From assembly GCF_003383095.1 (NCBI RefSeq), contig NZ_PSYW01000001.1:558001-622000 (forward strand): DNA of 64,000 nucleotides, read 5' to 3'. Positions 1 to 64,000 of the stretch are shown piece after piece. Numbering within the stretch: the stretch's first letter is position 1; every line of letters starts with the position of its first letter. The position numbers and the translations under genes were made by a program. The notes beneath the pieces were generated by a model, which ran no database searches, was not told the DNA's origin, and saw only the letters and a program-made list of their open reading frames with translations. The DNA comes from Haloferax sp. Atlit-12N (GTDB lineage Archaea; Halobacteriota; Halobacteria; Halobacteriales; Haloferacaceae).

Positions 1-1445
1 GCGAGGCCGGCGGCGATCCAGTTCGTAAAGCCGGAGAGGAACGAGAACCAGCCGCCGTCGCCCGACGAGAAGCCCGCGCCGCCGAGCGCCGACGGCTGCA
101 TCGCGTCGTACTGGTCCTCGGTCACCTTGTACTCGTACTTGATGACCGTGTCCTGTCCGGGCTGGACGGTGTCGTCGAGCGTGACCGACGCATTCAGCGA
201 CGTGTACAGCGCCGTCTTGTCCGTCCACGACTCGATATCCTCGAACGCGGTCGACTCCGAGACGCCCTCGGCAAGTTCGACCGAGAGGACGCGGTCACGC
301 GTCACCGACTGCTCGTCGGTGAGCGCCGGGAACTGGTAGTCGAGGTCGTACACGTCCGGCAGCGCCATCCGGTACTGGACCGTGACGGTCCCGAAGTAGC
401 CGGGGTACTTGTTGCCGGTTTCTTTGAACTTGACGTCGACGTCCTCGGCGTCGAGTCGCTCGGCCGTGAAGTTCGCGTCGAAGGTCAGCCCCTTGATGGC
501 CGCCGAACTCGCCCACGACCCGAGCGAAGAGAGTTCGTTCACCGCGAGCGTTCCCGAGGCGTTCTTCTCGTACACGTCGACTGTCTCGAGTTCGTCGTCG
601 TTGTCCGTATTCTCAAGGCGCGTGCCGAGCTTGTACTTCGAGAGCTTCTCGAGGTTCAGCATCGACATCGTCACGTCCGCGTCGCCGTCGCGGACGACGA
701 CCTGCACCGATTCGAGCGTCCCGACGGAGCCGTCTCCCGCAGTAATGAGGTCCATCTGGCCCATCTGCTCTTGGAAGACGTAGCCCGAGCCGGTCGCGTT
801 CGCGATGAGGTTCGAGCCGGACGTGCGAGACGTGTTGATTTCGGCCGCGTAGTAGTCACCGTCGTCGTCGACCGCGCGAAGTTCGACGACCGCGCCGGCG
901 TCGAGTTCGGCGACGTCGACGGCGGTCGCGAGATGCTTCTTCTGGATGTCGCTGTCGATAGAGAAGTTCGAGAACTCGAAGACTGCCACATCGCCGCTCG
1001 TCTGCGAGGTCGTCGAGAACCGCACGCCGTCGACGCCGGACGCCGGCGAGTCGGACATGAGCGTCGTCGTGCCCACCGTGTCGGACTCGTTGACGGTCCA
1101 CTCGTTCGCGTCGAGTGCGGAGACGTTCTCCTTGTCGACCGGGAACGCACCGAAGTCCGCGGCGTCGACGTGCGTCGGGTAGAACGAGTACGGGTTGTCG
1201 ATCGAGTCGTTCACCTCGGCGTCCGCGAGGACGAGCTCACCGTCGTTGTTCTCGTAGCGGAGCGGTGAGTCCCACGAGGCGTTGTGCGTCGCCTTCGTGA
1301 GTTGGACGCCGTACTGCGGGTTCGGCGTCGCGTCCGCCGAGAAGTCGATCTCAGAGGATGCGTCGGTGGCCGCGGCCGGCGTGGTCAACAGGAGGACGGC
1401 CATCGCGACCGACAGGAGCGAGAACAGGCGACTACTCCCCGACAT
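1..1445 (-). CDS. Secreted/surface protein, 3' end beyond the window (possible provirus structural protein)
   Basis: An open frame starts at the ATG at 1445 and continues past the left edge, giving at least 481 residues. The N-terminus is a classical signal peptide (hydrophobic stretch at about residues 6-22, then Ala-Ala-Ala). The rest is Asp/Thr/Ser-rich, with several Asn-X-Ser/Thr sites and beta-rich character. At the window edge it enters a Gly/Phe/Trp-rich stretch ending FTNWIAAGLA, probably the start of a C-terminal membrane anchor. I recognise no domain. It is the last visible gene of a minus-strand run with a two-helix membrane protein and a 47-residue protein, overlapping the former by 14 bp. 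This layout resembles envelope modules of haloarchaeal pleomorphic viruses, but that is inference from architecture. Confidence 0.75.
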   Translation of the reverse strand, partial: MSGSSRLFSLLSVAMAVLLLTTPAAATDASSEIDFSADATPNPQYGVQLTKATHNASWDSPLRYENNDGELVLADAEVNDSIDNPYSFYPTHVDAADFGAFPVDKENVSALDANEWTVNESDTVGTTTLMSDSPASGVDGVRFSTTSQTSGDVAVFEFSNFSIDSDIQKKHLATAVDVAELDAGAVVELRAVDDDGDYYAAEINTSRTSGSNLIANATGSGYVFQEQMGQMDLITAGDGSVGTLESVQVVVRDGDADVTMSMLNLEKLSKYKLGTRLENTDNDDELETVDVYEKNASGTLAVNELSSLGSWASSAAIKGLTFDANFTAERLDAEDVDVKFKETGNKYPGYFGTVTVQYRMALPDVYDLDYQFPALTDEQSVTRDRVLSVELAEGVSESTAFEDIESWTDKTALYTSLNASVTLDDTVQPGQDTVIKYEYKVTEDQYDAMQPSALGGAGFSSGDGGWFSFLSGFTNWIAAGL

Positions 1446-1827
1446 GGTTCACCCCCGCTGCGGCGGACCGGTAGGCGATGACGCCGAGTCCGGCGGCGGC
1501 ACTCGCGGTGACGAGCGCGGCGAACTGCATGCCGCCGCCCGCCGATGCCCAGAGCCACCCCGCAACCGACGCGAGCAGCATCGCTCCCGCCATCGCGTAG
1601 TCTCGGGTCTTGCCGGCGAGTCCGTAGCCGTCGACGCGACTCCGGGTGTGTGCGCGCACCCCGCCGTCGGCTTCGAGGTCGTCTTCGACGTAGGACACGC
1701 ACACGTCGGTCGGGAGTCGGACACGGGGGTCGGTGGCCGCGTCCACGTCGACTTCGATGTCTCCCTCGAGGTCGGAGACGGCCATTGCGTGGGTGTGCCC
1801 GTTCGCGGTGACTGCCACGTCACCCAT
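1432..1827 (-). CDS. Small membrane protein with two C-terminal helices
   Basis: 131 residues. The N-terminal ~75 residues are acidic and soluble, with paired VSDLEGDIEVDVD-like strands; the C-terminal part has two hydrophobic segments (about residues 78-95 and 100-118) and a short hydrophilic tail. Its ATG overlaps the stop of the 47-residue gene upstream, and its 3' end overlaps the start of the secreted-protein gene downstream by 14 bp, so the three are probably translated from one transcript. I recognise no family. A membrane protein next to a secreted anchored protein would fit a virus-like envelope module or a surface complex; the sequence does not decide between them. Confidence 0.7.
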   Translation of the reverse strand: MGDVAVTANGHTHAMAVSDLEGDIEVDVDAATDPRVRLPTDVCVSYVEDDLEADGGVRAHTRSRVDGYGLAGKTRDYAMAGAMLLASVAGWLWASAGGGMQFAALVTASAAAGLGVIAYRSAAAGVNHVGE

Positions 1828-1963
1828 CGAGCGGGTCCTCCGTCGACTCGATAGTTGCTTCGTCGGACGCGAAAAGCGACTCCCACTCTTCGACCTCCGA
1901 GCGTCGGTACTCGACGATTTCTCCGTGAACTCCAGTTGGAGTTCGGTCAGCTCCCTCAGTCAT
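1820..1963 (-). CDS. Tiny acidic protein, 47 aa
   Basis: ATG at 1963, TGA at 1822-1820 inside the ATGGGTGA start of the next gene, giving 47 residues (MTEGADRTPTGVHG...STEDPLDG). It is Glu/Asp-rich with no Cys and no membrane segment. I call it because its stop overlaps the next start in the coupled way usual for haloarchaeal operons and its codon use matches the neighbours. Function is unknown. Confidence 0.5.
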   Translation of the reverse strand: MTEGADRTPTGVHGEIVEYRRSEVEEWESLFASDEATIESTEDPLDG

Positions 1964-2062
1964 GGTTCGCCGGCGACCTCGTTCGGCGTCGCCGACGATT
2001 CAAGAAACGCTAGAAGACACGATAAGACGCTGAAAATCCGGACTTGTCGGGAATCGTTGGGG

Positions 2063-2086
2063 CCCGTCTTGCGTCGTCAAGACGGG
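2063..2086. repeat. Perfect 9-bp inverted repeat between divergent genes
   Basis: CCCGTCTTG, a six-base loop CGTCGT, then CAAGACGGG. It lies between the start of the 47-aa gene (1963, minus) and the start of the 76-aa gene (2133, plus), about 50 bp from the latter. It could be an operator or an RNA hairpin. There is no T-run on either strand, so a terminator is less likely. Confidence 0.5.
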
Positions 2087-2132
2087 TCATCTCACCAAGA
2101 TTGTTATCTAGATTGGTACAGCAGGTTCGTCC

Positions 2133-2363
2133 ATGGCAGTCACCGAAACAGACGCCGAGCGAATCGAAGTCCTGCAAGCGCTGTTGAACGCCGACAAACG
2201 GTCGGCGTATCGGTCAGGGAACGGTATTGTGATTTCGCCGCCGCAGATCGAAGCCGGCGTCGAGTACGCTGTGTTTGGTGGCGACGTGGACGTTCCTGAT
2301 GTGTTGGAGGAGCAGTGTGTCGCGAAAATCTATCGAGTGGACGGTGCGGGTTCATCGCGGTAG
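2133..2363 (+). CDS. Small conserved-looking halophilic protein, 76 aa
   Basis: 76 residues. The N-terminus (MAVTETDAERIEVLQALLNA) looks like an amphipathic helix, followed by strand-rich segments (IVISPPQIE, YAVFGGDVDVP). There is no Cys, signal or membrane helix. It stands alone, divergent from the small operon to its left, with the inverted repeat at 2063-2086 just upstream. I do not recognise the family. The acidic composition and clean ATG support a real gene. Confidence 0.5.
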   Translation: MAVTETDAERIEVLQALLNADKRSAYRSGNGIVISPPQIEAGVEYAVFGGDVDVPDVLEEQCVAKIYRVDGAGSSR

Positions 2364-2527
2364 CTGTATACTGTGAGTTCAGCACGGAGTCGACATTCAT
2401 TCAGCGGACTCTGTTAACATCCGGAGTTGACAGAACATTCGTGCAACAGGGGCCGAATCAGCACACGCTATCTGAGCGAATTTTCGCCATCTCGTCGGTT
2501 GTAGTCCGGATATAGGCTCAAACGAAA

Positions 2528-2974
2528 CTACCGTGTTGCCTCATCGATGGCCTTGACGAACTCTTCAGCGTGTTGCGACCCGAGGAGGACTGAACGCCCA
2601 TCCTTTCGTTCGATCCAGATACCCTGACTGCCACTCACGTTGTATGCCATCTTCCCAGGTGCCCACCGGATCCCCCAGCCCCCAAACTCACGTAGTGGTT
2701 TGTACTCCTTGGACTCGTAGTGCTCAATCTCCATCCACGTGATTCGACGGAATGACCGGTGAAGAGGCCACATTTTGAAATAGACACCGTCAACTCTCAC
2801 CTCTGTCTGGAGGCGAAGACTATAGACGAGTCCAGCAACCGGTACGATGACAATTAGTCCGGCCCAGGAGATGGGTCCAGAAACGACCATGAGAAGTGCA
2901 ATCCCTCCAAGAAGTGCCCAGAGCCATAGCTGGCGAAACCGTTGCACTTCACGAAATACCGGGTCATCGTCCAT
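2528..2974 (-). CDS. Two-helix membrane protein with a PH-like C-terminal domain (DUF6141-like)
   Basis: 148 residues. Two adjacent membrane helices (about residues 17-32 and 36-51) precede a soluble domain of beta strands and a terminal helix: RVDGVYFKMWPLH, WMEIEHYESKEY, WGIRW, GIWIERKDGRSVLLGS, then an EEFVKAIDE helix. This strand order with a final helix is typical of small PH-like membrane-tethered domains found across halophiles and bacteria. I associate it with DUF6141 from memory. It is monocistronic, and its function is unknown. Confidence 0.7.
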   Translation of the reverse strand: MDDDPVFREVQRFRQLWLWALLGGIALLMVVSGPISWAGLIVIVPVAGLVYSLRLQTEVRVDGVYFKMWPLHRSFRRITWMEIEHYESKEYKPLREFGGWGIRWAPGKMAYNVSGSQGIWIERKDGRSVLLGSQHAEEFVKAIDEATR

Positions 2975-3074
2975 GAGTAGGTCGTACAGAATAGTCGCTA
3001 CTCGGTAATGTGGATTCGGGCCCCGAGGTGAAATCCACCGGAATGAACGCTCTATTCAGTATCGATGCGACAGC

Positions 3075-3551
3075 TCACCTCGCCTCGCGTCGGTCCGCGG
3101 AGTACGCATACAGATAGGTACACACGAGAATCGCCGCGCCAAGGCCAACCATATTCTGTAGGAGATCCGTGACCGTCACGACGAACATGAGCGAAAACAC
3201 GCCGTAACACCCTAGGCCTGCAAAGAGACACATCGTGAATCGCTTTCGAACCCAGTACAGCTCGTGTTCGCGTTTCTGTGGGAGACCATCAACCACCGGC
3301 CAGTACGAGCCTGCGATGAAGCCGACCGCAATTGCACACACGAACAGCAACAACAGGGCTTGCGCATTCCCACCCAGTAGCTCACTCGGCGTCCAGTGGG
3401 TGACGGCACTCACGGCGAGGATCGACGCGCTCCCGACCGTTGGAGACGCGATGGCGGCGATACCAGCGCCCTGGCAGGCGGCCATAAATCGAGTCAGCGG
3501 GTCGGGACGAGTGGGACCGTACGATTCGACCGACATCGTGACCGAGTCCAC
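3075..3551 (-). CDS. Four-helix membrane protein, unknown
   Basis: 158 residues, with hydrophobic segments near residues 25-50, 63-85, 104-125 and 128-150 and a short cytoplasmic-looking N-terminus. Between helices 2 and 3 is a charged loop (LPQKREHELYWVRKR). A second ATG at 3536 (MSVESYG) could be the true start. No enzymatic motif is visible. It lies in the same orientation as the previous membrane protein, about 100 bp upstream of it, so they are probably separate transcripts. Confidence 0.6.
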   Translation of the reverse strand: MDSVTMSVESYGPTRPDPLTRFMAACQGAGIAAIASPTVGSASILAVSAVTHWTPSELLGGNAQALLLLFVCAIAVGFIAGSYWPVVDGLPQKREHELYWVRKRFTMCLFAGLGCYGVFSLMFVVTVTDLLQNMVGLGAAILVCTYLYAYSADRREAR

Positions 3552-3670
3552 TCGCGGCTCGTAGTTGGCTATTTCGGCAGGTAGTACTTCCCTCGGGACA
3601 TGCCCGTGGATAACCCACTTCGCTACTGCAAAAACACCAGATACTGTTCTTCAGCAATACTGACTGCCTC

Positions 3671-3920
3671 GTGATAGTTTTCCTGAGGGCTTTCGGTGTC
3701 CATCGCAGTCGATTATCGACGCACAAGCGACTCCGCTACGACATCGTCAAGCGCTACGGTGAGGTCTCGTCTACCTCATCACGCAGCGTACGAGGCACAT
3801 ATCTCCGTACCAAAATCGAAGGCGACCCGCCGTCGGTATCTCGGTGCGCTCGAACGGGACCGACTCATCAAACAAGAGAGGGCGACGCGGGGGACTCGGT
3901 ATCGACTCGTTGAGCCGTAG
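3671..3920 (+). pseudogene. Frameshifted winged-helix regulator remnant
   Basis: Two frames together spell a winged-helix protein. The frame open from 3671 carries HKRLRYDIVKRYGEVS; the frame ending at 3920 continues with AHISVPKSKATRRRYLGALE and ERATRGTRYRLVEP, which reads as recognition helix and wing. A single shift around 3770-3800 joins them. The 3' half is nearly duplicated at 4790-4874. There is no intact upstream start. I read this as a decayed regulator belonging to the surrounding toxin-antitoxin zone; a short functional protein from the ATG at 3696 cannot be excluded. Confidence 0.5.
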
Positions 3921-3922
3921 TC

Positions 3923-4372
3923 TTACGACGCTGCTGCGGCTGTGTCGTTGTTCTCCATGTCGAATGGAAGGTTAATGACTAACTCATCAAACCAGACGAC
4001 TGGTCGCTTACTCTGGCCCTCTTGCTCGAAGAAGATGACACCCAATCGAGCGAGACGGTTGAGTTCTTCGTGGACGTTCTTCACGTCACGGTTGACTACG
4101 CGGGCCGTCTCGTTGATGCTGGATGGTTCTTCCCGACGGATAGCTTTGATGAGGTCAAGCGTTCGCGGGGTTAGCGTAGCCATCAGGTCATCATAGCTTG
4201 TGAATGTAATCGTCGGTGTGGAGTCTACAGAGTCGCCATCTGTGAGAGCGGTGAGACTCTCGGTAACGTCCTCTTCGAACTCTCGCTCCGATTTTACCGT
4301 AACGACGAGTGTCGATTCGGCTTCGAGTAGTTCGCGTTCCATCGGGTGCAGCGGTGGCACAGTATCTGACAT
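3923..4372 (-). CDS. Winged-helix antitoxin/regulator of the TumE-type pair (TumA-like)
   Basis: 149 residues. The N-terminal half (residues 1-60) is acidic. Residues 65-125 form a winged helix: LTPRTLDLIKAIRREEPSSI, then a recognition region NETARVVNRDVKNVHEELN and a RLARLGVIFFEQE wing. The C-terminus VWFDELVINLPFDMENND ends in an Ala-rich tail. This fits the HVO_A0114-type regulators that in archaea sit beside DUF6516/TumE proteins. The start lies 21 bp after the stop of the toxin-like gene, so they form one operon, toxin first. It probably binds the palindromic sites at 4741-4778 and autoregulates; that role is inference. Confidence 0.75.
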   Translation of the reverse strand: MSDTVPPLHPMERELLEAESTLVVTVKSEREFEEDVTESLTALTDGDSVDSTPTITFTSYDDLMATLTPRTLDLIKAIRREEPSSINETARVVNRDVKNVHEELNRLARLGVIFFEQEGQSKRPVVWFDELVINLPFDMENNDTAAAAS

Positions 4373-4393
4373 TGGGACATCCCTCAGATGGCC

Positions 4394-4732
4394 TCACTTA
4401 AGTTCGAACTCCGATTTCGGTATCTCGCTCCAGAACCGCTCCCAGAGTTCGACGATTCCGGGGAACTCAATGATCTCTGGGTCAGGGTTCGGCGCGACGT
4501 GGAGTTCGTGGCCTTTTGTGTCTTCGTGTGAGTTATCGTACCGACGGATCGTTCCATCCTTGAGAGTGCGTTCAGAGTCTGGTTGTATCGCACCGTAGTG
4601 GAGCTTGTAGGCCCACCCAGATGGGTACGCATCATCTGAGGTTCGCATGCAGAACACTCGAACCACAGTTCCGTCGGGGTATTTCTCCCCTCTGCTCACA
4701 CCATCAAGGTCGTCGTCGGCCAGCGAGGCCAT
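4394..4732 (-). CDS. TumE-like toxin (DUF6516 family)
   Basis: 112 residues. The family pattern is visible: a strand pair with VVRVFCMRTSDDAYPSGWAY and KLHYG, the signature IRRYDNSHEDTKGHELHV (Arg-Tyr-Asp-X-X-His, then His), and a final helix FPGIVELWERFWSEI. As I recall, proteins with this pattern are annotated as TumE-type toxins and are usually paired with a winged-helix partner, as here. The mechanism is not settled to my knowledge. The start at 4732 is supported by a TATA-like element at 4762-4770 on the minus strand, about 30 bp upstream, implying a leaderless transcript. Confidence 0.7.
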   Translation of the reverse strand: MASLADDDLDGVSRGEKYPDGTVVRVFCMRTSDDAYPSGWAYKLHYGAIQPDSERTLKDGTIRRYDNSHEDTKGHELHVAPNPDPEIIEFPGIVELWERFWSEIPKSEFELK

Positions 4733-4740
4733 CCTCAGCT

Positions 4741-4778
4741 ATTGGTACGTGGACCAATGGCATAACTCTAGCCATTGG
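4741..4778 (-). promoter_or_regulatory. Palindromic operator array over the TumE/TumA promoter
   Basis: Three copies of CCATTGG or its complement lie here. ATTGGT/ACCAAT arms occupy 4741-4746 and 4753-4758 around ACGTGG, and CCAATGGC (4754-4761) pairs with GCCATTGG (4771-4778) around ATAACTCTA. That central spacer read on the minus strand is the TATA-like element of the toxin-antitoxin operon, so a bound repressor would cover the promoter. The winged-helix partner is the obvious candidate repressor. Confidence 0.6.
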
Positions 4779-4874
4779 TCTGGGTGCCAAGGGCACATCT
4801 CCGTGCCGAGATCGAAGGCGACCCGCCGTCGGTATCTCGGTGCGCTCGAACGGTATCGACTCGTCGAGTCGTGA
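4779..4874 (+). pseudogene. 3' fragment of a winged-helix regulator, duplicate of 3800-3920
   Basis: The sequence encodes GHISVPRSKATRRRYLGALE followed by RYRLVES and a stop. It matches the 3' part of the remnant at 3671-3920 almost base for base over the ATCGAAGGCGACCCGCCGTC stretch. No 5' half is present; the fragment begins right at the operator array of the TumE-like gene. It is a truncated copy left by duplication or recombination. Confidence 0.6.
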
Positions 4875-4920
4875 GTGACAAAACGGTTAATACTGTCAAG
4901 GCGATACGTCCTTACAACGC

Positions 4921-5115
4921 ATGTCCGCTGACAAACGAATCCCGGTGACCGAAGAGACTCGGGAAGAACTTCACGAACTAAAAAAGCCGGGGCAGACATA
5001 CGACGATCTCCTCAAGGAGCTTGCCCAAAGTCGTCGTCGTGAAGACCTCGAAAAGCGCTTCCAAGAGCTGGAGGACGCAGACAGTGCTGATCTAACCTCC
5101 CTCGAGGATGTCTGA
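4921..5115 (+). CDS. RelB-type antitoxin
   Basis: 64 residues: MSADKRIPVTEETREELHEL (short strand plus helix typical of ribbon-helix-helix-like DNA-binding antitoxins), KKPGQTYDDLLKELAQ, then an acidic coil to the end. Proteins of this form precede RelE toxins throughout haloarchaea. The start is supported by GGTTAATAC at about 4885-4893, near 30 bp upstream, suiting leaderless initiation. Its last 8 bp overlap the toxin start. It should neutralise the RelE-like product and repress its own promoter; both roles are inferred from the family. Confidence 0.8.
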   Translation: MSADKRIPVTEETREELHELKKPGQTYDDLLKELAQSRRREDLEKRFQELEDADSADLTSLEDV

Positions 5116-5407
5116 GGACGACTACGCTGTTCTTCTTGCTGATCAACCACGCGAGTTCTTGAGTGTCGCCGATGAGAAGACGACACGAATTTGCAAGGAG
5201 AAGCTGGGATACCTGAGCGAGAACCCATATCCAGGGCGAGGACGCGGGGATAAAGAGAAGTTGCCCATCGACGGGCGACGTGATCGGTTCCGTATGCACG
5301 TCTCACGGACCTACACAGCGATTTACACCGTCTTGGAAGACGAAAAAGAGGTTCGCGTCGTCGAAATACTACCAATCGACGATGCCCACAAGCGATACGG
5401 TTTCTGA
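5108..5407 (+). CDS. RelE-type toxin (mRNA interferase family)
   Basis: 99 residues with the RelE/ParE fold signature: LLADQPREFLSVADEKTTRI helices, GRGRGDKEKLPIDGRRDRFR, then HVSRTYTAIYTVLEDEKEVR strands and the C-terminal VVEILPIDDAHKRYGF, whose His-Lys-Arg-Tyr matches the usual catalytic/terminal region. Length is normal for the family. The ATG lies within the antitoxin 3' end, so translation is coupled. Related toxins cleave ribosome-bound mRNA; whether this one does cannot be read from sequence. Confidence 0.82.
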   Translation: MSEDDYAVLLADQPREFLSVADEKTTRICKEKLGYLSENPYPGRGRGDKEKLPIDGRRDRFRMHVSRTYTAIYTVLEDEKEVRVVEILPIDDAHKRYGF

Positions 5408-5476
5408 CAATCTATTAAGTATCTCAATCCAGCGGTATCCTCGCGACTCAACGCGGGAGGAGATCAATCTCAGAGG

Positions 5477-5560
5477 CTACGGTGCAGCAGCACCGATGTT
5501 GTTGTTCGAGTTGTTGAATGGAAGGTCGATCGTCTCCCTACGCTGGCCACCAGTGGAACT
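5477..5560 (-). pseudogene. C-terminal fragment of a second TumA-like antitoxin
   Basis: On the minus strand this reads GGQRRETIDLPFNNSNNN, IGAAAP and a stop. It lines up with the C-terminus of the intact antitoxin at 3923 (VINLPFDMENND and an Ala-rich end). No upstream coding part remains. It is therefore a decayed paralogue, showing that more than one TumE-type module has existed here. Confidence 0.55.
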
Positions 5561-5625
5561 GATTCATAGCTCTCGTTAGACACAGTATCTATCATCGGTG
5601 CTCATGATCTTGGAGTCGGATTTTC

Positions 5626-6183
5626 TACACCCTTTTCAAACACTGATTTCGGGTTGAGGGATGCTACACCCCCGGAATTCACGGGTGTACATGGACGCCA
5701 AGTTCCCGCAAGGGTGTACCCGATAATTCCCGACCAAGGGTGTAGAAATTCGCCGGCAAAAACGAGGTCCCCACATTCGAAACGAATCCCAATCCCTCGA
5801 TTTGTGGGTTAGTGCGCCCTCTCTCGGCTTTGTAGCTTCACCAACACGTGTCTTGACGCCGCTCACACGGGCACCTGAGCAGGTCGAATCGACCCCCTCA
5901 AACACCCGAATCGCCGGTACACCCCAACAAAAGTGGGGTGTACCGGGAGATTTCGGAACGCGATTGCGTCCCAATTTCGGGTGTGACGAAGCATCTGTGT
6001 GCGCTGGTTCGACGCGTTCTGAACACCCTCGCTTCCGTCGCTACTGCCAGTTGTGGAGCCTCTCGACTCGAACTGTGGGTTCGTTCGATTGCGTCGTGAA
6101 ACGACTGTGCTTCGGTTCGACCCCATGCATCCGCGATTCGATTGCGATTCGAGCGTGTTGTTCCGGGAGAAATTGTGGGTGTA
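5626..6183. other. Probable replication origin with GGGTGTA repeats
   Basis: This gene-free stretch upstream of orc1 holds many copies of GGGTGTA or TACACCC: 5626-5632 (minus), 5665-5671 (minus), 5683-5689 (plus), 5712-5718 (plus), 5738-5744 (plus), 5918-5924 (minus), 5936-5942 (plus) and 6177-6183 (plus). Weaker forms lie at 5979-5985 and 6023-6028. Two pairs form inverted repeats. Clusters of such repeats in both orientations next to an orc1/cdc6 gene are the hallmark of haloarchaeal origins (ORB-type sites bound by the adjacent Orc1). The open frames predicted across it have no protein-like features. Confidence 0.72.
5914..5946. repeat. Perfect 13-bp inverted repeat carrying two origin boxes
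   Basis: CCGGTACACCCCA, a seven-base spacer ACAAAAG, then TGGGGTGTACCGG. Each arm contains one TACACCC/GGGTGTA box. It is the strongest dyad of the putative origin and the likeliest high-affinity Orc1 site. Confidence 0.65.
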
Positions 6184-6258
6184 CAAACACTTGATTCGGC
6201 CAATTCGGACAGCCCTCATTACCGATTAAGTACCCCCCACATCGATATCTCCAGCAAA

Positions 6259-7248
6259 ATGATCGCCCGAGAGGAAGTATTCGACGTTGACGCCTTCGTA
6301 CCCGCCGATCTCGTCCACCGGAACCACGAGTTGAACCTCCTCTCGACGGCTCTCTCACCCATTCTCAACGGTAAGTCGGGATCGAACACCATCGTCACCG
6401 GTCCCTCGGGAGTGGGGAAGACGACAACCGCGCGGTTCGGACTCGCGCAGCTCCAAACCGAGGCGGACGTCGTCACGAAGTACGTCAACTGCTGGGACGA
6501 CCACCGGCCGTGGGTCGTCCTCTACGACATTCTCTCGGAGGTCGGGAAAGTGTGGGACCTCCACCGACGGTCGACGGCCCACGACATGCTCCTGACCCGG
6601 CTTCGGGAGTCCATCGACAAACCGTACGTCGTCATCCTCGACGAAGTCGACCGCTTGGACGAAACAGACCTACTGTATAGTCTGGATGCGATTCCAGAAC
6701 TGACGCTCGTGTTGATCACGAACCGCGAAGAAGAACTGTTCGCCTCGATGGACGAGCGGGTTCACTCGCGGTTCCGGTCGGGCGTACGGATTTACTGCGA
6801 ACCCTACCGCGTCTCGGAGCTGGTCGAGATTCTCGATGCGCGAGTTCGGGAGGGACTGCAGTACGACGTGCCGACGGAGATTCTCGAACGAATCGCCGAC
6901 CACGCCGCCGGCGATGCTCGCGTGTCGATTCGGTCGCTCTATCGAGCCGCGAAGTTGGCCGGCGATGATGTGATAACGTCGGCCGTCGTCGACGAGGCAG
7001 TTCCGTTGGCGCGTGGGGAGTTACGCCAGAAGACGACGAGTCAATTGAAGGTCCACGAAGCGACGCTGCTGGAACTCGTTCGCGAGCACGGCCCGCTGAA
7101 GATGGGTGAGTTGCGGCCGCTGTATATCGAGGAATCCGGAGAGGAACGGGCGGCACGGTCGCTTCGGCGTGACCTGCAGAAGTTGGCCGACTACAACTTG
7201 GTAGAAGCGCGAGGGGAGACGAATGGGCGGCGGTATGTGGGGTTGTGA
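6259..7248 (+). CDS. Orc1/Cdc6 family replication initiator (short form)
   Basis: 329 residues from the ATG at 6259. AAA ATPase motifs: Walker A GPSGVGKT (residues 48-55), Walker B VVILDEVD (124-131), sensor-1 region LVLITNRE; then a C-terminal winged helix (KVHEATLLELVREHGPLKMG to NGRRYVGL). Orc1 proteins bind origin repeats and load the MCM helicase. At 329 residues it is shorter than typical chromosomal Orc1 (about 370-410), as seen for many plasmid or accessory-origin copies. The frame is open from 6142, but the earlier ATG would run into origin repeats, while ATTAAG at 6225-6230 is properly placed upstream of 6259. It probably acts on the adjacent origin. Confidence 0.88.
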   Translation: MIAREEVFDVDAFVPADLVHRNHELNLLSTALSPILNGKSGSNTIVTGPSGVGKTTTARFGLAQLQTEADVVTKYVNCWDDHRPWVVLYDILSEVGKVWDLHRRSTAHDMLLTRLRESIDKPYVVILDEVDRLDETDLLYSLDAIPELTLVLITNREEELFASMDERVHSRFRSGVRIYCEPYRVSELVEILDARVREGLQYDVPTEILERIADHAAGDARVSIRSLYRAAKLAGDDVITSAVVDEAVPLARGELRQKTTSQLKVHEATLLELVREHGPLKMGELRPLYIEESGEERAARSLRRDLQKLADYNLVEARGETNGRRYVGL

Positions 7249-7399
7249 GCTGACCTATGAGATGACAAAGATAGCTTTTGAGATGATTCACACTAACGGA
7301 TGAACTGAAATAGTGGCAGACCCACCGAAATTTGACAGGTTGTCTTCAGCTTAGCACAGACAGTACTTACTTCCCTTACTGTGTCACTTCTATTAGTGA

Positions 7400-7750
7400 A
7401 TGACTGAGTATAACGAGGGATTGATTCCATCAGATACTCTTGAGTCAATGACTCGTGAGTGGTCATATGAAAAAGTCGACTCACGGACCCACCAGTGGTC
7501 TCGTCCATTAGACAGAGATGAGATAGACTGGGATATTTCGAATGTTGACCTCGTTGGTACTGATGTTCCTGTCCGTATTGTTAGTCTCGAATACCATGAG
7601 CAATGGTCTATACATGGGTTGGAAACTGCAGGACCCGATAATCACCGTCCCGGGTTCATCGAAACAATTTCATCTGAATACGTCACTTCCGCGGACAGCC
7701 TAGAAGAGGCAGTCAAGATTGTCAGAGAATTTGTTGAACAGCTCTCTTAG
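7400..7750 (+). CDS. Hypothetical protein, 116 aa
   Basis: 116 residues, acidic and soluble, with no Cys motif and no membrane helix. Visible segments are a central strand VPVRIVSLEYHEQWSIHG, a Pro/Gly loop, and a C-terminal helix SLEEAVKIVREFVEQLS. It is less GC-rich than the chromosomal part of the window, like the rest of the defense island. It lies alone between orc1 and a nuclease-like gene. I do not recognise the family; a role as an accessory island protein is only positional. Confidence 0.5.
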   Translation: MTEYNEGLIPSDTLESMTREWSYEKVDSRTHQWSRPLDRDEIDWDISNVDLVGTDVPVRIVSLEYHEQWSIHGLETAGPDNHRPGFIETISSEYVTSADSLEEAVKIVREFVEQLS

Positions 7751-7805
7751 GTCTAATTACAGCGGCCGTCAGGGAATATTAGTGATACACCGTGAGGACC
7801 AATAG

Positions 7806-8453
7806 TTACTTTCCGCTTTCGAGTGTCCACGTGAGCACCGCCCCTCGGTGATGAACCTCGTGTTGAAGCCCAGAGAACGGAACAACATTGTCGACCTCAA
7901 TTGAATGGTCTGTCCAATGGGTGACATCAGCCGCGAACTTGTCAGCTATCTCTTCCCCTGTGATCTCTGTTCCAGCACCCTCGACTGGCCGATAATACAT
8001 CCCCAAGAATGATTTCGTAGATTGAATTTCAGCCGCGGCCAGCTTATTCACATCGTGAATGAACGAACGCGGATTCCGATCCTGAAACGGGTTGAAAACC
8101 TTACTAAACTCCCGGGCGTACGGATTTCCATTGGCCTTCTGGAAGCGGAACAACTTCGCCTCACAATACTCTGATTTCTCGTCCGCTTCGAGATAGAGAT
8201 CAGCTGCTTGCCCGCCTGGATAACGAACCGTGGATACGTCGCTTTTTGCCGTTGAAATCAGTCCGTCAAACAGGTCCCGCTGGGTGACGGCCTGCACGAG
8301 TGAATCGATTTGGTCGTCCTCATCGTGAGGGCCAATTCCCGGACCATACGTCCGGTTTTCTCCAATCTCGGCGTCTACCTTCTGAATCACGTCTACAAAC
8401 GAATCAGCGAGTTGGCCAACGAGACTTCGCGTACTGCTCATACAACAATCCAT
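7806..8453 (-). CDS. PD-(D/E)XK-like nuclease domain protein
   Basis: 215 residues. The arrangement AADLYLEADEKSEYCEAKLF (Asp85, then Glu98-Ala-Lys100) is a good PD-(D/E)XK active-site pattern: an acidic residue, a turn, then E-X-K in the following strand. A helical N-terminus (GQLADSFVDVIQKVDAEIGE) precedes it and C-terminal strands contain HHRGAVLTW. Restriction endonucleases and related defense nucleases often look like this. It neighbours a restriction-modification system. A second start (MSSTRSL) lies four codons downstream. No specific family recognised. Confidence 0.6.
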   Translation of the reverse strand: MDCCMSSTRSLVGQLADSFVDVIQKVDAEIGENRTYGPGIGPHDEDDQIDSLVQAVTQRDLFDGLISTAKSDVSTVRYPGGQAADLYLEADEKSEYCEAKLFRFQKANGNPYAREFSKVFNPFQDRNPRSFIHDVNKLAAAEIQSTKSFLGMYYRPVEGAGTEITGEEIADKFAADVTHWTDHSIEVDNVVPFSGLQHEVHHRGAVLTWTLESGK

Positions 8454-8531
8454 AGGATAGAACCCATGTTTGTAATTCCTCTTTCAAGTCGAGAACGTAC
8501 TGTGAGTAGACTCGGTACGAGAACGACTAGT

Positions 8532-8559
8532 CTATGTGCATAATGTGTATTAGGTGCAC
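8532..8559 (+). promoter_or_regulatory. TATGTGCATAATGTG-type site upstream of the restriction enzyme
   Basis: CTATGTGCATAATGTGTA followed by GGTGCAC, ending about 48 bp upstream of the restriction-enzyme ATG. It is closely related to the site at 11292-11327 upstream of the AbrB-type gene (CTATGTACATTATGTGCA). Possible binding site for that regulator. Confidence 0.5.
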
Positions 8560-8606
8560 GAACGTTCAGGATCCACCTTCGACTGTCATGATACAGACAA
8601 GTACTG

Positions 8607-9716
8607 ATGTCGAAGGAGATCGATTACGAGACGGCGGAGGAACTACTCCGGGAGACGTGGCGCGAGGTGACTGAGAGTAGTCAGTCAGAGTACGTGGATA
8701 AAGACGAACTCAGAGATGAGATACGCCAAATTGTCTCCGCAGACAAGTATGGAACGAGAACGTTCAAGTATATCTTCGTGACGAACGTACTCTCGAAGGC
8801 GGTCAATCCTGAGGTACACACGTTAGCGCTGAAAGACAGTAGTACACTCGATGGCTCGTTTAACTCTGGAGGGTTAGCGACAGACGTCGTCACCGATTGG
8901 GAGAAGGACAATGGTGAGCGATTAGGAGGATCGAACGAACCACGGACAAATAGCGTCTACTATCGTCAGGCAGAACTCAACCGAGACTACGAGGTTCGGA
9001 ATAACGAGCTATATCAGACGCTGATCGATGTACTGCTGGAGCTCCAAGAGGGCGTCGAGAACGGGTCGATAGCACCAATCGACATGCTCCGTCAGACACT
9101 CTACGAGGTATCGAGACTCGATCCGACGACAGTCAGTTACACGAACCCACCTGATGTTCCGTATCTCGACCTCGAAGCGGTCGTTCGCGAGTACTTGACT
9201 GAATCAAGTACTGGTGAACGACTCGCGGCCGTCACCGCTGGCGTACTCGATGCCCAGTACTTCGTCGCCGATAAAGATGATGCGTATATCAAAGTTGACC
9301 ACGTGAACGTTGCCGACGAGAACTCGAACGCCGCTGGCGACATCGAAGTGTTCGCATCGGATGACGAAGCTGAGCTGCTACAAGCAGTTGAGGTGAAAGA
9401 CAAACCAGCGACGAAAGCTGACATTCAACACTCGATCACTACCGGCCGTGAACACGAGTTGGGTGAGTATCTCTTCGTGCTCGGTCAGGGGTTCAGATCG
9501 GAAGCCGAACGTAAGCGGGCCATGGCCGCAATCGAAGATGCGGAAATCGAACTCATTCTCCTCACACACGACGATCTCCTCAGTAGTCTGAAATTCCAGC
9601 GGAGAGCAGGCCGACGTCGCTTCCGAGAGTCCGTCGGAGAGTTCCTCAACGATATGCGAGCACAGGAGGATAGCAAAGCCAACTGGAAAGCAGGAATCGA
9701 ATCGTTAGCCCAATAA
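8607..9716 (+). CDS. Type II restriction endonuclease, SacI-like
   Basis: 369 residues. The N-terminal two-thirds is helical and acidic (YETAEELLRETWREVTES; YKYI-type core with FKYIFVTNVLSKAVNPEVH). The C-terminal third holds a nuclease core: GDIEVF (acidic residue), VEVKDK (E-X-K), ATKADIQHSI and YLFVLGQGF. This organisation matches, from memory, the SacI family, whose founder cuts GAGCTC; specificity here is unproven. It converges with a cytosine-5 methyltransferase starting 7 bp beyond its stop, as expected for a restriction-modification pair. GAGCTC occurs in this window (for example around 28145), so the host would need protective methylation if that were the target. Confidence 0.68.
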   Translation: MSKEIDYETAEELLRETWREVTESSQSEYVDKDELRDEIRQIVSADKYGTRTFKYIFVTNVLSKAVNPEVHTLALKDSSTLDGSFNSGGLATDVVTDWEKDNGERLGGSNEPRTNSVYYRQAELNRDYEVRNNELYQTLIDVLLELQEGVENGSIAPIDMLRQTLYEVSRLDPTTVSYTNPPDVPYLDLEAVVREYLTESSTGERLAAVTAGVLDAQYFVADKDDAYIKVDHVNVADENSNAAGDIEVFASDDEAELLQAVEVKDKPATKADIQHSITTGREHELGEYLFVLGQGFRSEAERKRAMAAIEDAEIELILLTHDDLLSSLKFQRRAGRRRFRESVGEFLNDMRAQEDSKANWKAGIESLAQ

Positions 9717-9723
9717 ACGCAGT

Positions 9724-11175
9724 CTACAGTGACACTTCCGCGTTCAGAACGGAGAGACGATCACTCTTGCTGCCGCTTGGATCTTCTTGCACGTCTTCAG
9801 TCAGCCTGATTTCGGGATCGCTATCGAGCCGTCGCCGAAGTAACTCGAGTACGTCGACAGCCTGTGCGATGCGCTTTCCACGGCCGACGATTGACACAGA
9901 TTCTCCTCGTTCGAGCTTCGGGAGAATAGATTCGACGTAGTGCCACGGGGAGTATTCAGGTGAAACAGTCACGGTCGCATCGATGTCGACCGAGGCGTTC
10001 CCACCGTCTGCACGGACGGAGGCCGATCTCTCCGTATCGCTGACAGCTGGTGTTTCGATGCCCAACTGTTCCAGCATCGCTCGAACAATCGACTCTGCAA
10101 GTCCAGGAGGGACCGAGTTTCCGATCTGTCGTTGAACCTCACGGCATGGGCCACAGATTTCGTAGTCGACCGGAATGTCCATCAAGCGCATCTCCTCCAA
10201 GAAGGAGTAGCGACGAGACCGCCAGTGGAAAGGTCCGACGTACGTTCCCGGCGAGGCTTGGAGCGTCCATGTCGGGCGGTCTGGGTCTTGTTTGAGGAGG
10301 TAGTTGTAGTGTCGCGAACGCCAGTCAAACACCTTCTCATCGAGTTCGTCATCGTCTCGCTCCACGTACTCGCCCTTCTCGGGGACGTACTTCCGCTCAG
10401 AGAAATGCTGGTAGTTGCCACCTGGCGGAACATCCTTGAGAAGGTAGCCGTACTTGCCGCCGACAGCGTTCACGTACCCACTATCAGCCGTCAACTCGGC
10501 ATCGACATCGAAGTCAGTCAGTGCTTCCTCAGCAGTCACCCACGAGGGCTTTCCAGTAATCGGGTTCTTCGCTTCGACGTGCGTCGGATCGGGGAAGTAT
10601 GGCTTCTCGTCGTCGCGAAAGCCGACGATGAAGAGTCGCTCGCGCGTTTGTGGCACCCCGTAGTCAGCGGCGTTCAGTACAGAGTGGTTGAGCGTGTACC
10701 CCGCGTCGGCAAACGCCCGCGTGATAATCTCGAAGTCATCGCCGTCGTTTGCGGACGCCAGTCCACGGACGTTCTCGAAGACGAACGCCTTCGGCTGTAT
10801 CTCCTCGAGCAGTCGAACGTACTCCTCGAACAGCAACCCACGTTCAGCGTCAGTCCCCTGTCGCATCCCCTCGTTCGATCGAGAAAACGTCTGGCATGGT
10901 GGTCCACCGACGATGAAATCGATCTCGTCGGTCCCAGCGGCTTCGAGCAATTCCTCAGCGGAGATATCGTGGATATCACCCTCAACGACCGACCAGTCGT
11001 ACTTCGCATCCGTTCCAGCAAGTCCGGCTTCGTACTCCGAACTGTTCGCTCGGAGCGACGCCGCAGCGTGTTCATCCGCATCGAGCGTTACTAATGTCTC
11101 TACCCCAGCGCGGTGGAGGCCGATATCAATCCCGCCCAGCCCAGAGAAGAGGCTAATCGCAGTAGGGCCGCTCAT
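9724..11175 (-). CDS. DNA (cytosine-5-)-methyltransferase with C-terminal Alba-like domain
   Basis: 483 residues. m5C motifs in order: I ISLFSGLGGIDIGL (7-20), IV GGPPCQTFSRSN with nucleophile Cys94, VI FENV (133-136), VIII QTRERLF (176-182), IX around 300-318, X IGNSVPPGLAESI (351-363). The catalytic domain ends near residue 370. After an acidic linker, residues 410-483 read HYVESILPKLERGESVSIVG, GRGKRIAQAVDVLELLRRRL and a final strand LSVLNAEVSL, which is the strand-helix-helix plan and Gly-Arg-Gly motif of Alba proteins. It should protect host DNA from the convergent restriction enzyme. The Alba tail could add non-specific DNA or RNA binding. This fusion is unusual in my experience. Confidence 0.9.
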   Translation of the reverse strand: MSGPTAISLFSGLGGIDIGLHRAGVETLVTLDADEHAAASLRANSSEYEAGLAGTDAKYDWSVVEGDIHDISAEELLEAAGTDEIDFIVGGPPCQTFSRSNEGMRQGTDAERGLLFEEYVRLLEEIQPKAFVFENVRGLASANDGDDFEIITRAFADAGYTLNHSVLNAADYGVPQTRERLFIVGFRDDEKPYFPDPTHVEAKNPITGKPSWVTAEEALTDFDVDAELTADSGYVNAVGGKYGYLLKDVPPGGNYQHFSERKYVPEKGEYVERDDDELDEKVFDWRSRHYNYLLKQDPDRPTWTLQASPGTYVGPFHWRSRRYSFLEEMRLMDIPVDYEICGPCREVQRQIGNSVPPGLAESIVRAMLEQLGIETPAVSDTERSASVRADGGNASVDIDATVTVSPEYSPWHYVESILPKLERGESVSIVGRGKRIAQAVDVLELLRRRLDSDPEIRLTEDVQEDPSGSKSDRLSVLNAEVSL

Positions 11176-11291
11176 CGTTGTTATCTGTATTTTGGCGAAC
11201 GGCTACAAGAGTGTTCTTACTGGAGATATCTGGGTTCCATGGCATCGTGTTTGAGCTGCTTGATTGGTGGCTGGATCTGATTCTTCGAGTT

Positions 11292-11327
11292 CTATGTACA
11301 TTATGTGCAGTAGCGCTCTTATGTACA
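11292..11327 (+). promoter_or_regulatory. TATGTACATTATGTG-type site upstream of the AbrB-like gene
   Basis: CTATGTACATTATGTGCA, then CTTATGTACAG after a GTAGCG spacer, ending 23 bp upstream of the AbrB-like start. It contains the same core as the element before the restriction-enzyme gene. It sits in the divergent region shared by the methyltransferase (minus) and the AbrB-like gene (plus). Confidence 0.5.
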
Positions 11328-11349
11328 GCTCAAGCAGACACGTCTGTCA

Positions 11350-11532
11350 ATGCCAGAGCCGCATACTGTGAAGGCCCGTGTCCACCACGGATCCGAATCT
11401 CTCGATTTGACTATTCCTGCTGAAATGAAGCGTGAACACGGGATTTCTGCGGGAGATGTCTTTCTTGTCGGCGTCGACGAAGACGGTGATCGCCTGACCC
11501 TCGAGTACGAACGAATACACGAGGTGGAGTGA
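11350..11532 (+). CDS. AbrB/SpoVT-type DNA-binding protein
   Basis: 60 residues with the swapped-hairpin AbrB pattern: VKARVHHGSESLDLTIPAEM, KREHGISAGDVFLVGVDED and GDRLTLEYERI. In the family such dimers bind AT-rich promoter DNA, often as antitoxins or regulators. It is divergent from the methyltransferase, and no toxin partner adjoins it. With the shared motif before it and the restriction gene, a controller role for the restriction-modification system is plausible but inferred. Confidence 0.8.
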   Translation: MPEPHTVKARVHHGSESLDLTIPAEMKREHGISAGDVFLVGVDEDGDRLTLEYERIHEVE

Positions 11533-11577
11533 GTCGAATATTCATCGGTCAGTCAACATCAAAATGAGACGTCATAG

Positions 11578-12333
11578 TCACTCGTGTAGCGGGGTCGCTG
11601 AACAGACATCAAGGTACTCGCAACGATGGCACTTGGCAGGGTTTGTCGTCGGTTCCGTAGGGCGCTCATCTCGCCAGTACCCGAGTGCCCAGTTGAGTTC
11701 GTTTAGGTACTCGATTCGGGAATAATCGAAGACGTGGTAGAACACGTTATCATCGAGTTTGTGGTCGCCGACGCCAAACGAAGGATAGTCGCTAAGAAGT
11801 TCCTGTTGGAGGACTTTAGCACGTTCGAGACCAAGGTCGCGAGAGTGGCTTAGAATCCCGATTCGGAGGTCTTCGGTGTCGAACCCAAGTCGATCAAGTA
11901 TGAACCCGTACAACCAGACCTGAATCCGCTGGTTATCGTACACTTGGCTGGGTCGAGAGGAAGTTTTTCGGTCGAAAACAACCTGTGGTTTTTGATTCTC
12001 GAAGACGATGGCGTCTGGTTTCCCGCCTAGATAGAACTCAGCGGCGTCGCCAACGAAACCAGACTCGACGATTATTTGGAGGTCACCACTCTCAATCCCC
12101 TCCCAGAGTTCATCGTCAGACACTTCCACAGCATCCTCGGCAGCTTTCTTGTGGACTTCTGTTCCTTTCGTCTTTTCTTCCGTCTCAACGTCGCCATGCT
12201 TCTCACGAAGGTCGAGGGTCTGCTCGCAGTAGAACTGTTGGCCGATTTGACTCGGATAGAGTTGCTTGTTTTTGTGTTCGACGTACTCTGTGGCAAGTTG
12301 GTCGCGTCGAGCCCGGATCTCGTTGAGTGTCAT
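11578..12333 (-). CDS. Cas4-like PD-(D/E)XK exonuclease with Fe-S cysteines
   Basis: 251 residues. RecB/Cas4-type motifs: Cys36 in FYCEQTLDLR, His61 in GTEVHKKA, Asp107 in GGKPDAIVF, Asp121-Arg-Lys123 in VVFDRKTSS, Gln138 in QVWLYG, and a C-terminal Cys cluster CHRCEYLDVC (235, 238, 244). One early plus three late cysteines is the arrangement that holds a 4Fe-4S cluster in Cas4 and AddB-type nucleases. The active-site Asp in place of Glu before the Lys is a conservative change. No CRISPR array or other cas gene is in the window, so it is a solo Cas4-like protein, here in a defense island beside a restriction system. Role unproven. Confidence 0.82.
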   Translation of the reverse strand: MTLNEIRARRDQLATEYVEHKNKQLYPSQIGQQFYCEQTLDLREKHGDVETEEKTKGTEVHKKAAEDAVEVSDDELWEGIESGDLQIIVESGFVGDAAEFYLGGKPDAIVFENQKPQVVFDRKTSSRPSQVYDNQRIQVWLYGFILDRLGFDTEDLRIGILSHSRDLGLERAKVLQQELLSDYPSFGVGDHKLDDNVFYHVFDYSRIEYLNELNWALGYWRDERPTEPTTNPAKCHRCEYLDVCSATPLHE

Positions 12334-12590
12334 TGCTCAGTTAGTACTTTCTCTGTACGACCATCACCTTCCCTCTTATAAGATTGCTAACTGCTTTGAG
12401 CAAATGCAAGACGATAGTACTCACCAGAAATGTCTAATTACAGTACTTATTAGACGCCCGAGAGCAACGAAATACGCCGTCTTGGATGGAGTCCCCCCTG
12501 CAAAGACTTCCAGATCCTACGATAGTTGTATATTTACGCATGATTTTACAAAATTCTAGATATACTCCCAAAACCTTCGGAGTACCATTA

Positions 12591-13565
12591 TTACATTGAT
12601 ATTGTATCAATATACAAACTATCAATGCCTTCAGAGTATGAGTCGTAATTGTACTCTCCAGGAACTGAATAACTCATCTGCACCTCAAAAAGACTCCTTG
12701 ACGCCTCCCATGCACCAATTGTGGACAGTTTAGTACTTTGAGGAGCGACGACGACATTTCGTTTAGATATTCGGTCTTGGATGATGTCACTTACAATCTC
12801 TCTAGTGCCATCAATTGATGCTGCTGGGAATTGAAACGTATCTACCTCTGGCTGTGCTAAAATCATGTCCTGTTCATTTTCATTTCTATCTAGGAAATCT
12901 GGATTGGTTGGTGGGTCGCCTATTCCAAGCATCACCTCGGATGCCTCAAACTCTTCAATTATCTTTTCAGCCCGATTACTCTCAAACCCAGATAAAAGAA
13001 CTAACGTCGTGGGACGTGTTGATTGATGTATTCCTGCCTGGCCAAGGATATTCCTAATATTTCTATGCCCCCTACTCAGCCATTCACCATGGCTCTTTGG
13101 TGACACATAAAATACATTTGGATCTTGGGGCTCAAATCGATAATAGAGCAGATTTAGGAGAATTAGAAGAGTCTCTTTACTGAAACACGTTGAGTCAATA
13201 CTAACTCGGAGAGAGTTGTCTGACTCAAAACCGAGATCTGCCATTTCATTCTCAAATGCCTGAAGCTGTTTGCCAGAATTCAACCAACTTCCTTTAGCTA
13301 CTCGAACCTCATCACAGTAGTCTTCAAGCTCATTTTTTAATGACTTTAGGTTGTCTTTTGTCGACTCTACACCGTAATCAGATAGCAACTCCTCATTCAC
13401 ATACACAATACCGACTTTAGCGCGGTACCCGGTTGAAAGAGCATCCACTACTGCTGTTGCACGCGGTTCGAAACCAGCGCTCACAATGAAGAGGTCGTCC
13501 TTTTCAGTATCTTGAAGTAACCCTCCTTTGGACCTGAACTCTCTATAGCTGAATTTCTTGGTCAT
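12591..13565 (-). CDS. Third protein of a coupled HD/AAA operon, unknown family, internally repeated
   Basis: 324 residues, low-GC gene. Two similar motifs head alternating strand-helix halves: FIVSAGFEPRATAVVD (about residues 26-41) and LVLLSGFESNRAEKIIE (about 188-204). Between them lies SLRVSIDSTCFSKETLLILL. This suggests a duplicated Rossmann-like or flavodoxin-like fold with a conserved Gly-Phe-Glu-X-Arg loop. No catalytic motif I can name is present. Its ATG overlaps the ATPase stop as TAATG, so it is translationally coupled and probably a fixed partner. By analogy with three-gene defense operons it could be sensor or effector; that is speculation. Confidence 0.75.
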   Translation of the reverse strand: MTKKFSYREFRSKGGLLQDTEKDDLFIVSAGFEPRATAVVDALSTGYRAKVGIVYVNEELLSDYGVESTKDNLKSLKNELEDYCDEVRVAKGSWLNSGKQLQAFENEMADLGFESDNSLRVSIDSTCFSKETLLILLNLLYYRFEPQDPNVFYVSPKSHGEWLSRGHRNIRNILGQAGIHQSTRPTTLVLLSGFESNRAEKIIEEFEASEVMLGIGDPPTNPDFLDRNENEQDMILAQPEVDTFQFPAASIDGTREIVSDIIQDRISKRNVVVAPQSTKLSTIGAWEASRSLFEVQMSYSVPGEYNYDSYSEGIDSLYIDTISM

Positions 13566-15355
13566 TAGTTGAAATCCTCCAGCCCACTTTGTCTTTCATC
13601 ATCACCTAGGACCCTGCGAACAAATTCCTGTGGGTCATTGCAACCCTCTTCTAGTTGGCGTTGTGTGAGTCTGATCCTCCCTTGGAACCCTGTTGGGTCA
13701 ATTTTAAATTGTGGGGCAAGCCTCCGATTCAAGATATACCAGTCTTCTCTTCCCCCTCCATCTTTACTACTGTATGTATCCTTTTGGAAATATTGCATAG
13801 CCCGACCAAGCTCAAGTACTGATTTCACTTCGGAGTCCTCATCAATCTCTTCTCGGATAGTAAACGAAAATATCCGTGGCTCGCGTGAATCTTTGTCATG
13901 GAGGCGGTTATAGAATAGTTGACCGAGAGATTTAACTAACGTAATTAATTTGTCAAGGTGACTCCGTCGCTCTGGTTTCAGGTCTTTCTTCATCTTCTCA
14001 GGCTCACCAATCAACAAGTCTCGGGAATACTCTCGCAATATTTTATCTTGAATTCTGGGAGGTATCTCTTCCATCTCATCTACATCCACTCCATCGCTTT
14101 TCAGTTCTTCAACCATTAGGAAGCATGGATCGAGGAAATACCGTATTCTCCCAGAAGAGATATGGACTAAATTTTCGAAGCCTGCGTAACTTTTTCTATT
14201 TTTTCTATCTGCTAATTCCTGGAACAGTCTTGCATTTGCATATCTGTTAATAAAGTCGGAGCGTTCTCCCGGTTCATCTTCTTCAACCCATTCTTCTGCT
14301 ACTTGTTCTTTAATTTCTTCAAGTAATTCTTGCTCAAACTCGTTTTTAGGGAGAAATTCCTCGATGTTGTTTGCTGGAATTTCTGATAACTCTAGTCTTT
14401 TGTTCGCAATTTCGCGGACTTTTTGAGCGTAGTTGCTATCATTCCTAGTATAAATCTCATCAATCGAAACCTCTGTGTAGTCGTGCGGTATCTCAATTCT
14501 TCCGCGACCTACCGTGCTGAATGTTTCATATCTTTCCTTACTAGATGAAACCTTGACGCAAACTGTTCCCTGATCCCGGTTCGCAATCCACGTGTTAACA
14601 ACTTGTTGTTGGCGCTTCGTCAAATGGAATGCATCATCAAGCAGGATATATATCGGCACATTTGGCTGCTGTAGCAGATTTTGGACATTTGAAATTAGTG
14701 GCAAGAGGAAATCGTGGTAACCGCTTGTTGCTCCTTGATAGCGAGCGTCTTCTGAGAATGGGACTTTGTTCAGGTAATGAGTGACTCTCCGCTTTTCTTC
14801 TTCAAACAACTTGTTTAGCCATTTAAGTGGAGAATCGGACTTGTTGTGGTAATTATCTGCTTGGTTTTTTGACGCTGCAATTGAGGCGGTATCAAACAAG
14901 TTTGCAGCACGTTCTGCAAATTCTACCTTGTCATCTATATTGAAATAATCCTCAGGAAACTGTGATGAAAGTACAGATGTAACCTCTTCTGCTATTGATA
15001 AGTTTAGGAGGTGCTCAGTAATTACACGTGCTTCCGCGTTGCTCAGTAGGTTCAACTCTTCTTTATCAATTTCACCTTTACTACAAGGTGTATAAACACC
15101 GACATATGGGTCGTTCTTGGAGAAGAATTCTTCAACTCCTCCAGCTTCGATAAACTGACATTGTGGTTCCATATACCGAAGAATGAAACTCTTCCCTGAT
15201 CCTCTTGAGCCCCATAAGAAGGAGTGCTTCTGCTGGTTAATTGCTGAGAAGCGTGTGTGTTTCTTAACAAATAGATCGACAATTGTTTCTGGTGAGACTT
15301 GATCTAAGGCATCAGGACTGTGGACAGTAAACGGGTTTTCTGAGATGTTAATCAT
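13565..15355 (-). CDS. AAA/P-loop ATPase of the ORC-CDC6-like type
   Basis: 596 residues. It begins MINISENPFTVHSPDAL, then Walker A WGSRGSGKSFILRYM (about residues 48-62) and Walker B PIYILLDDAFHL (about 245-256), followed by a sensor-like VSSSKERYETF. The C-terminal half is long, charged and helical, with a winged-helix-like end (FQGRIRLTQRQLEEG). The NPF start and RGSGKS loop match what I recall as ORC-CDC6-type ATPases in predicted conflict systems, distinct from replication Orc1. Both junctions are TAATG overlaps, with the HD gene upstream and the unknown gene downstream. AT-rich relative to chromosomal neighbours. Probably the motor or switch of the three-gene system. Confidence 0.82.
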   Translation of the reverse strand: MINISENPFTVHSPDALDQVSPETIVDLFVKKHTRFSAINQQKHSFLWGSRGSGKSFILRYMEPQCQFIEAGGVEEFFSKNDPYVGVYTPCSKGEIDKEELNLLSNAEARVITEHLLNLSIAEEVTSVLSSQFPEDYFNIDDKVEFAERAANLFDTASIAASKNQADNYHNKSDSPLKWLNKLFEEEKRRVTHYLNKVPFSEDARYQGATSGYHDFLLPLISNVQNLLQQPNVPIYILLDDAFHLTKRQQQVVNTWIANRDQGTVCVKVSSSKERYETFSTVGRGRIEIPHDYTEVSIDEIYTRNDSNYAQKVREIANKRLELSEIPANNIEEFLPKNEFEQELLEEIKEQVAEEWVEEDEPGERSDFINRYANARLFQELADRKNRKSYAGFENLVHISSGRIRYFLDPCFLMVEELKSDGVDVDEMEEIPPRIQDKILREYSRDLLIGEPEKMKKDLKPERRSHLDKLITLVKSLGQLFYNRLHDKDSREPRIFSFTIREEIDEDSEVKSVLELGRAMQYFQKDTYSSKDGGGREDWYILNRRLAPQFKIDPTGFQGRIRLTQRQLEEGCNDPQEFVRRVLGDDERQSGLEDFN

Positions 15356-16383
15356 TATTTCTCGACCGCCTCAAGTTTTTCCGGGTTAAGATTTTGATTC
15401 TTTTCAAAGAACTTGTCATAGATCTCTACGTTAGGATATCCATCTGCCCCCGCGAGACCTGACACACCGAGTGTTTCATTTATTTCTTCTTCAATTTCAC
15501 CCACTTCACCCATTAAACTCAGCCTCACGTGCATATCTCTTATATCAACGAACTCCCTGAACTCGGAAGCGCAGTACACTTTCTCGTTGTTCATTTTCTC
15601 AAGCCGACATATTATGTATTCTATGAGGGTGATCTCCCCATCTGTGGCTCGAGATTGGTACTCGTCCGGAACAGGGAACCGTTTCATTGCACTTTCCTCT
15701 GTCAATTCAATATTGACACTAACTGTGTTCCGTCTCGGCTTGGGGACAATACCCGTGATCGAGTCTGCAAATCGCCAATATATTTCACTTTCTTCGGGTA
15801 CGTTCTCCCAAATAGCCCTACCCGCACTTACCCTCTCTTGGTTCTCAGAGATTTCGTCAGCAAATCTCAACAATGCAGACAATGATCTGGATTTTACAGT
15901 AAACGACTCATGTCCGATCGTGACTTCGGTCTTCGTTCGTGGTATCTCTAGCCCATTCTTTCCGTCCCCGGTATGTGCTTTGACGATTCGGCTGACGACA
16001 CTTTGTATACCTGTATTTGGGAAGGCGAGATCTTGGATCTCCTTGGCGATTCTCGCGGTTTCATCTTCATGCCCTGCCCGTTGGCTTACCATTCCCACGT
16101 CATGCCAAATGGTGGCAGTAAGTAGAAGATACATATCCATATAGCTAAGAGATCCGTACTCATCTGATTCCATTTCCTCACTTAGGAGGCAATTCAATTG
16201 GTTGATTACGGATTTAACATGCTTCTCCCCATGGTCTGTAAACCACTGACAATTATTGAGCACCCACGGGTAGTACTGTCGCTCTAGATATTTCTTCACA
16301 TTTCTGTAATTGTGCAGTAGTGTGTCAGCAGACTCGCTGCCGTCATCAGCAATTGATTCCAATGCTTCCTCAAGTGTTGGCAT
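15355..16383 (-). CDS. HD-domain protein, first gene of the coupled operon
   Basis: 342 residues. HD-superfamily metal ligands are visible: HGEKHVKSVI (His51, His55), WHDVGM (His94-Asp95) and GHEDETARI (His105), with a later LRFADEISENQ that supplies the usual distal Asp. HD enzymes hydrolyse phosphate esters, for example dNTPs, cyclic nucleotides or nucleic acid. The remaining ~150 residues form a mixed domain without motifs I know. I recall similar HD proteins paired with ORC-CDC6-like ATPases. The gene is divergent from a cytosine methyltransferase across a 148-bp promoter region with a strong palindrome. Substrate unknown. Confidence 0.82.
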   Translation of the reverse strand: MPTLEEALESIADDGSESADTLLHNYRNVKKYLERQYYPWVLNNCQWFTDHGEKHVKSVINQLNCLLSEEMESDEYGSLSYMDMYLLLTATIWHDVGMVSQRAGHEDETARIAKEIQDLAFPNTGIQSVVSRIVKAHTGDGKNGLEIPRTKTEVTIGHESFTVKSRSLSALLRFADEISENQERVSAGRAIWENVPEESEIYWRFADSITGIVPKPRRNTVSVNIELTEESAMKRFPVPDEYQSRATDGEITLIEYIICRLEKMNNEKVYCASEFREFVDIRDMHVRLSLMGEVGEIEEEINETLGVSGLAGADGYPNVEIYDKFFEKNQNLNPEKLEAVEK

Positions 16384-16405
16384 ATTTATACTTAATGGGC
16401 GTCAA

Positions 16406-16436
16406 ATCCATTCGTTGTCCGGACAAGGTGATGGAT
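16406..16436. promoter_or_regulatory. Nested palindrome in the HD/methyltransferase divergent promoter
   Basis: A perfect 12-bp palindrome TTGTCCGGACAA (16415-16426) is flanked by inverted arms ATCCAT (16406-16411) and ATGGAT (16431-16436). It sits between the HD gene start (16383) and the methyltransferase start (16532). It contains TCCGGA, so it could be both an operator and a methylation target. Confidence 0.6.
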
Positions 16437-16531
16437 ATTACTATACCCTTCGATTGAATAGAAAGTAGTACAGTTGGATCACGATAAAGAGTCATCAAAC
16501 TAAAGTACAGCGATGCAGTTCTTTTGACCAG

Positions 16532-17782
16532 ATGAATTCGGGTTGCAAACTGACTGCTTTAGATCTATTTTGCGGTGCAGGGGGACTCAGCTTTGGTCTG
16601 GAGCAAGCAGGTATCGAGGTTGTTGCTGGTGTTGATGCTGACCACCACTCCATCTCAACCTACTCTTACAATCATGATGGCAGAGGCGTCTGTCTTGACC
16701 TCACCAGCTCCAACATACATGAAAAAATATCAGAAGAAATTCGAGGAAACGGATTTGACCCAGAAGATATTGATATAGTGGCTGGTGGGCCTCCCTGTAA
16801 GGGCTTCTCGAAAGCGAATTCGATCACACAAAACCGGGATAATCCTTTGAATGTTCTCCCAGAACTGTTTCTTGAGATTGCTGAAGAGTTCAGTCCTCGC
16901 GGAATCATATTAGAAAACGTCCCTCCACTTCTGACTATGGAAGAGGGACAATATAAGGATAGTATCCTGGACACTCTCCAAGACTGGGGATTCCATCACC
17001 GCTTTGGGGTTCTCCATGCTGATGAATATGGTGTACCACAATTACGACGTCGAGTTTTCTTCATAGCCTCTTCAGAAGGACGCCCTAATTTTCCTCAGAC
17101 TACACACAACCCCGGGGCTAGAGAGTATGAAGAGTTCGAACATGATCCACACTTAGATGATCCAGTCACGGTTCGGGATGCTATATACGATCTTCCACGA
17201 CTCCCTAAAGGTGGAGGCGGTAGCGAAGTAATGGAATATGACCCACCTGTTGAGTATCTCACAGAGTATGTTAGAAGCATGCGGTCCCAGATAGAAGACT
17301 CCGTGGTCTACAATCACCGAACAACAGTAAATAGAGAGTCAACATATCGCCGATTCAAGTATATTAGTCAAGGTGGGAATTGGGAGGATATCCCCGCAGA
17401 GTTGATGTCAAATTATAAGAATAGAAGTCAAACGCATGACCACATATATCGCAGATTGAAGCCAGACATGCCGGCATATACCGTTGCAAACTTTCGAAAG
17501 CAGATGATGGTTCATCCACTAAAGGAATCCCCCGGTGAAGAAAATACTGGTGACCAAGACCGGCTACTGTCTGTCCGTGAGGCTGCACGGCTTCAGTCTT
17601 TCCCAGACCATTACCGATTCGTCGGTGAATCGTTCAATGCCCGTCAACAAATGGTTGGCAACGCGGTTCCAGTCAGGTTAGCAAAAGCTGTTGGTGGAGC
17701 TATGGTTGATGTTTTAAATGACAGCTCTAGCTCTTCACCCATCTCTTCAGGTGCAATGTCGGGCGAGGCCCAAGACGACTAG
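16532..17782 (+). CDS. DNA (cytosine-5-)-methyltransferase
   Basis: 416 residues. Motifs: I ALDLFCGAGGLSFGLEQAG, IV GGPPCKGFSKAN with nucleophile Cys89, VI LENV (127-130), VIII QLRRRVF (170-176), and motif X GNAVPVRLAKAV near residue 375. The target-recognition region (about 205-340) is rich in basic and aromatic residues. Low-GC like the HD/AAA operon from which it diverges, so they were probably acquired together. No classical restriction endonuclease adjoins, so its partner may be the three-gene operon. Its recognition sequence cannot be read. The Ser-rich tail is unconserved-looking. Confidence 0.88.
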   Translation: MNSGCKLTALDLFCGAGGLSFGLEQAGIEVVAGVDADHHSISTYSYNHDGRGVCLDLTSSNIHEKISEEIRGNGFDPEDIDIVAGGPPCKGFSKANSITQNRDNPLNVLPELFLEIAEEFSPRGIILENVPPLLTMEEGQYKDSILDTLQDWGFHHRFGVLHADEYGVPQLRRRVFFIASSEGRPNFPQTTHNPGAREYEEFEHDPHLDDPVTVRDAIYDLPRLPKGGGGSEVMEYDPPVEYLTEYVRSMRSQIEDSVVYNHRTTVNRESTYRRFKYISQGGNWEDIPAELMSNYKNRSQTHDHIYRRLKPDMPAYTVANFRKQMMVHPLKESPGEENTGDQDRLLSVREAARLQSFPDHYRFVGESFNARQQMVGNAVPVRLAKAVGGAMVDVLNDSSSSSPISSGAMSGEAQDD

Positions 17783-17841
17783 TTCTTCAGAAACCGAATA
17801 GACCCGGTGGGAATCGACGGAATAAGACTCAAATAATAGAG

Positions 17842-17886
17842 TCCGGCCAATCCGGACACCACCCAATCATCCCTTTCTAACTAACC
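17842..17886. repeat. Left copy of a 45-bp direct repeat
   Basis: Begins TCCGGCCAATCCGGACACC and is repeated at 24040-24084 with one mismatch in 45. It includes the hairpin GTCCGG-CCAAT-CCGGAC (17841-17857). Weaker similarity continues for about 25 bp (CTAACTTGCCGTGG against TTAGCATGCCGTGC). Both copies lie downstream of a repressor-like gene. Confidence 0.8.
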
Positions 17887-17937
17887 ACCCTCGGCTAACT
17901 TGCCGTGGCCACGAACAGCGAGACACCACAAAAACAG

Positions 17938-18201
17938 TTACTCGTCGTCGACGGACTTCAACGTCGATGCGTCCAGTTCTTCGTCCAAGTACGCGAGTCC
18001 GTCGTCCGAGATCGCGTAGAGGCCGCGCGAAAGCCGCGTGGCCAGTCCATACTTAGTCAGCAGCGGAAGACGGTCTTGCGCATGACCCATCGAGGGGCCG
18101 CCAAAGTCTTCGACAGCACGAGGAGTGAGATTACCGTACTCTCGAAGCAACTCAAGAATCCGGTCATCAGAGGGCGTCATCCACTCCGCGCTCTGTCGCA
18201 T
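17938..18201 (-). CDS. PhiH1-repressor-like winged-helix protein
   Basis: 87 residues: MTPSDDRILELLREYGNLTP and a recognition region GPSMGHAQDRLPLLTKYGL, then a wing RLSRGLYAISDDGLAYLDEE. This is the phiH1 repressor type abundant in haloarchaeal proviruses. It probably represses transcription of an element's early genes, but no intact divergent partner remains here, so it may be an orphan. A decayed copy of the same gene is at 27061-27180. A GC-rich gene, unlike the low-GC operon to its left. Confidence 0.78.
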   Translation of the reverse strand: MRQSAEWMTPSDDRILELLREYGNLTPRAVEDFGGPSMGHAQDRLPLLTKYGLATRLSRGLYAISDDGLAYLDEELDASTLKSVDDE

Positions 18202-18229
18202 ATCGTTTCACCATCCGTCTGAGTTCAAA

Positions 18230-18637
18230 TCACCACGCTTCTGCCGAAACCTCGTTCTTCATCCTCACCAACTGCTCTCGTGTCTCACCACTTGTCGACC
18301 CGATTAGTTCCCGATCGGGCCACGTGTGAATAGTCGGCCCACCGAGTTCCGCAGCTACATCGCGAACCATCTGAATCTGTTCAAGCGCGTACTCAACCCA
18401 GGTCTCTCGGTCGAGTAGTTCCTCAAACGCTGACGCTGCTGCTTCGAAGCCGGCGCCACGCAATGCGTCGACGCACAGCTCGAAGTTCATCCCTCGGGGA
18501 TTGATGGGTTCGTGGAAGACGACCTCGGGATCAATGGCACGGAACCAATTGAGCGCTTCGCGGATGTCGTCGCGGTCCATCGTCGGATACGTGGGAGAGA
18601 ACGAAGCGGTACTATGAGATCTCATGAATAGTGGCAC
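18230..18637 (-). pseudogene. Fragment resembling the C-terminal part of a radical-SAM type protein
   Basis: 135 codons open; the convincing part starts at the ATG at 18580 (MDRDDIREALNWFRAIDP). The stretch DPEVVFHEPINPRGMNFELC resembles the barrel end of SplB-type radical-SAM proteins, followed by helices up to the end. The CXXXCXXC cluster that would define the family is missing and no upstream coding part exists. I therefore read it as a truncated gene. Its 3' end recurs in a further shortened form at 27605-27690. Confidence 0.45.
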
Positions 18638-18778
18638 CTGTGTTTCGCTCAGGCAGAAGGTGTTTTGAGGAGGGATTAGTCAGGCTACATGTCTTTTTCA
18701 CTTTCACCCAAGATGGGGAACTAATATACGGACGGGAGTCACATATCCAAGAAGTAGACGATAGTCAGAGGTACTCCA

Positions 18779-19876
18779 ATGCATATTCCCGAAGGTGAAT
18801 ACAATCTCAAGGATTTCTGCCGAGTCATTATAGACTCGCCTGAGTCTGTTCTATCGGGGTACCACGGACAGCGAGTGAAGTCTTTCCTCTACCTCTCAGA
18901 TGACGGCTGGAGGGAGTATCTCGACGAACATTACGAAACCGAAGATCTCGGTGAGATAACGAAATTTGTCGGAGAGTACCGGAATCGAAAGGGCGCTGAA
19001 CAGCCAGCGAAGTTCTACGTCGGAGAGTACAAAGACGATCTCCAGATGGTAGTTACGGCTGAGACAGAGGAGGCAATTCGACAAGCGCTGCGCCCCGTTT
19101 CAGAACATAGCGATTGCCTCTCACCGATGCCGATTATGACTGAGGACTTCCAGACAATGAACGAGATCGTCCTCAGTAGTTACGAGGACATGCGCATTTC
19201 TGAGTTTAAATCAAAGCGTGTCCCTAGTCTTGCAGATGCTCGCACCCGCCCAGATGTCGACCGTGAAATCGAGTACAAGGGAATCGATGGTCGTGACCGA
19301 CTCGATGAGTTTCGCAACGAGTACGGCGTCGTCCCTACTCGAATCCAGTATGAACACGAAAACGTCTCCATCAGAATCGACACGTCCGGCAAGTTCACTC
19401 TAGAGACGGTCAATCAGGAGAGCTTCAATATCTTGTTCGAACTCCTGAATGAAGTCGTGGTCAATGTTCTTGAGTTACTTGACGTAGCAAACCAGATCAA
19501 GTTTGAGAAGCGGGAGGTGGAGCCGGGAAACTTGAAACTCCAAGTCGCGGAGGTGAGTTCTGGTGAGATAGATTTTGATCAGCCAGTTACGTTGATGCAA
19601 GCCGAGAGTTTTATCAGAGGCACGAAGAACAGCCAAGACCTGAATTTCAGCTTTACAGACGTTACGAAGCAAGCGGGCTCTCTCGACTTCTCTGCGCAAG
19701 TAACGGACGAGAATAGAGGTTCCCTGTTCAACGTGAGTGCCACTGAGAACTCAATGCGGATCATCCCGAAGCACAACTGTTCGTTCCCATCGCTGATTGA
19801 GTTCTACCTCGCCGTGATTCAGATGTTAGATGGTGGGGCGAGAATGAAGCTCTACGAATCTCAGACTGCTGCATAA
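18779..19876 (+). CDS. Unknown protein, first gene of a two-gene cassette
   Basis: 365 residues, soluble and acidic. The N-terminal domain (1-115) contains FLYLSDDGWREYLDEHYE and AKFYVGEYKDDLQMVVTAE. Residues 195-345 look like a beta-rich domain (VSIRIDTSGKFTLETV; LNFSFTDVTKQAGSLDFSAQ) with a helical stretch ILFELLNEVVVNVLELLDV. I recognise no family. The stop is one base before the ATG of a PD-(D/E)XK-like protein, so the two are co-expressed. Position inside a repeat-bounded cassette with defense genes suggests an immunity role; that is inference. Confidence 0.72.
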   Translation: MHIPEGEYNLKDFCRVIIDSPESVLSGYHGQRVKSFLYLSDDGWREYLDEHYETEDLGEITKFVGEYRNRKGAEQPAKFYVGEYKDDLQMVVTAETEEAIRQALRPVSEHSDCLSPMPIMTEDFQTMNEIVLSSYEDMRISEFKSKRVPSLADARTRPDVDREIEYKGIDGRDRLDEFRNEYGVVPTRIQYEHENVSIRIDTSGKFTLETVNQESFNILFELLNEVVVNVLELLDVANQIKFEKREVEPGNLKLQVAEVSSGEIDFDQPVTLMQAESFIRGTKNSQDLNFSFTDVTKQAGSLDFSAQVTDENRGSLFNVSATENSMRIIPKHNCSFPSLIEFYLAVIQMLDGGARMKLYESQTAA

Positions 19877-19877
19877 C

Positions 19878-21005
19878 ATGACGAACGTTGACCCTCCAGA
19901 CTCGGTGCCCGAGGGTCAAAAAACAGAATATCGTGGACGCTACGGGAAGTGTATCCATCAGAAGCTCCGCCGGTTTCAAGAACAGTCCAAGCGCGAGAGC
20001 TTCCGCGAAGAAATCGACATTCAACGTCAACACCGCAAGCTGATCAGTTACTCAATTTTTCCGTTCGTACAGAGTGCACCAGCGGGATATAAGTTCATTA
20101 CCGCCGAACCGCTCGAGGATTTGGGAGTTCCCAACTTCGATTTCCTGTTGTGGAACCTCGATGGAAGTGTGATTTTCGGAGAGGCGAAGTCATCTATCCC
20201 CTCAAGCGCCAGTAAAATCGTTGAACAACTTCAGACGCGGAAAGAAGTAGCTAAAGAGTACAAAGAGCACATCGAAGAAGAGATTCTGGGAAGCGAAATC
20301 AACCACATGGAGTTCGTGGTTGCAACGTACGTCAACCACGGCGATAAGATTGCAAAAGAGATCATCGAACAAGGAGCAGAGTTTATCACATGGGTGGTAG
20401 ACGCCCACCACGATACGTTGTGGATTCGGCATGCAAGGCCAACCGTATTCCCGGATAATTTAGAGGCGGATGAGCCAAATGCGATGCTCCAAGAACTTGA
20501 GCGACGTCACACACACGACGTGTCGTCGTTGAACGGTGAACTAGACCGAGTAACCACAGCGTTTGGTCAAGCAGACGTTCTCCCGACATCGATTATTGTC
20601 GACCAACTGCGTGTCGTGGTGCAAGCTCGCCGTGTTGAGGGGCGACACCCATGTGTTGACCGCGCAGATATCAGAAAATACGTCGCAAATAGCTCATTGA
20701 ACTTCAGCGAAGGTCGTATCGATGAGATTGTTGATGACCTCATCGAGTCTGGTATACACATCAATTTCTTATCTGAGTGGGAAGACGAACGCGCCGACCT
20801 CAAAATCGTCTCGAACTACACGGCTAAAGATGACCTCGAGCAGGTCCTCGAAGATAAATGGGTAAACTGGCGAATAGAGGGCATGAAAGACGAACTGCGT
20901 AAGGAATGTGAGCAGCTGGTTGCTAGCGAGATCGGCAAGCAGAGTCGGCTTGACGAGTATGGGACAGGTATTTCCAGTAAGTTTACGGAGACACAAGAAC
21001 GCTAG
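19878..21005 (+). CDS. PD-(D/E)XK nuclease-like protein, second gene of the cassette
   Basis: 375 residues. The core FDFLLWNLDGSVIFGEAKSS contains Asp88 and Glu102-X-Lys104, a good PD-(D/E)XK active site, followed by a helix SKIVEQLQTRKEVAKEYKEH. Next come strands MEFVVATYVNH and FITWVVDAHHDTLWIRHA. Residues 235-300 look like a helical, possibly winged-helix region (DRADIRKYVANSSLNFSEGR). The long C-terminal helix is charged. It is likely a DNA-targeting effector working with the upstream unknown protein. No methyltransferase is in the cassette. Whether it cuts DNA is not shown by sequence. Confidence 0.75.
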   Translation: MTNVDPPDSVPEGQKTEYRGRYGKCIHQKLRRFQEQSKRESFREEIDIQRQHRKLISYSIFPFVQSAPAGYKFITAEPLEDLGVPNFDFLLWNLDGSVIFGEAKSSIPSSASKIVEQLQTRKEVAKEYKEHIEEEILGSEINHMEFVVATYVNHGDKIAKEIIEQGAEFITWVVDAHHDTLWIRHARPTVFPDNLEADEPNAMLQELERRHTHDVSSLNGELDRVTTAFGQADVLPTSIIVDQLRVVVQARRVEGRHPCVDRADIRKYVANSSLNFSEGRIDEIVDDLIESGIHINFLSEWEDERADLKIVSNYTAKDDLEQVLEDKWVNWRIEGMKDELRKECEQLVASEIGKQSRLDEYGTGISSKFTETQER

Positions 21006-21128
21006 GCTAGTGTTCGTTTGTTTGTATATTCATCAGATATTCGTTGTGCAGGCAGACAATATCGATTGATACACCGATACACTTCAGGCATCAAGTAAAA
21101 ACCAGACCAGGTATACATCAATCAGTAG

Positions 21129-23939
21129 CTATTCTAAACCATATCTCTGTTCACGCCGTTGGAATGCCTCCGTACCGCCTTCGAGAATTGTTGTGACTTT
21201 TTCTCTGATTTCTGAATTTTCAAGGCCTCCAGATTCAAAATTAATTGTATTATCATCATAGTCTGCGACAACAACCTGCTCAGCATCCGTATTAACAACT
21301 AGATTTGCATTGTGGGTCGCAATTATTACTTGTCTCTTTAGCTTTGCGTCTCTAAAAGCACCAACTAATGTTTCATAAATAAACTGATTGTCGAGATTTT
21401 CTTCTGGTTGGTCGATTATTAGTGGTGTTTCTTCTTCTGCAAGTAGTATCTTTAGAAGAACAGTTCCTTTTTGTCCTAGGGATAGACTCTGCATCGGAGA
21501 ACTTCTGAAATATATCTCTTCAACTAAGTCCAGGTGTGTGTCATAGACTGCACTTTCAAAATCAATGTCCTGTACTCTACTCAATTTATCTTTCTGCAAC
21601 TCTTCAACTGAATTTAAAAACTTTTCAACATCTTCTGCCTGTTGTTGTGGTACTTCTCTCTCTAGAGCATTCTGGAGGTGTTCAATGGCGGCATCAATAT
21701 CTGAATCATTTATGCTACGGCCATCAAGAAGTCGGCTCAATTGTTGTTTGAGGTCGTCACTAATGTTGACCGAGGGTTCGAATGATATCTCTTCAAGAAT
21801 ACTCGTTTGCGTCGAGGAAAATTGATCAATTACCGTTTGATACTGATTCCTAATCTCAATATATTTCTGTAGGTATTCTATGAATGAGGTACGGCGGTAC
21901 TTTCGAAATTCCTCCAACCTGTCGAGTCTATCGTTTACCGCAGAGAGTTCTGACTCTAATTCTGAAATTTCGTTATTAATATTTTCTAATTCATCCAACA
22001 ATTTGGAGTAGTCTTGTTCAAGGTCAGTTAGTTCAGTGATTCTCTTCTCTACTTTGGCCTTTTCATCTTTTTTACTCGATAAATTCTCATCTAACTCTTC
22101 AGATATGGTATCAAGTGTTTGGGGAATATTTCCGATTGGTATTCTTTCAATAGATCGTCCAATGCCGAAATCAGATAACTGTGACTCGATGTCTTCAAGT
22201 CTCGAATTTAGTTTTTGAACCCGAGACAACTCCTCAGCAGAACCCTGAACGTCTGAGATTGTGTTTGTTATTTGTTCAATCCCGCTCTCTAGTTCCTTTT
22301 TTTGCTCCTTTAGCCTCGTTGCGGAGTTATTTTTAAGTTCATCCGAGTGGCGTTGTTCGAATGAATTAATCTCCGCTTTTTTAGACTTCAGCCGACCCTC
22401 CGCCCTAGATATCTCTTTCTGTAACTCTTCTTTATTCCCAGTTATCTTGTCTGGGTCTAGTTCATATATCTTAGAAGTTTTTGATCTAAATTCGTCCGCA
22501 TGTTCTTCGGCCTCTTTATGTAACTGATCAAACCGGTTTATCATCTCAGGATTACTTTGGTTGACATTCCGCTTGATCACTTGTAGAATATGCTTATGCA
22601 ATCGTTCCTCATTCCGACAATATTCTTCAATTTGCCCCTGTGGTAGATACACAAATTCTGCAGATTCAAAGAATCTCTCTTCAGTAAGCTCTTTTGAAAA
22701 GTCCTCTACATCATTCCCATTAAATTCTATTTTTGTTTGGATACTCGGTCTTTTTGACTGTATTCTCTGAACAAAAGAGTTCTGATCATCTGGTTCATCG
22801 TAATCCTCAATCGGCCGGGCACAACGATCTTCAAAACAATTCGAGATCAGGTCCAGTAGGGCAGTTTTGCCGGCACCCTTGCCGCCGATGACAGTCACTA
22901 GGTTATTATTTAGAGGAATATCATTATCTGCAATTTCGAGATTGTCAGAAATATTCCCGTTGGAGATACTAACACCGCTCAGCGAATGGATAGGTGTAAA
23001 GCCATCAGGTTTGTCAGATTGAATCTTGACGCGCCTTTCAGGCTCGTACATAGTCTGTTTTAAGCCTTCGAAGGTTGGGTCTGCTTTTATCCAACAGTAC
23101 TTATCATCATCCGGTCTACAAAGTCGTTCATACCGGTGAGCATCTGAGCCATGAAGACAGGGTTTAACATCACCAAATGCTCTGTTGAATGCTTCTTTAC
23201 TTTCATCAGCCTTTCCTAAAGCCCAGTCAATTTGATTGCTGTTAGCAGAAAAGAGGGCATCGGTCTTTCTAAAGAGACGTTCCTTGGCACCATGTCCCTG
23301 AGATGTCCACTCGATGTCTCCCCAAACACCTGTTGCCAGTATGAGCATGAACTCCCCTTTGAACTCCGGTTTATCTAATGCATCAGTTATTTCATTAAAA
23401 TTGACTGTTGCAATTTTGCAACCAGCTTCATAATTAGAAAGGTGGTTCTCTTCTTGATTTGAATCTATGTAATCCTTTCCTGCATACTGGAGGTTTTCTC
23501 TAGATAGAGAGTATTGAGTCCCTCTCGCATCGAACTTTATCCCATTCAAGAACTTCCGTTCAATCTCGTCTGGATGAATATCTTGACTAAAGATAACATG
23601 CAGATTGACCCGCTTTGTGTCTCCACTATCTTTTCGACTCGTAACGATATCTGATAGTCGAAATTCGATATTTGGAAGAACCGTGTCGAAGTTTTTGACC
23701 CTGCCTTGTTCTCGCTCCTTTAAGATTCGTTTGTACCCATCAATGCTGAAATAATCGGTGATACCTAGAACTGAAATGTCAGAAACATTCTCAAGTTCAG
23801 ATAAGTATTTGTTCCACTGATCAGAATCATACTTTTGAACCTCCTCATCGCCATTGAACTGATACTGGTGTTCAAATGAAGCAGGAGTATGAACATGAAG
23901 GTCCCACTTTCTCCATTCAGATCCACGACGGGAATTCAT
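21129..23939 (-). CDS. TrlF-type PHP domain plus SMC-like ATPase
   Basis: 936 residues from the ATG at 23939; an ATG six codons upstream is less family-like. The N-terminal PHP phosphoesterase domain shows WDLHVHTPAS (HVHT at 15-18), GITDYFSIDGY and LHGSDAH (about 263-268). An SMC/RecN-like ATPase follows: Walker A IGGKGAGKTALLDL (about 351-364), a coiled coil of roughly 300 residues, signature SLGQKGTVLL, Walker B PLIIDQPEENLDN and the His-switch VIIATHNANLV. I know this arrangement as the TrlF family, found in defense islands. It could degrade nucleic acid on sensing phage structures. Low-GC, monocistronic, convergent with the two-gene cassette. Confidence 0.87.
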   Translation of the reverse strand: MNSRRGSEWRKWDLHVHTPASFEHQYQFNGDEEVQKYDSDQWNKYLSELENVSDISVLGITDYFSIDGYKRILKEREQGRVKNFDTVLPNIEFRLSDIVTSRKDSGDTKRVNLHVIFSQDIHPDEIERKFLNGIKFDARGTQYSLSRENLQYAGKDYIDSNQEENHLSNYEAGCKIATVNFNEITDALDKPEFKGEFMLILATGVWGDIEWTSQGHGAKERLFRKTDALFSANSNQIDWALGKADESKEAFNRAFGDVKPCLHGSDAHRYERLCRPDDDKYCWIKADPTFEGLKQTMYEPERRVKIQSDKPDGFTPIHSLSGVSISNGNISDNLEIADNDIPLNNNLVTVIGGKGAGKTALLDLISNCFEDRCARPIEDYDEPDDQNSFVQRIQSKRPSIQTKIEFNGNDVEDFSKELTEERFFESAEFVYLPQGQIEEYCRNEERLHKHILQVIKRNVNQSNPEMINRFDQLHKEAEEHADEFRSKTSKIYELDPDKITGNKEELQKEISRAEGRLKSKKAEINSFEQRHSDELKNNSATRLKEQKKELESGIEQITNTISDVQGSAEELSRVQKLNSRLEDIESQLSDFGIGRSIERIPIGNIPQTLDTISEELDENLSSKKDEKAKVEKRITELTDLEQDYSKLLDELENINNEISELESELSAVNDRLDRLEEFRKYRRTSFIEYLQKYIEIRNQYQTVIDQFSSTQTSILEEISFEPSVNISDDLKQQLSRLLDGRSINDSDIDAAIEHLQNALEREVPQQQAEDVEKFLNSVEELQKDKLSRVQDIDFESAVYDTHLDLVEEIYFRSSPMQSLSLGQKGTVLLKILLAEEETPLIIDQPEENLDNQFIYETLVGAFRDAKLKRQVIIATHNANLVVNTDAEQVVVADYDDNTINFESGGLENSEIREKVTTILEGGTEAFQRREQRYGLE

Positions 23940-24039
23940 ATCAAAATTACATGTCAAAATGATATATAAGTCCTATTACTATCTTTAGTCAGGATTAAGC
24001 TATGTCCTGAACACAAGGTTAAGAAGAGACCGCAGCAGA

Positions 24040-24084
24040 TCCGGCCAATCCGGACACCACCCAATCATCCCTTTCTAACCAACC
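24040..24084. repeat. Right copy of the 45-bp direct repeat
   Basis: Matches 17842-17886 at 44 of 45 positions. Together the copies bound about 6.15 kb carrying a repressor, a truncated gene, the two-gene nuclease cassette and the TrlF-type gene. It lies 42 bp downstream of the next repressor's stop, as the left copy lies 51 bp downstream of its own. Confidence 0.8.
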
Positions 24085-24126
24085 GGCCTCAGTTAGCATG
24101 CCGTGCTCACAGCTACACCAACAGAA

Positions 24127-24414
24127 TCAGTCGTCGCCGAGCGCCTCAACCTCGTCGGCGTCAACCCTTCCAGCGAGGAAGTCGCGACCGAAGTCTGTGA
24201 GTTCGTAGATTCCGTTCGTGTTGGTGAAGAAGCCGGCGTCCTCGAGTACGCGAACGCGCTGGTTGACGTACTTTCGGTTGTAGTCGATGTTGTAGGCAAG
24301 CGATTTCGCCGTCACTCCGACGTCGTGCTCGTCGTAGAACATCAGTATCTCGTAGTCAACGGGAGAGAACCACGAAATTCGCTCAACCATTTCTCTTGTA
24401 TTGTCGACGGACAT
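24127..24414 (-). CDS. PhiH1-type repressor of the provirus-like element
   Basis: 95 residues from the ATG at 24414 (MSVDNTREMVERISWF). The frame stays open to a TTG at 24501, but that extension crosses the operator sites. Winged helix: WFSPVDYEILMFYDEHDVGV, recognition helix SLAYNIDYNRKYVNQRVRVL, wing EDAGFFTNTNGIYELTDFG. It is divergent from a run of tiny early genes beginning at 24609, exactly the arrangement of the phiH lysogeny switch. Inverted sites ACCTATCG/CGATAGGT lie in the intergenic region. It probably represses early transcription and itself. Confidence 0.8.
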   Translation of the reverse strand: MSVDNTREMVERISWFSPVDYEILMFYDEHDVGVTAKSLAYNIDYNRKYVNQRVRVLEDAGFFTNTNGIYELTDFGRDFLAGRVDADEVEALGDD

Positions 24415-24428
24415 GAGCCAAAAATCAC

Positions 24429-24490
24429 ACCTATCGGTAACAAGTGTATTGACGATAGGTTTGTCTAATTTTGTACTATCGTCAATAGGA
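24429..24490. promoter_or_regulatory. Operator array of the repressor switch
   Basis: ACCTATCG (24429-24436) and CGATAGGT (24453-24460) form a perfect 8-bp inverted repeat with a 16-bp spacer. A second, tighter copy ACTATCGTCAATAGGA occupies 24475-24490 and abuts the plus-strand TATA element ATTTATATCC (about 24488-24497). Binding there would block early-gene transcription. Confidence 0.65.
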
Positions 24491-24521
24491 TTTATATCCA
24501 ATGCGTCTCAAGGTGGATACA

Positions 24522-24598
24522 GACGACCCTCGTCGGTGCTTACAGGTCTGGTAGAAACTCCGGACCCCTGCTGAGACAGGAGCCCGGTAAGGGTCGTC
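24522..24598 (+). ncRNA. Structured leader RNA before the early genes
   Basis: GACGACCCT (24522-24530) pairs perfectly with AGGGTCGTC (24590-24598), closing a 77-nt element. Inside, CCTG-CTGAGA-CAGG (24567-24580) forms a hairpin, and CCGG at 24560-24563 can pair with CCGG at 24584-24587. The TATA element ATTTATATCC about 28 bp upstream predicts transcription starting close to the first stem base. The ATG of the first early gene is only 10 bp beyond the closing stem, so the fold probably influences its translation, or is processed as a small RNA. No known family recognised. Confidence 0.5.
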
Positions 24599-24608
24599 GC
24601 GACAGCCA

Positions 24609-24806
24609 ATGACGACCGAACTAACCCACTCGCGGGGGCGAGATAAACCCCGCGACCCGAAAGAGGAATCACCGTCCAACTGCCCCGTCTGCACCACGCC
24701 CATCGAGGGCTTCACCACCTCGGCTCCCGGCAGCCACACCGTCGTCCCGTGCGGGTGCGAACTCGGATTCGTTCGCGCGAGCGACCTCACCGGAGGCAAC
24801 CGATGA
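24609..24806 (+). CDS. Small zinc-ribbon protein of the provirus early region
   Basis: 65 residues with NCPVCTTPIEGF and VVPCGCELGFV, giving a C-X2-C...C-X-C zinc site of the kind common in haloviral microproteins. The highly charged N-terminus contains SRGRDKPRDPKEE. It is the first gene of a tightly overlapping plus-strand run (each following ATG overlaps the previous stop as ATGA). Probably a nucleic-acid or protein-binding accessory factor; no specific role visible. Confidence 0.65.
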   Translation: MTTELTHSRGRDKPRDPKEESPSNCPVCTTPIEGFTTSAPGSHTVVPCGCELGFVRASDLTGGNR

Positions 24807-25135
24807 GCGACTGGGAGTCCCCGGTCCCCGACGCGCAAGCGAACGCCGGCGCGAACGAACTCGCCGTCACGCTCGACATCGAATCGACGACTGTCAGGGG
24901 AAGCATCTCCGCGGAGGTCGAAGACCGCGTCAACCACCTCTACGTCGAGGTCGCTCACGGCTCGGTCATCTTCGAGGTCGGCGAGGAGTTCCGAAGCCTC
25001 AGTACGGCGACGACGTTCACGCCCGAACAGGCCCGGGCGCTCGCGACCGCGCTGGAAGCCGCCGCCGAACGCGCCAGCGAGTTCCGCGACGGACTCATCG
25101 TCCGCAAGTACAACCTCGCCGGAGGCGACGAATGA
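24803..25135 (+). CDS. Provirus early-region protein, 110 aa
   Basis: 110 residues from the ATG at 24803, overlapping the upstream stop by ATGA. Strand-rich N-terminal half (NELAVTLDIESTTVRGSISA; VNHLYVEVAHGSVIFEVGEE), then FTPEQARALATALEAAAERA as a long amphipathic helix. No Cys, no membrane helix. Small proteins of this shape are frequent in haloarchaeal proviruses, but I cannot name the family. Translation is coupled on both sides. Confidence 0.65.
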   Translation: MSDWESPVPDAQANAGANELAVTLDIESTTVRGSISAEVEDRVNHLYVEVAHGSVIFEVGEEFRSLSTATTFTPEQARALATALEAAAERASEFRDGLIVRKYNLAGGDE

Positions 25136-25401
25136 TTCCCACCGAGGCCGTCCCGCCGCGGGGGAACTGCGGACGCTTCGAGGCCGAAATCGACGAGGAC
25201 GCCGATACCGACCTCCCGGATCACCTCGTCCCGGTCACGAACCCGAACCACACCGCCTACTGCACGGTCTGCGGCTTCTGGATCACCGTCGGCCCGGACC
25301 GCACGGAGTACGGCCACGGCCGGGCGGCCAACCGCGGTCCCGACGAGGACGGTGAACGCCGCGACTGTCCCCACCGCCCCAACCGGAGGGTCGACCCATG
25401 A
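25132..25401 (+). CDS. Small Cys-containing provirus protein, 89 aa
   Basis: 89 residues. A CTVCGFWITVG knuckle at about residues 44-54, with Cys13 (GNCGRFEAE) and Cys79 (RRDCPH) as further possible metal ligands plus His residues. Acidic centre (EIDEDADTDLPDH) and a basic C-terminus. ATGA overlaps on both ends place it inside the early operon. Probably a zinc-binding adaptor; function unknown. Confidence 0.6.
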   Translation: MIPTEAVPPRGNCGRFEAEIDEDADTDLPDHLVPVTNPNHTAYCTVCGFWITVGPDRTEYGHGRAANRGPDEDGERRDCPHRPNRRVDP

Positions 25402-25559
25402 GCCGCGCCGAGTCGCCGCCGCGCGACACCCTGACCGAAGAGGAACGCGAGCTATTCGAACGACTCTACGAGCAGTTCAAAGACGACGACATCGGGCGCG
25501 TGTTCGAAATCGCGCTTCAGGCCTCGTCGGAAAGAGAGAATCGCGAGGCCAACTCGTGA
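25398..25559 (+). CDS. Tiny helical protein, 53 aa, overlapping the integrase 3' end
   Basis: ATG at 25398 overlaps the upstream stop (ATGA); stop at 25557-25559. The product is MSRAESPPRDTLTEEERELF, then ERLYEQFKDDDIGRVFEIAL and a short charged tail, almost entirely helical. It converges with the integrase gene and shares 43 bp with its 3' end, unusual packing that supports a virus-like origin. Function unknown. Confidence 0.55.
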   Translation: MSRAESPPRDTLTEEERELFERLYEQFKDDDIGRVFEIALQASSERENREANS

Positions 25560-26824
25560 AGCTCCTCGGTGTCCATCATCGCCGGGCGCTCGTCGAGCGT
25601 CCGCCGAGCGCGCAGCAGGTCCCGACGCGTGTCGGCGTCGTCCGCCTCGACCACCTTGTCGTCGATGGCGGTGCCGATGCGGTCGAGGAGTTCCTTCGAC
25701 TCGATGTCGAGCGACTGGTTGCAATGGATACAGAAGCCGCGCTCCCGCGGCGTCTCCTTCTCACAGCGCGGGCAGGTGACGGGCGCGAGTTCCTTCGTCT
25801 CCGTCTCGACGGCTTCGAGGCCGTGCATCGCCGCGTACTGAATCTCTTGGGTCTCGCCGGAGAACTTCGCGACGTACCGGGAGATGACGGGCGACCCGCG
25901 GGCGCGACCCTGTCGGTCCTCGATGAACGCTTGGGACTTCTCGCGCGTCGAGAGCCAGTAGGCGTTCGACTTCCGGAAGTTCGTCGGCGTGACGGGCTTT
26001 CGAATCTCGGCGCGCTTGCCCGCGGCCTTGAAGCATTGGAGGAAGCGCGTGTAGCTGAACCGCTCGGGTTCGGTGAGCTTCGTCCAGAGGTAGTCCTCGT
26101 GGTCGCCGGGGTGTTCGGCCAGCCAGCGCTTGACGTACGGGACGGCCACGATGAGGTGGACGTCGTGTTCGCCGCGCTTCCCGTCGACGCGGACCTTCAG
26201 CGAGTGCTTGCCGTCCGTGATGTCCTCGACGCGCATGTCGTACAGTTCGCCGCCGCGGAAGCCGCCCTCGAACTGCAGCGCGATGAGCGCCTTGTCACGG
26301 GGGTTCCGTGCCGCCTCGATCATCGGCTCGACGTCGCGTTCGAGGTCGAGCATGTCGGCCTCGTCGGGTTCAGGCTGGTAGTCCCGGCTGGTCTTCGTCG
26401 AAATCCACGAGTGCGTGTCCGGGATGTCGTCCCCGCGGGTGACGTGCTTCGCGAAGAGCCGGAAGGCGACGCGGTAGTCGCGGTTCGTCTCTTGGGAGCC
26501 GTCTTCGATGTCGTAGGTGCTGTGTATCCAGCGGACGACGACCTTCGCGGCGTCCTTGGCGTCGTAGAACGTCTCCTCGTCGTCTGCGTCGCCGTCGCGT
26601 TCCCGCACGAGCGTCTCATGGAGACACGTGTCTGCGTTCTCGCTGATTCGGACGTTGTGCCTGAGGAGTTTCTCGTGTCGGTAGTGGCCGTAGTCTTCGC
26701 GCAGCAGGCGAAGTTCGTCCGAGAAATCGAGCAGGAGTTCACGGTCGCGGTCGCAGCCGCCGCGGGTTCCGTTCCGGAGTTTCTTCCGGAGGGTGGCGAC
26801 CGACTGCTTCGGGTCGGAAGGCAT
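25517..26824 (-). CDS. Tyrosine recombinase/integrase with C-terminal zinc ribbon
   Basis: 435 residues. An N-terminal SAM-like DNA-binding part (about 25-140) is followed by the catalytic domain: FEGGFRGGELYDM (Arg190), TPTNFRKSNAYWL (Arg284; the usual box-II His is Thr281), and SRYVAKFSGE with probable nucleophile Tyr317. A zinc ribbon CPRCEKE...CIHC (351, 354, 365, 368) and a helical tail follow. Haloarchaeal virus and provirus integrases, including the SNJ2 type, diverge in the same boxes. It should integrate or excise the element with the early genes at 24.6-25.6 kb. The likely attachment site is just upstream at 26.87-26.99 kb. Confidence 0.85.
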   Translation of the reverse strand: MPSDPKQSVATLRKKLRNGTRGGCDRDRELLLDFSDELRLLREDYGHYRHEKLLRHNVRISENADTCLHETLVRERDGDADDEETFYDAKDAAKVVVRWIHSTYDIEDGSQETNRDYRVAFRLFAKHVTRGDDIPDTHSWISTKTSRDYQPEPDEADMLDLERDVEPMIEAARNPRDKALIALQFEGGFRGGELYDMRVEDITDGKHSLKVRVDGKRGEHDVHLIVAVPYVKRWLAEHPGDHEDYLWTKLTEPERFSYTRFLQCFKAAGKRAEIRKPVTPTNFRKSNAYWLSTREKSQAFIEDRQGRARGSPVISRYVAKFSGETQEIQYAAMHGLEAVETETKELAPVTCPRCEKETPRERGFCIHCNQSLDIESKELLDRIGTAIDDKVVEADDADTRRDLLRARRTLDERPAMMDTEELHELASRFSLSDEA

Positions 26825-26868
26825 GTGAGAATCGACAGTCGATGGGCTGGTAAAGGTTCAGTTGAGAG

Positions 26869-26986
26869 CCCTCCACCGGCTCTTTCTACCGAACACAGTA
26901 CGATTGAAGAGCCTCGCGTGGAAGGATTTAAGCCAGCGAGCAACGCGGAGCGTTGCGAGTGAGGTTCACAATCCCCTCCACCGGCT
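26869..26986. repeat. 13-bp direct repeats near the integrase start (possible attachment site)
   Basis: CCCTCCACCGGCT occurs at 26869-26881 and again at 26974-26986. The first copy sits in the hairpin GAGCC-CTCCACC-GGCTC. Between them is another hairpin, GCAACGC-GGA-GCGTTGC, near 26940-26957. The second copy follows GAGGTTCACAATC, faintly tRNA 3'-end-like, but no tRNA is present. Candidate recombination site. Confidence 0.35.
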
Positions 26987-27060
26987 TCTACTGATTCCTT
27001 CATCATCCCACAACTCAATCCCGGAGACGAAGGTCTTCGGTTCAGGGATAGTCGCGCGTG

Positions 27061-27180
27061 ACCAGTCCGTACTCAGTCAGCAGCGGAATGACGGTCTTGC
27101 GCGTGGCCCCATTAATCGACCAACCGAATTCCTCGACACCACGATGTGAACTCACCGTACTCACGAAATTCCGCTAAATT
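27061..27180 (-). pseudogene. Decayed copy of the PhiH1-repressor-like gene
   Basis: The segment (CAGTCCGTACTCAGTCAGCA, GGAATGACGGTCTTGCGCGT and onward) aligns base by base with 18045-18150 inside the intact repressor at 17938, but with small indels and stops. No open frame survives. Same strand and same gene order, relative to the fragment at 27605, as at the intact locus. The rest of 26990-27600 holds no gene I can support. Confidence 0.6.
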
Positions 27181-27604
27181 CACACATCCTCGCAAGATCG
27201 AGCGACAATACTGACAACTAATTACTGCTTCTAACGATCTCAGGGCACGGATTAAGCATAAACAATTATGTTAGAATCGCGCGTTTCCCTAGGTAGCTCG
27301 CGACGTCCACAGTAGCCAGACATACACTAGTGGTGGGCGCCTCTGACAATGGCTGCTGTCGCGAGCTCCCATCGCTGTGGCTTGACGGCGATTAATCGTT
27401 TTCTCAAATCGTCATCGAACATGACAATTGAACAAATATTCATGGCGGATATGATCATAGATGGACATGACTCGCGACGTGGAGGGTGTCCCGACAACTC
27501 AGAGTGGTGGTGGTGGGGTTCCCATGGATGAGCCACCGTCGCAGAGGTTCCCTTTGTCACCCCTTTTGCAGCGTGTTCGACGGGATGCTCATTGACGTCT
27601 GGAG

Positions 27605-27690
27605 TACCACGCTTCCGCCGAAACCCCGCTCTTCATCCTCACCAACCACTCTCGTGTCTCACCACGCGTCGACGCACAGCTCATCCGTGA
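27605..27690 (-). pseudogene. Deleted copy of the radical-SAM-like fragment
   Basis: The sequence ACCACGCTTCCGCCGAAACC and about 60 bp after it match 18232-18299. The match then jumps to GCGTCGACGCACAGCTC, found at 18476-18492 in the other copy. So about 175 bp are missing internally. From 27690 to the Rieske gene at 27806 nothing else is recognisable. Confidence 0.55.
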
Positions 27691-27805
27691 CGAGTTCGTT
27701 TGCCCGTATCACGGGGTTCTCGACGAGGACGGCGCTGACCAGTAGGCGACCAGTATACCGCCGTTCGTGATGGTTCGGCGGCGACCGGACCGTCTCGGGA
27801 GCGGC

Positions 27806-28243
27806 TCAAAACCCGATGTGCGACGTCGAACTCGGAATATCGTCGTCTTCGGCGTTGTCCTCGTCGTCGCGCGCCGCGCCCTCGTAGAGATAGGTGTACT
27901 CGTCGTCGGTCAGGAAAACGTCGCCGTCGGCGACCGCGATATCCACGTCCGGGAGAGCGGTACCTACCGCTTCGCCGTTTTCGCACGCGCCGGAACAGGC
28001 GTCGAACATCGACCCGTGTTTCGGACAGATGATCTCGCCGTCACGTATCGCCGCGCCGGACCCCCGGTCAAACCGCTGGTTCTCGTGGGTGCACGTGTTC
28101 GGCCACGCTTCGATGCCCGGCCCGTCGTCGCACCGGACGAGGATGAGCTCTTTCGTCCGCGAATACGCGTCCTCCGCGGTGAACAGGTACGACCCGTTTT
28201 CGGGGACGTCGTCCACGGCCGCGACTCGTGTTCCATCGACCAT
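27806..28243 (-). CDS. Rieske [2Fe-2S] protein
   Basis: 145 residues with both Rieske ligand motifs: CTHENQRF (Cys-X-His, about residues 51-53) and CPKHGSMFD (Cys-X2-His, about 73-76). Length and absence of a signal or membrane helix match the small soluble Rieske ferredoxin type (nitrite-reductase small-subunit or dioxygenase ferredoxin-like) rather than the bc1 subunit. The C-terminal ~25 residues form an acidic tail. Probably an electron carrier to an oxygenase or reductase not in this window. It marks the start of ordinary chromosome after the mobile region. Confidence 0.88.
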   Translation of the reverse strand: MVDGTRVAAVDDVPENGSYLFTAEDAYSRTKELILVRCDDGPGIEAWPNTCTHENQRFDRGSGAAIRDGEIICPKHGSMFDACSGACENGEAVGTALPDVDIAVADGDVFLTDDEYTYLYEGAARDDEDNAEDDDIPSSTSHIGF

Positions 28244-28317
28244 CGGACACAGCTATCGACCGTGTCGAAAAGTAGCTATCGGCGACGACGCCGGGGACAT
28301 CGGGCACGGCCCACCGA

Positions 28318-28434
28318 TTACGCCGACGTGAATCGGTCCCACACCACGCGACAGTCGCTACAGAGGAATCCCGTGAACTCGTCTACCGCGTGTCTCCGGA
28401 CCGTCGTATCTCGTCCGCAGCGTTCGCACCACAT
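28318..28434 (-). CDS. Zinc-ribbon microprotein, 38 aa
   Basis: Start MWCERCGRDTTVRRHAVDEF at 28434; then FLCSDCRVVWDRF. Two C-X2-C knuckles 20 residues apart make a small zinc ribbon. Haloferax encodes dozens of such microproteins. The open frame extends upstream, but only from this ATG (or one at 28473) does it look protein-like. Function unknown. Confidence 0.6.
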   Translation of the reverse strand: MWCERCGRDTTVRRHAVDEFTGFLCSDCRVVWDRFTSA

Positions 28435-28535
28435 ACCCACTCGTTCGAGGGAACGTCGTATTGTTATGAATCTCATATCTGCTGACTTGACGCTCGGCGG
28501 AGTCGGAACGGAACACGGGTCGGCGGTCCACCGAC

Positions 28536-28745
28536 TCAGCGGTCCGCGTCGGGGTTCACACCGCACACGCCCGCGTCGTCGCCCATCTTCTCCACGCCGG
28601 GTGCGAACCGACCTAACTTCCAAACCGGGTCGTGCCCGGTCTCCACGCGGTGTTCTTCGATTCGGAGACGCGCGTCCGCGAGCTTCGAGAAGCGCTCTTC
28701 GAGGCCGCACGTCGGACAGGAAACCGTCGCACGAGGAGTCGACAT
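28536..28745 (-). CDS. Small zinc-binding protein, 69 aa
   Basis: Start MSTPRATVSCPTCGLEERFS at 28745, then ARLRIEEHRVETGHDPVWKLGR. The CPTC knuckle with the later His pair (EEHRVETGH) suggests a C2H2-like or treble-clef zinc finger. The frame is open upstream to 28853, overlapping the DoxX 3' end, but the earlier part looks spurious. Widespread haloarchaeal microprotein type; role unknown. Confidence 0.6.
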   Translation of the reverse strand: MSTPRATVSCPTCGLEERFSKLADARLRIEEHRVETGHDPVWKLGRFAPGVEKMGDDAGVCGVNPDADR

Positions 28746-28828
28746 CAGTCGAACGAAACGCGGCAGTCGAGAAAGTTCCGTCGGGTCCGACGACGGGACC
28801 CCAAAAAATGGTCGCTGGCGCGCAGTCG

Positions 28829-29404
28829 TTAGCCCATGACGAGACTCATCCACCGGTTACGCCGCACGAACTCCATGTTTTCGAGGTAGGCATCGACGCC
28901 GAGGATGCGTCCCGCGCCGAACGCGCCGAGGCCGAACAGCAACACCGCGTAGACGATGTGGTCATCGACGACCCAGCCGTGAGCCAGCGGGAGCCCGGCG
29001 AGGATGCCGCCTTCGAGTGCCGCCGCCCAGTAGAACAGCATCATGACCGCGCCCCAGAAGGCGCTGAATCGGACGAACGCGCCGAGGATGAGGGCTAATC
29101 CCGCGAGTGTCAAGCCCCACATATTCAGCATGTCGATGAGCGGGCTCCCCGCCATCGAACTCCACAGCCCCATCAGGGGGTTCCCCTCGGGAATCGCGTT
29201 GGCGAGGTAGCCCGCCGCAGTCCAGTTGTTCGAGGGGTCCGAATCGAGGTAGGTTACGAGCTTCGTGATACCACCTTGGAACAGCGTCCACCCCATCACC
29301 ACTCTGAGGAGGAAAAGCGAGTAGCCCACCCACCGCTCCGAGTAGTCGAATCGTACCGCGCGTCCGAACATCTCCGTCTCTAGTGTACGACTATCGGTTG
29401 ACAT
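28829..29404 (-). CDS. DoxX family membrane protein
   Basis: 191 residues. Four membrane helices: SLFLLRVVMGWTLFQGGITK, a long helix around residues 90-110 (LTLAGLALILGAFVRF), AVMMLFYWAAALEG and YAVLLFGLGAFGAGRI. The helix-1 pattern R-X3-G-X3-F/L-X-GX-TK is characteristic of DoxX/DoxD. The family includes thiosulfate:quinone oxidoreductase subunits and other redox membrane proteins; this one cannot be assigned further. The AATATT-type TATA about 25 bp upstream of 29404 fits a leaderless transcript. Confidence 0.82.
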   Translation of the reverse strand: MSTDSRTLETEMFGRAVRFDYSERWVGYSLFLLRVVMGWTLFQGGITKLVTYLDSDPSNNWTAAGYLANAIPEGNPLMGLWSSMAGSPLIDMLNMWGLTLAGLALILGAFVRFSAFWGAVMMLFYWAAALEGGILAGLPLAHGWVVDDHIVYAVLLFGLGAFGAGRILGVDAYLENMEFVRRNRWMSLVMG

Positions 29405-29521
29405 ACGGAGGTAATATTTTCCTCAACTACAATAAAGTGTGCTGGGTAATCTCACGCAATGGGTATCGGCCATCTCACCGGAGGTCACGCCGCTTATCAT
29501 CGCCCGCGACAGAACACGGAC

Positions 29522-30331
29522 ATGCTCACCTTCATCGGTCTCGGTCTGTACGACGAGCGCTCCATCACCGTCGAAGGGCGAGAGGCGCTCGCGGACGCCG
29601 ACCGCGCCTTCGCGGAGTTCTACACGAGTCACCTCGTCGGCGCGACCGTCGAGGAACTCGAAGCCTACCACGACATCGACATTGAGGTCCGCGACCGCGC
29701 CGGCGTCGAACAGGACCCCGAGCCGATACTCGACGCCGCGGAGGACGAACACGTCGCGTTCCTCACCGCCGGCGACACGATGATTTCGACCACGCATGTC
29801 GACTTGCGCCTCCGAGCCGAAGAACGCGGTATCGAGACGCGACTCGTCCACGGCGTGACCGCCCAGTCCGCCGCCAGCGGCCTGACTGGACTCCAGAACT
29901 ACCGCTTCGGGAAGGCCGTGACGCTCCCGTTCCCGTACGTTCACGGCGGCGACCCGGTTCCGAAGAGCGTCGTCGACTCGCTCGAAGCGAACCGCGAACT
30001 CGGCTTGCACACGCTGGTCTACCTCGACATCAAGGTCGACTGGGAGGGTCGTCGCGGTGTCGAGGTCGATGGCGACCAGTACATGACCGCCGACTACGCC
30101 GCCGAACTCTTCGCCGAACACTGGGACGGCGACGCCCTCGGCGTGGCCGTCTGCCGGGCCGGGAGTCCGGTCCCGGTCGTCGCCTCGGACCGGTTGTCGG
30201 CGCTCGCCGAGCGCGACTTCGGCGAACCGCTGCACATGCTCATTATCCCCGGTGAGGTCCATCACGTCGAAGCCGACGCGCTCTCGGCGCTCGGCGGCGC
30301 GCCCGAGGAACTGTTCGACGACGAAAACTGA
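29522..30331 (+). CDS. dph5: Diphthine synthase
   Basis: 269 residues from MLTFIGLGLYDERSITVEGR at 29522. Tetrapyrrole-methylase fold signatures: LTFIGLGL (first SAM loop), FLTAGDTMISTTHVDLRLRA (the conserved GDPM-like site), VHGVTAQSAASGLTGLQNYRFG and the C-terminal strand PLHMLIIPGEVHHVE. The enzyme uses SAM to methylate the modified His of elongation factor 2 on the way to diphthamide. Length is normal for the archaeal enzyme. The frame is open to 29459, but the archaeal family starts at this Met. It converges with artA. Confidence 0.92.
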   Translation: MLTFIGLGLYDERSITVEGREALADADRAFAEFYTSHLVGATVEELEAYHDIDIEVRDRAGVEQDPEPILDAAEDEHVAFLTAGDTMISTTHVDLRLRAEERGIETRLVHGVTAQSAASGLTGLQNYRFGKAVTLPFPYVHGGDPVPKSVVDSLEANRELGLHTLVYLDIKVDWEGRRGVEVDGDQYMTADYAAELFAEHWDGDALGVAVCRAGSPVPVVASDRLSALAERDFGEPLHMLIIPGEVHHVEADALSALGGAPEELFDDEN

Positions 30332-30352
30332 AGAGAAAACGGGGCGGACCGA

Positions 30353-31273
30353 CTACGCTCGCCCGTCGAGCCCTAACTCGCTTCTGAGGTCGTACTCCTC
30401 GCCGGTCACCATGTAGAGCACGTCTTCGATGACGGTGAGGAGTTCCGGCACCTCTTGCACGACGAGATACGTGATGCCGACGAGTGCGACGACCGCGAGC
30501 GCCTGGCTGATGATGCGGTCGGAAATGAAGAACGACACCATGTAGGGGTCGGACGAGCCGAAGAGGAACAGCACTTCGTCAACGAACAGTTGGAAGTACT
30601 GCTTGCCGACCGAGATGGTGATGAACGTCGTCCGAAGCAGGTTCAGCGCGTAGATGATGGGGACGGCGATGGCGAGTCCGCGGAGCTTCCGGCGCATCGG
30701 GGCGTCAACGGCGGCGATGAGGCCGGCGAAGATGGCGATGCTGCCAAGACCGGTGCAGGCGAGGACGACCGAGATCTCGATTCGGTGAGAGCCCTGCATC
30801 CACAGGAACGTGTTCAGGTAGCCCTCGTCGCCGCGGATCATCTGCGGCGTGTAGCCGAGCGATTCGATGAGGAAACGCGTCTGCGCTGCGACGGACTCCA
30901 TGAGAATGCCGCGGGGAGCAGGGATAGTCGTCCCGAACAGCGTCAGCGCGGGAATCGTCTCGAAGGGGAGGTAGACCACACCCATGGCGGCGACGGCCCG
31001 TGAGAGGACGAACAGCGTGTCGCGGCCGTTGTAGAGGAGCCACCCGGCGTAGAGCGATGCCGGGACAGCGGCGATGGTCAACAGACCCTCGATGTAGCTC
31101 TTGTGAACGAGCGTGAAATGCGGGATGAGTTGGAGCCAAAAGACCGCAAACAACACCCACGCTGCGGACATCACCCGCCGCCCGAGGTCGCGGTTCCGCC
31201 CGTTGACGACCGCGCCGGCGACGAAGGTTCCGATGACCACCCACGCGAGGATGTCGGAGAGGAGACCGGGCAT
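30353..31273 (-). CDS. artA: Archaeosortase A
   Basis: 306 residues, about eight membrane helices. Catalytic residues are visible: Cys173 in VVLACTGLGS, Arg214 in NLLRTTFITI and Arg253 in FFISDRIIS; from memory these are the numbers established in H. volcanii ArtA. The enzyme cleaves the PGF-CTERM signal of surface glycoproteins and supports their C-terminal lipid attachment. The downstream-lying neighbour at 31435-34002 encodes exactly such a substrate. Transcribed in the same direction as that gene, about 160 bp after it, across a probable terminator. Convergent with dph5. Confidence 0.94.
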   Translation of the reverse strand: MPGLLSDILAWVVIGTFVAGAVVNGRNRDLGRRVMSAAWVLFAVFWLQLIPHFTLVHKSYIEGLLTIAAVPASLYAGWLLYNGRDTLFVLSRAVAAMGVVYLPFETIPALTLFGTTIPAPRGILMESVAAQTRFLIESLGYTPQMIRGDEGYLNTFLWMQGSHRIEISVVLACTGLGSIAIFAGLIAAVDAPMRRKLRGLAIAVPIIYALNLLRTTFITISVGKQYFQLFVDEVLFLFGSSDPYMVSFFISDRIISQALAVVALVGITYLVVQEVPELLTVIEDVLYMVTGEEYDLRSELGLDGRA

Positions 31274-31401
31274 ACGTGTTCGATGCAGTGGAGCGAATAA
31301 ATCCCTTGTCGTTCCGGGTATCGAACTCGTCCGACCATCCGGGTAAGCCGACCGTACAGCGCTGCCGCTGTGCGGGCAGTCGATAAAGAAGTGTTGAGGG
31401 G

Positions 31402-31418
31402 ACCGGGGGAACCCCGGT
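31402..31418 (-). terminator. Hairpin after the S-layer glycoprotein gene
   Basis: ACCGGGG, a three-base loop and CCCCGGT form a perfect 7-bp stem beginning 17 bp beyond the glycoprotein stop. There is no long T-run. It may end or stabilise the very abundant S-layer transcript before artA. Confidence 0.45.
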
Positions 31419-31434
31419 AGTGGATTAGCGGTCG

Positions 31435-34002
31435 TTAGTTGTCGCGGCGGACTGCGAGGAGCGCAGCGGCGACGAGCGCGACGAGGGCGACAACGACACC
31501 GAAGCCAGGCGTGCTGGACTCGGTGGTCTCCTCGGTCGGCTCCTCAGTCGGCTCTTCGGTCGCGGTTGCCGTTTCCGTGGTCTCCTCGGTCGACGCTTCC
31601 GTGGTGGTCGTTTCCGTGGATTCCTCGGTCGTGGTCGTTTCCGCGGCCGTGGTCGTCTCCATGGCTTCGCCGACGGTACCGTCAGCGGTCGCATCGTCAG
31701 CCGTGCCGGAGTCGACGGAGGCCGTCACTTCGAACGTGTCGTTGAGGTTCTGCTCCGAGAAGTCGAACGCGGAGGAGAACGTGCCGTCAGCCTGCACGTA
31801 CACCGAGGCCGTCTTCAGGAAGCGCGGCTGGGTGTCGCCGTCGGAGGTCACGCGGATGGTGAGCTCCGTACCGGGGGCGACGGTGGCCGTGCCCGAGATG
31901 GACTGCTCGGCAGCGTTGGAGACCGCGAACTCGTCCTCGTCGAGGCTGAGTTCGGGGGTGACAACTTCGAACTCGTCGGAGGCCGACTCGTCGTCTTCGG
32001 CGAGCTCACCGTCTTCGAGGACGGTGAACGTCGCGTTGAACGCGTCGTCGTCCTCGACTTCGTAGAGCGTCGAGGTGTTGTCGTAGTAGTCCGTGCGCGA
32101 GGCAGAGACGTCGTCGAGGTCGTAGACGATGAAGTACGTGTCGTTGTCACCGTCCGCGATGATCGTGGCGCTCGAGCTGTTGATGCCCAGGACCTTCGCG
32201 TCGCGGTTCGGTCCGGGGTTCGTCTGCTCGACCGTGAGGTTGAACTGCGTGCCCGAGAGGGCGTCGAAGTTCGACGCGTCGAACGCGCCTTCGAGACCCG
32301 TCGCGGAGACCTGCGTGACGACGACGTCGCCGTTAGCCAGCGAGTCCGTCTGCGTCAGGTTTTCGTTCTCGATTGCGTCGTAGACGTCCTCGGTCTCGGT
32401 GATGTCAGCGCCCGTGGGTGCCGTCCAGGTGGTGACACTCTCGGTGCTGCGGTCTTCGAGGACGAGCGTCGCGACGTTGTCGGCCTCGCCACCGGTCGCG
32501 ACTTCGAGGTCGTAGTCGCCGGCGTCGAGGGTCTCACCGCTCGGGATTTCCGTGGTGATGTCGTCAACCGTGTACTCGTCGTCGCTGTCGTCAACGTCGA
32601 ACGAGGAGGTCTTCTTCGGTGCGTAGCTGTTGAACAGGAGCGTCACTTCACCGTCGTCGTTACCGTCTTCGACGGTGACGTTCGCGCTGTAACCGAGACT
32701 GTAGTCACCGATGGTGACCGTTCCGGTGTCCGTGCCGTCGAGCGTGACGGTGATTTCGGCAACGTCGCCGACCTGTTCGTTGATGACGGACGACGTGAAG
32801 TCACCCGTGGAGTCCTTGGCCTTCGAGACCGTGACCGTGTCGGACTCGAGCGTGACGCCCGAGAACGCGTCGGTCGCCTCAATCGTGTACTCGCCAGCGT
32901 CGACCGAGCTCAGGTTGAAGTCGGCTTCACCCTGGCCGTCGAGCGTGACGGTGGTCTCGGTGCCGTCGACCTCGTCGCCGTCGTCGTCAAGTGCGACGAC
33001 GTCGATGGTGCGGTCGCCCGCGTTGGCCGAGACAGAGCCTTCGAGACCGTCCTTGGTCGTGATGTTCAGGTCGTCAACGGTGAGCTCGAAGCCGAGGTCA
33101 CGAACGTCGACCTGGGCCTTCTGGACGCCACCGACCGTGAACTTGTACGTGTCGAGGGTCTTGCCGTCCGTGTCGAAGACGAAGACCTGACTGTTGGGGC
33201 CAGTAGAACCGGAGAACTGGTAGTTGTTGTCGTCGTCAACACCCTCGACTTCGACGTCGGTGTCCGTCGCGCTAGCGACGACCGCAACGTTCGAGCCCTG
33301 GTAGGCCGTGTTGTTGGACTCGTTCGCAACGTAGATGGGTGCGAAGGTGACGTCTTCAGTCGCGGAGGCCGTGTTACCGGAGGAGTCGGTCACGTTGTAC
33401 GTGACTTCGAGGTCCTCGGTGTAGACCTGGCTGAGGGTGACGTTGACCTGCCCGCCGGAGACGGACGCGGACTGCGAGAGGTTCGTCTCGCCGTCGGTGA
33501 CGTTCATCTCGTTGACGGTGACGTCCTCGTCGAAGGCGACTTCGACCTTCGGCGTGCCGTCATCGTAGTGGATGGCGGAGCTGAAGTCAGCAGGGTTGGC
33601 GGCAACGACATCGAGTGTGTCGTAAGCCTCCTGCTGGGTGGTACCTGCGGTCAGGCTAGCGCTCTCTGCGGCAGAGACGTTGTACTCGCCGGTGGAGACG
33701 TTCTCCGGGACCGAAAGCGAGAGTGTTGCCGTAGAGGACGGGTTATCCGTGCTGGATGGTTCTGAGGCGTTGTAATAGCCGTCGTCGTTCAGGTCGAGCC
33801 ATACGTGAACATCGTTCGTTCCGCCGGAATTAACCGTAACATCGACGGTCGCAGACGGGCCTTTGTCGACGGTATCAGAAGACACCGTTGCCGACGTAGC
33901 CGCTGCGGCGGCAGTGCCCGTGAACGCGATGGACCCGGCAAAGACCGAGAAAACCATCAGCGCAGCGAGCAGAACCGCACGAACTTGTTTGTTTGCTGTC
34001 AT
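31435..34002 (-). CDS. S-layer type surface glycoprotein with PGF-CTERM
   Basis: 855 residues. Signal peptide (VRAVLLAALMVFSVFAGSIA to Ala-rich cleavage site near residue 35), a long chain of Ig-like beta domains with many Asp/Thr and numerous Asn-X-Ser/Thr sites, a Thr/Glu-rich O-glycosylation stalk (TTTAAETTTTEESTETTTT, about residues 750-825), and the C-terminal tripartite PGF-CTERM signal: TPGFG, one helix VVVALVALVAAALLAV, and RRDN. This is the layout of haloarchaeal S-layer proteins; its N-terminus and tail resemble Csg of H. volcanii but the middle differs. It should be exported by Sec, processed by the adjacent archaeosortase and form the cell envelope lattice. Confidence 0.9.
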   Translation of the reverse strand: MTANKQVRAVLLAALMVFSVFAGSIAFTGTAAAAATSATVSSDTVDKGPSATVDVTVNSGGTNDVHVWLDLNDDGYYNASEPSSTDNPSSTATLSLSVPENVSTGEYNVSAAESASLTAGTTQQEAYDTLDVVAANPADFSSAIHYDDGTPKVEVAFDEDVTVNEMNVTDGETNLSQSASVSGGQVNVTLSQVYTEDLEVTYNVTDSSGNTASATEDVTFAPIYVANESNNTAYQGSNVAVVASATDTDVEVEGVDDDNNYQFSGSTGPNSQVFVFDTDGKTLDTYKFTVGGVQKAQVDVRDLGFELTVDDLNITTKDGLEGSVSANAGDRTIDVVALDDDGDEVDGTETTVTLDGQGEADFNLSSVDAGEYTIEATDAFSGVTLESDTVTVSKAKDSTGDFTSSVINEQVGDVAEITVTLDGTDTGTVTIGDYSLGYSANVTVEDGNDDGEVTLLFNSYAPKKTSSFDVDDSDDEYTVDDITTEIPSGETLDAGDYDLEVATGGEADNVATLVLEDRSTESVTTWTAPTGADITETEDVYDAIENENLTQTDSLANGDVVVTQVSATGLEGAFDASNFDALSGTQFNLTVEQTNPGPNRDAKVLGINSSSATIIADGDNDTYFIVYDLDDVSASRTDYYDNTSTLYEVEDDDAFNATFTVLEDGELAEDDESASDEFEVVTPELSLDEDEFAVSNAAEQSISGTATVAPGTELTIRVTSDGDTQPRFLKTASVYVQADGTFSSAFDFSEQNLNDTFEVTASVDSGTADDATADGTVGEAMETTTAAETTTTEESTETTTTEASTEETTETATATEEPTEEPTEETTESSTPGFGVVVALVALVAAALLAVRRDN

Positions 34003-34130
34003 TGTTGTAGATGTGTCTATAAGCGGCGAAGCAGCTTTCTGCCCCGAACGCCCGTGGGTAGTCGGGCGAGGGATTACTCGCTGATTTTCACCTTGGGTAG
34101 GGGTACGAAAGCGACTCTCCGGAGATTGGG

Positions 34131-34140
34131 TAAATACTTT
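34131..34140 (-). promoter_or_regulatory. TATA element of the S-layer gene
   Basis: Read on the minus strand this is AAAGTATTTA, a good haloarchaeal TATA box. It lies about 130 bp upstream of the ATG, so the mRNA would carry a leader of about 100 nt, resembling what is known for H. volcanii csg. A second weaker box, CTTATAGA, is nearer the start. Confidence 0.5.
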
Positions 34141-34227
34141 GTGGAATATCTCTCCGAGGAGAGCGTCGTAACGGGCGTATTGTTCAGTAAAGAAACAGGA
34201 AAGACGACGTGTTAGAACGCCTACTTG

Positions 34228-35007
34228 TTATTCCGGTGACTCGAAATCGGCCGGGATGACCTCGATTTCGTGTCCGTCGGGGTCCTTCGTGAACGCGAAC
34301 ATGTCGTCACAGGACTCGGGGTCGCGGTAGTCTTCGGCCTCGCGCTCCATGAGCGTCTCCCAGTACTCGTGGAGGTCGTCGGCGCTGACCGCGAGGTGGC
34401 CCCACGCGTCGCCCATCTCGTAGCTCCGACCGTCGTAGTTGTAGGTGAGTTCGACGGCCATCGCCTCTTCGGCCGCGTCCTCGGGCTTCATGAAGTAGTT
34501 CGCGAAGGTGTCGGACTCCCAGCGGCCGGTGTGCTCGTAGCCGAACTTTCGGGTCCAGAAGCCGAGCGCCTCGTCGGCGTCCTCGACGCGAATCATCGTG
34601 TGGTCGAGGCTCCACTTCGCGCCGTGGTCGCGCTTGACGATTTCGACCTCGTGGCCGTCGGGGTCCTTGACGAACGCGTAGCGGCCGCCGCAGGACTCGG
34701 GGTCGCGGTAGTCTTCGACGCCCTCGTCCATGAGCTGCTGATAGGAGGATTCGAGTTCGTCCTCGGGGACGCGGACCGCGATGTGGCCCCACGCGTCGCC
34801 CATCTCGTAGGTGTTGTCGCCGTGGTTGTAGGTGAGTTCGAGGACCGCGCCCTCCTCGTGGAGGTCCTCGGGGCCGAGGTAGACGTTGGTGAACGTATCG
34901 GCCTCCCAGCGACCCTTCTCTTCGTAGCCGAGATGGGTCGTGTACCAGTCGAGCGACTCCTCGAGGTCTTCGACGCGAATCATCACGTGGTCGAGGGTTC
35001 CGGACAT
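34228..35007 (-). CDS. Tandem VOC (glyoxalase-fold) protein
   Basis: 259 residues from MSGTLDHVMIRVEDLEESLD at 35007; the longer open frame upstream is unlikely. Two repeats: residues 1-125 and 130-255, each with HxMIRVED start, YEMGDAWGHIAV/LAV, and DPDGHEVEIV or DPDGHEIEVI end. Metal ligands His and Glu of the glyoxalase I type are present in both (DHVMIRV, GAVLELTY, WGHIAVRV, HEVEIV). Likely a lactoylglutathione lyase-like or other vicinal-oxygen-chelate enzyme; halophiles use gamma-glutamylcysteine instead of glutathione, so the substrate is open. Confidence 0.85.
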   Translation of the reverse strand: MSGTLDHVMIRVEDLEESLDWYTTHLGYEEKGRWEADTFTNVYLGPEDLHEEGAVLELTYNHGDNTYEMGDAWGHIAVRVPEDELESSYQQLMDEGVEDYRDPESCGGRYAFVKDPDGHEVEIVKRDHGAKWSLDHTMIRVEDADEALGFWTRKFGYEHTGRWESDTFANYFMKPEDAAEEAMAVELTYNYDGRSYEMGDAWGHLAVSADDLHEYWETLMEREAEDYRDPESCDDMFAFTKDPDGHEIEVIPADFESPE

Positions 35008-35142
35008 ACCCGATTGATGTGTCGCGCTGGCGAAAAACGTACCGAACGCGGAACCCACCGTGGATGGTTGTCACACGCCGTCTACGGGAGTTTTCCGCCC
35101 GTTACGTGGTACATAAGTACCCCCCGAAGTTACGATTCAGCA

Positions 35143-36585
35143 GTGTCCCCGGTCCCCAACCCCGTTCGCCTCCTCATCCTCGGCATCGGGCTGGCGCTCG
35201 CTCGAATCGGTCTCCTCGACCGCGAGCGTGCCGTCCGCATCGCCGACCTCTCGTGGCCCCGCGTCGTCACCGGCATCGCCCGGATGTCGAAGAACGCCGT
35301 CGACGTGGCGATGGTGGGAATCGCCTCCGGGACTGTCGCCATCACCGGCGTCGGGTTCGCCGGGCCGTACTGGGGACTCGCCTTCGCACTCGGCGGCGGT
35401 ATCGCTGGGGGGACCATCGCGCTCGTCTCTCAGCGCTTCGGCGCGGACGCGATAGACGAGTTAGGACTCGCGGTGCGGTCGAGCGCGCTCTTGACCGTCA
35501 TCGCCACGCTCCCGGTCACGGCCGTCTTCTGGCTGTTCCCCACCGAACTCATCTCCGTGCTGAGCAGCAACCAAGGTGCCATCGAACTCGGAGCGGCGTA
35601 CCTCCGAATCGTCGGGCTCGGCGTCCCCTTCGCCGGCCTGAACCTCATCGGGAGCCGCGTCCTCGTCGGCAGCGACGACGCCTACACCGCGATGACACTC
35701 CGTGCGAGCGGTGCGGTCATCAACATCGTCCTCAACGCGGTGCTCATCTTCGGCCTCGACCTCGGCGTCGAGGGCGCGGCGCTCGGGACCGTCCTCTCGA
35801 ACGTCGTCGTCGCCAGCGCATTCGCGGTCGGTCTGTCGCGAGGGTCGCTCCCCGGTGTCGGCGCGTTCCCCGTCACCATCGACCCGTTCGGGTCGTTCGT
35901 CGACCCCAGGACGCTCGTCGACCTCGTGAAAATCGGCCTGCCCGTGATGGGTCGCGGACTCGTCTGGACCGTCGCCGAGTTCCCGATGCTCGCCATCCTC
36001 GACAGCTTCGGGCCCGACGTGGTCGCGGCGTTCGTCATCGCCCGCCGCATCTGGGGCCTGATGAACACCCCCGGCTGGGGCTTCGGGCTGGCGTCGTCGA
36101 GCCTCGTCGGGCAGGCGCTCGGCAAGGACGACGAACAGACCGCAGAGGCCTACGGCAACGAAGTCATTCGGTTCGCCGTCGCCACGTATCTCGTGTCGGC
36201 GGCGCTCGTGGCGATATTCGCCCGGCCGATCGTCCTCGGGTTCGTGGATAACCCGGCGGACCCGGCGGTCCCCATCGCCGTCGACCTCGTCTACGTCGCC
36301 TGTCTCGCCGTCATCTTACAGGGCGTCTCCGGCGGCTCCGCGGGCCCCCTCGACGCCAGCGGCGACACCCGCTGGACGTTCGGCAGCCAGTTCGTCGGGA
36401 TGTTCCTCGGGTCGATTCCGCTCACCTACATCGGCTCTGTCACCTCGCTCGGCCTCACCGGACTCTATCTGGCGTTCCTCGCCGAGACGACGATTCCGGC
36501 GGCGCTGAACTACTACCGCTTCAAGACCGGGACGTGGAAGGCCGTCAGCCGAAACTACCGCCCCAAGACGGCCGCGGACGACTGA
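35143..36585 (+). CDS. MATE family efflux transporter
   Basis: 480 residues from the GTG at 35143 (the open frame before it is antisense to the VOC gene). About 12 membrane helices with the MATE internal duplication: WPRVVTGIARMSKNAVDVAM and FPMLAILDSFGPDVVAAFVI mark the first helices of each half, and VSQRFGADAIDELG / LVGQALGKDDEQTAEAYG are the conserved loops. MATE proteins extrude organic cations or drugs in exchange for Na+ or H+. Substrate unknown. The ACATAAGTA box at about 35111-35119 suits a leaderless GTG start. Confidence 0.88.
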   Translation: MSPVPNPVRLLILGIGLALARIGLLDRERAVRIADLSWPRVVTGIARMSKNAVDVAMVGIASGTVAITGVGFAGPYWGLAFALGGGIAGGTIALVSQRFGADAIDELGLAVRSSALLTVIATLPVTAVFWLFPTELISVLSSNQGAIELGAAYLRIVGLGVPFAGLNLIGSRVLVGSDDAYTAMTLRASGAVINIVLNAVLIFGLDLGVEGAALGTVLSNVVVASAFAVGLSRGSLPGVGAFPVTIDPFGSFVDPRTLVDLVKIGLPVMGRGLVWTVAEFPMLAILDSFGPDVVAAFVIARRIWGLMNTPGWGFGLASSSLVGQALGKDDEQTAEAYGNEVIRFAVATYLVSAALVAIFARPIVLGFVDNPADPAVPIAVDLVYVACLAVILQGVSGGSAGPLDASGDTRWTFGSQFVGMFLGSIPLTYIGSVTSLGLTGLYLAFLAETTIPAALNYYRFKTGTWKAVSRNYRPKTAADD

Positions 36586-36644
36586 GAAGAGGAACGCATC
36601 GGTTCGGGCTGGCTCGTCGCCGGCAGCGGGAATCCTGATTACTC

Positions 36645-37124
36645 TCAGCGCGAGGAGCCGTCGGCTTCGCGCCCGCCCGCGCGTGACCAATACACGAACC
36701 CAGCCACGGCCCACAGGAGAACGGTCCCGACCGGCCACGCGGTTCGACCCGGTTGGACCGAAAACCCGCGGGCGACCTCTAACTGAGTCACGCCGGCGAG
36801 CACGAGCCCGGCCGCGGTGAGTCGAACGTCCTCGCGGCCGAACAGCGCGCCCGAGAGCGCGACGAGGTAACAGGCGACGCCGACTGGCCACACGAGGATG
36901 TAGTCCGGAAGCCCCATCGTAAAGCGCAGGAAGAAGTCGGTAATGGTCGTCACGCTCCCGGTCGAGGGGCCGACGAGCCCCCACGGGAACAGGAGCGTGG
37001 TGCTCCCGGTCGTGAACGTCTGGACGGACCACGGAACGAGACCGAGGACGAAGACGAAGAATAGCTGGAGGCGGCGGCGCGCGGACGACTGTGAATCCGA
37101 CCGGGCCGCCGGGTCGGTCGTCAC
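36645..37124 (-). CDS. Haloarchaeal membrane protein (TIGR04206-like)
   Basis: 159 residues. Basic N-terminus (SSARRRLQLFFVFVLGLVPW), about four membrane helices, and a Trp-containing last helix (VGTVLLWAVAGFVYWSRAGG). The opening RRRL...LGLVPWSVQ is a pattern I associate with TIGR04206, a family known only in haloarchaea. The ATG overlaps the stop of the DRG GTPase gene (ATGA), so the two are co-translated. Function unknown. Confidence 0.7.
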   Translation of the reverse strand: MTTDPAARSDSQSSARRRLQLFFVFVLGLVPWSVQTFTTGSTTLLFPWGLVGPSTGSVTTITDFFLRFTMGLPDYILVWPVGVACYLVALSGALFGREDVRLTAAGLVLAGVTQLEVARGFSVQPGRTAWPVGTVLLWAVAGFVYWSRAGGREADGSSR

Positions 37125-38230
37125 CGCTGGGCGATGATGCGGAGCACGTCCTCGTCGGCGAGGACGTGGTCGCGGCCGACCTGCTGGTCGTCGTGTTTCG
37201 CGCTCGGGCCGGAGACGCGGGCGAACCGGAACCGCTCGTCGAGTTTGGCACCGAGTTCGTGGATGGCGTCGTCGATGGTGTCGCCCTCGCGGAGGACGAG
37301 CGGTTCGTCGTAGTCGACGCCGCGGCCGGGTTTGTCCATGTAGATGCGGATGAGCCCGAGAGCGTCCCAGATTTCCTCTTTGAGCGCGTCGAGGCCCTTC
37401 TCGGCCTCGGCGCTGATGAACGTGACCTCGTCGGGGTCGAGACCGACCTCGCGGAGGTTCTCCTCGACGGTCGGAAGGTAGTCCTTGTCGATGAGGTCGG
37501 CCTTGTTGACGGCGACGATGGACGGCAGGTAGACGCGGTTTTTCATGATGCCGTCGACGAGTTCGTCGATGGTCGTCTCGCCGCGGAGCGTCACCTCGGC
37601 GTTGACGAAGCCGTGCTCGCGGAGGATGCCCTTGATAGTCTCCTCTTCGAGGTCGACGCTGTCGCTTTTGGTCACGTTGATGCCGCCTTTGCCCTTCTTG
37701 TTGATAGAGAGGTTCGGCGGCGACGTGTCGAGCCGAATCTTGTTGTTGTAGAGTTCGTGTTGCAGCCGCTCGTAGCGCTCTATCTCGAACACCGAGAGCA
37801 TGAACACGACGAGGTCGGCGGTGCGGACGACCGAAAGGACCTCCTTACCGCCGCCGCGACCGCCCGCGGCTCCTTCGATGAGCCCCGGCACGTCGAGTAT
37901 CTGGATGTTCGCACCCCTGTATTTCAGCATCCCCGGGTTCACGTTGAGCGTCGTGAACTCGTACTCGCCCGTCTCGCTGTCGGCGTTGGTGAGGGCGTTG
38001 ATGAGCGTCGATTTGCCGACGCTGGGGAAGCCGACGAGCGCGACCGTCGCGTCGCCGGTCTTCTCGACGGCGTACCCTTGGCCGCCACCGGCCGAACTCT
38101 GGTTTTCGAGTTTCTCTTTCAGTTCCGCGAGTTTCGCCTTCAGCCGACCGATATGCGCCTCGGTCGACTTGTTGTACGGCGTGTTAGATATCTCCTCGCG
38201 GATATCTTCGATCTCCTCCTCCAGTCCCAT
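37121..38230 (-). CDS. DRG/Rbg-type GTPase with TGS domain
   Basis: 369 residues from MGLEEEIEDIREEISNTPYN at 38230. A helical coil (1-60) precedes the G domain: G1 GFPSVGKSTLINAL (about 72-85), G3 DVPGLIEGAAGG (about 117-128), G4 VNKADLID, with an S5D2L-type insert, then a TGS domain (IRIYMDKPGRGVDYDEPLVL to VLADEDVLRIIAQ). This is the universal archaeal-eukaryotic DRG family, associated with ribosomes and translation. The frame is open further upstream to 38524, but the family begins here. Downstream gene overlaps by ATGA. Confidence 0.92.
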   Translation of the reverse strand: MGLEEEIEDIREEISNTPYNKSTEAHIGRLKAKLAELKEKLENQSSAGGGQGYAVEKTGDATVALVGFPSVGKSTLINALTNADSETGEYEFTTLNVNPGMLKYRGANIQILDVPGLIEGAAGGRGGGKEVLSVVRTADLVVFMLSVFEIERYERLQHELYNNKIRLDTSPPNLSINKKGKGGINVTKSDSVDLEEETIKGILREHGFVNAEVTLRGETTIDELVDGIMKNRVYLPSIVAVNKADLIDKDYLPTVEENLREVGLDPDEVTFISAEAEKGLDALKEEIWDALGLIRIYMDKPGRGVDYDEPLVLREGDTIDDAIHELGAKLDERFRFARVSGPSAKHDDQQVGRDHVLADEDVLRIIAQR

Positions 38231-38387
38231 CGTCAACAGTTCCGCCGCGTCCGTCGAAAAACCCTTTCCTTCCGCGCGGCAGATTCCGCCTCGCCGACGC
38301 GTCGGATATCGCGGCAGTCTCGCGTGCGCGGGGAGACGAGTTTCGGCACGGTTATACACGACCCCTTCGACCGCCCGATGAACACCG

Positions 38388-38591
38388 ATGCCCGACCCCC
38401 GAACGCTCCGCGACAGCACGCAAATCGTGCTCCCCTGCGACCTCTTGGAGAGCGTGCGCGACGACCTCGAAGCGGAGTTCATCGTCTCCGTCCACCGAAA
38501 GGACGGCGGCACGTGCCGAATCATCGGGAGTCCGGTCGAGATTCGTGCGGTCAGCGACTTCCTCGCTCGGCAGGGTATCTCCCTCCGCTAG
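38388..38591 (+). CDS. VNG_1110C-type small haloarchaeal protein
   Basis: 67 residues: MPDPRTLRDSTQIVLPCDLL, VRDDLEAEFIVSVHRKDGGT, then CRIIGSPVEIRAVSDFLARQGISLR. A strand-helix-strand pattern with KD-GG loop. I match it from memory to a small family conserved in all haloarchaea (VNG_1110C). Divergent from the DRG GTPase. Function unknown. Confidence 0.7.
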   Translation: MPDPRTLRDSTQIVLPCDLLESVRDDLEAEFIVSVHRKDGGTCRIIGSPVEIRAVSDFLARQGISLR

Positions 38592-38636
38592 TCTCGGTTC
38601 CGAAGGGCTTGTTACCACACAGTCCAACGGGCGGGT

Positions 38637-39002
38637 ATGGACGAAGCGCCGGGACTCTCCGACCAGTACCGCACGGCCAGTCCGTGGCCCGTGTTCATCG
38701 CGCTCGGGATACCGATCTCCGAGTTGGGTCTGTTGTTTGGCCTGTTTCCACTCGCCGTCGGCGGACTGCTCCTGTTCGGTGGGAGCGTCGTCGGCATCCT
38801 CAAGGAGTCCGGCTACGTCACCTCGACGATTCGCGCAGTCACCGCGCTTGCGGTCATCTTACTCGCGTTCGGCGGGGGACTCGCGTTCACCAACATCGCC
38901 CTCGTCACCCGCGGCTACGCGGTCATCGCGGCCGCGATTCTGCTGGTGGTCGGCGGCGTCGTCTTCGAACTGTTCGTCCGCGAGCAGCGACAGACCTTCT
39001 GA
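38637..39002 (+). CDS. Small membrane protein of the terminal-oxidase cluster (DUF7541-like)
   Basis: 121 residues, four membrane helices (PVFIALGIPISELGLLFGLF, LAVGGLLLFGGSVVGIL, AVTALAVILLAFGGGLAF, YAVIAAAILLVVGGVVFELF) after an acidic start MDEAPGLSDQYRTASPWP. The gene lies directly before DUF6684-like and oxidase subunit I genes in the same orientation. Probably an accessory or assembly subunit of the oxidase, inferred from position. Confidence 0.72.
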   Translation: MDEAPGLSDQYRTASPWPVFIALGIPISELGLLFGLFPLAVGGLLLFGGSVVGILKESGYVTSTIRAVTALAVILLAFGGGLAFTNIALVTRGYAVIAAAILLVVGGVVFELFVREQRQTF

Positions 39003-39105
39003 CTGCCGCGAGCGATCCCACGGGAGACCCCGCGGCCGCCGCCACCCACCCCGACCGAACGAGAAACCAACAATCTATTTGAACGGCGTCCCCGAGTGTC
39101 TCGAT

Positions 39106-39465
39106 ATGGCAACCAAGACGTTCGACAAGGAGACCATCCTCGACCTCACGGTCAACATGGTTCCGCTGGCCATCATCCTGTTTTTCGTGGTGGCTTTCAC
39201 CTTCGTCAATCCGTTTGGGTTCGAATCGCTCACGTCGGGGCTCCAGTACGCGCTCCTTATCGCGCCGTTCGTGCTCCTCGCCGCGCTCACCTACCTCTCT
39301 GGGAAGGCCATCGCGGGCTCCGAGAAGGAAGGCACCGTCTACGCGCCCGGACAGGCGACCGTCCCCGGCGCGAAGCCGCTTCACGAAGAAGAGAGCGAGG
39401 AGGCGGCCGAACTCGAAGAATCGCCGGATGACGACGCCGTCGAAGCCGCGGACGAGACGGCTTAA
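39106..39465 (+). CDS. Small membrane protein of the terminal-oxidase cluster (DUF6684-like)
   Basis: 119 residues from the ATG at 39106: an amphipathic start (TKTFDKETILDLTVNMVPLA), two membrane helices (IILFFVVAFTFVNPFGF; ALLIAPFVLLAALTYLSG), then an acidic cytoplasmic tail with EEESEEAAELEESPDDDA. The two-helix plan resembles small subunits of ba3/caa3-type oxidases. It precedes coxA by about 60 bp. Likely oxidase-associated; not proven. Confidence 0.72.
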   Translation: MATKTFDKETILDLTVNMVPLAIILFFVVAFTFVNPFGFESLTSGLQYALLIAPFVLLAALTYLSGKAIAGSEKEGTVYAPGQATVPGAKPLHEEESEEAAELEESPDDDAVEAADETA

Positions 39466-39527
39466 AGCACCTCGAATCGCAGGGCAGTCCCGAATCTTTC
39501 ATTACCCTGCACTACTCAGGCACTTCC

Positions 39528-41321
39528 ATGGAGGTTAACGGACAGTTAGCACTGACGGTGCTTATGGGGGTCTTCCTCATCGCCGTCGCCGCGTGGCTCG
39601 CGCGGGTCGAAGACTGGCGGTCGTACACTCCGCTCGCGGGCGGAGGCACGGTCGGTGGTACCGCAGAGCAGTACGTCTCGGAGGAGAAACCATCCGGGGT
39701 CATCCGTTGGTTGACGACGGTCGACCACAAGGACATCGGGATGCTCTACGGCGCGTACGCGCTCGTCGCGTTCGCCGTGGGCGGACTCATGGTCGTCCTG
39801 ATGCGGATTGAACTGGCGGACCCGTCGATGACGCTTATCTCGAACACGTTCTACAACTCGTTGCTCACAAGCCACGGGATTACGATGCTGTTCCTGTTCG
39901 GGACGCCCATCATCGCCGCGTTCTCGAACTACTTTATCCCGCTTCTCATCGGCGCGGACGACATGGCGTTCCCGCGTATCAACGCCATCGCGTTCTGGCT
40001 CCTGCCGCCGGCGGCGCTGCTCATCTGGGCCGGGTTCTTCCCCATCCCGGATGTCATCCCGGCGCAGACGGCCTGGACGATGTACACGCCGCTTTCAGCC
40101 GGTGTCGGCTCCGGCAACCAGATGAACGCCGGCGTCGACCTGATGCTTCTCGGCCTGCACCTCTCCGGTGTCTCGGCCACGATGGGTGCGATCAACTTCA
40201 TCGCGACCATCTTCACGGAGCGTAACGAGAAGGTCTCGTGGGCGAACCTCGACATCTTCTCGTGGACGATTCTGACCCAGTCGGGTCTCATCCTCTTCGC
40301 GTTCCCGCTTCTCGGCAGCGCCATCGTGATGCTGCTTCTCGACCGGAACTTCGGCACGATGTTCTTCTCGGTCGACGGCGGTGCGATTCTCTGGCAGCAC
40401 CTGTTTTGGTTCTTCGGCCACCCCGAAGTGTACATCCTCGTGTTGCCCCCGATGGGCATCGTGAGCCTCGTGCTCCCGCGCTTCGCGGGCCGTCGGCTCT
40501 TCGGGTTCAAGTTCGTCGTCTACTCCACGCTCGCCATCGGCGTCCTCTCGTTCGGCGTCTGGGCGCACCACATGTTCGCGACGGGGATCGACCCCCGGCT
40601 TCGCGCCTCGTTCATGGCCGTCTCGCTGGCCATCGCGATACCGAGCGCGGTCAAGACGTTCAACTGGATTACGACGATGTGGAACGGGAAGATTCGCCTC
40701 ACGACGCCGATGCTGTTCTGCATCGGCTTCGTCTCGAACTTCATCATCGGCGGCGTGACGGGCGTCTTCCTCGCGTCGATTCCGGTGGACCTCGTGCTCC
40801 ACGACACCTACTACGTCGTCGGACACTTCCACTACATCGTCATGGGAGCCATCGCCTTCGCCGGCTTCGCCGGACTCTACTACTGGTTCCCCATCTACAC
40901 CGGCCGGATGTACCAAGTCACGCTCGGTAAGTGGCACTTCTGGCTCTCGATGGTCGGGACGAACCTGACGTTCTTCGCGATGATTCTGCTCGGCTACGGC
41001 GGTATGCCGCGTCGCTACGCGACCTACCTGCCGCAGTTCGCAACGCTCCACCAGGTCGCCACGGTCGGCGCCCTCATCCTGCTCGTCGGCCAGATCATCT
41101 TCGTCTGGAACTTCGTCCAGTCGTGGCTCGAAGGCCGCGAAGTCCAGGACGGCGACCCGTGGGACCTCGCCGACGACGACCTCGTCACGGCCGAGTGGAC
41201 CTGGTTCGAGCGCAAACTGGAGACGGCCGTCACCGACGGCGGCGAAGACGAGACCGAACTCGCCACCGACGGCGGGCAGACGGTCGACGACGCGGACGCG
41301 GAATCCGCGGACGACGCGTAG
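39528..41321 (+). CDS. coxA: Heme-copper terminal oxidase, subunit I
   Basis: 597 residues, about 12-13 helices. Ligands visible: His116 (SHGITMLF, low-spin heme), His298-Pro-Glu-Val-Tyr302 (CuB His cross-linked to Tyr, type-A signature), His347-His348 (CuB), and His433/His435 in VVGHFHYIVMG (high-spin and low-spin heme). The N-terminal helix and acidic C-terminal tail are halophile additions. It reduces O2 to water at the membrane and pumps protons. No subunit II is visible in the window, so partners lie elsewhere. Preceded by two small membrane-protein genes that may belong to the complex. Confidence 0.93.
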   Translation: MEVNGQLALTVLMGVFLIAVAAWLARVEDWRSYTPLAGGGTVGGTAEQYVSEEKPSGVIRWLTTVDHKDIGMLYGAYALVAFAVGGLMVVLMRIELADPSMTLISNTFYNSLLTSHGITMLFLFGTPIIAAFSNYFIPLLIGADDMAFPRINAIAFWLLPPAALLIWAGFFPIPDVIPAQTAWTMYTPLSAGVGSGNQMNAGVDLMLLGLHLSGVSATMGAINFIATIFTERNEKVSWANLDIFSWTILTQSGLILFAFPLLGSAIVMLLLDRNFGTMFFSVDGGAILWQHLFWFFGHPEVYILVLPPMGIVSLVLPRFAGRRLFGFKFVVYSTLAIGVLSFGVWAHHMFATGIDPRLRASFMAVSLAIAIPSAVKTFNWITTMWNGKIRLTTPMLFCIGFVSNFIIGGVTGVFLASIPVDLVLHDTYYVVGHFHYIVMGAIAFAGFAGLYYWFPIYTGRMYQVTLGKWHFWLSMVGTNLTFFAMILLGYGGMPRRYATYLPQFATLHQVATVGALILLVGQIIFVWNFVQSWLEGREVQDGDPWDLADDDLVTAEWTWFERKLETAVTDGGEDETELATDGGQTVDDADAESADDA

Positions 41322-41562
41322 TCGACGCCGCTCGCCGGCGTTTCGGTTTCATTTTTCGGACGCTGTTTTTCGAGAGCGAACGCGCCCGGCGACGCTGACT
41401 GTCCGTGTGCCCGCGAGCCCGCACGTGCGTTATCGGAGCGGTCGCTCGCTCGCGTGCGCTGAAATAGCACGGTATCGCCAGCGCCACCTCTCTGAGCGAC
41501 GGCGGTCACGGTGGAGAAACGCGACTGCTCTCGATACGGCGACGCGGAAAAGCGGCGGGACC

Positions 41563-41646
41563 TCAGACGACGAGGAGGACGCCCGTCGCGAACATCAGTA
41601 TCGCGATGGCCCCGAGCACGAGTCCGAGGATATCGGTATCCGACAT
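41563..41646 (-). CDS. Single-helix membrane microprotein, 27 aa
   Basis: The frame from 41646 to a TGA at 41565-41563 encodes MSDTDILGLVLGAIAILMFA plus TGVLLVV, one transmembrane helix with an acidic N-terminus. Such helices are unlikely by chance in GC-rich DNA. It sits between the oxidase and UspA clusters. Role unknown; small oxidase-associated proteins of this size are common. Confidence 0.5.
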   Translation of the reverse strand: MSDTDILGLVLGAIAILMFATGVLLVV

Positions 41647-41754
41647 AGCTCACTCTTGGCGCGTGCGGCAAAAGGTGCATCGGTACGAGGCGGGAACCAA
41701 CCCCCATCGAGGCGAACGGAAACCCCTAACAGCGTCCGACACCGAGCGTGGACC

Positions 41755-42009
41755 GTGAGTTCGAACGTCGGCGGTCACCGCTTCGTCCTCGGATTGTACG
41801 CCGCCCTCGTCGCCGTCGCCGGGGTCGCGGGCTACCTCACGGGCACGTTCGTCTCGGGCCTCAGCGCGCCTCGGTTCCTCTTTTTGGTGCCGTTCCCGCC
41901 GACGCCTCTCGGCTTTGCGGCCTACGGTGCGCTAACTATCGCGCTCGTCCTCGGCGTCCCGCTCGTGCTCGTGGTCTACGTCTCGGCCGGACTTGACGAC
42001 GCGGCGTAA
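41755..42009 (+). CDS. Two-helix membrane protein with GTG start
   Basis: 84 residues from GTG at 41755 (MSSNVGGHRFVLGLYAALVA). Two membrane helices: residues 10-32 and 53-78, joined by PRFLFLVPFPPTPLG. The longer open frame from 41407 crosses a non-coding-looking zone, so I prefer the GTG. It lies close to the oxidase genes; possible oxidase accessory, but no motif. Confidence 0.6.
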   Translation: MSSNVGGHRFVLGLYAALVAVAGVAGYLTGTFVSGLSAPRFLFLVPFPPTPLGFAAYGALTIALVLGVPLVLVVYVSAGLDDAA

Positions 42010-42062
42010 CCCGCACGAACGTTCAGCACAAATACTAAGACCGGCGACCGGGACGTGGTAGT

Positions 42063-42467
42063 ATGTATCACGTGGTAATCGGTGTCGATGACGATGCGGA
42101 ACATGCGCTCGCGTGCGTCGAAGAGGTCGCGAATCTCCCCGGCGAACCCGACGAGAAGGAAGTCACGCTCGTCCACAGTTTCACCGACAACCCGAGCGGG
42201 GCGTCGGCGACGCAGATTCACTCGGTCCGAGAGGCCGGCGAGTTCCTCGAAGACCGCGGTATCGAGTACGACGTCAACGAGTCGTCCGGCGACCCCGCGG
42301 AGGTCATCATCGAGTTCGCCGACGAGGAGGACGCAGACCTCATCGTCACCGCCGGGCGGAAGCGCTCGCCGGCGGGGAAGGCGCTGTTCGGGAGCGTCAC
42401 ACAGACGGTGATTCTGAACTCCGAGCGGCCCGTCATGGTGACGGGCACGACGAAGCGAAAAGACTAG
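42063..42467 (+). CDS. Universal stress protein, UspA family
   Basis: 134 residues: MYHVVIGVDDDAEHALACVE, VTLVHSF, and the nucleotide-binding end ADLIVTAGRKRSPAGKALFG followed by SVTQTVILNSERPVMV. The G-X2-G-X9-G-[ST] loop is modified (AGRKRSPAGKALFGSVT), so ATP binding is likely but not certain. Single-domain cytosolic stress protein. It is convergent with the thioredoxin-like gene, sharing 4 bp of stop codons. Confidence 0.87.
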   Translation: MYHVVIGVDDDAEHALACVEEVANLPGEPDEKEVTLVHSFTDNPSGASATQIHSVREAGEFLEDRGIEYDVNESSGDPAEVIIEFADEEDADLIVTAGRKRSPAGKALFGSVTQTVILNSERPVMVTGTTKRKD

Positions 42468-43144
42468 TAAACCCGGTCGAAGAGCCCCGAAACTTCGTCT
42501 GGGGTCTGACGACCGGACGCTCGTTCTCGCAGTTCGCCGTCCCGGACGCACAGGACCGTCGGCGCAGACTCGACGTCGAATCGCCGACAGAACTCGTCTG
42601 CCGCCTCGCCGTCGACCCCCGCGGCCGCGACGCCGTCCGGGACCCGGTCGAGGATGGCGTCGAGGTCCTCCTTCATCGCGTCACAGGGCTCGCAGAAGCG
42701 ACGCCACACGAGAACGACGGCGTCCGGGTGGTCTGCGAGGTACGATTCGAAGGTGCCGTCGTCGAGTTCGTCGAGCGCGCTCGGCACCGGCGACGACGAG
42801 GTCATCTCGACGAGCAGGCCCGCCATGACCAAAAGCGAGTCCTGTTCGACCGGCACGTCGAGGAACGACTTGGCCGCGAGATACGCGACCACGTCGGCTC
42901 TGGTGACGCCGAACTCGTCGAGTCGCGCCTCGACGTTCTCGGGTGCGACGCCGAAGAGGTCCGAGACGGTCTGGTGGAACTCCTCGGTCGAGACCGCGCC
43001 GTAGATGTCGTGGTAGACGGCGAGCGTCTTCTCGAACTCCTCCGTGGTCGAAAGCGTCCCGTCCGGCGCTTCGTCGACCGCGCCGGCTTCGATGAGCGTT
43101 TCGAGCGCCGTCTCGGGGTCGGCGTCGATATCGGTCGCGGCCAT
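42464..43144 (-). CDS. Thioredoxin-fold protein with N-terminal helical domain
   Basis: 226 residues. Residues 1-125 form a helical, acidic domain (ALETLIEAGAVDEAPDGTLS; VTRADVVAYLAAKSFLDVPV). Residues 130-226 are thioredoxin-like with the CXXC site FCEPCDAMKEDLD and a cis-Pro loop SAPTVLCVRDG. It could reduce disulfides. Its start is 2 bp after the LivF-type gene, so it is co-transcribed with the ABC transporter, perhaps by chance of operon growth. Confidence 0.78.
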   Translation of the reverse strand: MAATDIDADPETALETLIEAGAVDEAPDGTLSTTEEFEKTLAVYHDIYGAVSTEEFHQTVSDLFGVAPENVEARLDEFGVTRADVVAYLAAKSFLDVPVEQDSLLVMAGLLVEMTSSSPVPSALDELDDGTFESYLADHPDAVVLVWRRFCEPCDAMKEDLDAILDRVPDGVAAAGVDGEAADEFCRRFDVESAPTVLCVRDGELRERASGRQTPDEVSGLFDRVY

Positions 43145-43146
43145 CG

Positions 43147-43890
43147 TCAGACCCCCAGATACCGCTCGCGGGTCTCGGCGTCATCGCGGAGTTCCTCCGC
43201 GGTCCCGTCGAAGACGATGCCCCCTTGGTCGATGACGTACGCGCGGTCGGCGAGTTTGATGGCCGCCGCGGCGTTCTGCTCGACGAGGAGGATGGTCGTG
43301 CCCGCCTCGCTGATTCGTTCGACCGCGTCCTCCACGTCCTCGATAATCTTCGGCGCGAGCCCCTCGTAGGGCTCGTCGAGGAGCAACAGGTCCGTGTTCT
43401 GCTTCAGGGCGCGCGCGATGGCGAGCATCTGCTGTTCGCCGCCGGAAAGCGTCCCCGCGCGCTGGTCTCGCCGCTCGTCCAGTCGGGGGAACTGGTCGTA
43501 GACCTCCTCGGTCGACATCCCCTTGTGGCCGAACGACAGCGACCGGCCCCACGTGTTCGACTTGTTGTTGACGACCTCCGCGAGGTGGAGGTTCTCGGCG
43601 ACAGAGAGGTTCGGGAAGATGCGTCGCTCCTCGGGCACCAGCGAGATGCCCCGGACCGAGACGTCTTCGGCGGGGATGCCGGTGATATCGTCGTCCTTGA
43701 ACCGGATGTTGCCCTCCCGCACGTCCGGCGGCGTCGCGCCGGCGATACAGCGAAGCGTGGTGGTCTTGCCCGCGCCGTTGCGGCCGAGGAGTGCGCATAT
43801 CTCGCCCTCCTCGACGCTCATCGAGAGGTTACGAATGATGTGGCTCTCGCCGTAGTAGGCGTCGATACCGTCGATTTCGAGGAGGCTCAT
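43147..43890 (-). CDS. Branched-chain amino-acid type ABC transporter ATPase (LivF-like)
   Basis: 247 residues. Walker A GRNGAGKTT, Q-loop region SLVPEERRIFPNLSVAENLH, signature LSGGEQQMLAIARAL, Walker B LLLLDEPYEGLAPKI and His-switch VEQNAAAA. The EERRIFP and EPYEGLAP strings are typical of LivF. It energises uptake with the LivG-like ATPase and two permeases. ATG overlaps the LivG stop (ATGA). Confidence 0.92.
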   Translation of the reverse strand: MSLLEIDGIDAYYGESHIIRNLSMSVEEGEICALLGRNGAGKTTTLRCIAGATPPDVREGNIRFKDDDITGIPAEDVSVRGISLVPEERRIFPNLSVAENLHLAEVVNNKSNTWGRSLSFGHKGMSTEEVYDQFPRLDERRDQRAGTLSGGEQQMLAIARALKQNTDLLLLDEPYEGLAPKIIEDVEDAVERISEAGTTILLVEQNAAAAIKLADRAYVIDQGGIVFDGTAEELRDDAETRERYLGV

Positions 43891-44645
43891 AGCTCGACAC
43901 CTCCGAGGTAGGCCTCTTGGACGGCTTCGTTGCCCCGAATCTCGTCGGGGGTTCCCTCGGCGATGATGCCGCCGCGGCTGAGGACGACGATGCGGTCTGA
44001 GATGCTGAAGACGATTTCCATGTCGTGTTCGACGAGGACGAACGTGAGCCCGTGGTCGCGTTTGACCCGCTCGATGAGGTCGACCGTCGACTTCGTCTCC
44101 TCGGGAGACATGCCGGCGGTCGGTTCGTCCATGAGGAGCAAGTCGGGCTCGCTCGCGAGTGCGATACCGATTTCGAGGCGACGCTTGTCGCCGTAGGGAA
44201 GGTCGGTCGCGATAGTGTCTGCGCGGTCCAACAGCCCGACCGAGTCGAGCGTGTCGCGGGCGACGCCGTGTACGTCCGTGAGGCTGTCGCGGTGTTTCAG
44301 GAACTCGAATCCGAACGCGCCGCGCTCGGCTGCCAGCGCCGCGATTTCGGCGTTTTCCCTGACGGTGAGGTCGGGGAAGATGGAGGCGGTCTGGAACGAC
44401 TTCGAGACGCCGCGTTGGACCACCTGATGCGGTTCGAGGCCGACGATGGACTCGCCTTTGAACCGGATGTCGCCGCTGGTCGGGTCGAGTCGCCGCGTGA
44501 TGAGGTTGATGAGCGTCGATTTCCCCGCGCCGTTCGGGCCGATGATGGAGACGCGTTCGTCCTCCTCGACGGTGAGGTTCACGTCGTCGGTCGCGACGAG
44601 GCCGCCGAACTCCTTGACGAGGTTCTCCGTTTCGAGGAGCGTCAT
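43887..44645 (-). CDS. Branched-chain amino-acid type ABC transporter ATPase (LivG-like)
   Basis: 252 residues: Walker A GPNGAGKSTLINLI, the LivG-type FKGESIVGLEPHQVVQRGVS and KSFQTASIFPDLTVRENAEI, signature region LPYGDKRRLEIGIAL, Walker B LLLMDEPTAGMSPEET, and His-switch LVEHDMEIVF. The degenerate signature (YGDKRRLE) is normal for LivG. Coupled by ATGA overlaps to the LivM-like permease upstream and LivF-like ATPase downstream. Confidence 0.92.
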   Translation of the reverse strand: MTLLETENLVKEFGGLVATDDVNLTVEEDERVSIIGPNGAGKSTLINLITRRLDPTSGDIRFKGESIVGLEPHQVVQRGVSKSFQTASIFPDLTVRENAEIAALAAERGAFGFEFLKHRDSLTDVHGVARDTLDSVGLLDRADTIATDLPYGDKRRLEIGIALASEPDLLLMDEPTAGMSPEETKSTVDLIERVKRDHGLTFVLVEHDMEIVFSISDRIVVLSRGGIIAEGTPDEIRGNEAVQEAYLGGVEL

Positions 44646-45823
44646 TGGCCGCCACCTCCGTTCTCGGAGCGTGCACGAAGTCGCTTCGCCGCCTTCGAAC
44701 CGAGGTCGACCGCGAGTTCGCGGAGCCGGTTCAGGATGCCCCACAGGCCGTCCGGGACGACCCAGACGACCACGACGAAGACGACGCCCAAGAGCAGGTG
44801 CCAGTAGAACCCGAAGTCCCGGACGAGCACGATGTCCGTGAAGGGAATCGTCAGCGCCTGGATGGTGCTGACGATGTTCTCGATGTAGAGGTAGAGCCCC
44901 ACGCCGAGGACCGGCCCGAACATCGAGCCCGCGCCGCCGAGGACGGTCATGACGACGATGTCGCCCGACTCCGTCCAGAACAGCGACTGGAGCGGGACGT
45001 ACGCCCCGTGGATGGTAAAGAGGCTCCCGGCGACGCCCGCGAACCCGCCCGAGATGATGAACGCCATGAGCTTGTACCGCCAGACGTTGAGTCCGACGAA
45101 CTCAGCGCGCTGTTCGTTCTCGCGGATGGCGCGAAACACCATCCCGTACGGGGAGTTGAGGATGCGGTAGGCGACCGCGACCGCGCCGACGAAGAAGACG
45201 CCGACGAAGGCGTAGAGCCACGTTCCGAGGAGCATCCCACCGACGGACGGGATGTCGGCTTCGAGGTGGATGACGCCGAGGAAACTGCCGACCTCGACGC
45301 CGGTCAGCCCGTTTTCGCCGTTGGTCAGGAACGCCAGCGGCGACGCGGCCATGTAGTAGAACATCTGTGCGAACGCCAGCGTGAGGATGGAGAAGTAGAT
45401 GCCGCCGCGACGGAGCGACAGGAAGCCGAGCACCCATGCGAGGAGCACGGCGAACAGCGTCCCCGAGACGACCATCACGATGGGGTCGCCGCTGACGTTC
45501 TTGGCGACGATACCCGCGGCGTACGCCGCACCGCCCCAGAAGGCCGCGTGGCCGAACGAGAGCAGTCCGGTGTAGCCGAGCAGCAGGTCGAAGCCGATGG
45601 CGAAGATGCCCCAGATGAGGATGAGCGTCGCGAGGCTCTGGTAGCCCTGCAGGAACCCCGAGACGACGGGTGCGCGGGCGAAGAGGTACGGGAACACCGC
45701 GACGAGAATGGCCGTAATACCGACGACCGTCCCCTCGCGGCCGCGGAGTTTCTCCCAGCGACCGAAGAGGGTGCCGCCGACGAGCGCGTCCTTCGCGCTC
45801 GGGTTGGCGTCCTTCTCGCTCAT
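44642..45823 (-). CDS. Branched-chain amino-acid type ABC permease (LivM-like)
   Basis: 393 residues, about 10 membrane helices. LivM family marks: GFDLLLGYTGLLSFGHAAFW, GAAYAAGIVAKN, SLRRGGIYFSILTLAFAQMF and FRAIRENEQRAEFVGLNVWR (the EAA-like coupling loop), GGFAGVAGSLFTIH. A cytoplasmic N-terminus of ~45 residues and charged C-terminus. Forms the heterodimeric channel with the LivH-like permease whose gene overlaps by ATGA. Confidence 0.92.
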   Translation of the reverse strand: MSEKDANPSAKDALVGGTLFGRWEKLRGREGTVVGITAILVAVFPYLFARAPVVSGFLQGYQSLATLILIWGIFAIGFDLLLGYTGLLSFGHAAFWGGAAYAAGIVAKNVSGDPIVMVVSGTLFAVLLAWVLGFLSLRRGGIYFSILTLAFAQMFYYMAASPLAFLTNGENGLTGVEVGSFLGVIHLEADIPSVGGMLLGTWLYAFVGVFFVGAVAVAYRILNSPYGMVFRAIRENEQRAEFVGLNVWRYKLMAFIISGGFAGVAGSLFTIHGAYVPLQSLFWTESGDIVVMTVLGGAGSMFGPVLGVGLYLYIENIVSTIQALTIPFTDIVLVRDFGFYWHLLLGVVFVVVVWVVPDGLWGILNRLRELAVDLGSKAAKRLRARSENGGGGQ

Positions 45824-46788
45824 GGCGACACCTCTTCGTCACCGAGGAGGCCCTGCGGCCGCGTCAGGAGGACGATAGCCGCGATGGCGTACAGGCCGAC
45901 CTGCGACCACGCGGGTGCGAAGGAGACGAGCGCCGCCGTCGTGAGGCCGAAGACGATACCACCGAGGACCGCGCCGGCGATGCTTCCGACCCCGCCGATG
46001 ACGACCGTCAGGAACGCCGGGACGAGGATGTTCGTCCCGATGGTCGGATTAACGACGTTCAGCGGGCCGCCGACGACGCCCGCCACCCCGGCGAGCGCCG
46101 CGCCGATGCCGAAGACCACGATGTACGGACGGGTGATTTTGATGCCGAGGAGCCGGACCATCTCGGCGTCGCGGGTCCCGGCGCGGACGACGAGACCGAA
46201 GTCGGTGTACTCGACGAGCAGGTACACGAGCGCCACGAGGACGGCCGTGATGCCGATGACCCAGAGCCGCCACTGCGGGAAGTTGCCGACGATGGGCAGG
46301 GCAATGGGGCCGGAGACGGGCAAGCCGGCGAACGAGCCGAACGAGAGGATTCGCTCGGGCTGTTCGAACGGCAGACTGTTGCTGCCGAACAGGACGCGGA
46401 ACAGCTCCTGAACGACGATTGCGAGGCCGAACGTGACGAGAATCTGGTCGGTGTCGGGGCGGTCGTAGAACGCCCGCGCGAGATACCGCTCCATCAACAG
46501 GCCGACCCCGAAGACGAAAATCGGGACGAAAATCAGGGCGGCGAAGAAGCCGATGTCGAGCCCGAAACTCGAAAAGCCCCACTCGGCGAGTTTCCCGTTC
46601 GAAAGCGGGACGTTCAGCGCGACGAACAGCCCCGCGTACGTGCCGATGAGATACAGCGCGCCGTGCGCGAAGTTGACGAACTTGAGCGTGCCGAGGATGA
46701 TGGAGAGACCGACCGCCAAGAGGACGTAGATAGCCCCCTGCTGCAGCCCGTTGAGCAGGATGACGAGCACGTCCGACAGAAGGCTCAT
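45820..46788 (-). CDS. Branched-chain amino-acid type ABC permease (LivH-like)
   Basis: 322 residues, about 8-9 helices. Typical LivH start LNGLQQGAIYVLLAVGLSII and GTLKFVNFAHGALYLIGTYA, coupling loop VRAGTRDAEMVRLLGIKITR, then GAALAGVAGVVGGPLNVVNP. First permease gene of the operon; the binding-protein gene is 124 bp upstream in the same orientation. Substrate could be branched-chain amino acids, amides or urea. Confidence 0.92.
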   Translation of the reverse strand: MSLLSDVLVILLNGLQQGAIYVLLAVGLSIILGTLKFVNFAHGALYLIGTYAGLFVALNVPLSNGKLAEWGFSSFGLDIGFFAALIFVPIFVFGVGLLMERYLARAFYDRPDTDQILVTFGLAIVVQELFRVLFGSNSLPFEQPERILSFGSFAGLPVSGPIALPIVGNFPQWRLWVIGITAVLVALVYLLVEYTDFGLVVRAGTRDAEMVRLLGIKITRPYIVVFGIGAALAGVAGVVGGPLNVVNPTIGTNILVPAFLTVVIGGVGSIAGAVLGGIVFGLTTAALVSFAPAWSQVGLYAIAAIVLLTRPQGLLGDEEVSP

Positions 46789-46912
46789 CGCCTCCCACCT
46801 CCGCCTCGGATGTTCGAAGCGCGAACTACCATGGGTATGCTAAACTTACTCATTTACGTGTGCGTGGTTGTCTGCGATTAACTTTCATTAAGATAACGGT
46901 GGAGGTGAGTGT

Positions 46913-48283
46913 CTACTCGTAGGACCCGAGTTCACACTCGGCCGCCGGCCCGGCGTCGCACGCGTAGCCGAGGTCGTCGCGGCTGGTGATGTTGACGATG
47001 TTGAAGTACGTCCCCTCGCTCTGCTCGGAGGCGGGAAGGCCCTGGACGACCGGCACGTCTCGCTGCGCTTGGTGGTCACAGCCGCGCATCGTCTCCGCAC
47101 CCATGCCGATGTTGTCGTACTCGTAGTCTTCGAGCTGTCTGATGACCTCCGGCGGGTAGAACGTGCCCGCGCGCTCGACGGCGGCCGCGTACTGGAGCGT
47201 CTGTGCGTACGCCAGTTGAGCGGGCCCCGATGGCGTCCGGTCGTACTCGTCTCGGAACGCCTGCGTGAACTCCTGCGACGGCGTGTTGTCTATCTGCGAG
47301 TCCCACGCGACGGTGCCGTAGATACCCTCTATCGCGCCGCCGGCAGCCTCTGCCATCGGGCGGTTGTACAGCGGAACGATGATTTCCATGTCCTCGTCGA
47401 TGCCGGCGTCGATGGCCTGCTGCATGGAGTTCGCGCCGTCGAGGCCGTAGTGGTTCAAGATGAGCACGTCCGCACCGGAGCTCTGTGCCTCCGAGAGGTA
47501 CGTCGAGTAGTCGGACGTCCCGAGCGGTGTTGCGACCGACTCGATCTGCTCCCACCCGGCGACGTCCGTCATGAACTGCTCCATCGACGCCTGCTGGGTC
47601 TGCCCCCAACTGTAGTCGGCGTAGAGCTGGTAGAACTGCAGGTCTTCGCCGTAGGCGTCGCGGACGACCGGTGCGAGCGCCTGCCCCGTCATGTAGGCGT
47701 TGAACATCTCGCGGAAGGAGTAGCGGACGCAGTCCTTTCCGGTGGTGTCGTTCGAGTGCGTCAGACAGCACATGAACATGACTTTCTCGTTTTGACACAG
47801 CCCCTGCACCGCGATGGCGACCGCCGAGGACGACCCGCCGGAAATCATGATGGCGTCGTCGCGCTGAATCATCCCCGAGGCGGACTGCCGCGCCTGGTCG
47901 GCGTCCGTGGCCGTGTCCCCGTCCACGTGGTCGATGGTGTAGTCGAGGACGCCGTCGCCGGAGAGGTCGTCGAACTGCGAGTCGACCCAGCCACCGCCCT
48001 CGTTGAGGTGCTTCACCGCGAGTTCGTACGCCCGAAGTTCGTCTTCACCCTCCGAGGCGTACGGTCCCGACTGCGGGACGTTGAACCCGAACGTGGCCGT
48101 GTCGCCCTCGATGGGGAAGTTGCCCAGCGCCGGATACTCGTCGTCTCCGCCGCCACCACCTCCGCCGCCGCTGTCGTCACCGCCGCCGGTGCACCCCGCC
48201 AGCCCTGCCAAGCCAGCGGTCCCAACAGCACCAGTCGCCTTCAGCACGTCTCGTCGATTTAGAGACTTGTTATCCCGTGCCAT
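46913..48283 (-). CDS. ABC transporter substrate-binding protein, Tat lipoprotein
   Basis: 456 residues from the ATG at 48283. Twin-arginine signal with lipobox: LNRRDVLKATGAVGTAGLAG and LAGC, then a Gly/Asp-rich linker. The mature domain is a type-I periplasmic-binding fold (ATFGFNVPQSGPYASEGEDE; MISGGSSSAVAIAVQGLCQN; GADVLILNHYGLDG) as in LivJ and amide/urea receptors. It captures the solute outside and delivers it to the LivHM-like permease encoded just downstream. Frame is open upstream to 48349, but that lacks the Tat motif at its start. The 475 bp upstream (48284-48758) hold only promoter-like AT-rich sequence; I see no gene there. Confidence 0.9.
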   Translation of the reverse strand: MARDNKSLNRRDVLKATGAVGTAGLAGLAGCTGGGDDSGGGGGGGGDDEYPALGNFPIEGDTATFGFNVPQSGPYASEGEDELRAYELAVKHLNEGGGWVDSQFDDLSGDGVLDYTIDHVDGDTATDADQARQSASGMIQRDDAIMISGGSSSAVAIAVQGLCQNEKVMFMCCLTHSNDTTGKDCVRYSFREMFNAYMTGQALAPVVRDAYGEDLQFYQLYADYSWGQTQQASMEQFMTDVAGWEQIESVATPLGTSDYSTYLSEAQSSGADVLILNHYGLDGANSMQQAIDAGIDEDMEIIVPLYNRPMAEAAGGAIEGIYGTVAWDSQIDNTPSQEFTQAFRDEYDRTPSGPAQLAYAQTLQYAAAVERAGTFYPPEVIRQLEDYEYDNIGMGAETMRGCDHQAQRDVPVVQGLPASEQSEGTYFNIVNITSRDDLGYACDAGPAAECELGSYE

Positions 48284-48758
48284 AGACACATCGGCGGATA
48301 CATCGTTAATAATAGTTATGTATGGATTCCCTATTACTTGTATTAACAATGATGATAAATGTGGTCAGTCTGCAACACAATATAAGGAGTTTGCCGGATA
48401 GAGACGCCTACGACTGAGCGGTCTGTTGTACCTCACGCGTTGCAGACGTAAAATACGCGCCGGAGGTGGACTTGCTCGCCACGTTCGTCCGCCTCGGCCG
48501 GTCGTCGAAGGCAGTGACGAACTCGCTTCAGAGAGGGCACGGTGCCCGCGAGTCCGCAGCGTCGCCGACCGCGTGGACAGGTCAACTATCGATTCACAAC
48601 TATCAGAATACTAGATATATATGCACGGATTCCACCGTTTCAACGCGATTCTCCCGGGTCGACAGCGACCGTTAAGCTCCCGTCCTTCGTGAATGTTCGA
48701 TTTATAACTAACCCGGTGAATCGCAAATAACGCATCAGCCACATACGTGGCAGCCATC

Positions 48759-49322
48759 ATGACAGACGACACGAACGGCGGATTCAAACCGACAAGACGC
48801 TCCGTGCTCCGACTCGGCGCGATGTCGGCGCTCGGCATCGGTATCGGCATCCCCGCAGTTTCCGGCTCCGTGGCCGCGACTATCGATTGTCCCAAGACGC
48901 CCGGCTACTGGGCGAACCACCCAGAAACGTGGCCCGACGAAGACCTGACAATCGCGGGGAAAGAGGGGTCGAACGAATACTGGCGGGGGATTCTACTCGA
49001 CCCGCCGAAGGGAGACAAGGCGAAGATAATGCTGAAGCACTACATTGCCACCGTCCTCAACCTTCGGACGCTCCAATCGGGGTGCACCAGCGCGGAAATC
49101 AAGTATGGCTACTACGAGGGCTACACCATCGAGCAAGTCAAGAATATGGCCGGTACGTGGCTCAGACACACCTCGTCATGGCAGAACGGTAGAAAGCAGA
49201 CGAGATGGTACGTCAAAGTCGACCGCGAGATGGTCGACGGCGAGAAGCTCAAAGACACCCTCGACGCGTTCAACAACAACCCTGCCTCACTCGGCCTCGA
49301 CTGCGGCTGCGACGACCGCTGA
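48759..49322 (+). CDS. Tat-exported protein of unknown function with GYW-NHP motif
   Basis: 187 residues from MTDDTNGGFKPTRRSVLRLG (an ATG four codons upstream is also possible). Tat signal RRSVLRLGAMSALGIGIGIP. The mature part opens with DCPKTPGYWANHPETWPDED, a motif seen in many secreted surface or matrix proteins, and ends LGLDCGCDDR, with other Cys at SGCTS. Probably a disulfide-stabilised extracellular protein. No enzyme signature. Divergent from the binding-protein gene. Confidence 0.75.
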   Translation: MTDDTNGGFKPTRRSVLRLGAMSALGIGIGIPAVSGSVAATIDCPKTPGYWANHPETWPDEDLTIAGKEGSNEYWRGILLDPPKGDKAKIMLKHYIATVLNLRTLQSGCTSAEIKYGYYEGYTIEQVKNMAGTWLRHTSSWQNGRKQTRWYVKVDREMVDGEKLKDTLDAFNNNPASLGLDCGCDDR

Positions 49323-49412
49323 ACCGCGCTCGGCCCTCGAACGAAAACCAGACCCCTCGACCGCGGTTAAGACCCCGCTACCCGCAGAAATGTGGGCTTA
49401 ACGCGGTCGTTC

Positions 49413-51035
49413 CTATCCTTCCCCGACCATCCGCCCTTCGTCTTCCCACTCCCGCTCGCGCAGTTCGTACTTCTGAATCTTCCCGGTCGCGGTCTTGGGG
49501 AGTTCGGCGACGAACTCGATTTCCTTCGGCACTTTGTACGTCGCGATGCGCTCCCGACAGAACTCGACGAGCGCCTCGGCGGTGACGCCCGGCGCGTCGG
49601 GGTCGCCGCTCGTCGGCACGACGAACGCCTTTGGCGACTCGCCCCACTCGTCGGACGGGACGGGGATGACCGCCACGTCGGCGACCTCGTCGTGGTCGAA
49701 CAGCGTGTCCTCCAGTTCGATGCTGGAAATGTTCTCGCCGCCGGAGATGATGATGTCCTTCTTGCGGTCCTGAATGCTGATGAAGCCGTTCTCGTCGACG
49801 ACCGCGAGGTCGCCCATGTGGTAGTAGCCCTCCAGCCGCGCCGAGAAGGCCTCTTCCGTCTCCTCGGGTTTGTTCCAGTACTTCTCCATCACCTGGTTGC
49901 CCGCGACGACGATTTCACCGATGGTTTGGTCGTCTCTCGGCACGTCGGTGCCGTCCTCGTCGACGACGCGAACGTCGGTGCCGAGGTAGCCGATGCCCTG
50001 TTTCTTCTTGACGCCGAAGCGGTCGTCGCCGTCCGTCAGGTAGCGTCCGGCCTCCGAGGTCGTGATGAGCGGGCCAGTCTCGGTGGCCCCGTAGACGTGC
50101 ATGAGCCGCCAGCCGAACTTATCTTCGACAGTCCGAATCGTCGCCTCCGGCGGGGCCGCACCGGCGGTCGCCGCCCGGACGGGGCTCGCACCTGTCGTCT
50201 CGACGCCACCCTCCTCGCGGTAGTGTTTCATCAGGATGTTCAGCACCGTCGGCGCGGCGCAGAGATACGACACGTCCTCGTCGCGGATGGCGTCTAACAC
50301 GGTCTCCGCCTCCACCCCGCGGGTACAGACGTGCTTCGCGCCGTGGCCGGTAATCGCGTAGATGTGACCCCAGCCGTTGACGTGGAACATCGGAAGCGTC
50401 CAGAGATACACGTCGTCATCCGCGATGTCCTGGTGCATCGAGATGAGATAGGCGTGAATCGTCTCCGCGCGGTGGGTGCGGCAGACGCCCTTCGGGTCGC
50501 CGGTCGTCCCCGACGTGTAGTTGATAGTGATGATGTCGTCTTCGTCCATCTCGGGCCGCTCGTAGTCGGTCGACTCCGCGACCAGTTCGTCGAAGTCGAG
50601 CCACTCCCCGTCGGTCGATTCGGCGGCCTTCTCGGGGTCGTTCGTGACGAAAATCTCGGCGGGAATCTCGTCGCGGACCTCGTCTATCTTCTCGGCGAAG
50701 GCGTAGTCGGCGTAGACGGCCGTCACGTCCGCGTCGTTCAGCATGTACTCGAAGTCGGCCGGGACGAGCCGGTAGTTCAACGGCATGTGGACGGCCCCCA
50801 ACTGCATCGACCCGTAGGCGGCTTCGAGGTGGTAGTGCGTGTTGGGGTCGAGCACCGCGACCCGGTCGCCCTTCTCGACGCCACGGGACTGGAGCGCCGC
50901 CGAGAAACCGTCGGCGCGCTCGCCGAGTTCGTCGTAGGTAAAGCGCTCGCCCGTCGTCGCCACGACCGCCTCCTCGTCCCCGTAGTACCGCCGCGCGCGG
51001 TCGAGGAACTCCGTCACCAGGAGTGGTTTCTTCAT
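49413..51035 (-). CDS. AMP-forming acyl-CoA synthetase (fatty-acid ligase type)
   Basis: 540 residues. Adenylation core motifs: TINYTSGTTGDPKGVCRTHR (phosphate loop), LPMFHVNGWGHIY, HVYGATETGPLITT, GYYHMGDLAVVDENGF and DRKKDIIISGGENISSIELE, with catalytic Lys in LPKTATGKIQKYEL. Closest in form to medium/long-chain acyl-CoA ligases of halophiles. Activates a carboxylic acid to acyl-AMP and then acyl-CoA. The substrate cannot be read. Monocistronic, upstream of an independent small gene. Confidence 0.9.
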   Translation of the reverse strand: MKKPLLVTEFLDRARRYYGDEEAVVATTGERFTYDELGERADGFSAALQSRGVEKGDRVAVLDPNTHYHLEAAYGSMQLGAVHMPLNYRLVPADFEYMLNDADVTAVYADYAFAEKIDEVRDEIPAEIFVTNDPEKAAESTDGEWLDFDELVAESTDYERPEMDEDDIITINYTSGTTGDPKGVCRTHRAETIHAYLISMHQDIADDDVYLWTLPMFHVNGWGHIYAITGHGAKHVCTRGVEAETVLDAIRDEDVSYLCAAPTVLNILMKHYREEGGVETTGASPVRAATAGAAPPEATIRTVEDKFGWRLMHVYGATETGPLITTSEAGRYLTDGDDRFGVKKKQGIGYLGTDVRVVDEDGTDVPRDDQTIGEIVVAGNQVMEKYWNKPEETEEAFSARLEGYYHMGDLAVVDENGFISIQDRKKDIIISGGENISSIELEDTLFDHDEVADVAVIPVPSDEWGESPKAFVVPTSGDPDAPGVTAEALVEFCRERIATYKVPKEIEFVAELPKTATGKIQKYELREREWEDEGRMVGEG

Positions 51036-51211
51036 ACGCGGTATCCTTCACTAACGTTCAAAATAAATGTGCGGGCTGGTACCGCGGCCCGAACCCTTGA
51101 GAACAATTCACGCACAGAGAGACAATATCCCACGACTCGCGCCGCGAGAGACTATATTACTACACAAACTATGCAGGAAAATACCTTATTCGAGGAGTTC
51201 GTAGCGCGCGT

Positions 51212-51457
51212 ATGGCGCTTTCAGACTACACCGGACGCTCACCGACGGGGCGGGACGAGACCATCGTCCGCGTCGTCCCCCACCGACTGTGGCGGCCGGG
51301 CGACGAACGAATCGAACCCTGTACCTACAGCGGCGAGGAGATTCGACTCTCCGAGAAGCATCTCCTCGCCGTGGTCGAACGAGACGGCGTCCGGGAACGG
51401 CTGTACTTCCGCGACGAGCCGTCGCTGTCGGCGTGGGTCGAAGAAAAGCCGCGATAG
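51212..51457 (+). CDS. Small haloarchaeal protein, 81 aa
   Basis: 81 residues: MALSDYTGRSPTGRDETIVR, VVPHRLWRPGDERIEPCTYS, GEEIRLSEKHLLAVVERDGV and a final YFRDEPSLSAWVEEKPR. It looks like a compact beta fold with one Cys. Located between two acyl-CoA ligase genes and divergent from the first. Family not recognised. Confidence 0.6.
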   Translation: MALSDYTGRSPTGRDETIVRVVPHRLWRPGDERIEPCTYSGEEIRLSEKHLLAVVERDGVRERLYFRDEPSLSAWVEEKPR

Positions 51458-51486
51458 GACGGAGCCGACGGTGGTGGAGCCGGTGG

Positions 51487-53475
<1,989 letters not shown>

Positions 53476-53660
53476 AGTACGTGCTAACTACACCAATCCT
53501 CCATGATAAATCTATGTAGTCCAGCTGTCCGAGCGGGTGGTCTCGCCGCGGGTGGCCACCGGGCTGTCGGTCGGTTACGCGCGCCGGCGGCGCGCGTTCC
53601 AGTCAGCGAACGTTCATGTCATCCCCACCGTTTCGGGCGGGCTCACCGCGTCGGCGACGC

Positions 53661-55361
<1,701 letters not shown>

Positions 55362-55494
55362 GCACGTGAATCAGTATGGACGATGATTAAGGATTCGGGT
55401 CGAAGTCGACCCCTCGGTCGGTTCGCACCCCGGCCGCGAGGCTTCGACGGACAGACCATCGCGCATATCACCCCCCGAAGACCTAGCCACCGGC

Positions 55495-55581
55495 ATGTAC
55501 GACCGCGCGACAGGGAGGGGACACCTCGACGCAGCGGCTCACCCCGCCGCAGCCCCCGAATCCGACGGGGTCGAGCGCTAA
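55495..55581 (+). CDS. Possible leader peptide before nosD, 28 aa
   Basis: ATG TAC GAC at 55495 opens a 28-codon frame (MYDRATGRGHLDAAAHPAAA, then PESDGVER) ending 3 bp before the nosD start. GCATATCACC at about 55463 lies at TATA distance from it, so transcription may begin near this ATG. It may be an upstream coupling ORF rather than a functional protein. Low confidence. Confidence 0.3.
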   Translation: MYDRATGRGHLDAAAHPAAAPESDGVER

Positions 55582-55584
55582 CCG

Positions 55585-57510
55585 ATGGCGCTCGTCACAC
55601 CCGAGACGACCCGCTGGGTCGCCGCCGCGACGGCGCTCGTCTTCGTCCTCGCCAGCGTCTCCTTCGTCGTCCCCGCCTCCGGGTCCGTGTCGCCGGTTCC
55701 CTTCGACGACACGGTCAAGACCGGCGGCACGTCGGTCGACGTGCGAACGGCCGAAGTCGAGGGGTTCGAGGTCCCGCTCGCGCAGGTCCACTTCTCTCGG
55801 TACCGCTACATCATCGGCTACTACGGCGTGACCACGGCCGCTGCGGACGTGTCCACCGCCGAGAGCGCCCGCCAGTTCGGCGACCCGCTCGGGGTGTTCG
55901 TCACTGACTACGCGACGGTCTCGCCCGACCTCGACGACGACGGCTACCTCCGAACCGAACACAACCGCAACACCGGCTGGACGAAAGCGTCCGAGGCGTC
56001 GTTCGTCGTGGACTCCGGCGCGCGAGTCCCCTCCGGCCCGATTGCCGTCCCGTTTTCCGACGCCGACGCGGCGCGCTCGTTCGCGGACGCCCACGGCGGC
56101 GAAGTCGTCGATTGGGCGACGCTCCGCGAGCGCGCCGGCGACCCGCTTTCGTCCCGCCTCGCCGCCTTCGAGTCGTCGGTCGCCGCCCACCACGAGTGGG
56201 CGAACCAGACCACCGCTGCGAGTGATGCGCTGTTCGACAGGCCGGTCTCGACCGTCGTCGGCGAGGACGCGCCGACCGTCGAAGCCGCGGTCGCGTCGGC
56301 CCCCGCGAACACGACCGTCTACGTCCCCGCGGGAACCTACTCGGTCGACGCGGTCGAACTGAACCGCTCGGTGACGCTCCTCGGAGCCGGAAGCGACACG
56401 CGACTCGTCGGCGACGGAAACGACAGCGTCGTCCACCTCCGCGCCGACCGGAGCGCGGTCGGGAACCTCTCCGTCTCCGGCGTCGGCGAGGTGGGGACTC
56501 GCCGGGTCCGCGCTACCAACGAGTCCGTCGACTGGGACACCCGCGTCGAACTCGCCTACGGCCGCGGCGACGCCGGCGTCGTCCTCGACGGCGCGAACGA
56601 GTCGGCGATCCGCGGCGTCGAAATCGACACGCCCGCGAGCGGTATCATCGCCCGCGAGAGCGCCGACAGCGTCGTCGACGGCGTGACGGTCCGCGGGGCC
56701 GACGACCCCTCCGACGGCTTCATGGGCGTCGTCCTCATCGGCGAGCGGTCGGTCGTACAGGACTCGACGTTCCTCGGCGGCCGCGACGGCGTCTACACCC
56801 ATCGCGCCGACGGGAGCGTCATCCGCGACAACCGCATGGAAGACGGCCGCTACGGCGTCCACCAGATGTACACCTCGGACGCGCTCGTCGCCGACAACGT
56901 CGTCCGCGGGGACCGCATCGGCGTCGTCCTCATGACGCGGCCCGTCGGCAACCTCGTGGTCGGAAACGACGTGCGCGAGTCCGACTTCGGGTTCATGCCC
57001 GCCGGGAGCGACACCTACGTCGCTGACAACGTCTTCGCCGGCAACGACTACGGGATGGACGTGAGCGGCGACCGGCAGGTGTACGTCGGAAACGTCGTCG
57101 CCGGAAACGGGGTCGGTATCCGCGGAAGTTCGACGTTCCCGACGAACGTCGTCGTCCGAAACGACATCGTCGGCAACGACGTGCGCGTCGAGTCGTCGCT
57201 CGGCCCGATGCGGACGTGGACCGTCGTCGGCGAGGGCAACTACTGGGGCGACCTGCCGCTCGAAGACGCGAACGGCGATGGCGTCTACGACCGGGCGTAC
57301 CAGCCCTCCGGGGTGGTCGACGCCGAACTCGGCCGCGAACCCGGCGCGCTCGCGCTCTCCGAGTCGCCCGCGGTGCGCGCGCTCCGTCGCGCCCGCGACG
57401 CGGTGTCCGGTCTCCGTGGGTCCGGCGTCGTCGACGCCGCGCCCCGGACCGAGCCAGTTCGACCGGAGACGCTCGCCGCCCTGAACGCGACGGAGGAGAC
57501 TGATGACTGA
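55585..57510 (+). CDS. nosD: NosL-NosD fusion: copper-delivery plus beta-helix periplasmic protein
   Basis: 641 residues. Signal helix (AAATALVFVLASVSFVVP). Residues ~45-195 resemble NosL: SRYRYIIGYYGV, NTGWTKASEASFVVDSGARV, GPIAVPFSDADAARSFADAH and GGEVVDWATL, although the lipobox Cys and Met ligands of classic NosL are not obvious. Residues ~225-600 are right-handed beta-helix repeats as in NosD (NTTVYVPAGTYSVDAVELNR; NRMEDGRYGVHQMYTSDALV). NosD with NosF and NosY matures the copper site of nitrous-oxide reductase. No nosZ is in view. Overlaps nosF by 8 bp. Confidence 0.85.
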   Translation: MALVTPETTRWVAAATALVFVLASVSFVVPASGSVSPVPFDDTVKTGGTSVDVRTAEVEGFEVPLAQVHFSRYRYIIGYYGVTTAAADVSTAESARQFGDPLGVFVTDYATVSPDLDDDGYLRTEHNRNTGWTKASEASFVVDSGARVPSGPIAVPFSDADAARSFADAHGGEVVDWATLRERAGDPLSSRLAAFESSVAAHHEWANQTTAASDALFDRPVSTVVGEDAPTVEAAVASAPANTTVYVPAGTYSVDAVELNRSVTLLGAGSDTRLVGDGNDSVVHLRADRSAVGNLSVSGVGEVGTRRVRATNESVDWDTRVELAYGRGDAGVVLDGANESAIRGVEIDTPASGIIARESADSVVDGVTVRGADDPSDGFMGVVLIGERSVVQDSTFLGGRDGVYTHRADGSVIRDNRMEDGRYGVHQMYTSDALVADNVVRGDRIGVVLMTRPVGNLVVGNDVRESDFGFMPAGSDTYVADNVFAGNDYGMDVSGDRQVYVGNVVAGNGVGIRGSSTFPTNVVVRNDIVGNDVRVESSLGPMRTWTVVGEGNYWGDLPLEDANGDGVYDRAYQPSGVVDAELGREPGALALSESPAVRALRRARDAVSGLRGSGVVDAAPRTEPVRPETLAALNATEETDD

Positions 57511-58309
57511 CGAATCCACCACGATGCCGAACCCCGAACCCGCGACGACCGCCGAGACGGATTCCGACGAATCGACGGGCGAACCCGCCGATTCCACCTC
57601 GAACGGACCAGCTATCGCCGCGACCGACCTCAGCCACGCCTTCGGCGACGTGCGCGTCCTCGACGGCGTCTCGCTGTCGGTCGCGCCCGGCGAAATCGTC
57701 GCGCTCGTCGGCCCCAACGGCTCGGGGAAGTCCACGCTCTTACGGTTTCTCGCGCGGGTCCGCGCGCCAGACGAGGGAACGGTCACCATCGGAGCCAGTA
57801 ACGGGCGCGCCCGCGTGGGCTACCTCCCCCAGCAACCCGGCTTCCGCGCCAGGTTCACCGCGGCCGACACGCTCGACTTCTACGCGCAGTTCGTGGACGA
57901 GGACGTGGACGTGGCCGGCGTGCTGGAGCGCGTCGGCCTCGCCGACGCCGCCGACCGCCGGGTCGACGCGCTCTCCGGCGGGATGACGCGCCTGCTCGGT
58001 CTCGGCCGGGCGCTCGTCGGCGACCCGGCCGTGGTCGTCCTCGACGAGCCGGCCAGCGGCCTCGACCCCGGCATGGTCGAACGGCTGTTCGGCATCGTCT
58101 CCGACCTCGCTGACGCGGGCGTCGCGGTCGTCCTCTCGTCGCACAACCTCGGCCCCATCGAGCGGACCGCCGACCGCGTGGTCGTCCTCGACGGCGGGCG
58201 GTTCGTCGCCGACGGCGACCCGCGGGCGGTGGTCGAGTCGGTCGGCGCGACCGACCTCCAGACCGCCTTCGGCGACCTCGTGGCGACCGAGGAGGTGACG
58301 GGCAGATGA
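57503..58309 (+). CDS. nosF: NosF-like ABC transporter ATPase
   Basis: 268 residues. A ~33-residue acidic N-terminal extension, then Walker A GPNGSGKSTLLRFL, Q-loop YLPQQPGF, signature LSGGMTRLLGLGRAL, Walker B VVVLDEPASGLDPGM and His-switch LSSHNLGPI. Its start lies inside the nosD 3' end (ATGACTGA) and its stop overlaps the nosY start. Energises the NosDFY complex. Confidence 0.9.
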   Translation: MTDESTTMPNPEPATTAETDSDESTGEPADSTSNGPAIAATDLSHAFGDVRVLDGVSLSVAPGEIVALVGPNGSGKSTLLRFLARVRAPDEGTVTIGASNGRARVGYLPQQPGFRARFTAADTLDFYAQFVDEDVDVAGVLERVGLADAADRRVDALSGGMTRLLGLGRALVGDPAVVVLDEPASGLDPGMVERLFGIVSDLADAGVAVVLSSHNLGPIERTADRVVVLDGGRFVADGDPRAVVESVGATDLQTAFGDLVATEEVTGR

Positions 58310-59127
58310 GCGACGGCGACCTCGACGGCCTCGGCGACGTGTTCGCCATCGCGGCGCGCGAACTTCGGACGGTCGTCAGGGCCCCCACGGTCGTCGCGCT
58401 CTCGGTCGTCTTCGGGCTGACCGTCGTCGCGGTCGCGGCCGCGGGCTCCGGCGCGCGCGGCGGCTACGTCCCGCTGGTGCTGGATTTGGTCCCGTTCGTG
58501 GAGGCCCTCGTTCCGCTTCTCGCCGTCGCGCTCTGCTATCGGGCGGTGCTTTCGGACCGCGAATCGGGCGAACTCGACGTGCTCCGCACCTTCGACGTGT
58601 CCCGGCCGGCCTACGTCGGCGGCGTCTACCTCGGCCGGGGGCTCGCGCTCGTGTTCGTCGTCTTCGGGTCGCTGCTCGCAGCGGGAGCGACCGTCCCGGT
58701 GCTCTCGCCGCCGGACCCGACGTTTCTCGCGCTGAACGAGGCCGCCGACTCGCCGGTCGCGTTCCTCCGCTTTTCCGTCCTCACGGTCCTGTTCGCCCTC
58801 GCGGTCGCGGCCGTCGCGCTCGCCGTCTCGGCCGCTGCGCGGACCGCCCGGCAGGCAATCGCGCTCGCCGTCAGCCTGCTCGTCGCCTTCGTCGTCGGCG
58901 TCGACGCCGCCGCCGTTGCCGGACTGGCCTCGGGAACCCTCGGCATCGACGCGGTCCCGCTCGTCCTCGCGGCGAGCCCGAACGGTGCGTTTCGGTCGCT
59001 CGTCCTCGGCGTCGCCGTCGAGACCGGCGGGGGAGGGTCGCCGACCGCAGCGCTCGCGGGACTCGTCGGCTGGGTCGTCGTCGCGCTTGCGGTCGCGGTG
59101 CTCACGGCGTGGCGACCGGTAGAATAG
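58306..59127 (+). CDS. nosY: NosY-like ABC transporter permease
   Basis: 273 residues, six membrane helices: VVALSVVFGLTVVAVAAA, LVPLLAVALCYRAVLSDRES (conserved coupling SDRESGE), YLGRGLALVFVVFGSLLAAG, LTVLFALAVAAVALAVSAAA, AVSLLVAFVVGVDAAAVAGL and GWVVVALAVAVLTAW. SDRESG before helix 3 is a NosY trademark. Last gene of the coupled nosDFY operon. Confidence 0.9.
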   Translation: MSDGDLDGLGDVFAIAARELRTVVRAPTVVALSVVFGLTVVAVAAAGSGARGGYVPLVLDLVPFVEALVPLLAVALCYRAVLSDRESGELDVLRTFDVSRPAYVGGVYLGRGLALVFVVFGSLLAAGATVPVLSPPDPTFLALNEAADSPVAFLRFSVLTVLFALAVAAVALAVSAAARTARQAIALAVSLLVAFVVGVDAAAVAGLASGTLGIDAVPLVLAASPNGAFRSLVLGVAVETGGGGSPTAALAGLVGWVVVALAVAVLTAWRPVE

Positions 59128-59178
59128 TGGTGGCCGGTGTTGGGCGGGCGAGCGGGGCGAACGGGGCGCTCGAAGCGC

Positions 59179-59823
59179 CTACCCGAAGTTCTCGACTTTC
59201 GCGGCGTCGGCGTCGCCGCCGGCGGCCTCGACGGCGTCGGTCGCGCTGGCGACGAAGTCGGCGAAGCCGTAGACGAAGACCTGTTCGCCCTCGTCGCCGG
59301 TGAGCGCGTCGGAGACGGCGTCTGCGAGGTCGGATTCGTCGCCGGTGACGACGACGCTCGCGCCGTCGTCGCGGAGCGCGGAGAGTCGGTCTTCGTGCGC
59401 AGGCGCGTCGTCGAGATAGACCACGGCGGCCTCGTTGCCGTCGGCGACCGCGGCCTCGGCGATGCCGACCGCGGGGCCGACGCCGGGACCGCCAGCGAGG
59501 ACGACCACGCGCGACTCGCCGTCGTAGTAGCTCTGCCCGAACGGCCCGGAAATCTCGATGTCGTCGCCGGCCGCGAGCGAGTCGAGGTGCTGGCTGAACG
59601 GCCCGGCCTCCTCGGGGTCGATGCCGACGGTCACCTCGAACGTGTCGCCGACGCCGGCCGACGAGAGCGTGTAGAACCGCGCGTACGACTCGCCGTCGAC
59701 CTCGGCGGAGAGTTTGACGAACTGGCCCGGTTCCGCTTCGAAGCCGTCGGGCGTCTCGAACTCGATGGCGACCGTTCCGGGGCCGACGTCGCGGGCCGCG
59801 GAGACGGTGACGATTGCGTCCAT
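59179..59823 (-). CDS. Ferredoxin-NADP reductase family flavoprotein
   Basis: 214 residues. FAD-binding barrel with ARFYTLSS (RxYS/T motif) and GQFVKLSAEV; then GPFGQSYY, the NAD(P) domain loop VVVLAGGPGVGPAVGIAEAA, and a C-terminal VFVYGFADFVASATDAVEAA. Two-domain reductases of this length exchange electrons between NAD(P)H and ferredoxin or other carriers. Near the 2-oxoacid:ferredoxin oxidoreductase genes, with which it may share ferredoxin. Convergent with nosY. Confidence 0.88.
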   Translation of the reverse strand: MDAIVTVSAARDVGPGTVAIEFETPDGFEAEPGQFVKLSAEVDGESYARFYTLSSAGVGDTFEVTVGIDPEEAGPFSQHLDSLAAGDDIEISGPFGQSYYDGESRVVVLAGGPGVGPAVGIAEAAVADGNEAAVVYLDDAPAHEDRLSALRDDGASVVVTGDESDLADAVSDALTGDEGEQVFVYGFADFVASATDAVEAAGGDADAAKVENFG

Positions 59824-60129
59824 GCGACCGGGTTGGTCGCAGGCTCACAAGGGCCTTGCCTTCCCGGCCGCGCGCACCGGAGAACGGGGCGAACCGTGCC
59901 CACTGTGCACATAGTGTAAACCGGAGATAATTGCCACGAGGGGGTGAAACACACCACAACTGTACGTTTAGACAATTCCGGCACCCCAATTCGCAGAAAA
60001 GTTGGTTGTCTCATTCATTCCGACGCTTCTCAGAACTTATGTATCAAATTTTCATTTATTATCAGTACCGTCGTTTAACACCAATTTTCAGAAGGCTTTT
60101 GACCCGGCTATGGGTAGATTTCAGTCAGC

Positions 60130-61890
60130 ATGCCTGCGGACTTCAACTGGGCCATCGGCGGCGAGGCTGGCGATGGCATCGACTCCACGGGGAAGATTTT
60201 CGCTCAGGCGCTATCCCGGGCTGGACGCCACGTGTTCACCTCTAAGGACTTCGCTTCGCGAATCCGGGGCGGATACACCGCGTACAAGGTTCGGACTGCC
60301 ATCGACCCCGTACAGAGCGTCGTCGACCGACTCGACGTGCTCATCGCACTCACACAACGAACAATAGACGAGAACCTCGACGAACTGCACGAAGGTTCCG
60401 TCATCATCTACGACGGCGACCGCTCGACGATGGCGGACGTCGAAATCCCCGAGGGAATGGTCGGGCTGGACATCCCCCTCAAGGCACTCGCCGAGGAGGC
60501 GGGTGGCGCTATCATGCGCAACGTCGTCGCGCTCGGCGCGGCGTGTGCCGTCGCCGACTTCCCCATCGAGAACCTCGACAGCGCGCTGCAGAAGCGCTTC
60601 GGCGGGAAGGGGGAGGCCATCGTCGAGAACAACAAGAAGGCGGCTCGCGCGGGCCTCGAATACGTCCACGACGAGTACGACCACGAGTTCGACTACGACC
60701 TCGAGACGACCGACGAGGACTACGTGCTCATCAACGGCGACCAGGCCATCGGCATGGGCGCCATCGCCGCCGGCTGTCGCTTCTACGCCGGCTACCCCAT
60801 CACGCCCGCGACTGACGTGATGGAGTACCTCACCGGCCGCATCGAACGCTACGGCGGGCACGTCGTGCAGGCGGAAGACGAACTCGCGGCCATCAACCTC
60901 GCGCTCGGTGCGGCACGCGCCGGCGCGCGGTCGATGACCGCAACGTCGGGTCCGGGTATCGACCTGATGACCGAGACGTTCGGGCTCGTCGCGACCTCCG
61001 AGACGCCGCTCGTCATCGTCGACGTGATGCGCTCGGGCCCCTCGACGGGGATGCCGACCAAGCAGGAACAGGGCGACCTCAACATGATGCTCTACGGCGG
61101 CCACGGCGAGATTCCGCGGTTCGTCGTCGCGCCGACGAGCATCGACGAGTGCTTCTGGAAGACCGTCGAAGCGTTCAACTTCGCCGAGAAGTACCAAGTT
61201 CCGGTCTACGTCGCGGCCGACCTCGCGATGGCGGTCACGGAACAGACGTTCTCCCCCGAGGCGTTCGACATGGACGAAGTCGAAATCGACCGCGGCAAGG
61301 TCGTCGACGACGACTCCATCGACGAGTGGCTCGACGAGGAAGGTCGCTTCCAGCCGCACGCGCTCACCGACGACGGCGTCAGCCCGCGTGCGTTCCCCGG
61401 TACGGAACAGGGTGCGCACATGTCGACGGGTCTCGAACACGACGAACTCGGTCGGCGGACCGAAGACCGGTCGATGCGCGTCGAGCAGGTCGACAAGCGC
61501 GACCGGAAGGTCGAGACCGCAAAGGAGACCGAGGACTTCTCGCCGCGCGAGTTCGGTGACGCCGATTCGGACACGCTCATCCTCTCGTGGGGCTCCAACG
61601 AGGGCGCGCTCGTCGAGGCGCTCGACTTCCTCGAAGAGGACGGCATCGACGTGCGCTTCCTGTCGGTCCCGTACATGTTCCCGCGGCCGGACCTCACCGA
61701 GGAAATCGAGGCGGCTGACGAGGTCATCGTCGTCGAGTGTAACGCGACGGGGCAGTTCGCCAACGTCGTCGAGCACGACACATTGACCCGTGTCAAGCGC
61801 ATTAACAAATACGACGGCGTCCGCTTCAAGGCGGACGAACTCGCAGACGAAATCAAAGCCACCCTCGACGCAGAGGAGGTCTCAGCATGA
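60130..61890 (+). CDS. korA: 2-oxoacid:ferredoxin oxidoreductase alpha subunit (probably KorA)
   Basis: 586 residues. The gamma domain is at the N-terminus (FNWAIGGEAGDGIDSTGKIF, residues 5-24, to about 185), followed by the pyrimidine-binding alpha domain (GCRFYAGYPITPATDVMEYL; MTATSGPGIDLMTETFGLVA; RSGPSTGMPTKQEQGDLN) and the transketolase C-terminal domain (ILSWGSNEGALVEALDFLEE). Oxidatively decarboxylates a 2-oxoacid to acyl-CoA and reduces ferredoxin. Length and the partner suggest the 2-oxoglutarate enzyme rather than pyruvate; specificity is inferred. Overlaps korB by ATGA. Confidence 0.88.
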   Translation: MPADFNWAIGGEAGDGIDSTGKIFAQALSRAGRHVFTSKDFASRIRGGYTAYKVRTAIDPVQSVVDRLDVLIALTQRTIDENLDELHEGSVIIYDGDRSTMADVEIPEGMVGLDIPLKALAEEAGGAIMRNVVALGAACAVADFPIENLDSALQKRFGGKGEAIVENNKKAARAGLEYVHDEYDHEFDYDLETTDEDYVLINGDQAIGMGAIAAGCRFYAGYPITPATDVMEYLTGRIERYGGHVVQAEDELAAINLALGAARAGARSMTATSGPGIDLMTETFGLVATSETPLVIVDVMRSGPSTGMPTKQEQGDLNMMLYGGHGEIPRFVVAPTSIDECFWKTVEAFNFAEKYQVPVYVAADLAMAVTEQTFSPEAFDMDEVEIDRGKVVDDDSIDEWLDEEGRFQPHALTDDGVSPRAFPGTEQGAHMSTGLEHDELGRRTEDRSMRVEQVDKRDRKVETAKETEDFSPREFGDADSDTLILSWGSNEGALVEALDFLEEDGIDVRFLSVPYMFPRPDLTEEIEAADEVIVVECNATGQFANVVEHDTLTRVKRINKYDGVRFKADELADEIKATLDAEEVSA

Positions 61891-62750
61891 GCTCAAACGT
61901 CCGCTTCACCGACTTCAAGTCAGACAAACAACCGACCTGGTGTCCCGGCTGTGGGGACTTCGGGACGATGAACGGCATCATGAAAGCCCTCGCCAACTCC
62001 GGCACCGACCCCGACAACACGTTCATGGTCGCCGGTATCGGCTGTTCCGGGAAAATCGGGACGTACATGCACTCGTACGCCATCCACGGCGTCCACGGGC
62101 GCTCGCTCCCGGTCGCCGCCGGCGTCAAGCTGGCGAACCCCGACCTGACCGTCGTCGCCGCCGGCGGCGATGGTGACGGCTACTCCATCGGTGCGGGCCA
62201 CTTCATCCACGCCGTCCGCCGCAACGTGGACATGGCCTACACCGTCATGGACAACCGCATCTATGGTCTCACGAAGGGGCAGGCCTCGCCGACCTCGCGA
62301 GAGGACTTCGAGACCTCGACGACCCCCGAAGGGCCCCAGCAGCCCCCGGTCAACCCGCTCGCACTGTCGCTCGCGGCCGGTGGCACGTTCATCGCACAGT
62401 CGTTCGCGACGGACCACAAGCGCCACGCGGAAATCGTCCAAGAGGCCATCGAACACGACGGCTTCGGCTTCGTGAACGTGTTCAGTCCGTGTGTCACGTT
62501 CAACGACGTGGACACCTACGACTACTTCCGCGACAACCTCGTGGACCTCGCGGACACCGACCACGACCCGACCGACTACGACGCGGCCAAAGAGAAGATT
62601 CTCGACTCGTCGAAGGAGTACGAGGGCGTCATCTACAAAGACGAAAGCTCCGTCTCCTACGAGCAGAAGTTCGGCGTCGACCAGGACATGTCGGACATCC
62701 CGTCGGGCGCACCCGACGACGCGATGGACCTCGTCCGCGAGTTCTACTAA
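61887..62750 (+). CDS. korB: 2-oxoacid:ferredoxin oxidoreductase beta subunit (probably KorB)
   Basis: 287 residues. Thiamine-diphosphate subunit: TWCPGCGDFGTMNGIMKALA (first two cluster Cys), GIGCSGKIGTYM (another Cys), GDGDGYSIGAGHFIHAVRRN (TPP/Mg motif GDGD...), and MDNRIYGLTKGQASPTS; Cys in NVFSPCVTFND completes the 4Fe-4S set. Together with the alpha subunit forms the heterotetramer feeding ferredoxin in the citric-acid cycle. ATG overlaps the korA stop. Confidence 0.9.
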   Translation: MSSNVRFTDFKSDKQPTWCPGCGDFGTMNGIMKALANSGTDPDNTFMVAGIGCSGKIGTYMHSYAIHGVHGRSLPVAAGVKLANPDLTVVAAGGDGDGYSIGAGHFIHAVRRNVDMAYTVMDNRIYGLTKGQASPTSREDFETSTTPEGPQQPPVNPLALSLAAGGTFIAQSFATDHKRHAEIVQEAIEHDGFGFVNVFSPCVTFNDVDTYDYFRDNLVDLADTDHDPTDYDAAKEKILDSSKEYEGVIYKDESSVSYEQKFGVDQDMSDIPSGAPDDAMDLVREFY

Positions 62751-62786
62751 CACCGCCGAACTCGCGTTCGACGCCGCACCGACCGC

Positions 62787-63497
62787 TCACCGAACTTCGA
62801 CCGTTCTTTCGACCGTCCCCGGATGCTCGACAGCGCCCGCGAGCGCCGCGACCGCCTCGCTCTCGTCCACGTCGGCCCCGTGGACCGCGAGGAGAACCAC
62901 CACGTCACCGTCGTGTTCGACGGTCGCGAGGTGGAGTCTTACTTCGGCCGTCCCGCCCTCGTAGGCGACCGTCTCACCGTCGACGGCGGTCTCGCCGGCT
63001 TCGACCTCGACCGTGCCCGCGTAGGTGACGAGCTCCGTCTTCGAACCGAGCATCGTGACGTTCCGCGCGCCGACCTCGCGGACGCCGTTGACCTCGGGGA
63101 CGTTTCCGAGTGCCTGCGCGTCGGCCAGCAAGTCGAGGCCGGTCGCGACGAGCTCGCGGTTCCCGAGGTTCGAAAGCGGGTTGACCGACTGCCCGGCGAC
63201 CTCGGCGTTCGGCGACGAGACGACCACGAGGGCGGTGATATCGTCGTCGTCGGTCGTCTTCGAGTATCCGGACACCCAGACCTCCGCGCCGACGGAGCGA
63301 GAGGCGGGCCCGACGCCCACGTCGTACGAAAGCGGGACGACGGTGCTGTTGCCGTGGACGTAGCCGTGTGCCTCGTAGGCCGACGGGGGAATCGTCGCGG
63401 GCTGGGCCGCGAACGTGGTCGAACCGCCGAGCCCGCCGAGGCAACCGGCGAGGGCGACGATGAGCGCGAGCGCGAGGGCTGTGCGTAGTTGAGGCAT
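62787..63497 (-). CDS. Haloarchaeal lipoprotein (DUF6517-like)
   Basis: 236 residues from MPQLRTALALALIVALAGCL at 63497. Lipobox LAGC at residues 16-19, then a Gly/Ser linker, strand-rich domain with SYDVGVGPASRSVGAEVWVS, GYSKTTDDDDITALVVVSSP and a GADVDESEAVAALAGAVEHP helix. This matches what I know as DUF6517 lipoproteins, common and uncharacterised in halophiles. The longer open frame (to 63716) lacks the lipobox start. Convergent with korB. Confidence 0.82.
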   Translation of the reverse strand: MPQLRTALALALIVALAGCLGGLGGSTTFAAQPATIPPSAYEAHGYVHGNSTVVPLSYDVGVGPASRSVGAEVWVSGYSKTTDDDDITALVVVSSPNAEVAGQSVNPLSNLGNRELVATGLDLLADAQALGNVPEVNGVREVGARNVTMLGSKTELVTYAGTVEVEAGETAVDGETVAYEGGTAEVRLHLATVEHDGDVVVLLAVHGADVDESEAVAALAGAVEHPGTVERTVEVR

Positions 63498-63601
63498 GCA
63501 CTCTAGAGGCGCGCAGAGAGCATGACAGTCTCGCCGCCGCGAAAAAGCGCCGAGCGACCGACCGAGTCGGACCGTCGCCGGGAGTCTCGCCGACGCGCTC
63601 G

Positions 63602-63799
63602 CTACGCCACCGTCTCGATGTTGAGCTGGTAGCGCGTCCCGCAATCGAGACACCGCGCGTTGTCGGACTCGATGAGTTCCGTCACCAGCACCTCGCCGAA
63701 CTCGCAGTTCGGACACTCGTAGACGAGCGAGTCACCCGCGATGCGGTGTGCGAACGCGTTCGTGTTCTCTTCTGTCAACGGCTCTGATGCGGACGACAT
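63602..63799 (-). CDS. Zinc-ribbon microprotein, 65 aa
   Basis: 65 residues from MSSASEPLTEENTNAFAHRI at 63799. YECPNCEFGEVLVTEL and ARCLDCGTRYQLNIETV give two C-X2-C knuckles about 20 residues apart, a complete zinc ribbon. A frame extension to 63913 looks spurious. Function unknown. Confidence 0.72.
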   Translation of the reverse strand: MSSASEPLTEENTNAFAHRIAGDSLVYECPNCEFGEVLVTELIESDNARCLDCGTRYQLNIETVA

Positions 63800-63987
63800 T
63801 CCTGACCACCAGTCAGATATGCTACCACATGCCACATAAACCATCCGCCGCCGAACGTCGAGCGGCGTCAGATAGCATCGGGAATCAAGCCCCCGAGACG
63901 CCGTGTGACTCACCCTCAGGCCTCGAAAGCCGGAAATTCGCCCGCCCTTTCGGAACGTCTTTTCAACTCGCGGCCCACGATTCGTCC

Positions 63988-64000
63988 ATGACGGAGAACG
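63988..64000 (+). CDS. Possible start of a gene running off the right edge
   Basis: ATGACGGAGAACG at the edge reads M-T-E-N. Codon style and distance from the divergent gene fit a real start, but only four codons are visible. Confidence 0.3.

Follow-up and report, generated by a model that had tools for sequence, protein, structure and literature searches.

A cytosine-5 DNA methyltransferase fused to an Alba domain in a haloarchaeal SacI-family restriction-modification cassette

In the present study, we analysed a 64,000-nucleotide stretch of DNA from Haloferax sp. Atlit-12N (the window) and confirmed that it encodes a C5-cytosine (m5C) DNA methyltransferase fused to a C-terminal Alba domain. 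The open reading frame (9724-11175, 483 aa) runs without interruption on the minus strand, and the features of the locus are listed in Table 1. A preliminary description had read this frame as an m5C methyltransferase with an Alba-like tail, and profile searches bore out both parts. PF00145 covered residues 6-368 with an E-value of 2e-60 and 205 bits (cut-off 22), and its domain contained the motifs FSGLGG (residue 10), PPCQ (92), FENV (133), QTRERL (176) and IGNSVPP (351). The protein is a C5-cytosine DNA methyltransferase with a full-length domain, in which the catalytic PC, ENV and QxRxR motifs are intact. The full-length structure model revealed two domains parted by a low-confidence linker, as expected of a tethered module. 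Homologues with 79% and 72% identity carried the same tail in other genera, indicating that the fusion was not a sequencing artefact.

Table 1. Features of the methyltransferase-Alba locus, with positions in the window.
Feature	Position	Strand	Remarks
m5C DNA methyltransferase with C-terminal Alba domain, 483 aa	9724..11175	-	Modification gene of the SacI-family type II restriction-modification system
DNA_methylase domain (PF00145), aa 6-368	10072..11160	-	Pfam profile match
Low-confidence linker between methyltransferase and Alba domains, aa 379-399	9979..10041	-	pLDDT <50 at 379-398
Alba domain, aa 400-483, predicted b1-a1-b2-a2-b3-b4	9727..9978	-	Profile and predicted fold
SacI-family restriction endonuclease (PF09566)	8607..9716	+	E 9.6e-32; convergent with the methyltransferase gene
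MazE/AbrB-like swapped-hairpin protein, 60 aa	11350..11532	+	PF04014 7.5e-5, slightly below cut-off; divergent from the methyltransferase gene
Palindrome TGTACATTATGTGCA	11295..11309		Between the MazE/AbrB-like and methyltransferase genes; candidate operator

The Pfam Alba profile, PF01918, matched residues 413-450. The whole protein scored 24.4 bits (E 2.6e-5), just below the 25-bit cut-off, and the tail alone scored 27.9 bits (E 2e-6), above it. The NCBIfam Alba profile TIGR00285 gave 26.7 bits (E 4e-6), which did not reach its equivalog cut-off of 88.25 bits. The closest sequence relatives of the tail in the PDB were all Alba, the best being 1nh9 (E 2e-5). An HMM of 31 free Albas scored the window tail at 26.3 bits and the tails of its two closest relatives at 32.3 and 17.7 bits; 500 shuffles of each tail and the reversals reached at most 7.6 bits, indicating that the Alba match was more than chance. 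A profile-profile comparison of the fusion tails with free Albas yielded 96.6% over 87 columns. On sequence grounds, the tail qualifies as an Alba domain, but the free chromatin protein is not its orthologue. An AlphaFold2 model of the tail, whose alignment held three sequences (the tail and two relatives) and no free Alba, the Haladaptatus plasmid tail being left out, gave the order b1-a1-b2-a2-b3-b4 with only moderate confidence (pLDDT 74, pTM 0.64). Foldseek comparison of this model with the PDB returned 21 matches with E <=0.001, every one of which was an Alba; plant Alba, Rpp20/Rpp25, SpoVS and IF3-like folds came next. The predicted structure of the tail has the b1-a1-b2-a2-b3-b4 fold of the Alba superfamily. 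Profile and structure prediction both upheld the preliminary reading of the tail.

The fusion gene belongs to a type II restriction-modification system of the SacI family, as a PF09566 endonuclease gene adjoins it. The same fusion, for which the preliminary description had proposed a taxonomic survey among SacI-like systems, was found in two other haloarchaea. In one of them (G039), the methyltransferase was 79% identical to that of the window; the other, on a Haladaptatus plasmid, was 72% identical, annotated 'dcm', and adjoined a 'restriction endonuclease, SacI family'. The three intact cassettes came from three different genera, each fusion facing a SacI-type endonuclease, and all three had the same order of a small MazE/AbrB-like gene, the divergent methyltransferase-Alba gene and the convergent endonuclease gene. 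The endonucleases beside the other two fusions were 79% and 74% identical to that of the window, and the methyltransferase and endonuclease identities ran in parallel (79/79% and 72/74%). Going by the family name, GAGCTC would be the target of the cassette. The palindrome TGTACATTATGTACA, lying between the small gene and the methyltransferase gene, was perfect in the other two loci and had one mismatch in the window copy at 11295-11309; the chance expectation of such a palindrome was 0.01 per 64 kb. The palindrome may be regarded as a candidate operator and the MazE/AbrB-like gene as a candidate controller of the restriction-modification system, possibly equivalent in archaea to the controller proteins known from bacterial systems.

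Several neighbouring genes were recorded. A stand-alone PD-(D/E)XK nuclease of the Cas4/Exo5 type (251 aa) was located at 11578-12333, and a second m5C methyltransferase (416 aa), which had no Alba tail, at 16532-17782, about 5 kb from the fusion. Three genes on the minus strand at 12591-16383 encoded a CARF6-like protein (PADLOC 6e-70), an ORC-CDC6-like ATPase (PF24389, 7e-95) and an HD-CE protein (PF24391, 6e-17), and this group has the appearance of a candidate defence module in its own right, adjoining the cassette. A GIY-YIG nuclease-like gene (L107:10689-11117 and L108:7562-8017, 83% identical) adjoined two of the three cassettes, not on the same side in each, and is possibly a mobility partner. 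Long AAA/helicase-type proteins of 1414 and about 1585 aa were found upstream of the methyltransferase in Haladaptatus (L107:3153-7394) and Halovenus (L109:10070-14824); they were homologous to each other (27% over 487 residues, E 1e-47), and no counterpart was found in the window.

Across 391 Halobacteria genomes, PF01918 was present in five and above the cut-off in three, namely the window fusion, the second fusion and one free Alba (G021). The further matches (L004 and L005) fell below threshold, one of them running across a stop codon, and were disregarded. The window fusion was the sole Alba match in its own genome (99.9% complete), and a free Alba was not found there. The class Halobacteria is almost devoid of free Alba; over the whole phylum, Alba was present in 197 of 295 genomes, and the listed matches from outside Halobacteria lay in open frames about as long as a normal Alba or somewhat longer. 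The G021 protein (L002), the single free-standing Alba in the 391 genomes, was strongly acidic and, of the free Albas, scored highest against the fusion tails (41 bits).

A fourth relative (G301, apparently Halovenus aranensis) had a methyltransferase with 45-49% identity, and no SacI-type endonuclease was found in the 18 kb of its locus. A tree of 85 methyltransferase domains grouped these four proteins in one clade (100/99), which is most simply explained by a single gain; the tree has long branches, so that the wider placement of the clade is unsure. The fusion probably arose once and was then maintained. No further fusion was found in 170, 26 and 146 genomes of three families or in the viral contigs and phage records searched, and no Alba tail was found in the other methyltransferases inspected among the matches listed, which were mostly generic m5C methyltransferases. 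The Halovenus tail scored 6.3 bits against the Alba profile, within the shuffle range, and 23.9 bits against the other fusion tails, the shuffles reaching at most 6.2. These scores point to a decayed tail, in which Alba is no longer recognisable by profile and kinship to the other tails remains. It might be argued from this loss of recognition that the tail in general is a decaying relic without present function. However, the other two intact cassettes have tails 67% and 53% identical to the window tail, with the fold elements kept, though the whole enzymes had diverged by 21-28%, and we consider a relic very doubtful.

The residues of the tail were compared with those of Alba, numbered as in Sso10b. 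In the profile alignment with free Albas, K16, K17, Y22, R42 and R44 corresponded to E407, Y408, Y413, R432 and K434. None of the four tails had a lysine at the position of the conserved K17 or at the neighbouring K16 position, the Y22 position was Q in the Haladaptatus relative, and the hydrophobic L24 of the Alba dimer-dimer patch was replaced by E415 in the window tail. R432-G433-K434, the equivalent of R42-G43-R44, was retained in all three intact cassettes, where another basic residue, R435, stands beside it. The Halovenus tail had lost both the beta1-alpha1 lysines and the RGK motif. DVLEL of helix a2 was identical in all four proteins. Haloarchaeal proteins are generally acidic, and the window tail was net acidic (15 D+E against 11 K+R). 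Previous studies have reported that K16, K17, Y22, R42 and R44 of Alba contact nucleic acid, with Y22, R42 and R44 among the residues that bind RNA (PMC7498313), that R42-G43-R44 bind nucleic acid (PMC7498313; Gly43: PMC11621453), and that b2, a2 and b4 are the most conserved elements across Albas, chiefly for dimerisation (PMC11621453). With the first loop lost, the RGK loop retained and the dimer helix still present, we would favour a module for dimerisation that keeps some residual contact with nucleic acid over a chromatin anchor; the missing RGK motif of Halovenus indicates that nucleic-acid contact is not required in every member.

The preliminary description had suggested that the tail either couples modification to nucleoid DNA or dimerises the enzyme. 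Alba serves many archaea as a nucleoid protein (PMC7613761), which would be consistent with targeting of the enzyme to chromatin. The genome has no free Alba partner, the class nearly lacks Alba and the beta1-alpha1 lysines are gone; nucleoid coupling is therefore not favoured, and we regard it as highly improbable. The dimerising enzyme appears to be the proposal that fits best. We lean, by a little better than an even chance, towards the tail being a flexibly tethered dimerisation and DNA-clamp module of the SacI-family methyltransferase. An ancestral m5C methyltransferase would have gained the Alba domain, most simply once, and retained it. The tail would pair two methyltransferases, and the R432-G433-K434 loop would add weak nucleic-acid affinity, which may help the paired enzyme to act on both strands of a palindromic site or to stay DNA-bound in the high-salt cytoplasm. 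The methyltransferase would protect host DNA from the restriction enzyme of its own cassette, under the presumed control of the small divergent MazE/AbrB-like gene. The cassette is patchy in haloarchaea, once on a plasmid, and would probably move horizontally. Against this proposal, helix a2 could be conserved for the sake of the fold and not of dimerisation; the replaced lysines, E415, the acidic charge, the Halovenus relative without an RGK motif and the moderate confidence of the tail model also weigh against it.

Alternatively, the tail might act chiefly by non-specific DNA binding that lifts affinity or processivity at high salt, dimerisation being incidental. The intact cassettes retain the RGK loop together with R435. 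Added DNA-binding modules can confer salt resistance, topoisomerase V with its helix-hairpin-helix repeats being an example (PMC4200833). The replacement of both beta1-alpha1 lysine positions, the net acidic tail and the loss of RGK in Halovenus argue against it, and we consider it unlikely. Some m5C methyltransferases have regulatory N-terminal domains, and the tail could also bind RNA or the leader of the methyltransferase itself, regulating expression or activity. Y413, R432 and K434 match the RNA-binding Y22, R42 and R44 of Alba (PMC7498313), and the leader upstream of the gene was partly conserved. However, no RNA target was found, Y22 was not kept in the Haladaptatus relative, and a separate MazE/AbrB-like gene with a palindrome already offers a controller and an operator, making this role quite improbable. 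In a broader and tentative interpretation, which we hold to be possible but doubtful, Alba was lost from haloarchaeal nucleoids and survives as an oligomerisation and nucleic-acid-sensing domain controlling the methylation of a mobile restriction-modification enzyme.

The preliminary description knew of no account of this fusion, and no earlier description was found in our literature search. The main text of a 2024 survey of 15,161 Alba proteins, which lists other co-occurring domains, contained no methyltransferase, methylase or restriction term, and Alba went unmentioned in two surveys of restriction-modification in haloarchaea and archaea. The architecture is undescribed within the searched open-access literature, which does not prove it new. 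The fusion represents the recruitment of a chromatin protein fold into DNA defence in a lineage otherwise nearly without Alba, and is a system, small and open to testing, in which the contribution of an Alba domain away from chromatin can be studied.

Compared with known systems, long bacterial and haloarchaeal m5C methyltransferases (about 600-730 aa) were about 36-47% identical to the fusion over the methyltransferase domain and formed separate groups in the tree. Their own C-terminal extensions, of roughly 235-315 residues, were unlike Alba in length and sequence on inspection, and the one scanned carried PF00145 only; the tail as a common m5C extension was thus rejected. The tail shares with archaeal Alba/Sac10b (PF01918, TIGR00285) the fold order, the RG(K/R)xI loop and the helix DVxEl, and these proteins are its top PDB matches by sequence and fold. 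It differs from them in being fused to an enzyme, in the replacement of the beta1-alpha1 lysines (E407, Y408) and in its net acidic charge. As in the SacI type II system, a PF09566 endonuclease gene adjoins a DNA methyltransferase gene, and we see in the fusion a variation on type II restriction-modification and not a system of a new kind. In contrast, the six further haloarchaeal loci of the SacI family that were read and whose endonuclease gene is intact (L006-L011, endonucleases 39-45% identical to that of the window) had a D12-class methyltransferase gene of the adenine N6 type preceding the endonuclease instead of m5C-Alba, an assignment made by reading, with a profile scan of one locus. 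Two methyltransferase types that are unrelated to each other thus accompany a single endonuclease family.
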